DNA from: a virus
IMG/VR virus record: IMGVR_UViG_3300029309_000041
Coordinates: 1-23,624 of that record
Length of the DNA: 23,624 nt
Direction: 5' to 3' (one strand)
The notes beneath the pieces are model-generated. The model saw only the letters and a program-made list of their open reading frames with translations. It made no database searches and had not been told where the DNA came from. Positions 1-23,624 of the stretch are shown here, in pieces. The first letter of the stretch is position 1; every line of letters begins with the position of its first letter. The position numbers were made by a program, and so were the translations under genes.

Positions 1-122
1 GTTGTATCTGCTTCTGCTGAACCAGCAACATAAACTGATTTCTTACCATTAGTATTTATATCATTGATAACTGTTACGCTATCTTCTGCTGCTGTTAAGC
101 ATTCTGCTACTGTTTGAGCCAT
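1..122 (-). CDS. Start of an unknown virion-region protein, cut by window edge
   Basis: Only the first 40 residues are visible (MAQTVAECLTAAEDS...). The start is an ATG with a GGAGAA ribosome-binding site that lies over the end of the fibre gene, one base away from its stop codon, so it is probably translated together with the fibre. The visible part is polar, without a signal peptide or membrane segment. Its place after the fibre gene suggests a small tail or fibre-associated protein, but the function cannot be read from this fragment. Confidence 0.65.
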   Translation of the reverse strand, partial: MAQTVAECLTAAEDSVTVINDINTNGKKSVYVAGSAEADT

Positions 123-123
123 A

Positions 124-2787
124 TTATTCTCCGTTTAATTTATTTTCTAATTCTTCGACCTTTGCCGAAAGTTCTTGTACTGCTTTAACCATTAAAGGCA
201 TTAAAGCTGCTTCACCGATACGTTGTCTTCCATCAGCTTCATCTTCTGTCCACATGTCAAAGCCATCTTTTAAATTGTATTTATTTATAACTTCTTTAAC
301 TTCTTGTGCTATAAAACCATGATTGTATTTACCATTCATAACTCTTTCTTCTGAGTCAGGTACATGAGCTTTCATTTCTGAAGGAACGTCTTTACCTTTC
401 TTCCATCTGAAAGTTACAGGTCTTAAATCATTTATAAAGTTTAATCCAACTTCTTCATCTTGGATGTCTTCTTTTAATCTTACATCTGAAGGTGCTGTCC
501 AAGTTGTTCCACCATGAGCCAAAGTTGAATCAGTTGTATAAAACCCAAGTGTTGTTGTGCTATTACCTGAAGCGGTTACAGCACAGCCAACTACTGTTTG
601 TTTTACTGCACCTGCTGCTGATACATTACATTGCATTCCTATAATAGTGTTTTGTCCTCCCGTTGTAAGAGTAGTACCCGATTGTAGACCTAAAGCAGTA
701 TTGTCAGCACCTGTAGTTAAATTAGTAAAAGAATCATGCCCAACTGCTGTCGCATAAGCTGCTGTAGTTAAATCCTCTAAAGCTCCATGCCCTACGGCTA
801 CGTTAGAATTTCCTACTGTACATGATGTTAAAGCACTTGTACCAACTGCTGTATTTTGTACGCCAGTAGTGTTTGCATCTAAACACGCTGCTCCTACTGC
901 TACGTTTGAGTATCCTGTAGTGTTTACACTTAAAGCAGCTTTTCCAACTGCTGTGTTGTTTGAAGCTGTTGTGTTGCCTTGTAAAGCACCTTGACCAAGA
1001 CCTGTATTGTTAGAACCTGTAGTCGTGCCATATAAAGCATTGTGACCAACACTCGTATTTTGCGCACCTGTAGTGTTTGAAAATAAAGCTACATAGCCAA
1101 CCGCAGTATTGTTTGCACCTGTCGTATTAGCTTTAAGTGCTGCTCTACCTAATCCAGTATTGTTAATTGCAGTTGTATTAGCTTCTAGTGCTTGATAACC
1201 TACCGCAGTATTATCAGTTCCAGTTGTATTAGCTTCTAAGGCTTCTGCACCGACTGCTACATTTTCATTACCTGTAGTGTTTAAACCAAGAGCTTCTACT
1301 CCAACTGCTGTGTTGTTACTTGCTGTAGTATTTGAGTACATAGCACTTTTACCAACAGCTGTATTACCTGCACCTGTGGTGTTTGCTAATAAAGAATTAA
1401 AACCAACTGCTACGTTGTTATCTGCTGTCGTATTTGCGTATAAAGCATTTCTACCCATTGCTGTATTTTGCGTTCCTGTAGTATTTGTATACATAGCAAA
1501 AGAACCAACTGCTGTATTAAAAACATTTGTAGCACTTGTAAAGTTTTGACTTCTTAAAGCTGATGGACCTACTGCAACTGAATGTGAGCCTAGTGTATCT
1601 GTTGTTAAGGCATCATATCCGATTGCCACATTTTCTCCACCTTCAGTATTAGCGTCTAAAGTTAATGCACCTACTGCTGTGTTTTTTGTTCCTGTTGTAT
1701 TTGTAAGCAAAGCTGCTGTACCAAAAGCTGCATTTAAAGTTCCTGTTGTATTTGAGTACAAGGCTCTATAGGCAACTGCTGTATTGTTATTAGCTGTAGT
1801 ATTAGCTGCAAGTGCATCTCTACCTAGGGCAGTATTTTCTGAACCTGTCGTGTTTGCTGTTAAAGAGTGATAACCAACTGCTGTGTTGTTAGATGCAGTA
1901 GTGTTAGCATCTAAAGCCTGATAACCTACTGCAACATTATTAGCTCCAGTCGTATTTGCAATCATTGCGGAGTTACCTAAACCTGTGTTGTATGCTCCAG
2001 TTGTGTTTGCCATAAGAGCAGCCGAACCTACTCCTGTATTATTAGAAGCTGTAGTGTTAGCACCTAAAGCGTTTGCTCCGACAGCTACATTATCACCACC
2101 AGTTGTATTTACATCAAGCGATGTGCTACCTATTGCAACATTTCTTACACCTGTAGTGTTATCATTCAAAGCTAAGTAACCTACTGCTGTGTTATCATCA
2201 CCAGTAGTCAAAGCTGCAAAGACATCTACACCTAATCCAACATTATAATTAGCAGCATCAATAGTTCCTGTAGTCGTATCCCCAATCATTATGGAGCTTG
2301 TGCCGAAAGTCTTACTGGTTATGCCATTAACAGTTGCACCTCCAGAAGTAGTACCTATGTTCAAGCTAGTAAAAGCATCTGTTACTGCTGCGCCACTACC
2401 AGCACCATCTAAATAAACTGCTTTTACATCACCTGGAGCGATTGTTACGTTAGCTCCAGAGCCTTGTGAAATAACAATATTTTGAGATCCGCTTGTGCCG
2501 TTTTCTATGAACTGCATCCTTTTCATAGTGTTAGGTGCAATAGTTATAGTACACGTCGAATCTAATGTGCCTGTATATTGAAGATACATAGCTCTACCAG
2601 CGTCAGATGCTCCATCTGCTACTGTAGTAGTATGTGTATCTGCGTTTGTAGTTATTGCCTCAGTACCGAATCCAAGTGCCTCTCCAATCAACTCTAAGTT
2701 GGTATTCGTCGTATCGCCCCAAGTTCCTGACGCGTCACCTGTCGCCATTTCATTAAGTCTTAAATTGTTTACGTATGAGCTCGCCAT
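124..2787 (-). CDS. Tail fibre with 17-residue repeats and C-terminal peptidase S74 chaperone domain
   Basis: An 887-residue protein, probably the host-contacting fibre. Residues 1-40 (NLRLNEMATGDASGTWGD...TNLELI) resemble a common phage fibre or baseplate attachment start. Residues 199-712 are about 30 tandem copies of a 17-residue unit of the form N-T-A-V-G-x-x-A-L-x-A-N-T-T-G-x-x, similar in style to YadA/Hep_Hag head repeats, which fold as trimeric left-handed beta rolls. From residue 767 the sequence SDVRLKEDI...HGFIAQEV matches the intramolecular chaperone of endosialidase (peptidase S74), which in known fibres assists trimerisation and then cuts itself off at the conserved serine. A heptad-like helix ends the protein. 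The start has a GGAGA site. The fold and role as a fibre are well supported; the receptor is unknown. Confidence 0.9.
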   Translation of the reverse strand: MASSYVNNLRLNEMATGDASGTWGDTTNTNLELIGEALGFGTEAITTNADTHTTTVADGASDAGRAMYLQYTGTLDSTCTITIAPNTMKRMQFIENGTSGSQNIVISQGSGANVTIAPGDVKAVYLDGAGSGAAVTDAFTSLNIGTTSGGATVNGITSKTFGTSSIMIGDTTTGTIDAANYNVGLGVDVFAALTTGDDNTAVGYLALNDNTTGVRNVAIGSTSLDVNTTGGDNVAVGANALGANTTASNNTGVGSAALMANTTGAYNTGLGNSAMIANTTGANNVAVGYQALDANTTASNNTAVGYHSLTANTTGSENTALGRDALAANTTANNNTAVAYRALYSNTTGTLNAAFGTAALLTNTTGTKNTAVGALTLDANTEGGENVAIGYDALTTDTLGSHSVAVGPSALRSQNFTSATNVFNTAVGSFAMYTNTTGTQNTAMGRNALYANTTADNNVAVGFNSLLANTTGAGNTAVGKSAMYSNTTASNNTAVGVEALGLNTTGNENVAVGAEALEANTTGTDNTAVGYQALEANTTAINNTGLGRAALKANTTGANNTAVGYVALFSNTTGAQNTSVGHNALYGTTTGSNNTGLGQGALQGNTTASNNTAVGKAALSVNTTGYSNVAVGAACLDANTTGVQNTAVGTSALTSCTVGNSNVAVGHGALEDLTTAAYATAVGHDSFTNLTTGADNTALGLQSGTTLTTGGQNTIIGMQCNVSAAGAVKQTVVGCAVTASGNSTTTLGFYTTDSTLAHGGTTWTAPSDVRLKEDIQDEEVGLNFINDLRPVTFRWKKGKDVPSEMKAHVPDSEERVMNGKYNHGFIAQEVKEVINKYNLKDGFDMWTEDEADGRQRIGEAALMPLMVKAVQELSAKVEELENKLNGE
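652..2193 (-). repeat. About 30 tandem 51-base (17-residue) repeats in the fibre gene
   Basis: Units are read in frame within the fibre gene. I counted 30 full units plus a partial one; all are 17 residues long except unit 13, which is 21 residues long and also departs from the NTTG core. Conserved positions are N1, G5 (one exception), L/M9 and the NTTG or NTTA core at 12-15. The units are diverged at DNA level, so this is an old protein repeat and not a recent satellite. Because every unit is a multiple of three bases, unequal crossing-over could change fibre length without breaking the frame. Confidence 0.95.
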
Positions 2788-2831
2788 AATTTATATCTCC
2801 ACTTTGATTATATTCTGTTTTTTCATAATAG

Positions 2832-3662
2832 TTAAGCAACTTCTTCCCAATTAGGATCTTGTGAGTCACTTATACTTGTCCAACTTGGATCTTGTGTATC
2901 TGTTATGTTTATCCAACTTGGATCTTGTGAGTCGTCAACTAAGCCCCAAACAAGTATTTGACTTGTTGCCCCTAATGACTCTACTCCTGTTAAAGAGATT
3001 ATTGCTTGTGCGTTTACAGTTGTTGTTCCTACCGAACCAGTTCCTAAAACTCCTGTGATGCTTACATTATTTACAGTAAGGATAGTTAAGTTTGCAACTA
3101 CTCCTGTAGCAGACACGCCTGTTGGGGACACATTAGCATCACAAGTTACAGTTTCATCTCCTAAAGATATTGTAGAAGCTGTACCTGAAACACCCGTTAA
3201 GGCAGCTCCAGCAGTAGCTACATTACCTAGTGCTGTTGTGCCAACTACGCCTGTTTCTGAAACATTCGCATCAGCTGTTGTAGTTACCGATCCTAATAAA
3301 GCTGTGCCAGCTAGTCCTGTTAAAGAAGCCTCTCCTTGACCAGAGGCAGATACGCCTCCTAATGAAGTAGTAGCAGACAAGCCTGTTACAGCTACATCGC
3401 CACCAGCAGAAACAGCTACAGAGCCTAATGCAGTGGTTCCTGCTAAGCCTGTTTCTGTTACAGTTGCGGCACCCGTGGCTGTAAGAGAGCCAATCGAGGC
3501 TGTGCAAGTAACACCTGTTTCTGTTACGTTTGCGTCACAAGATACTGTTTCTGCACCTAACGCAGAAGTCCCTGCAACACCTGTAAGGTTTACAGTTACA
3601 TTAACTATAGCGGGCTGACCCCAGGGACCCTGCCCCCAGCCAGCTCGACCCCAACCTGCCAT
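2832..3662 (-). CDS. Repeat-rich virion protein with tryptophan-rich ends
   Basis: A 276-residue protein in three parts. Residues 1-18 are glycine and tryptophan rich (AGWGRAGWGQGPWG). Residues 24 to about 240 are roughly ten repeats of 22 residues with the core TGVxGTxxLGxxTVxxxAN, a pattern that predicts short beta strands. Residues 244-276 are three 11-residue units of the form DSQDPSWxxIx. No enzyme motif is seen. It lies between a small virion protein gene and the fibre gene, so a tail or fibre-associated structural role is likely. No clear Shine-Dalgarno sequence precedes the ATG; the previous stop is seven bases away, so coupling by re-initiation is possible. The function is not known. 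Confidence 0.8.
   Translation of the reverse strand: MAGWGRAGWGQGPWGQPAIVNVTVNLTGVAGTSALGAETVSCDANVTETGVTCTASIGSLTATGAATVTETGLAGTTALGSVAVSAGGDVAVTGLSATTSLGGVSASGQGEASLTGLAGTALLGSVTTTADANVSETGVVGTTALGNVATAGAALTGVSGTASTISLGDETVTCDANVSPTGVSATGVVANLTILTVNNVSITGVLGTGSVGTTTVNAQAIISLTGVESLGATSQILVWGLVDDSQDPSWINITDTQDPSWTSISDSQDPNWEEVA
2835..2933 (-). repeat. Three 33-base direct repeats encoding QDPSW units
   Basis: Three copies of an 11-residue unit (DSQDPSWINIT, DTQDPSWTSIS, DSQDPNWEEVA) end the protein. At DNA level the block CCAACTTGGATCTTGTG occurs twice exactly and once with small changes, 33 bases apart, so this expansion is younger than the 22-residue repeats beside it. The regular Trp and Asp positions suggest a binding tail, which is inference. 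Confidence 0.9.
2945..3593 (-). repeat. About ten 66-base (22-residue) repeats of TGVxGTxxLG type
   Basis: In-frame repeats inside the repeat-rich virion protein. Most units are exactly 22 residues; one is 20 and one 24. The same core recurs in diverged form in a second gene at about 6465-6625, so the motif has moved or been duplicated between two virion proteins of this phage. Confidence 0.85.
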
Positions 3663-3669
3663 TTAGAGG

Positions 3670-4101
3670 TTACGCTATTCTTATTACTGCGTTACTTGCG
3701 TCTGCTGCTGGGAATTGGATAGTAAAGCTTCCCGCAGTTGATGTCTTGTCTCCACCAAAATCAAACACCGCAACAGCTGGATCACCTGAAGCAGAGTCGT
3801 TGTAGATCATACAACCTCTTGCTGTGACTGTAGCTGTTCCAAATGTTAGATCATTAAAATCTGTAAACGCAGTGGTTCCAGAAGATGTTGGATTGACATT
3901 TGTTAACGCTGCTCCACCTGATGTGTAGTTTGTTCCACTAGCTTGATTAGTCGTAGTAAACGCTGTAGTAGCCGCACTCATGGTTGCAGAGCTTGTGTAT
4001 AACGCTAGCTTAAAAGTGTTGCCACCCGAAGCTTTAAAATTGTGAACACCCTCTAAAAGTTCTTTTTTAAAAGAAGTGCACATTGCTTGTGTTATCGCCA
4101 T
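3670..4101 (-). CDS. Small virion protein, function unknown
   Basis: A 143-residue protein starting MAITQAMCTSFKKELLEGVHNF. It is rich in Ser, Thr, Ala and Gly and predicts as mostly beta strands (TFKLALYTSS, AVAVFDFGGDKTS, FTIQFPAADASNAVIRI). I recall similar proteins as common hypothetical structural proteins in marine phage contigs, but no biochemical role is known to me. An AGGAGATTATA site precedes the ATG and the gene overlaps its upstream neighbour by one base, so it belongs to the same operon. A tail or baseplate component is the likely role. Confidence 0.8.
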   Translation of the reverse strand: MAITQAMCTSFKKELLEGVHNFKASGGNTFKLALYTSSATMSAATTAFTTTNQASGTNYTSGGAALTNVNPTSSGTTAFTDFNDLTFGTATVTARGCMIYNDSASGDPAVAVFDFGGDKTSTAGSFTIQFPAADASNAVIRIA

Positions 4102-4391
4102 TATAATCTCCTAATAATATTTGCTAGGTCTTGTTGACCTTGTTTTTCTAATTCATTACATATTGTACAAACATGGTTTTTGACAGCCTCATTCATATAA
4201 TAAATAATAATTTGTTTGCATGCTTCTTTAAAAACATGTGCTTGATCCCTTATGGGTGCAGGGGCAGAATCGCTTATGGAAACTAATCTGTCAGTTGCCA
4301 TTTGTGCGACTTCTTCTACAGTATGCCCTCTGTGGTTAGTAGTAACAACCCCAAGGTTGCCAACTTCTGTATCAGAATTTATCGAAAACAT
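4101..4391 (-). CDS. Unknown small helical protein
   Basis: A 96-residue protein: a short strand-rich start (VGNLGVVTTNHRGHT) followed by helices (VEEVAQMATDRLVSI, IRDQAHVFKEACKQIIIYYMNEAVK) and a CTIC pair near residues 75-78. It is strongly translated by its signals: AAGGAG seven bases before the ATG, with one-base overlaps at both ends. The family seems familiar from marine phages as a conserved hypothetical between tail genes. The cysteine pair alone is not enough to claim metal binding. Function unknown. Confidence 0.75.
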   Translation of the reverse strand: MFSINSDTEVGNLGVVTTNHRGHTVEEVAQMATDRLVSISDSAPAPIRDQAHVFKEACKQIIIYYMNEAVKNHVCTICNELEKQGQQDLANIIRRL

Positions 4392-5119
4392 TAATACTCC
4401 TTTGGTTCAGGTGGTAAATCATTTCTATCAATCATTTGTGGTTCAGGTTGGTCTATCTGCTCTACCTCTGACCATTTACAAGTTTTTATTGTACCTTCTT
4501 TTTGATAAGTTACGATAGGATCTTTTAATCTATGGTATCCGTAAAGTTTTTCTTTTATATCTACATTAGTCTCTAATAGGTTTGACCTAGGGGCTACAGA
4601 AACATTTATTCCATTTTCCATACATTTAGCTAACCAAAACTCACAACAAGCTTTTCCAGATTCTGCAAAGTGCATATTAGTTTTATAAGTAAAATCTACG
4701 CCAAAAACCGTTAAATGACTAACTTTACTCCATAAAGCAAAAGCGATTGCATAAGCTACAGTGTTGTTAAAATAAGCACAGCTTAAATCGGCTACTAGAG
4801 GATCTAATGGATACTTTTCAGCAGCAGGCACTCTTTGGTCAAGTTCACAAGTATAAATAGGATATTTGACTGTAGGCAGATATTTGCGCATCATAGAAGT
4901 CATGCTTCCTGCATCTTCCGTATCAAGAAACCTCGACATGGGGTCTAATATAAAAGCTCTGTCGATTTCTGGTAAAACACCTATCATAGCATTTATAGCC
5001 CATATCTCATCAAAATATAAACTATGTGTTCTTGATAAATGGTAATCTAGTTGACTTTGCCCCATAGCTATTAATGCTACGTTTTTATCTTTTAATTCAG
5101 GCAGAGGTTCTTTTAACAT
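4391..5119 (-). CDS. Rossmann-like protein resembling DUF115/MptE-type enzymes
   Basis: A 242-residue protein. The first half alternates strands and helices: NVALIAMGQSQLDYHLS near residues 13-29 looks like a nucleotide-binding turn, then FDEIWAINAMIG and RAFILDPMSRF. Around residue 120 comes NNTVAYAIAFALW, followed by HLTVFGVDFTY and later NGINVSVAPRSNLLE. This order (glycine turn, W-x-x-N strand, helix, GVDF strand) recalls the DUF115/6-hydroxymethylpterin-pyrophosphokinase-like and sialyltransferase-like Rossmann proteins, but the match is by pattern only. The last 40 residues are charged and probably disordered. It lies in the tail gene operon without a clear Shine-Dalgarno site. A sugar- or nucleotide-modifying activity is possible, not shown. 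Confidence 0.6.
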   Translation of the reverse strand: MLKEPLPELKDKNVALIAMGQSQLDYHLSRTHSLYFDEIWAINAMIGVLPEIDRAFILDPMSRFLDTEDAGSMTSMMRKYLPTVKYPIYTCELDQRVPAAEKYPLDPLVADLSCAYFNNTVAYAIAFALWSKVSHLTVFGVDFTYKTNMHFAESGKACCEFWLAKCMENGINVSVAPRSNLLETNVDIKEKLYGYHRLKDPIVTYQKEGTIKTCKWSEVEQIDQPEPQMIDRNDLPPEPKEY

Positions 5120-5121
5120 TT

Positions 5122-6126
5122 TTACTGCGGAGGTAATCTGAGATTATCGTATCTTGCTCCGTCTCTTTCCTCTTTAGATTCACCTAATAGTTTTAATCTT
5201 TGTAAACCCTCTTGATATTTTATGTCATATGTTTGTATATCTGAGGGAGGTAGTTTCATAAAAATAGCAGCTTCAACTAAACACCCGTATAGTAAAACAT
5301 TAGAAGCATTCGTAGAAAGCCACGTACTTCCCGTTCCGCCTGCATCTACTAATGAAGAAGGTCTGTAAAAATAATGTAATTCAAAAGTTAAATCTGTTTG
5401 CGGGGTAGGAGCTAGTATAAAAGTGTTGTCGTCGAAAATTGCATAAAATAAAGGTAGATCAGTTTCGGCTCCTTCAAGGGTATTAGCTTGTCCTCCCATT
5501 CCTGAATGATTAGTGCAGTAGTAGTGTAAGGTAGGGGCTCCTCTAGCCACAACTATCTGTGTATATGCTCCCGCACTCCCTGGAGTTCCAACGGTTGTTA
5601 CTCCTGTAGTGTACTCTGTACCACCTGCCCATGTTCCGTTACCTGTTGTAGAGAAACGTAACGGATGATTCAAGTTAGTGCTATCTGACTGGTCAAACCT
5701 ATACGTTTGTCCCTCTATCAAATTTAATGTAGGGCTATTTTCTCCGTCTATGTAGTATTTATTACCAGAGCCGTATGTATTTTCTCCGCTAGCGACAGTA
5801 ACTGTAAAGTTTGTGTAAGTTTCTGCAGGAGTATAGTCTCTTATCCAAGATGTGTGTTTTAACAATAGATAGCTATAATTTTTACTAGAATCGATAACAG
5901 CTAAACTGAAGGGGGATAGGAAATCTGTTGGTGTAGCTAAATATGTATTCCCAGAGGAAGCCGTTCCTGTTACGTTTTTTCTAAATACAGAAAGCTCTAC
6001 TGATTTTAATATTTTTTCTTCAGCCTGCTGTATAAAAGTCGGGATAGTATTCGTGAAGGTAGTTTCGGTATTATCCATATAGTTTTGAATAGCCGAAGTA
6101 AGTTCATTGTAGGTAAATCCTGCCAT
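5122..6126 (-). CDS. Connector or tail protein with an inserted cupredoxin-like domain
   Basis: A 334-residue protein in three parts. Residues 1-100 (FTYNELTSAIQNYMDNTETTF...EEKILKSVELSVFRKN) and 217-334 (LFYAIFDDNTFILAPTP...LLYGCLVEAAIFMK...YQEGLQRLKLLGESKEER) read as the two halves of one phage connector or tail protein that I recall in marine phages without the middle part. Residues 107-216 are a separate beta domain with His154, Cys204, His207 and Met210 in the spacing of a type 1 copper site (NHPL then CTNHSGM). The start has no Shine-Dalgarno sequence, and only one base separates it from the preceding stop. The structural role is likely; copper binding is inference. Confidence 0.85.
   Translation of the reverse strand: MAGFTYNELTSAIQNYMDNTETTFTNTIPTFIQQAEEKILKSVELSVFRKNVTGTASSGNTYLATPTDFLSPFSLAVIDSSKNYSYLLLKHTSWIRDYTPAETYTNFTVTVASGENTYGSGNKYYIDGENSPTLNLIEGQTYRFDQSDSTNLNHPLRFSTTGNGTWAGGTEYTTGVTTVGTPGSAGAYTQIVVARGAPTLHYYCTNHSGMGGQANTLEGAETDLPLFYAIFDDNTFILAPTPQTDLTFELHYFYRPSSLVDAGGTGSTWLSTNASNVLLYGCLVEAAIFMKLPPSDIQTYDIKYQEGLQRLKLLGESKEERDGARYDNLRLPPQ
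5479..5808 (-). other. Cupredoxin-like domain, copy 1 (inserted mid-protein)
   Basis: Residues 107-216 of the connector or tail protein. The order is strand FTVTV, YYIDG, TLNLIEGQTYRFDQSD, then the first ligand in NHPLRFS, a Gly/Thr-rich loop, and the closing strand HYYC followed by TNHSGMGG. Type 1 copper sites of plastocyanin and azurin use one early histidine and then Cys, His and Met in a short C-terminal loop. All four are present here (His154, Cys204, His207, Met210). By hand it matches copy 2 at 71 of 92 aligned residues. Confidence 0.75.
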
Positions 6127-6127
6127 T

Positions 6128-6982
6128 TTAGGTGTTTATCTGTCCTCCCATTCCAGAATGATTAGCACAATAATAATAAAGTGTAGGCGCACCAGAGGCT
6201 ACTGTAATCTGGGTGTATGCTCCAGAACTTCCAGGTGTTCCATTTGTTGTTACTCCAGTTGTGTATGCTGATCCTCCGCCGTGCGTTCCGTCTGATGTAG
6301 TAGATATTCTCAACGGATGGTTGCTGTTGCTGCTATCAGATTGATCAAACCTGTATGTTTGCCCCTCTGTTAAATTTAATGTTGCTGCTCTAGATCCATC
6401 GATATAAAAATAATTTGATCCAGAATAACTAGCCACTGTGACTGTGTAGCTAGTAAGAGAAGAAGCTCCCGTCACGGTTAAAGAACCTACACTTCCTGTG
6501 CCAGCTAATCCTGTTGGTGTTGCTATGTCGTCTGATACAGAAGTCGTAAGCGAATCGACACTACCCGTGCTTGCAACCCCTGATAACTCTGATGTAGCGT
6601 CAGGAGACACTGGTTCATTTACGCTAATGTCTAAAGTTCCTAAAGCGGTTTGCCCTATGCTTCCAGAAAACGCACTACCAATATTTGGATCGTCTCTGAA
6701 CCTCATCATATTTGTGCCTTTTGTAGCTATTACTGTGTCAGATGGATTACGGGTAGTGACTCGACCTAATTGCGCTTGGGGTAGCGGGACATCAGGTCGA
6801 GCTTGCCATAAAGCCTCGGCATCGTTCGGAGGATGTACTGGGTCTAATTGTGGGTGTTTTGGTTCGTAGCACTCAGGACACACTCTCGTGTGATCCCATT
6901 CTGTACGCATATCTAAGTATCTATAACGGAACCCACATCTATCACATATCGAATATGCATATTTGCCTGCTGCGTATGCCAT
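6128..6982 (-). CDS. Virion protein: zinc-ribbon start, TGVxGT repeats, C-terminal cupredoxin-like domain
   Basis: A 284-residue modular protein. Residues 13-38 hold two CxxC pairs (ICDRCGF and VCPECYE), a zinc-ribbon layout, followed by EPKHPQLDP, a signature I recall from small structural proteins of marine phages. Residues 110-172 carry two or three worn copies of the TGVxGTGSVGSLTV repeat that dominates another virion gene in this window. Residues 179-284 are a cupredoxin-like domain with His222, Cys272, His275 and Met278, and the protein ends six residues after the Met. It overlaps the upstream connector gene by one base; a GAGGAG lies 13 bases ahead of the ATG, a little far. It is probably a virion component; metal binding is inference. 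Confidence 0.85.
   Translation of the reverse strand: MAYAAGKYAYSICDRCGFRYRYLDMRTEWDHTRVCPECYEPKHPQLDPVHPPNDAEALWQARPDVPLPQAQLGRVTTRNPSDTVIATKGTNMMRFRDDPNIGSAFSGSIGQTALGTLDISVNEPVSPDATSELSGVASTGSVDSLTTSVSDDIATPTGLAGTGSVGSLTVTGASSLTSYTVTVASYSGSNYFYIDGSRAATLNLTEGQTYRFDQSDSSNSNHPLRISTTSDGTHGGGSAYTTGVTTNGTPGSSGAYTQITVASGAPTLYYYCANHSGMGGQINT
6131..6448 (-). other. Cupredoxin-like domain, copy 2 (C-terminal)
   Basis: The second copy of the domain, at the very end of its protein. The ligand set is complete: NHPLRIS then YYYCANHSGMGG. It lies about 320 bases from copy 1, across the gene boundary, and the two DNA segments still align over most of their length, which points to duplication within this lineage. 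Many of the differences are in surface-type positions, while the four presumed ligands and the EGQTYRFDQSDS strand are unchanged, which suggests selection on both copies. Confidence 0.75.
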
Positions 6983-7656
6983 TAAATTCTTCCACTCCTC
7001 GAAGGTACTAAATGAACTGAAGATCTATCCTCATCGTATTTAATAGCGTTTTCTAAATTTTGTTCGTATAAGGGCTGTATAACTGATAGTTTTTGTGTAT
7101 TCTTTTTTAAACATAGATAGTAAGCTAAACCTGATACTAAACAAGGCATAAACCTACTAGGAATATCTAAATCATTTATTGAAGCCGTAGCATCTTGGAT
7201 TCTTTGCCAAGAATAGTAAATGAGTTTATCGGTAGAATTCTCTGGTGTGGGATAAAGGTGTATAACAGGAGTTATTAGTCTTTCAAACCAAAACTGTGTT
7301 GGTCGTCCTGTTGTAGTTTTGACTGGTATATTTATATATTCATTACGATCTATTCTACTTAAAGAAAAATCTGTAGTAGTTCCGTTAACAGAACGTTCAA
7401 TATATGCGTCTAATATATCTATATCAAACTGATTAAGAGTGTATGTTTCATCACCTTGTGTGAGAGTTTGCTCAACTTTGGTGACTTCCCACATCTGTAT
7501 ACCTCTATTAGACCAATCAGCGAATAGAAGATTTAGAGAGCGTCTTGCAGTAACAGCATCATATGACGTGCGGGCTTCTAAACCCGCAAGTTCATATGCG
7601 TCCTCTATTGCGGTCGCTACATCTAAATTAAATGTACGAGTGCCTGATGTTGCCAT
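6982..7656 (-). CDS. Head-tail connector, P22 gp4-like
   Basis: A 224-residue, mainly helical protein. The first 60 residues (VATAIEDAYELAGLEARTSYDAVTARRSLNLLFADWSNRGIQMWEV) match the layout of phage head-to-tail adaptors of the P22 gp4 type, which bind below the portal ring and close the filled head. The rest includes a strand-rich middle (YTLNQFDIDILDAYI, PVIHLYPTPE, LIYYSWQRI) and a closing helix (CLVSGLAYYLCLKK...YEQNLENAIKYDEDRSS). Its place just after the capsid genes fits this role. No clear ribosome-binding site is visible. The call rests on pattern and order, not on a search. Confidence 0.75.
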   Translation of the reverse strand: MATSGTRTFNLDVATAIEDAYELAGLEARTSYDAVTARRSLNLLFADWSNRGIQMWEVTKVEQTLTQGDETYTLNQFDIDILDAYIERSVNGTTTDFSLSRIDRNEYINIPVKTTTGRPTQFWFERLITPVIHLYPTPENSTDKLIYYSWQRIQDATASINDLDIPSRFMPCLVSGLAYYLCLKKNTQKLSVIQPLYEQNLENAIKYDEDRSSVHLVPSRSGRI

Positions 7657-7657
7657 A

Positions 7658-7984
7658 TTAGTTGTAATACGCTATAAAAAAGTCGCAATTAGCTAATACA
7701 ACATGCGCTCCTGTACCAAATTTAACTCCATCGTTAGGCAAGTAATGATCAAAATACTCATTAGCTGCTGAACCAAATTTAAACTCAATCAAAAGTTTTG
7801 TACCGCTAGCACTTGTTCCATCGTAGATTTTTATTGAGGCGTCTGCGTCACTTGACTGAGCTTGAACAGATTGTATTCTTATTGGTCCTAAATTAGTTGC
7901 AGTTCCTGCCCCTGTCCCAATAAAACCTTGTAACTGTCCAGTAGCTGTTAGTGCCTTAGAGCCTTTTACATCTGATGATGCCAT
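7658..7984 (-). CDS. Small virion protein, function unknown
   Basis: A 108-residue protein starting MASSDVKGSKALTATGQLQGF. It predicts as a compact beta sandwich (IRIQSVQAQSS, ASIKIYDGT, KLLIEFKFG, VKFGTGAHVVLANCDFFIAYYN), like small decoration or tail-tip proteins. AGGAGAATAG precedes the ATG. It sits between the 168-residue protein and the connector gene, two bases from the latter, so it is part of the same unit. I do not recognise a named family. Confidence 0.75.
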   Translation of the reverse strand: MASSDVKGSKALTATGQLQGFIGTGAGTATNLGPIRIQSVQAQSSDADASIKIYDGTSASGTKLLIEFKFGSAANEYFDHYLPNDGVKFGTGAHVVLANCDFFIAYYN

Positions 7985-8004
7985 TCTATTCTCCTAAATT
8001 AATA

Positions 8005-8511
8005 TTAAGCGTCAGCGAATGGTGTTACTAAAGTTCCTGAACCTAGTGTAATACCTTCAACTGCATACTTAGCAGAAGCCATAGCAGTAACTCTAATAAT
8101 ACTACCAGCTAATCCGCCTTTAGTAGAACCGTTTAAGGTTATAACGTCATTGCTTGCGCCTGATATAAATGTTTTACCTGTAGCGTTATTTACACCTGTG
8201 TAAAGTCCACCTACAAACTTATCAGTTCCATCGGTTAAAATATCCATATCAGTTGCAGCAGTTTCCACTACGAAGAAGAAACTAGCTCCTAAATTATTTA
8301 ATTGATTAGGATCGTCATCTCTTCCTGGTGCTGTAGCAACAATACTTGGTAAAGTAAATTTACCGTCTGCGTCGTTACAAGTAAGAACTTTACCTGCGTG
8401 AGACGCTACTGTAAGTGTAGTATCTGCTGTTAAGCTTACTACCGTTGCGTTACCTGCTGAAATAAAACCAGCTAATGATTTTACTGGTCCTGAAAAAGTT
8501 GATTTTGCCAT
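8005..8511 (-). CDS. Probable head decoration or fibre protein
   Basis: A 168-residue beta-rich protein: SLTADTTLTVASHAGKVLTCNDADGKFTLPSI near residues 25-57, then FFFVVETAATDMDILT and SIIRVTAMASAKYAVEGITLGSGTLVTPF. The phrase asking for a value, decay to zero and fluid beta strands is typical of small proteins that decorate phage heads or sit beside the capsid gene. It is the first gene after the capsid terminator and has AAGGAG ahead of its ATG and a 154-base leader with a promoter-like site. It is likely abundant in the virion, but the exact role is not shown. Confidence 0.7.
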   Translation of the reverse strand: MAKSTFSGPVKSLAGFISAGNATVVSLTADTTLTVASHAGKVLTCNDADGKFTLPSIVATAPGRDDDPNQLNNLGASFFFVVETAATDMDILTDGTDKFVGGLYTGVNNATGKTFISGASNDVITLNGSTKGGLAGSIIRVTAMASAKYAVEGITLGSGTLVTPFADA

Positions 8512-8531
8512 AATTAAGTCTCCTTAATACT

Positions 8532-8567
8532 CTATCGTCTTGGCGAGTCTGCTAGGTCAGTCGATAG
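8532..8567. promoter_or_regulatory. Inverted repeat in the leader of the tail operon
   Basis: CTATCG and CGATAG, six bases each, enclose 24 bases in the leader between the promoter-like site and the first tail-region gene. It could fold in the transcript or bind a regulator. The stem is short, so confidence is low. Confidence 0.3.
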
Positions 8568-8603
8568 ATTGTTTGTTTCTCCCTAGATCTTTTGTCATTC
8601 TAT

Positions 8604-8632
8604 ATTATAAATTTTAAAAAAGAAAGGGAAGC
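8604..8632 (-). promoter_or_regulatory. Promoter-like site just after the capsid terminator
   Basis: On the minus strand a perfect TATAAT (8604-8609) lies 17 bases after GCTTCC (8627-8632). The -10 is ideal and the -35 is poor, though its GCTT start recalls the early promoters at the other end of the window. The site lies in and just past the terminator, where it could restart transcription for the connector and tail genes. Confidence 0.4.
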
Positions 8633-8648
8633 CGAAGCCTCCCTTTCT
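8616..8648 (-). terminator. Intrinsic terminator after the major capsid gene
   Basis: On the minus strand a 12-pair stem (AGAAAGGGAGGC with GCTTCCCTTTCT, one G-U pair) closes on a TTCG tetraloop and is followed at once by a run of T. It starts 17 bases past the capsid stop codon. Phages often place such a site here to give more capsid than tail mRNA. Confidence 0.9.
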
Positions 8649-8665
8649 AATAACAAAGAAGTTAT

Positions 8666-9574
8666 TTACGCTCCTGGTGAACCAAAGATTCCTCTCCAGT
8701 CACTAAATCCAAAGCTATAACGCTCTCTAGCCTTATATCTTACATTACCAGTTTCGAAGTCACCTTCCATGCTGGTTGATACAGGTGTTCTAACGAAATG
8801 CTTTAAGCCATTAGGTACGTCTGTTTTGATGAAGAACGCATCAGTATCTGTTAGATAATGATTGACTGCGTAGCCTCCAGAAACCATACCCATGTTTCTT
8901 ATTGCATTTATGTCGTTATCAGAGGTGTTAACTCTTCCTGGACTTTCCATGAGTCTATCAGCTGTAAATTGTAGCGCAGGTGGAATAATCAACTTAGTCG
9001 CCTGTGCGTTAATTTTTAGACCTCTTTCATCTTGAAAAGCAGCGATATCTATCAATGCTTGTTCTAAAGATGTTTCATTAAGGTCAGCGGCTGTAGCCAA
9101 CTCATTTCTTTGATCAATGTTTGCAACAGTTGGGTGATCAGTTGCACAAAGTTCTTTACCGTCACCTCCAGGAAAACTGGAGTTGAAAGCATTATTAAGA
9201 ACATTGGCTGCTTTTACCTGTTTTGTTGTAGACATTGAACGAGCTAAAGCTCTTGTATACCTTGAGGAAAGAGTATCATAAAGATTATCTTCTATAGCTT
9301 CTTCAGTTAAAGCAAAAGCTAATGCAACAGTTTCGTGTGAATACCTTGCTGTAAAAGCCTCTTGCGCTGTGTCGTAAACAACTGCAGCACCTTCACCTTT
9401 AACAGAAGCTTCACCGAAGCCTGTTAACATAACTTCTTCTTCAAAAGCTCTCTCTGAAGTTTCAGTATCGAAGATTTCTTCATGTTCGTTTTCATAACGA
9501 TCATACTCTAAACCAAAAAGTGCGTGTAGTCCAGGAGTCAACTCTTTGACTAATTGTGCTCTATTAATTGCCAT
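8666..9574 (-). CDS. Major capsid protein
   Basis: A 302-residue protein. The start MAINRAQLVKELTPGLHALFGLEYDRYENEHEEIFDT, the FTARYSHETVALAFALTEEAIEDNLYD segment (about residues 91-118) and the late SGGYAVNHYLTDTDAFFIKTDVPNGLKHFVR followed by KARERYSFGFSDWRGIFGSPGA are the layout of HK97-fold major head proteins related to Mu gpT-type capsids: an N-arm, a long spine helix, then P- and A-domain strands. It lies after scaffold-like genes and before a strong terminator, as expected. AGGAGAATAAAT precedes the ATG. The length is typical of the shorter family members, with no insertion seen. Confidence 0.88.
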   Translation of the reverse strand: MAINRAQLVKELTPGLHALFGLEYDRYENEHEEIFDTETSERAFEEEVMLTGFGEASVKGEGAAVVYDTAQEAFTARYSHETVALAFALTEEAIEDNLYDTLSSRYTRALARSMSTTKQVKAANVLNNAFNSSFPGGDGKELCATDHPTVANIDQRNELATAADLNETSLEQALIDIAAFQDERGLKINAQATKLIIPPALQFTADRLMESPGRVNTSDNDINAIRNMGMVSGGYAVNHYLTDTDAFFIKTDVPNGLKHFVRTPVSTSMEGDFETGNVRYKARERYSFGFSDWRGIFGSPGA

Positions 9575-9590
9575 TATTTATTCTCCTAAA

Positions 9591-10130
9591 TTAGACCGCA
9601 AATGTATTGGTCGGGAATGTGAAGTAAGCTCTAGCATTAGCACCTATCGAATTACTCGGAGCTAAATTAAAACCTACGCATAACGCTACACCAGAAGAAG
9701 TAGTTGCAGTAACACCTTCTTTTGATCTACCATTGACAGTGCTGCCAGCAGTAGTTGAAAGAGTGTACTTACTTCCGATAAAACTTACTGCAGGAGTTCC
9801 CGCTGTAAATTGAGCTTCGTAAACGATTCCAGGATCGCTATAAACCAAAGCCTCGGCATCCGCACTTCCTTGAGTAGCAGTTGAGCCAGTCCATACTTTA
9901 GAAAAAGTAGGCTCGCCATCGGTCGCTGTGAAAAACACACCATAAAAAACACCTACAGGAGTGTCAGTAGCCCCCGCTTGTTGTACATAACCACTGGATA
10001 ATGTAACTACGTCTCCACTAAAAATTGAAGTACCGTAGCCACTAGCGATTCTCATACGAGCAGGTCTAATAACTCCTCCATATAAATGGTAAGCTGGCGT
10101 GAAACCATTTGGGGCATCTGTATTTGCCAT
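9591..10130 (-). CDS. Probable head decoration protein
   Basis: A 179-residue protein, rich in Gly, Ser, Thr and Ala and predicted as beta strands: GFTPAYHLYGGVIRPARMRIASGYGTSIFSGDVVTLSSG, then PVGVFYGVFFTATDGEPTFSKVW and ANARAYFTFPTNTF. This make-up, and the place directly upstream of the major capsid gene, fit a decoration or minor head protein. AGAGGT lies ahead of the ATG. No catalytic motif is seen. Confidence 0.75.
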   Translation of the reverse strand: MANTDAPNGFTPAYHLYGGVIRPARMRIASGYGTSIFSGDVVTLSSGYVQQAGATDTPVGVFYGVFFTATDGEPTFSKVWTGSTATQGSADAEALVYSDPGIVYEAQFTAGTPAVSFIGSKYTLSTTAGSTVNGRSKEGVTATTSSGVALCVGFNLAPSNSIGANARAYFTFPTNTFAV

Positions 10131-10157
10131 ATTATATACCTCTATATAAAATTATTA

Positions 10158-10637
10158 TTAATCAGACGACTTATCAGGTCGACTTCCAAATTGAACCTTA
10201 GATGATCTTTGGATATCGCTATCTTTTAAGGGCATCTTCGGATCGCTTTCTCGCAAATAGTTATGATCTACGCCATTGAGTTGATCACTTGTCTGTTGTC
10301 TAAAGTAATCGTTTCTTTCCTCTTTGGTTTCGTTCGGAACTTTTGCTAATATCAAACCACCAACCCCTATTACACCGCTTCTGTTTCCACCTTCTATAGT
10401 TGGAGCTTCGAAGTCAGGATAATCTTCTGCTCTCACAGGTTCATATCCCTCTCTAATACGTTTTGACATATTAGATTTATCATCTTGTCCCCTTACAGAT
10501 TCACGGATCCATCGATGACTATAGCCATCAGGTGCTTTAGGTGCGTCTAACATAGACGGTGGTTGCCATGGTTTTCTGCGAGTTTGAGTTTCTCGAGTCT
10601 CTGCAGACCTGGAGTTTCTATTATTGTTATCTGTCAT
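10158..10637 (-). CDS. Unknown charged head-region protein
   Basis: A 159-residue, highly charged and likely partly disordered protein. It starts with a polar run (MTDNNNRNSRSAETRETQTRRKPW), then PDGYSHRWIRESVRGQDDKSNMSKRIREGYEPVRAEDYP, a short hydrophobic piece (SGVIGVGGLILAKVP) and a charged end. AAGGAG lies before the ATG, and two bases separate it from the scaffold-like gene. Proteins like this lie between scaffold and capsid genes in many marine phages as far as I recall, with no known role. It may be an accessory scaffold or internal protein. Confidence 0.75.
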   Translation of the reverse strand: MTDNNNRNSRSAETRETQTRRKPWQPPSMLDAPKAPDGYSHRWIRESVRGQDDKSNMSKRIREGYEPVRAEDYPDFEAPTIEGGNRSGVIGVGGLILAKVPNETKEERNDYFRQQTSDQLNGVDHNYLRESDPKMPLKDSDIQRSSKVQFGSRPDKSSD

Positions 10638-10639
10638 TT

Positions 10640-11524
10640 TTATACTCCTTGCTCAATATGTTTTGCATATTCTTCTAGTGGCACGTTAAGTCGTTTAGCT
10701 ATCGCTACCTGACTTGGCGTGAGTTTTATTTTGCGCGCATTTTTCTTACCTGTGGCACCTCTGCTACTGGCAGCAACCTGTTGCGTGGGGGCAGATTGCT
10801 CTTCCGAAAACTTTTGAGGAAAGTATTCTCTTATTTTCGAGTCTACTCTATCATAATAAGTGTCGCTATGTGGGTCTACGCCTTCTTCTACTAACATTTT
10901 ATGTATTCCAAAAGCAGCGTAGGTCATAGCTTCGTCTGTTCCAAACCATTCATTTCCAGCCTTATTAGCCCAAGCCTCAGCTTTTGGATCTGGTGGCGGA
11001 GTTGGTTGATTAAATTCAGGAACTTGTACTTCTTGCTCGTTAGAAGTTTGTCTTGCTTGTTGCTGCGCAGTAAGCCTTTTAAGGTTTTCAGCTTCCGCCG
11101 CACTCCTTGAAAGTAATTCTGTCGCACTAGCAATATCATCTACATTTCCTGTTTCTTGAGCCACTCTTAAATTGTTTTTGGCTCTTTCAAGATCCGATTG
11201 TATACGATTGTCGTATTCTTTGAAAAGAGAAGAATCAGAATTTTTTAATTTTTCTTTTAATTCTGAATTATCTTGATGAATGGTTTGTGCGTAATTTACT
11301 GCTTCATCTCTCTGTCTTTCAGCTTCTCTCATTTTATAAGTTAGTTTATCTATGCGTTTTTGTACGCTTTCACTAATCTTATCTAATTCTTCTTCCGCTG
11401 CTGCAGATTCTTCTACTACAGGTTCTTCTATCCCCATAGGTACTGAATCGTCTACGTCAGCTTCTCTTATATCCACCTCCCCTTCAGGAAGTTCTAATTC
11501 TATTTTTTGTGCTTCTTCTTGCAT
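10640..11524 (-). CDS. Probable scaffolding protein
   Basis: A 294-residue protein with the usual scaffold features: an acidic start (ELPEGEVDIREADVDDS), a long helical coiled-coil run rich in Glu, Lys, Gln and Arg (about residues 50-160), a proline break (PEFNQPTPPPDPKAE) and a basic end (ATGKKNARKIKLTPSQ) that could touch the capsid shell. A GTG twelve bases upstream would add four residues, but GGAG lies between them at the right distance for the ATG at 11524, so I chose that start. It lies one gene before the head proteins. Scaffolds vary greatly in sequence, so the call rests on composition and position. Confidence 0.75.
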   Translation of the reverse strand: MQEEAQKIELELPEGEVDIREADVDDSVPMGIEEPVVEESAAAEEELDKISESVQKRIDKLTYKMREAERQRDEAVNYAQTIHQDNSELKEKLKNSDSSLFKEYDNRIQSDLERAKNNLRVAQETGNVDDIASATELLSRSAAEAENLKRLTAQQQARQTSNEQEVQVPEFNQPTPPPDPKAEAWANKAGNEWFGTDEAMTYAAFGIHKMLVEEGVDPHSDTYYDRVDSKIREYFPQKFSEEQSAPTQQVAASSRGATGKKNARKIKLTPSQVAIAKRLNVPLEEYAKHIEQGV

Positions 11525-11538
11525 GGTATTCTCCACGT

Positions 11539-11967
11539 TTATGATAATATATCTTCAGGATTATTAATAACAGCTAGAATTTCGTCGTCGTTTAAAAGGC
11601 GCATATCGCCACCTTCGATTCTAAAACGAGCTCCAGCATATCTTCCGAATATAACCCAGTCCCCTTCTGTACACCAAGCTCCATCTGGAAACTTGTTTTC
11701 GTCTTTATAAGCGTCAGGTCCAAGCCTAACTACATAGCCAACCACAGTTGCTAATCGTTCTTTATCAACTGTTTGTTTTGCTAAATGTATTCCACTTTTT
11801 GTAACAGACGGCGTAGAAAAAGGAAGGATTAATATCCTATATCCTGTAGGGTGCGGTAATTTTTCCGTGTGCGAGTCTAATGTTTCAACAGTTAACCCAG
11901 CTTCCTGTTCTTCTACAGGTGGGGTACTGCCAAAATTATCTACTCGATTTGGAACAGTATCAGTCAT
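11539..11967 (-). CDS. GroES-like co-chaperonin with N-terminal extension
   Basis: A 142-residue protein. Residues 41-135 follow the GroES fold: GYRILILPF (first strand), a mobile-loop region STPSVTKSGIHLAKQ with the hydrophobic IHL tripeptide where GroES has IVL, then ATVVGYVVRLGPDAY, a GDWVIFGRYAGARF strand pair and the ending DDEILAVI, matching the GroES end ESDILAIV. About 40 extra residues precede it; the start is firm because GGAGGATATAG lies right ahead of this ATG. It overlaps the gene before it by 8 bases. Phage co-chaperonins such as T4 gp31 replace GroES on host GroEL to fold the capsid protein, and here the gene lies in the head operon. Confidence 0.88.
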   Translation of the reverse strand: MTDTVPNRVDNFGSTPPVEEQEAGLTVETLDSHTEKLPHPTGYRILILPFSTPSVTKSGIHLAKQTVDKERLATVVGYVVRLGPDAYKDENKFPDGAWCTEGDWVIFGRYAGARFRIEGGDMRLLNDDEILAVINNPEDILS

Positions 11968-12157
11968 CTATATCCTCCATATTAGATTGTACGGTTTGAA
12001 TTTCCTGCTCCGCTATATTCAAACCAGCTATTTCTCCGACCACTCTTTGGTATTGTTCAAAATCTTGAACGCTACCAGTAGCCAACGTAAGCGAAAGATC
12101 ATCTTTTCTCTTTCGTATTTTTTGGAGCAAGTGCTCCATTACTTTTACAAAATCCAC
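11960..12157 (-). CDS. Unknown small helical protein
   Basis: A 65-residue protein read from a GTG: MDFVKVMEHLLQKIRKRKDDLSL, then SVQDFEQYQRVVGEIAGLNIAEQEIQTV. It is almost wholly helical and charged, and may form a two-helix coiled coil. The start is uncertain, since no ribosome-binding site is seen; an ATG seven codons later is the other choice. It lies three bases after the stop codon of the 72-residue gene and overlaps the co-chaperonin start. Similar small proteins seem common between portal and scaffold genes in marine phages. No function is known. Confidence 0.65.
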   Translation of the reverse strand: MDFVKVMEHLLQKIRKRKDDLSLTLATGSVQDFEQYQRVVGEIAGLNIAEQEIQTVQSNMEDIDD

Positions 12158-12160
12158 TAA

Positions 12161-12379
12161 TTATTTAATGTATTTATAGTAAAGTAATCCTTTAGTCTGA
12201 CCATATCCAGCTTTCATCTGAGATTCTTCACCAGTAACTTTATCATCTTTGATAATAAGTTTACCAGCCTGTACCTCTTGTGTTTTAGAATCGTCTTGTA
12301 CAGCAGGGTTTGCCATAGAAGAAGATTTAGACATCGACTTAGGTGCTGGGTAGTCATCGTTATTAAAATATTTATTCAT
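12161..12379 (-). CDS. Unknown small protein after the portal gene
   Basis: A 72-residue, polar protein (MNKYFNNDDYPAPKSMSKSSS...KLIIKDDKVTGEESQMKAGYGQTKGLLYYKYIK). The first half looks disordered and the end is basic and aromatic. AGAGGA precedes the ATG, and only two bases separate it from the portal stop, so it is cotranslated with head genes. I do not recognise it. Confidence 0.65.
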   Translation of the reverse strand: MNKYFNNDDYPAPKSMSKSSSMANPAVQDDSKTQEVQAGKLIIKDDKVTGEESQMKAGYGQTKGLLYYKYIK

Positions 12380-12381
12380 AA

Positions 12382-14811
12382 CTATTCCTCTCTAGTTGAT
12401 TGTTTTACTGTTTGTACCAGTTCATTAAAATTCTTTTCTACTTCTCTCTCGTTTTTCATTTCAAGTTCTTGTAAGTCTATTGCAGTTTTAACTTCTTGCG
12501 CATCACGGTTTGCGTCTATACGTTCCATTTCTAGTTGTGCATTTATTTGAGCTTTTTGCATTTCTAATTCTGCTTTACGTTGTTCGCTCATTTCTTTTTG
12601 CATCAACTCATCACGTTCTTGTTGTAATTGCTGTTCGAACATTTCGCGTTGTGGATCGCTTTGTGCTATCGCTTGTGCCTGTGCCATCGCTTGTGCTTGA
12701 CCTGTAACTTGTTGTGTTGCTGTAGCAGAAGCTACTGCTAATTCATTCATTAATTCAGGAGGCATAGGTTGGTCTAATGAAGGCAGTGTCTGTCCTAATG
12801 CTTGTTCTATTTGTATTCTATACAACATCGCTTGGTGCTCTTGAATATTAGCTCCAATAATCTGTAGTATTGCAGGGTTTTGTTGAGCCATGGGGTTTTG
12901 TAAAAACGCACTATGGGCGGCTATGTATGCTTCATGGTTTTGGAATTCATATGCCTTTATAGGCTGTCCAGTTATAGCGGCTTGTTGTTCACTAACGGGA
13001 TCTCTTGGAGGAACTTCTTCTTCAGCGGGTAATATAGCATCTATATCTTTTACGTTTAAAGCTAAATACATTTTTCTATAAGCTTCGCGTAAATTATGTA
13101 TATCAGGAGCGGCTTGTGCCATTTGTAATTGAGTTTGCGCTAAAACAATCCTTTGTGTCATACTAAAAATATTAGGATCACTAATAGGTATAACATCCAC
13201 TGATCTATCAAAATCTGTTTGAAAAACATTAGATGAAGCTCCTTGTACAGAATACGGATATTCTGGAGGAAGCGTTTCGCTAAATACTCTTTTTAATATT
13301 TTAAATTCTTGACGCTGTGCGTAATGTAAACGTTTATGTATTGCAGACATAACACGTTGACCTTTTTCTAATAAAGCTACTGTTGTACCAACAGGTGCTT
13401 CTGAATTACCATCCCCTGTAGGTTGTTCAATAGTTGCAGCAAACTGCTTACCTGAATCTATTAACAAACTTAATAAATTAGTTAAAGTTGCACTTGGTTC
13501 TTTATAAGGTAATGGTAAAAATGAATCTGCTAATCTTCCTCCTGGAACATCAACATCTCTAAATTCTCCAGGTTGTAGTGGGTCATCATGTTTTTGAATA
13601 TTTAACCCTCTGGCTTTAAAACCTGCTGGTAAATTAGAAAGTGTACCTGCGTCTATTAATTGCCTTAATATCGCTGTCACGGATCTGGTCAACCCGCCCA
13701 TCATGTGAATTAAGCCGAATCCATAAAATCCTAATCCAGGCAAAAATTTAAAGTGGGTGAAGTGCTCTATCTTTTTGCGCATTGGATCATTAGGATCATA
13801 ATTTGGGCGGATTGCCAGAATGTCATTGGTATCTTTACAAACTGTTACGATATACGGCAACGCTATACCCGTTTCTTCACCATTAGCGTCTTTATCTTCA
13901 AAACCTTCTATATCTAAATCGACATGTACCTCTAATAAAGTAAATTCTTCATTTTGTGCTGTCCTTGAAAGTCCTTCTAGTTCATCAAACTTATCATCAA
14001 GCTCTGTTCGATAAGATTCGGACGGTTCTGACATAACTTTATCTCTATAAAAGCCAGATATTTGTAATTTACGTAATTCATTTTCTGTCATATACATAAC
14101 ATGCGTAATTCTTGGCGCAGTTAGTAAATCTACAGCGTAATATGGAACAACAAGGTCTTCTGCTTTTATAAATCGTGAAGTTGCGCGTCCTAAAGACGGA
14201 TCATAGTAAATTTTCTTAAATGCTGAACCTGATAATGGTAGATAAAATAATAATTGATCCATTTCTGGGTCGAATTCTTCCATTTTGTACGTTATTTGGT
14301 AATTCATGAAGTTTTTTACACGATTTGCTTTTTCTAATTTAGCATCGTTACTTACTCCAAGTACTTCTACGTCAACTGGTCCGCCAGCAGGCAGTAATTC
14401 TTTATAAGCTTGAGATTGAAACTGAGTTACGGCTTCAGAAAGTATAGGATGATGTACTCCCGACGCTCCTTCAAATGGTTCTGAACGTTCTTCGCCTCTA
14501 ATTCCTAATAAATCTAATCCTTTACTAAATGTTGTATACCAATCGTCCCTAGAATTTAAATCGTCTTCGTAATATCCGATTAATTCTGAAGCAATTTCTT
14601 GTAAAGTTGATTCATCTAGTGCTTCTGCAATATTTTCGCCGAAAGCAATGTTGTTTTGTTGGTCAGGATCAAATCCTATAGTCGCTGAACCGTCCTGTGC
14701 TATAAATACTTCTGTATTTTGTGGATCCATCATAGAGGGCTGTTCGATTTCTATATCTAACTCGCCTTGCTCTATCGGAATTACCGAAAAAGGTTGTCTT
14801 TCTATAGCCAT
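12382..14811 (-). CDS. Portal protein, large P22/T7-like type
   Basis: An 809-residue protein, in the size range of podovirus-type portals. Typical stretches are DDLNSRDDWYTTFSKGLDLLG and EPFEGASGVHHPILSEAVTQFQSQAYKELLP (about residues 84-140), YDPNDPMRKKIEHFTHFKFLPGLGFYGFGLIHMMGGLTRSVTAILRQLIDAGTLSN in the middle, the LEKGQRVMSAIHKRLHYAQRQEFKIL helix, and a Gln- and Glu-rich coiled coil from about residue 690 to the end that would form the barrel or crown. The ring of twelve subunits is the gate for DNA and the dock for the terminase, whose large subunit is encoded just before it. No good Shine-Dalgarno sequence precedes the ATG. Confidence 0.9.
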   Translation of the reverse strand: MAIERQPFSVIPIEQGELDIEIEQPSMMDPQNTEVFIAQDGSATIGFDPDQQNNIAFGENIAEALDESTLQEIASELIGYYEDDLNSRDDWYTTFSKGLDLLGIRGEERSEPFEGASGVHHPILSEAVTQFQSQAYKELLPAGGPVDVEVLGVSNDAKLEKANRVKNFMNYQITYKMEEFDPEMDQLLFYLPLSGSAFKKIYYDPSLGRATSRFIKAEDLVVPYYAVDLLTAPRITHVMYMTENELRKLQISGFYRDKVMSEPSESYRTELDDKFDELEGLSRTAQNEEFTLLEVHVDLDIEGFEDKDANGEETGIALPYIVTVCKDTNDILAIRPNYDPNDPMRKKIEHFTHFKFLPGLGFYGFGLIHMMGGLTRSVTAILRQLIDAGTLSNLPAGFKARGLNIQKHDDPLQPGEFRDVDVPGGRLADSFLPLPYKEPSATLTNLLSLLIDSGKQFAATIEQPTGDGNSEAPVGTTVALLEKGQRVMSAIHKRLHYAQRQEFKILKRVFSETLPPEYPYSVQGASSNVFQTDFDRSVDVIPISDPNIFSMTQRIVLAQTQLQMAQAAPDIHNLREAYRKMYLALNVKDIDAILPAEEEVPPRDPVSEQQAAITGQPIKAYEFQNHEAYIAAHSAFLQNPMAQQNPAILQIIGANIQEHQAMLYRIQIEQALGQTLPSLDQPMPPELMNELAVASATATQQVTGQAQAMAQAQAIAQSDPQREMFEQQLQQERDELMQKEMSEQRKAELEMQKAQINAQLEMERIDANRDAQEVKTAIDLQELEMKNEREVEKNFNELVQTVKQSTREE

Positions 14812-14837
14812 ATATGCAAACTCTACTACTTATTTAA

Positions 14838-16367
14838 TTAATAATAAACCCTTTGACGTCTTGGGTAATCATACTCGTCTTCGTAATCAGTTGAAAGACT
14901 TAAAAAACCACCCTCTCTAAACCTAGCTAAAGCTAAAGTTGTAGCATCTACTAAGTCGTCGTTTTCGCCACCAGGAAAATCAGAAACTTCTTCTATTAAT
15001 TCTTCTCCCCAACGATTATCAGGCACCCAAATCCTGCCGTCTTGAAATATTGGGCTCACTGCATTAAGTCTTGCAATTTTATCTTGCCCTTTTCCTGGAG
15101 AAAATGTATTTACAGGTATACCTATCCTTCTTAATTCTTGTACTAAAGGTATACCCGACGCTTTTGATTCAATAATTACTGTATCTGGATCCCAATAATC
15201 ATATAAACGTAACGCTTCATTTTTTAATTCAGGAAAATCGAACCGTTCTTTAATACAATCTAATAAAATTAAGTGCGCTTCGTCACCGTTATACCGTTCT
15301 TCACCTATTTGTCCTTCTGGATACCAAACTCCCCAAGTAGTTATGGCTGTAAAATCTGCTCTTTCTGATTTTAAAAAGGCTGTATCGTAACTTTGTATTA
15401 AATATTCGCACGCAGGTGGTTTATCTTCTTCCCAAATCTTAAACCAATCTTTAGGAATTATAGAAATACCTTCACCTGTTGGTCTCTGCATATATTGCGA
15501 CGCCCATTTCGACGGGCTAACCGATGCTTTTATAGTTTTTAATTCTTCTAATGACCAAAAGTTTTCCCATAATGATTTACCACTAGGTAAAATTGCAGGA
15601 AACTCAATTAATTTCCATTGGTCTGCACCTTCGTCTTGCGCCATTTTCTTAATTAAACGACCCGTCAAATCTTTTTTAGACCAACGTGTCATTACTATTA
15701 CGATTGCACCTCCAGGTTGTAGCCTTTGTCGAGGTCCCGACATAAACCATTCGTACGCCTCTTCTAATGCTTTATCCGACATAGCGTCTTGTTCGGAATG
15801 TGGATCGTCAATAATAAACAAATCAGCACCTCTACCTGCTAATGCACCTCCGATACCTGCCGCGTAATACTCTCCGCCTTGGCTTGTTAACCATTTACCC
15901 GCCGAACGGCTATCTGCTTTTAATTCTGTTTCAGGAAAAAGTTCTTTATATTCTTCGCCGTCGATTAAATCCCTAACTTTTCTACCAAAGTTAATTGCAA
16001 GGTCAGCGGTGTGTGTTGCTTCTATTATTTTTAATTTAGGATTTTTACCTAATAAATACGCAGGAAATAAATGAGAAGCAAATTCTGATTTCGTATGTCT
16101 AGGCGGCATATTTATTATTAGCCTTTTTAGCTTGCCTGATGCTATTTCATCAAAAGCCGCCGCCATTTGTTTGTGGTGGTTACCATCGATAAACTCTGAC
16201 CACATAGCGCGGACAAAATCCATAAAGGTGCTTGTTGATTTTTCTTGGAATTCTCGTTTTTCGAGTTCTTCTAATAAAACAGTAAATTCTTTTGCCTCTG
16301 CTTTATTAAGGTGGTCTAAGTTAATCCTTTTTAAAAGTTTTAACTTTTCTTTTTTGTCTTGCGACAT
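14838..16367 (-). CDS. terL: Terminase large subunit
   Basis: A 509-residue DNA-packaging motor and nuclease. The ATPase half shows a Walker A-type MPPRHTKS at 87-94, a Walker B LFIIDDP with Asp187 and Asp188 at 183-189, and the coupling motif MTRW at 226-229. The nuclease half (RNase H-like) shows SYDTA with Asp328, IIESKASG with Glu400 and NDDLVDA with Asp470, Asp471 and Asp474. All key acids are present, so it should be active. The charged first 45 residues likely contact the small subunit. It sits 26 bases before the portal gene, yet about 2.4 kb past the small terminase gene and beyond a terminator, an uncommon split. Confidence 0.95.
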   Translation of the reverse strand: MSQDKKEKLKLLKRINLDHLNKAEAKEFTVLLEELEKREFQEKSTSTFMDFVRAMWSEFIDGNHHKQMAAAFDEIASGKLKRLIINMPPRHTKSEFASHLFPAYLLGKNPKLKIIEATHTADLAINFGRKVRDLIDGEEYKELFPETELKADSRSAGKWLTSQGGEYYAAGIGGALAGRGADLFIIDDPHSEQDAMSDKALEEAYEWFMSGPRQRLQPGGAIVIVMTRWSKKDLTGRLIKKMAQDEGADQWKLIEFPAILPSGKSLWENFWSLEELKTIKASVSPSKWASQYMQRPTGEGISIIPKDWFKIWEEDKPPACEYLIQSYDTAFLKSERADFTAITTWGVWYPEGQIGEERYNGDEAHLILLDCIKERFDFPELKNEALRLYDYWDPDTVIIESKASGIPLVQELRRIGIPVNTFSPGKGQDKIARLNAVSPIFQDGRIWVPDNRWGEELIEEVSDFPGGENDDLVDATTLALARFREGGFLSLSTDYEDEYDYPRRQRVYY

Positions 16368-16370
16368 ATA

Positions 16371-17090
16371 TTATTTTAAAGTTTTATTTAAAGCGTCAAG
16401 TTCGTCTTGTAATCTAAATAATCTATTCATATCGACCAGTTCGCCTTGACGTTGCATACTGTCCATTCTAAATAGGTCTTGTTGTATTCGGTCACGTCTA
16501 CCTAATAAATCTTCTCTCATCCTAGGATTCATTCTATTACCTAATGAAGTAATCCCTGTATCTTTTAATTTTGTTAAATCAAGATTACCTTGCGTTGGTC
16601 GTTCGATGTTGACTGGTCCACGCGGTCCACGAACCACGTTTAACTGTGGTTTAGTTTGCGGCATGGGTGTCCTGCCTGCAACATCCGTACCAACTCTTGA
16701 ACCTGAACGATTTCGTATTTGCATCAATTCAAACATCATTTTTTCATCTGCGTTTTTCTGACCTTTAATGTATTCGTTTATTTTTCGACTTGTTTCAGGA
16801 AGAAAAGGTTCTTTTTTCTTTGGAACTTGTTTCCCCATATCTTTACCAACAGCACCATACATTTTAGAAACTGCTCTAGTAATATCGTCTCCGCGGGTTA
16901 CGAAATTTGCTAACCACTTTGGTCCTGTATAAGGTAATGTGGCAGTTGTGACCAACCCTGTTAATAATGCTGCATCATTTTTAATTAAGTCAGAAGTATC
17001 TACGTCTGTTCTACTTAATTTACGTTCTAACCGATTACCTTGTGAAAACTCTTTTTGTAAATCGGCTAAAAGTTCTGTTAATCGATCCAT
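16371..17090 (-). CDS. Unknown protein upstream of the large terminase
   Basis: A 239-residue basic protein. The ends are helical (RLTELLADLQKEFSQGNRLERKL; DRIQQDLFRMDSMQRQGELVDMNRLFRLQDELDALNKTLK) and a hydrophobic stretch follows at about residues 39-65 (AALLTGLVTTATLPYTGPKWLANFV), long enough to touch a membrane but broken by prolines. The middle is proline-rich and likely unfolded. It ends three bases before the large terminase and overlaps the basic protein gene by one base. An internal or ejected virion protein is possible; nothing in the sequence proves it. Confidence 0.65.
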   Translation of the reverse strand: MDRLTELLADLQKEFSQGNRLERKLSRTDVDTSDLIKNDAALLTGLVTTATLPYTGPKWLANFVTRGDDITRAVSKMYGAVGKDMGKQVPKKKEPFLPETSRKINEYIKGQKNADEKMMFELMQIRNRSGSRVGTDVAGRTPMPQTKPQLNVVRGPRGPVNIERPTQGNLDLTKLKDTGITSLGNRMNPRMREDLLGRRDRIQQDLFRMDSMQRQGELVDMNRLFRLQDELDALNKTLK

Positions 17091-17281
17091 TATTTACCAA
17101 CTTTTTTCATTGCAGTTTTATGCGCTGCCGAAAACGATTTACCCGCTCGCATTAATTTACGCATTTCGGTCATATGTTTTTTCGTATGGTGTACCGAATG
17201 TTTTTTAAGAGTTGTTTGTTGTCTTTTTGTTAGCCCTCTTGATTTAGCTGGAGCTTTTTTCTTGGCTTTCATTTTTGGCAT
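17090..17281 (-). CDS. Small, very basic protein, possible DNA-binding
   Basis: A 63-residue protein with lysine, arginine and histidine in nearly half of its positions (MPKMKAKKKAPAKSRG...KKHSVHHTKKHMTEMRKLMRAGKSFSAAHKTAMKKVGK). A disordered basic start is followed by a helix pair with the pattern HHxxKHMxxMRxxMRAGxSFxxAHxxAMKKVG, which I recall from many marine phage contigs. Nucleic-acid binding or a place inside the head is likely from charge alone. No Shine-Dalgarno sequence is seen; the bases AACTACTTTACTT directly before the ATG are shared with the next gene upstream. Confidence 0.7.
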   Translation of the reverse strand: MPKMKAKKKAPAKSRGLTKRQQTTLKKHSVHHTKKHMTEMRKLMRAGKSFSAAHKTAMKKVGK

Positions 17282-17354
17282 AAGTAAAGTAGTTTAATTT
17301 AAAAATGGTTATCTTAGCGCGTATCTTAATCTTAAAATCATAGTCTTGTAAACT

Positions 17355-17843
17355 TTATTCAAGTTCCTCTAATATTTCAATTAAACGATTTAGACCTGCT
17401 TTCGGGTTTTGTTTTTGTCTTGCCGCCGCTGCGCGGATCGCGGGCAGATTGGCTTTAAGTAATTCTAACGTGTATTGGCTTACGTCACTAAGGTCAGTTC
17501 CGCCTTTACTTTGTGCAAAAAAGTCACTAATTAAATTATCTAAATTTTGATTTACGCGGGACGCGCCTGCCCCTCTGCGTTTACCGAACCGTTCAAAACC
17601 TTCACCCGAACCGCGAGCCATAAGTGACGGTAAACCTGCAAAGGCTTCTGTCACTTGTTGCGGAACCATGGAAGCTAGTTTTGATGCACCTGTATTTAAT
17701 GCTTGGGATAGGATTCCTACAGGAGCCTTGGGTGCAAATAATGAAACTTCTTGTAATCCAGGATCTTGTTCTGCGAGTTTCAATACTCGATCGATTTCGT
17801 CTTGTTGTTCGCGTTCAATTTCTGTTAGACGGTTGATCTTCAT
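17355..17843 (-). CDS. Unknown protein, first gene of the packaging operon
   Basis: A 162-residue protein starting MKINRLTEIEREQQDEIDRVLKLAEQ. A TTG 63 bases upstream could extend it, but that extension crosses the best promoter -10 element and has no ribosome-binding site, so I use the ATG at 17843. The helical start is followed by an Ala/Gly/Pro-rich middle (LFAPKAPVGILSQALNTGASKLASMVPQQVTEAFAGLPSLM) and a basic helical end (LPAIRAAAARQKQNPKAGLNRLIEILEELE). The composition suits an internal or ejected virion protein, but I do not recognise it. Confidence 0.6.
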   Translation of the reverse strand: MKINRLTEIEREQQDEIDRVLKLAEQDPGLQEVSLFAPKAPVGILSQALNTGASKLASMVPQQVTEAFAGLPSLMARGSGEGFERFGKRRGAGASRVNQNLDNLISDFFAQSKGGTDLSDVSQYTLELLKANLPAIRAAAARQKQNPKAGLNRLIEILEELE

Positions 17844-17878
17844 AAGTAAAGTAGTTATGTGGATAACGAGTTGTTCAT

Positions 17879-17906
17879 AATATAACTCGTAAAAATTTTT
17901 TTGCAA
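17879..17906 (-). promoter_or_regulatory. Candidate promoter of the packaging and head operon
   Basis: On the minus strand TTGCAA (17901-17906) and TATATT (17879-17884) are 16 bases apart, with a short leader of about 30 bases to the ATG at 17843. It lies downstream of a strong terminator, where a new promoter is needed. The inverted repeat CGAGTT/AACTCG spans the -10 region and may be an operator. Confidence 0.45.
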
Positions 17907-18098
17907 AATTTTTTATTTGAAAAATATATGCAAAACTAAGGCTGAAACTAGGTGTGGGCGGGTGGGTACCCCGCTACGGCGTAAAAGGGGGGGTACCCCT
18001 TTACTTATAGGCTTATATAATATCGTTTAGTAGAGAGCGTTTATAGCGTTCTTAGGGTATGTTTAAGGGTAAGGGTTAGGTAGTTAAATAGTAGACAT
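17907..18098. other. Non-coding spacer with G-rich hairpin and GGGTACCCC pair
   Basis: No gene is seen here. GGGTACCCC occurs at 17964-17972 and again within GGGGTACCCC at 17990-17999, both palindromic. A hairpin of GTAAAAGGGG with CCCCTTTAC spans 17981-18004 (one bulged base). Further on, G-runs at 18055-18080 (GGGTATGTTTAAGGGTAAGGGTTAGG) could stack. It could be a replication, packaging or regulatory site. Confidence 0.55.
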
Positions 18099-18127
18099 AA
18101 AAAAAGGGTAGCCCGTAGACTACCCTT
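18099..18127 (-). terminator. Intrinsic terminator after the orphan 124-residue gene
   Basis: On the minus strand AAGGGTAG and CTACCCTT make a perfect 8-pair stem with an 8-base loop, followed by seven T in a row. It lies 17 bases past the gene stop and separates the small-terminase unit from the packaging and head operon. Confidence 0.9.
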
Positions 18128-18144
18128 CTTATAGAGAGGTTAAG

Positions 18145-18519
18145 CTACTTAACTATTTTAAGTATCTCTAGCTTACCTAATTTCTTAGACCACTCTTTAT
18201 CACCGAATACTTTAGGTGAATAGTGAGCGGTTATTTTACTAGGTGTCTGTTCATAAGAACTATCACCTCTACCCCAGAACTGATTACCACTAGCAGTTTC
18301 ACTAAAGGAATTAATATCACCCATAGTAGCAGTGCCGCCTAGATCATATACATAGTTAAGAACTAATTGAACCTGTCTAGGTAAGTTTTGATACTCGGCT
18401 TGAGCATCAGCACCTATAGTTACTTTCATACTGAGGTTAACACCGCCGCCAGTTGACGTAGGGTTAAAAGGGTTAGCTGTTTGTGTGTTAGCTTTCACAT
18501 CTTTATTATTAGTTTTCAT
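18145..18519 (-). CDS. Unknown protein in its own short transcription unit
   Basis: A 124-residue protein. The first 30 residues are polar and Asn/Thr-rich (MKTNNKDVKANTQTANPFNPTSTGGG). Then come SMKVTIGADAQAEYQNLPRQVQLVLNYVYDLGGTATMGDINSF and an end with KVFGDKEWSKKLGKLEILKIVK. The part from about residue 45 (helix, then GGTATMGDINS turn, then helix) could be a small winged-helix-like unit, but this is weak. It has a TATAAT promoter-like site upstream and a strong terminator downstream, so it is probably expressed on its own. No Shine-Dalgarno sequence is visible. Confidence 0.7.
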   Translation of the reverse strand: MKTNNKDVKANTQTANPFNPTSTGGGVNLSMKVTIGADAQAEYQNLPRQVQLVLNYVYDLGGTATMGDINSFSETASGNQFWGRGDSSYEQTPSKITAHYSPKVFGDKEWSKKLGKLEILKIVK

Positions 18520-18540
18520 AATTATTATTAGTTAATTAAT

Positions 18541-18597
18541 GTGGTCTTATGTCTGTGCCACATGCGTATTATATACATATATTAATTATTAATACAA
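18541..18597 (-). promoter_or_regulatory. Candidate promoter of the orphan gene, with start-site hairpin
   Basis: On the minus strand TATAAT (18568-18573) lies 18 bases after TTGTAT (18592-18597). The expected start falls at the edge of a short hairpin, GTGG (18558-18561 on the complement) with CCAC, in the leader. The -10 is ideal, the -35 weak. Confidence 0.4.
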
Positions 18598-18649
18598 TAC
18601 TATATATCTAAATAATTAAATATTTATTATCCGTCCTTTCCGTCCTTTT

Positions 18650-18793
18650 TCCGTGGCTCGTCTCTCGCGTCGCGTCGCGCTCGAATCGCGGATTCCTGGA
18701 ATCTGGGAATGGGTAAGGGTAAGTGTAGAGTAGAGTCAGGGATAGAGTAGATTTGATAGAGTATGTAGAGTAGAGTAGAGCGATTCTGGGATT
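18650..18793. repeat. Low-complexity spacer: CGCGT run, GATTC motifs and TAGAG array
   Basis: Non-coding stretch after the small terminase stop. It holds CCGTCCTTT twice, a GCGTC run (CTCGCGTCGCGTCGCGCTCG), inverted GAATC/GATTC pairs, GGGAATGGGTAAGGGTAAG and then about eight TAGAG units, including TAGAGTAGAGTAGAG. TCTGGGA occurs on both sides of the TAGAG array (GAATCTGGGAAT and GATTCTGGGATT). It is much richer in G and C than the spacers on either side. Confidence 0.7.
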
Positions 18794-19339
18794 CTACGAT
18801 TGAGTAAACTCTCCCTCGATCACGTTTGACTCGGATGCTCGTTTCTTGATTAGTTCTTCAAGGCGAGTGAGTATATCGTCCTTGGACATAAGATCGATCT
18901 TCGCGGTCAACACCTCTCGTCTATCGATGTAGAGTCCGCCAGCCTTGCCTCGATGAACCTCGGCGGTGATTGCCGCGGATATCTGACCTTGGTCTTTTGC
19001 CTCTTCCCGCAGGTCGTGGAGCGTGGACAGGTGGCTTTCAAGAGAAACTGCGTCCCTCTCCGCGAGTGCCATTTCTAACTCAATGAGGTAGTTTCGTACA
19101 ACTGGGTTATGATTCAGTAAAACACTGCCTTGAGTCTTTGCGCCCTTACGATCCTTCGTATAGCCTGCTTTCATCGCTGCTTCAGTGGCTGACATACCTT
19201 TGACATACTCTTTACAAAACTTCTTTTGCTTAGAGTTGATTGGTTGCCAATTCTTACCGTTTTCGTCGATCAGTGTGTTCCCGTCCTCTGACGGAACTAA
19301 TGGAGTATAAGTGAGTTGTTTCATTCTATCTACCAACAT
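18794..19339 (-). CDS. terS: Terminase small subunit
   Basis: A 181-residue protein. Residues 36-90 (NSKQKKFCKEYVKGMSATEAAMKAGYTKDRKGAKTQGSVLLNHNPVVRNYL) carry the helix-turn-helix of the Terminase_2 small-subunit family: a Lys-Gln-x-x-F start, the T/SATEAAMKAGY turn and an L-x-N-P-x-V end. A helical middle for ring assembly follows, and the end is charged and may contact the large subunit. The small subunit finds the packaging site and activates the large one. The ATG at 19339 has no good ribosome-binding site; an ATG five codons later is an equal choice. Terminator and orphan gene separate it from terL. Confidence 0.88.
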   Translation of the reverse strand: MLVDRMKQLTYTPLVPSEDGNTLIDENGKNWQPINSKQKKFCKEYVKGMSATEAAMKAGYTKDRKGAKTQGSVLLNHNPVVRNYLIELEMALAERDAVSLESHLSTLHDLREEAKDQGQISAAITAEVHRGKAGGLYIDRREVLTAKIDLMSKDDILTRLEELIKKRASESNVIEGEFTQS

Positions 19340-19591
19340 TTCTAATAGAGTTATTAGAATATTAATAGATTTTATAGAAATAAAATAGTTTTCTCGTGCC
19401 CTCTCAGCTTCTTACCTGTTTGTTTCTAATAGTTTAATAGAATTCTATTACTTTTGCTTTTTCAAACAATCCACTGTTCACGAGCCTTTCAGCTCGATTC
19501 TATTAGTTTATTACTTCTATTAGTAATTCTTGAAAACTTTTTTCAAAAACTTTTTTATTTTCTAAAACTACTAATAGGACTTTTCTAATAG
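19340..19591. promoter_or_regulatory. Operator-like spacer with six CTATTAG/CTAATAG sites
   Basis: No gene is seen. The 7-base motif CTATTAG or its complement CTAATAG occurs exactly at 19342, 19426, 19500, 19517, 19571 and 19585, with near copies between. For AT-rich DNA far less than one copy is expected in 252 bases. The spacer also holds an imperfect direct repeat (CGTGCCCTCTCAGCT at about 19393 and CGAGCCTTTCAGCT at about 19481). It lies right before the small terminase gene and so may control it. Confidence 0.6.
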
Positions 19592-19945
19592 TTACTTTAT
19601 CGGTTCAAGTTCATATCCTACAACTTTGTAGTCTTTATCGTACTTATGTACATACCAGAACTTTTCGCCTGTTTCGATATCCTCGAGCAACGCATCTGGA
19701 TCCAATCCTTCTAGTTCCTCTACTATAGTACTCTCACTAATAGGCTCGTTTAGGTTTTGAGCTTCGGGCGATCTCCAAGCTTCACTATCCCCTGTATAAA
19801 GCACACTCCACAACTCGTTGTAGAGGTCGAGTATCTTTTCTATCTTATCAACTGTAGTGACACAAAGGAACTCTCGGTATTGGTTTGGGTTCCTTTCTTG
19901 CTCATGAAAATGACACAAGCTAACTCTATATAGTTTATTTTCCAT
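19592..19945 (-). CDS. Unknown early protein, possible paralogue family member A
   Basis: A 117-residue acidic protein: MENKLYRVSLCHFHEQERNPNQYREFLCVTTVDKIEKILDLYNELWSVL, later VEELEGLDPDALLEDIETGEKFWYVHKYDKDYKVVGYELEPIK. The start (LYRVSL...), the helix with DLYNELW and the end (ETGEKFWYV...GYELEP) line up with the 103-residue protein further upstream (LYRLSI..., ETYGSLY, STGELFSYI...GYGLEP). It has its own promoter and the shared AGAAAGGAGAAAGA leader. Function unknown; probably an early host-takeover type of protein by place only. Confidence 0.75.
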   Translation of the reverse strand: MENKLYRVSLCHFHEQERNPNQYREFLCVTTVDKIEKILDLYNELWSVLYTGDSEAWRSPEAQNLNEPISESTIVEELEGLDPDALLEDIETGEKFWYVHKYDKDYKVVGYELEPIK

Positions 19946-20033
19946 TTCTTTCTCCTTTCTTTGTTATTAAAATCCTAGCCCTTTTAAAAGCTAGGCGTAT
20001 ATTATACCTAAGAATTTACACGCGATTAAAAGC
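19946..20033 (-). promoter_or_regulatory. Early promoter and leader, copy 1
   Basis: On the minus strand GCTTTTAATC, then 17 bases, then TATAAT (20001-20006). The leader begins with a hairpin at the expected start site (CCTAGC 19974-19979 with GCTAGG 19990-19995) and ends in AGAAAGGAGAAAGAAATG. It shares its layout with copies 2 and 3. Confidence 0.7.
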
Positions 20034-20054
20034 AGTAAAACGACTATTGCCCAT

Positions 20055-20077
20055 AAAAAAGCCCGCGTTAGCGAGCT
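20055..20077 (-). terminator. Intrinsic terminator after the 68-residue gene
   Basis: On the minus strand AGCTCGC and GCGGGCT form a 7-pair stem (one G-T position) around a TAAC loop, followed by six T. It lies 17 bases past the stop codon and ends the unit before the next early promoter. Confidence 0.85.
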
Positions 20078-20094
20078 CTTTCTGTGTTCTTTGG

Positions 20095-20301
20095 TTAATC
20101 GCCGTAATACTTTCGTATAGCTTTGTCTTGTAGTTTTTCGTAATACTCACTCACTGCTACGCGTGCTGTTTTGAGACAAACTCCCCTAAACATATCTTCT
20201 GCGGTATATCCGATCTTAGCAAAATCCCTATAAAGTTCATTAAAGTTCCAATCTAGTGATAGTAATTGTCTTTCACATTCTTTTTCAAAATCAACTAACA
20301 T
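20095..20301 (-). CDS. Unknown small early protein
   Basis: A 68-residue, mostly helical and charged protein (MLVDFEKECERQLLSLDWNFNELYRDFAKIGYTAEDMFRGVCLKTARVAVSEYYEKLQDKAIRKYYGD). No named motif is seen. It is a complete single-gene unit with its own promoter, leader and terminator, so it is likely made in good amount early in infection. Two cysteines are far apart and say little. Confidence 0.75.
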   Translation of the reverse strand: MLVDFEKECERQLLSLDWNFNELYRDFAKIGYTAEDMFRGVCLKTARVAVSEYYEKLQDKAIRKYYGD

Positions 20302-20382
20302 TTCTTTCTCCTTTCTTAGTTATCGCGTAAAACTCTTTTACGCGTATAGTTATTATAAAGGGGGAGCAAAGTAGAATAAAGC
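20302..20382 (-). promoter_or_regulatory. Early promoter and leader, copy 2
   Basis: On the minus strand GCTTTATTC (20374-20382) and TATAAT (20352-20357) are set with a 17-base spacer. A perfect 8-pair inverted repeat CGCGTAAA/TTTACGCG (20324-20344) lies at the start of the transcript, and the leader ends in TAACTAAGAAAGGAGAAAGAAATG. Confidence 0.75.
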
Positions 20383-20400
20383 ACCGCTACGAGCAAACGA

Positions 20401-20574
20401 CTAACGCTTATACTTTCGCTGTTTCTTAAGCCTCTCGCGTTCCCAATCGTCCACGGGATATGAACCTTTCGGTCGCGTACCGCTAAGATATACTGGTCGC
20501 TCGAGTGGCAACCGTTCGATAATTTCGTGGGCTTCCGCCTTACTTTCTAATTCGATTGTTACGCAATACTTCAT
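20401..20574 (-). CDS. Unknown 57-residue early protein
   Basis: A 57-residue protein (MKYCVTIELESKAEAHEIIERLPLERPVYLSGTRPK...DDWERERLKKQRKYKR). It overlaps the stop of the gene before it by four bases (ATGA) and has GGAGG at a good distance, so it is a true coupled gene. Its start reads like a small strand-helix unit (KYCVTIELESKAEAHEIIERL) and its end is very basic. Function unknown. Confidence 0.75.
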   Translation of the reverse strand: MKYCVTIELESKAEAHEIIERLPLERPVYLSGTRPKGSYPVDDWERERLKKQRKYKR

Positions 20575-20963
20575 AATAGATCCTCCAATGGCGTACCTCT
20601 AGGTATAAATTTACGATCACTAATTTCTACCCAATCTTTTTGTACACCGTATTGTTTCCATTCTTCGCCTTCCTTACCATCGTAATAAAGTACGGCATCA
20701 TCGAATCGACTAAACGCTAATATCTCGCTACCTTCCCATTGTTGTAGTACTATGTCATCGGTCAACGCATCGATACTTACGTGTTCGAAATCTGTATCTA
20801 AATTATCGTGTTGTTTTTCGACTATTTCTCGCCACAGCCTATCGTACCACTCTACAACTCGCGTTGCTTGAGTCAACGTAGCCGAATACTGTAATAAAAA
20901 TGAGCGGTGGTCGCCTGTTGCCGCGTTTGGGTAAACTCTAATTGTAAAATATTCGTTTCTCAT
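20571..20963 (-). CDS. Unknown early protein, possible distant paralogue
   Basis: A 130-residue acidic protein. YFTIRVYPN, then a helix TQATRVVEWYDRLWREIVEKQ, then LTDDIVLQQWEGSEILAFSRFDDAVLYYDGKEGEEWKQYGVQKDWVEI. The order (short strand, helix with W-Y-x-x-L-W, strands near the end) resembles the neighbouring 103- and 117-residue proteins, but the shared residues are few, so kinship is uncertain. It shares four-base ATGA overlaps with the genes on both sides, which makes strict coupling likely. Confidence 0.72.
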   Translation of the reverse strand: MRNEYFTIRVYPNAATGDHRSFLLQYSATLTQATRVVEWYDRLWREIVEKQHDNLDTDFEHVSIDALTDDIVLQQWEGSEILAFSRFDDAVLYYDGKEGEEWKQYGVQKDWVEISDRKFIPRGTPLEDLL

Positions 20964-21271
20964 ACTATCTCCTTAAATGGTTCTAATCCGTAGCCGCCGT
21001 GCGATGCACTGATATAACTGAAGAGTTCGCCTGTAGATAGGTTTTCTGCAACAATATGACCGTTATCCCAATAGAGATGAGTCTTATCATCCGTTAACTC
21101 TAATATGCCGTACTCTAGATTTAAATCGTCAGCGATCTTTTCGAATTGTGTATATAAACTCCCGTACGTTTCGATAACATAAAACATCTGGTCTTTCGTA
21201 CAGGATTGACAAAACGTGTGTCGATCACTACCGTCCTCGTTATAAATCGATAACCTATATAACTGTTCCAT
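20960..21271 (-). CDS. Unknown early protein, possible paralogue family member B
   Basis: A 103-residue acidic protein: MEQLYRLSIYNEDGSDRHTFCQSCTKDQMFYVIETYGSLYTQFEKIADDL, ending ENLSTGELFSYISASHGGYGLEPFKEIV. It aligns with the 117-residue protein at the start (LYR[VL]S), the middle helix ([LT]Y[NG][ES]L) and the end (TGE[KL]F.Y...GY.LEP). One CxxC is visible (FCQSC) but the relatives lack it. It is the second gene of a four-gene unit, with one-base and four-base overlaps. Function unknown. Confidence 0.74.
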   Translation of the reverse strand: MEQLYRLSIYNEDGSDRHTFCQSCTKDQMFYVIETYGSLYTQFEKIADDLNLEYGILELTDDKTHLYWDNGHIVAENLSTGELFSYISASHGGYGLEPFKEIV

Positions 21272-21504
21272 TACGCTGACTCCTCTATTAATGTTTTAGC
21301 ACGTATTCCTACGCAAGTGCCGTCACCCTGTTCGTGCATCATTCTTATTAATGCGTTTAATGTAAACGCCATAGTCATTGCACATAGCCACGCATTTTCT
21401 TTACCTGCGTAAGCGGTCATATATTCCATAACTTCGTCGAGGGACTCTTTAGTATCGAAAAAATTATTTTCTTTTAGAACCACTGGTTCTTTTTTATCGG
21501 ACAT
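21271..21504 (-). CDS. Unknown first gene of a four-gene early unit
   Basis: A 77-residue protein, helical in its second half (SLDEVMEYMTAYAGKENAWLCAMTMAFTLNALIRMMHEQGDGTC). The helix near AWLCAMTMAFTLNALIRMM is amphipathic to hydrophobic and about 17 residues long, so weak membrane contact is possible. It has the strongest form of the shared leader ahead of its ATG. Its stop overlaps the next start by one base. I do not recognise it. Confidence 0.74.
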   Translation of the reverse strand: MSDKKEPVVLKENNFFDTKESLDEVMEYMTAYAGKENAWLCAMTMAFTLNALIRMMHEQGDGTCVGIRAKTLIEESA

Positions 21505-21566
21505 ATCTTTCTCCTTTCTTAGTTAATACTTATATATTATAAAGGTGGAACAAACGCGAATAAAGC
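21505..21566 (-). promoter_or_regulatory. Early promoter and leader, copy 3
   Basis: On the minus strand GCTTTATTC (21558-21566), 17 bases, TATAAT (21536-21541). The leader ends in TAACTAAGAAAGGAGAAAGATATG. Unlike copies 1 and 2 it has no clear hairpin near the start site. Confidence 0.75.
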
Positions 21567-21580
21567 AGTACCACGAGCCG

Positions 21581-21724
21581 TTAGACATTATCCACTTCTA
21601 CCGCTACGTCTTTAATTAACAACGCCATCGTTTCGTCAGAAAGACTCGCATTACCGAGCTGTCGTATAAATTCACCGTTTGGCTTATATACTGCTATTTT
21701 TATCGAAATCTCAAAATCTTCCAT
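21581..21724 (-). CDS. Unknown 47-residue early protein
   Basis: A 47-residue acidic protein (MEDFEISIKIAVYKPNGEFIRQLGNASLSDETMALLIKDVAVEVDNV). Its ATG overlaps the dUTPase stop by one base (TAATG) and GGAGAAAG lies just ahead, so it is very likely translated. It is the last gene of its unit. It predicts as two or three strands and one helix; no known family. Confidence 0.65.
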   Translation of the reverse strand: MEDFEISIKIAVYKPNGEFIRQLGNASLSDETMALLIKDVAVEVDNV

Positions 21725-22170
21725 TAGCTTTCTCCTGTACTACCGAATCCGCCTTCGCCACGTTCCGTGGTATGGCTAAAATCGGATACTATCGAAAAAT
21801 ATACATGTTCGACTGGCATAATAACTAATTGAGCAATACGGTCTCCGCTTTCTACTATAAAGTTTTCGTCCCCATGGTTTTTAAGGTACACCATTAACTC
21901 TCCTTGATAGTCAGAATCGATTAATCCTAATACGTTTGCGGGCATAATGCCTTTTATTCCTAAACCCGATCTAGGAACAATTAATCCGCAAAGCGTATGG
22001 TCGCCGATATATATTCGGTAACCCATTGCAAATGGCATAGTTTCTCCAGGATGAATCACAGTATGTTCTAAGGCTCGTAAATCTAATCCCGCAGATCCTA
22101 CGGTCGCGTACTGAGGAGCATGTAACTCCTCAGCACGTTTATCGGTAAATATAATTTCTATTTTTGTCAT
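21724..22170 (-). CDS. dut: dUTPase
   Basis: A 148-residue trimeric-type dUTPase that splits dUTP to dUMP and pyrophosphate, keeping uracil out of new DNA and supplying dUMP for dTMP. All five family motifs are present: AGLDLRA at 27-33, PRSGLGIK at 66-73, GLIDSDYQGEL at 82-92 with the catalytic Asp85 and Tyr88 region, GDRIAQLVIMP at 109-119 and RGEGGFGSTG at 137-146. Length is normal. The glycine-rich last motif, which closes over the substrate, is complete, so it should be active. It overlaps the gene before it by four bases (ATGA) and the next by one. Confidence 0.96.
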   Translation of the reverse strand: MTKIEIIFTDKRAEELHAPQYATVGSAGLDLRALEHTVIHPGETMPFAMGYRIYIGDHTLCGLIVPRSGLGIKGIMPANVLGLIDSDYQGELMVYLKNHGDENFIVESGDRIAQLVIMPVEHVYFSIVSDFSHTTERGEGGFGSTGES

Positions 22171-22568
22171 AGTTCTTTAGTCCCGACTGTATGAAAACCT
22201 TCGTTAGCATTGACGGTTTCGTTATACGCTTGGTTAACACCCTCTTCAGAATACTCACTAGAAAAATCCGTATCGTGCTCGACGATTTCCCAGTTTCGAA
22301 TCCAATAGACGCCGTTGTCGCCTGGATCACCGAAGTTGCCGTAACATCCGACACCGAGTGATAACGTGCCGCCAATCGCGTTACCGATAACTTGTGTTAA
22401 TCTAGCCATACAATACGTTGGATCGTCGCCTCGTATACCGAACTCTTTCGCGGCTTTCAAAAAGCCTTCTACGGTACTACGACTGCCGTTCCAATGAAGG
22501 TATATTGCTGGACATTGGTCTTTTTCTCTGTGTTTTTCATCAAACGCTATTACTGCTCTATTTCCCAT
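22167..22568 (-). CDS. Conserved phage protein of unknown function
   Basis: A 133-residue protein starting MGNRAVIAFDEKHREKDQCPAIYLHWNGSRSTVEGFLKAAKEFG. The pattern GNRAVIxF...AIYLHWNG...VEGFLKAA is one I recall from small phage proteins in many genomes, without known activity. The middle has LTQVIGNAIGGTLSLGVGCYGNFGDPGDNGVYWI and the end is acidic. GGAGATAAA precedes the ATG, which lies inside the preceding membrane-protein gene. It is upstream of and coupled to dUTPase, so it belongs to the same early unit. Confidence 0.78.
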   Translation of the reverse strand: MGNRAVIAFDEKHREKDQCPAIYLHWNGSRSTVEGFLKAAKEFGIRGDDPTYCMARLTQVIGNAIGGTLSLGVGCYGNFGDPGDNGVYWIRNWEIVEHDTDFSSEYSEEGVNQAYNETVNANEGFHTVGTKEL

Positions 22569-22662
22569 TTTTATCTCCTAAATAATACATTGTTATAATA
22601 AGTATCGCCAATACGAAAAACGGGGCGATTACACCGATTAATGTCATAGTCTCTTCTGTCAT
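22558..22662 (-). CDS. Small one-helix membrane protein
   Basis: A 34-residue protein: MTEETM, then a hydrophobic run TLIGVIAPFFVLAILIITMYYLG (about residues 7-29), then DKNGK. The charge layout (acidic start, Lys at the end) suits an outside-in N-terminus with the tail in the cytoplasm. The ATG follows the previous stop codon directly (TAAATG), GGGAG lies in the end of the previous gene and the stop lies 11 bases into the next, so the unit is well built. Membrane-acting roles such as lysis help or superinfection exclusion are possible, not shown. Confidence 0.7.
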   Translation of the reverse strand: MTEETMTLIGVIAPFFVLAILIITMYYLGDKNGK

Positions 22663-22938
22663 TTATATTCTCCCTTTTAGTGTTTCTTCTACGGCAAATT
22701 TAACCCACTCAGACTCTCGCCTAGCTCGATCAATATCATCACCATAGAGGTTATGTAAAAATTCGTTAACGAGTGCATGTACCTCATTTAGATGTGGGTT
22801 ATGTGGTCTGTCGCTTTCCGAGATCAAATCACATATATAATCTGTACAAGCGTTTTGTACTTCGTCAACTTCGTTAAATAATAATTTGCAGACTTTTTCG
22901 CCGACTAAGTCTTTAACGGTCTCAATAGGTTTGCTCAT
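22663..22938 (-). CDS. Unknown helical early protein
   Basis: A 91-residue acidic, mostly helical protein (ETVKDLVGEKVCKLLFNEVDEVQNACTDYICDLISES, then LNEVHALVNEFLHNLYGDDIDRARRESEWVKFAVEETLKGRI). Three cysteines lie within 20 residues (C17, C31, C36) but without a metal-site pattern. It overlaps the gene before it by four bases (ATGA), and the membrane-protein gene follows without a gap. Function unknown. Confidence 0.75.
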   Translation of the reverse strand: MSKPIETVKDLVGEKVCKLLFNEVDEVQNACTDYICDLISESDRPHNPHLNEVHALVNEFLHNLYGDDIDRARRESEWVKFAVEETLKGRI

Positions 22939-23165
22939 AACGCCTCCGTCCCTTCTGGGGTAATTGGTATTATTTGTAATGCCAAACCTTCTTTTGTGCC
23001 GAACAAACTTATTTTAAACTCTTCTTCGTGATTTTGCCAATCGCGGTGAGTTATTATAATTTTGCCGACGTAGGTGTCATCTGTTCCCTGACGATCATAG
23101 TCTAAAGGGTACGGGTCGTCCCATCGAACGTCTGTTACTTTATGTAAACTTACATCTACACTCAT
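22935..23165 (-). CDS. Unknown first gene of the dUTPase early unit
   Basis: A 76-residue protein (MSVDVSLHKVTDVRWDDPYPLDYDRQGTDDTYVGKIIITHRDWQNHEEEFKISLFGTKEGLALQIIPI...). It predicts as a small beta fold. An ATG nine codons upstream is open, but it would put the AGAAAGGAGAAAG ribosome-binding site inside the gene; the same leader fixes the starts of three other early genes, so I chose 23165. Four-base overlap with the next gene. Confidence 0.75.
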   Translation of the reverse strand: MSVDVSLHKVTDVRWDDPYPLDYDRQGTDDTYVGKIIITHRDWQNHEEEFKISLFGTKEGLALQIIPITPEGTEAL

Positions 23166-23228
23166 ATCTTTCTCCTTTCTAGTTAATAACATATACTACT
23201 TTACTTTACAAAGTAGCCAAAGTAAAGC
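23166..23228 (-). promoter_or_regulatory. Leader with weaker early-type promoter, copy 4
   Basis: The leader end (TAACTAGAAAGGAGAAAGATATG) matches the other three. The -35 side keeps GCTTTAC (23222-23228), but at the expected -10 place there is TAAAGT instead of TATAAT. A 7-pair inverted repeat CTACTTT/AAAGTAG (23196-23216) spans it, which may be an operator. Confidence 0.5.
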
Positions 23229-23229
23229 A

Positions 23230-23433
23230 CTAACGCGAACGCTTTGATTCTATTAGCTTTTTCATAGAACGATAAACAGCACGACCACCTTTCGGATCTT
23301 GAAAGATACGCTCTAAACGTTTTTCATTACCCTCGTGGTCTTTGATAATTTGTTGTACTGGTTTTGAATCACTCCAATCAACATCTTGTTCTTTTAACAT
23401 TCTACGTATTTGTTTTGCTTTTTTAGAATTCAT
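23230..23433 (-). CDS. Unknown small basic protein
   Basis: A 67-residue, highly charged, helical protein (MNSKKAKQIRRMLKEQDVDWSDSKPVQQIIKDHEGNEKRLERIFQDPKGGRAVYRSMKKLIESKRSR). Nucleic-acid binding is possible from charge. GGGAGAAATA lies ahead of its ATG, which overlaps the previous stop by one base. I do not recognise it. Confidence 0.72.
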   Translation of the reverse strand: MNSKKAKQIRRMLKEQDVDWSDSKPVQQIIKDHEGNEKRLERIFQDPKGGRAVYRSMKKLIESKRSR

Positions 23434-23525
23434 TATTTCTCCCGAGTAAAAAAGTGGCGAGGGGTTGGCTGCATTTCTTTAGCCCTCATTAAGTGTTCGT
23501 TGTCGACTCTGCCAGAACACACCAC
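23433..23525 (-). CDS. Possible 30-residue protein from a GTG start
   Basis: An open frame of 30 codons (VVCSGRVDNEHLMRAKEMQPTPRHFFTREK) from GTG, with AAGGAG 11 bases ahead and a TAATG overlap with the next gene. The spacing and the overlap fit the tight packing of this region, but the frame is short and the start is not ATG, so it may be only a leader. Confidence 0.4.
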   Translation of the reverse strand: MVCSGRVDNEHLMRAKEMQPTPRHFFTREK

Positions 23526-23530
23526 TATTC

Positions 23531-23624
23531 TTATTTCTCCTTAATTATTTTGTAACCTAAATCTTCTTGGTAATTATATGTATCACTTCCATTTACCAAT
23601 CCGTCACATTCAGTACAAATTTGT
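23531..23624 (-). CDS. End of an unknown protein with a CxxC, cut by window edge
   Basis: The last 30 residues of a gene entering from the right (QICTECDGLVNGSDTYNYQEDLGYKIIKEK, then TAA). The CTEC pair close to the edge could be half of a small zinc-ribbon, as in many short phage proteins, but its other half would be outside the window. An AAGGAG for the next frame overlaps its last codons. Confidence 0.55.
   Translation of the reverse strand, partial: QICTECDGLVNGSDTYNYQEDLGYKIIKEK

Follow-up and report, generated by a model that had tools for sequence, protein, structure and literature searches.

Cupredoxin-like domains with intact predicted copper sites on neck-region proteins of a probably marine phage

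The adaptor of phage SU10 is a dodecamer that lies between the portal and the nozzle and carries a fibre-dock domain with radially protruding loops (PMC9509320). For phage tail fibres, such as T4 gp37 and that of R22Y, HxH iron-binding motifs have been proposed (PMC11705849), and virion proteomics of T4-like cyanophages exists (PMC3037559). Searching open-licence papers for cupredoxin or blue copper in phages, cyanophages, pelagiphages or virions, we found no description of the domain considered here; a cupredoxin domain with an intact predicted copper site on phage structural proteins is thus undescribed in that literature, yet it is common. Our analysis was based on a window of 23,624 nucleotides within a 58.2-kb virus record, the phage being probably of marine origin, and centred on two neighbouring genes, P0001 and P0002. 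We hold with moderate confidence that the domains in question belong to a mobile, surface-exposed type 1 copper domain that decorates the neck or tail and serves as a metal-stabilised adhesive module.

The minus strand of the window, on which all features given below lie, encodes a terminase, a portal, a major head protein, two SU10-type adaptor-like genes, P0001, P0002 and an S74 tail spike. The last of these (124-2787) is a tail-spike-like protein of 887 residues with long 'NTTGxxNTAVGxxAL' repeats and an S74 intramolecular chaperone domain at its end. P0001 (5122-6126; 334 residues) is a head-tail adaptor of SU10 type that is split by an inserted domain. P0002 (6128-6982; 284 residues) is a neck-region protein with an N-terminus of phrog_28581 and a C-terminal domain, and its orthologues often stand directly upstream of adaptor genes. 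Upstream of P0002 lies a second adaptor-like gene without the domain (6982-7656; Pfam SU10_adaptor, E 9.1e-14). The first-pass annotation had called both P0001 and P0002 virion genes. For P0001 this is supported by its assignment as an adaptor, while the place of P0002 between two adaptor genes suggests that it, too, is associated with the virion.

As that annotation had proposed, the two adjacent genes each carry one domain of about 110 residues with a full type 1 ligand set, placed here by ligand alignment and codon mapping. Domain 1 spans P0001 residues 104-216 (5479-5817), with the predicted copper ligands His154 (codon at 5665-5667), Cys204 (5515-5517) and His207 (5506-5508) and the predicted axial ligand Met210 (5497-5499). 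Domain 2 spans P0002 residues 173-284 (6131-6466), the corresponding residues being His222 (6317-6319), Cys272 (6167-6169), His275 (6158-6160) and the axial Met278 (6149-6151). These are the sole copies within the 58.2-kb record. The two do differ, as had been noted, but the quarter of positions first given was too low: about 31% differ (identity 82/118, or 69%), and the DNA is 72% identical over 242 nt. A recent duplication as their source was ruled out: the domain tree places the two copies in separate clades, and synonymous sites are saturated between them. They are old paralogues, each of which has been kept intact.

Structure prediction followed by comparison with the PDB supported the cupredoxin fold for both domains, the PDB matches listed all being copper proteins of that fold. 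Domain 1 was folded alone, because the insert came out in the wrong place when full-length P0001 was aligned, in two attempts, with adaptors that lack it. Its model, folded with 103 relatives, has a mean pLDDT of 96.8 and a pTM of 0.89. The best PDB match is the N-terminal domain (residues 24-133) of the Hyphomicrobium denitrificans nitrite reductase 2dv6 (Z 9.8, rmsd 2.5, 99 residues), and rusticyanin (Z 8.2), two-domain laccases (Z about 8) and CueO are also among the matches listed. The top Z covers the whole domain and lies above the range of 7-8 given by the tool for models that have no clear match. The P0002 model reaches a pLDDT of 73 overall; it is confident in domain 2, where cupredoxin matches extend over residues 172-284 and the list of PDB matches is like that of domain 1, while the beta-rich middle of the protein, between an N-terminal ribbon and the domain, is modelled with low confidence. 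In the predicted models, the Greek-key beta-sandwich of the cupredoxin superfamily extends over the whole domain, and His, Cys, His and Met stand in the usual order and loops of a type 1 site.

The link to cupredoxins from sequence alone is faint. Plain PDB sequence searches with P0001 and P0002 returned no cupredoxin among the matches. The window copies match no Pfam copper family above its gathering score, including Copper-bind (PF00127), which gave a weak match in only 2 of 29 relatives (best E 2.3e-4). Nor do they match the amicyanin and plastocyanin models TIGR02657 and TIGR02656, for which one or two relatives gave E values of 0.01-0.02, below the curated cut-off. A diverse profile produced marginal matches to plastocyanin, pseudoazurin and nitrite reductase. 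The gap is bridged by a family member from Prochlorococcus phage P-HM1, which aligns to plastocyanin 1b3i at an E value of 2.7e-4 and has its loop Cys and His in register. A deep sequence profile was set aside as evidence for the fold, as antibody VH domains ranked level with plastocyanins and the two share 'YYC'; the diverse profile and the P-HM1 copy served better. That no Pfam copper family is matched, and that sequence profiles match antibodies as well as plastocyanins, should be counted against a copper-bearing surface domain.

The conservation of its ligands speaks for a metal site. The claim that nothing has worn away in either copy holds well beyond the window, as the complete type 1 set, with the spacing C-x2-H-x2-M, is found almost without exception among relatives. 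This loop spacing is that of amicyanin. The four residues are complete in 53 of 53 distinct viral sequences, a set found with patterns free of all ligands, and in all 84 distinct copies from cellular genomes, for which one of the two search patterns included the loop. In named phages, 22 of 23 full-length copies have the set; the sole exception, from S-CAM22, has all four residues replaced (KGTL). Seven more partial matches in named phages show no complete set. Among 46 non-redundant copies less than 60% identical, degenerate ones included, each ligand is kept in 45, the exception having lost all four together. In this sample, the four ligand columns, with G40 and F45 (numbering of the 120-residue domain 1 construct), are the most conserved well-populated columns, at an entropy of 0.15 bit vs a median of 2.04, and the ligand set thus reflects more than chance. 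Similarly, in an alignment of 29 diverse phage copies, from which copies without the C-terminal loop were left out, the only invariant columns of the domain are F40, H50, Y98, C100, H103 and M106.

The codons of the His and Cys ligands change freely among synonyms while the residues stay unchanged, and the dN/dS of the domains relative to near relatives is 0.02-0.06 (considering only comparisons in which synonymous sites are not saturated). P0002 offers an internal control. Its N-terminus carries a Cys4 zinc-ribbon-like segment (Cys13, 16, 35 and 38; 6863-6952), recognised from the sequence and a weak Zn_ribbon_20 match. Among 66 P0002 orthologues, the copper set is intact in 66 and the ribbon in only 25; the segment is often degenerate (e.g., ISDRSGFRYR...VGKDEFE) while the surrounding sequence is kept. 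Together, the near-invariant ligands, the synonymous switching, the low dN/dS and this control provide strong evidence that selection acts on the metal site and not merely on the fold.

These data also weigh on two readings in which copper plays no part. Small rigid beta domains are common as phage decorations, and the cupredoxin-like sandwich could be such a rigid decoration only, its four residues being kept for packing; some copies in large cyanophage proteins indeed lack a complete site. However, the columns of His, Cys, His and Met rank among the best conserved, whereas most positions of the core are variable; the set disappears whole when it is lost, and the lone Cys is retained in both window domains. 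We consider the fold without metal unlikely, although it deserves to be kept in mind. It should be noted that in large cyanophage baseplate and structural proteins (L172, from S-CAM22, and L165-L174), extra repeats whose metal site is incomplete or has been lost occur beside complete copies of the domain. These proteins form a natural comparison of metal and non-metal versions.

As apo-cupredoxins can bind other soft metals, the site might alternatively hold another metal, such as zinc, or the one conserved free Cys of each domain might act in a redox or thiol switch during genome release. This we regard as highly improbable, given that copper sites, rather than zinc sites, typically have Met as the fourth ligand and a C-x2-H-x2-M loop. 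In addition, no electron-transfer partner is encoded nearby, which speaks against a switch and makes a role in electron transfer unlikely as well.

The position of domain 1 is defined by the adaptor that surrounds it. P0001 matches Pfam SU10_adaptor (PF24175) with an E value of 1.1e-22 and 81.8 bits, as compared to a cut-off of 27, in two stretches that follow in order around the insert, and the profile of its insert-less relatives matches SU10 gp11 (PDB 7z47; E 1.8e-11). The insert of P0001 sits in the linker between '...SWIRDYTP' and '...LFYAIFDD', and in the alignment with 7z47 this point falls near residue 110 of gp11. Adaptors that are about 90% identical to P0001 in the flanks but lack the insert exist among close relatives, and considering all 151 distinct related adaptor reading frames of the fetched loci, the insert is present in 7 and absent in 144. 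In phages of the window's type, a P0002-type gene that bears the domain is usually followed by an adaptor gene that does not; close relatives of the window phage also include shortened forms of P0002, about 126-136 residues long, from which the domain is missing. The adaptor inserts group in a single clade (support 0.92) whose sister is the second of two tandem domains found in some P0002-type proteins, while the adaptors that carry them sit in four separate places of the adaptor tree. These trees suggest that the insert version either was passed from adaptor to adaptor, always at one fixed site, or has undergone many losses. A different adaptor insert, of about 65-70 residues and rich in 'ETITGGTSGATTTV' repeats, was found at a second site, after '...YRPxSLT' (L080, L104, L125 and L316; about 25 loci). 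The SU10-type adaptor seems to tolerate several decoration domains.

Beyond the window, the domain was found in 55 of 50,697 phage records, the carriers being Synechococcus, Prochlorococcus, Pelagibacter and Methylophilales phages (S-TIM5, HTVC028P, Melnitz and P-HM1 among the cultured ones) along with marine uncultured viruses, and its proteins are annotated as tail fibre, baseplate wedge, virion structural or hypothetical. In addition, 68 predicted viral structures match the domain at E <= 0.001, and IMG/VR holds at least 580 matching stretches. The domain model is also matched by small 'beta-sandwich proteins' (A0A481Z6J5, A0A481Z7Q7 and A0A481YVH3) from giant viruses that resemble pithoviruses and marseilleviruses. 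Of cellular genomes, 80 contigs of marine bacteria and archaea carry the domain; in some of these, a neighbouring adaptor marks a phage fragment, but many others are cellular. In cells the domain occurs in lipoproteins (Gammaproteobacteria, SAR86 and Marine Group II archaea), in short secreted proteins of Cellvibrionales that have one to three copies, and in large proteins of surface type that contain cadherin, collagen or RTX repeats. As far as lipoboxes and signal peptides can be judged by eye, the domain in cells is an exported, surface-type module, and this fits an exposed position on the virion. Plasmids searched with one lipoprotein leader gave no match. Several SAR86 and Cellvibrionales contigs (L215, L234, L238, L241 and L243) encode small lipoprotein-like or secreted proteins with little beyond one to three copies; these are candidate uncharacterised blue copper proteins and would be easier to test than the phage copies.

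The shared fold and ligands, and the fact that cyanophages do carry petE (PMC3037559), might point to a photosynthetic plastocyanin captured for host metabolism. Nonetheless, one domain is fused to an adaptor and the other to a neck-region protein, no signal peptide is seen in their sequence, and the domain also occurs in phages of non-photosynthetic hosts. We give this origin next to no chance, and identity with the petE plastocyanin was rejected, as the window copies fall below the plastocyanin and other Pfam and NCBIfam cut-offs.

These contexts, namely tail fibre, baseplate and structural proteins, lipoproteins, and cadherin, collagen or RTX proteins, are all of surface type and count for a copper-bearing surface knob. 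The outward fibre-dock domain of SU10-type adaptors may be counted for it as well (PMC9509320). From the fibre-dock geometry and the insertion near gp11 residue 110, we infer that the insert sticks out laterally from the collar. The domain would thus stand out from the neck as a surface knob, with up to 12 copies on the P0001 adaptor ring and further copies at the end of P0002. Against such a knob, it should be considered that the cytoplasm, in which the structural proteins of phages fold, offers little free copper, and we know of no copper loading route for them. Copper would therefore have to be acquired after lysis, once the particle has left the reducing, copper-poor cytoplasm, from debris or seawater. 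The bound metal would then lock the ligand loops and stabilise the surface module, which might act like the Ig-like decorations of other phages, such that the particle sticks to cell-surface structures. The domain occurs both in unrelated parts of virions and in proteins of the cell surface, and the simplest role consistent with this spread would be a metal-stabilised surface decoration that aids adhesion.

A more specific use of the metal, by which the copper-loaded domain helps the phage to find an outer-membrane metal-uptake receptor, in a copper version of the 'Ferrojan horse', is in our opinion quite improbable. All carriers among named phages are marine, the domain is present in tail fibres, and the HxH iron proposal for such fibres is a precedent (PMC11705849). 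That proposal is, however, itself unproven, no receptor is known, and the window domains are on neck-region proteins and not at the fibre tip.

With the copper-bearing surface decoration as the preferred reading, marine phages may well carry tail knobs that bind copper. It is distinctly unlikely that they widely display true type 1 copper sites that are loaded from seawater or host debris and whose metal is used in host adsorption; if this were true, it would be the copper counterpart of the proposed iron 'Ferrojan horse', and phages would join the colloidal copper pool of the ocean. In any case, the domain offers a concrete example, open to experiment, of a metal chemistry other than that of iron on marine phage particles. 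It also identifies what is hidden behind labels such as 'tail fiber' and 'virion structural protein', and is common to unrelated virion parts and to surface lipoproteins of marine microbes.

Compared with known systems, the phage domains share with type 1 cupredoxins (plastocyanin, amicyanin, pseudoazurin, rusticyanin and 2dv6) the predicted whole-domain fold and the full set of His, Cys, His and Met, but they are parts of structural proteins, have no signal peptide, are 12-22% identical, score below the Pfam and NCBIfam cut-offs and have a predicted metal site. P0001 resembles the SU10-type adaptor (PF24175, 7z47) in its flanks, whose matches before and after the insert are collinear, and differs from it in the inserted cupredoxin-like domain; the dodecameric ring between portal and nozzle, known from SU10 (PMC9509320), is putative in the window phage. 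The iron fibres (PMC11705849) are similar in having metal-site residues in tail-region proteins in a marine setting, although fold, metal and ligands differ, and inspection of the sequences revealed no HxH motif in either window domain. Like the Ig-like decoration domains of phages, the domain is a mobile, optional beta-sandwich on unrelated virion proteins, but it has a cupredoxin fold with a conserved predicted metal site and no Ig family membership. Finally, the plastocyanin gene petE of cyanophages (T4-GC 225; PMC3037559) belongs to the same superfamily and is likewise carried by marine phages. While petE is a free-standing gene for an electron carrier, the copies in the window are domains within larger, structural proteins.
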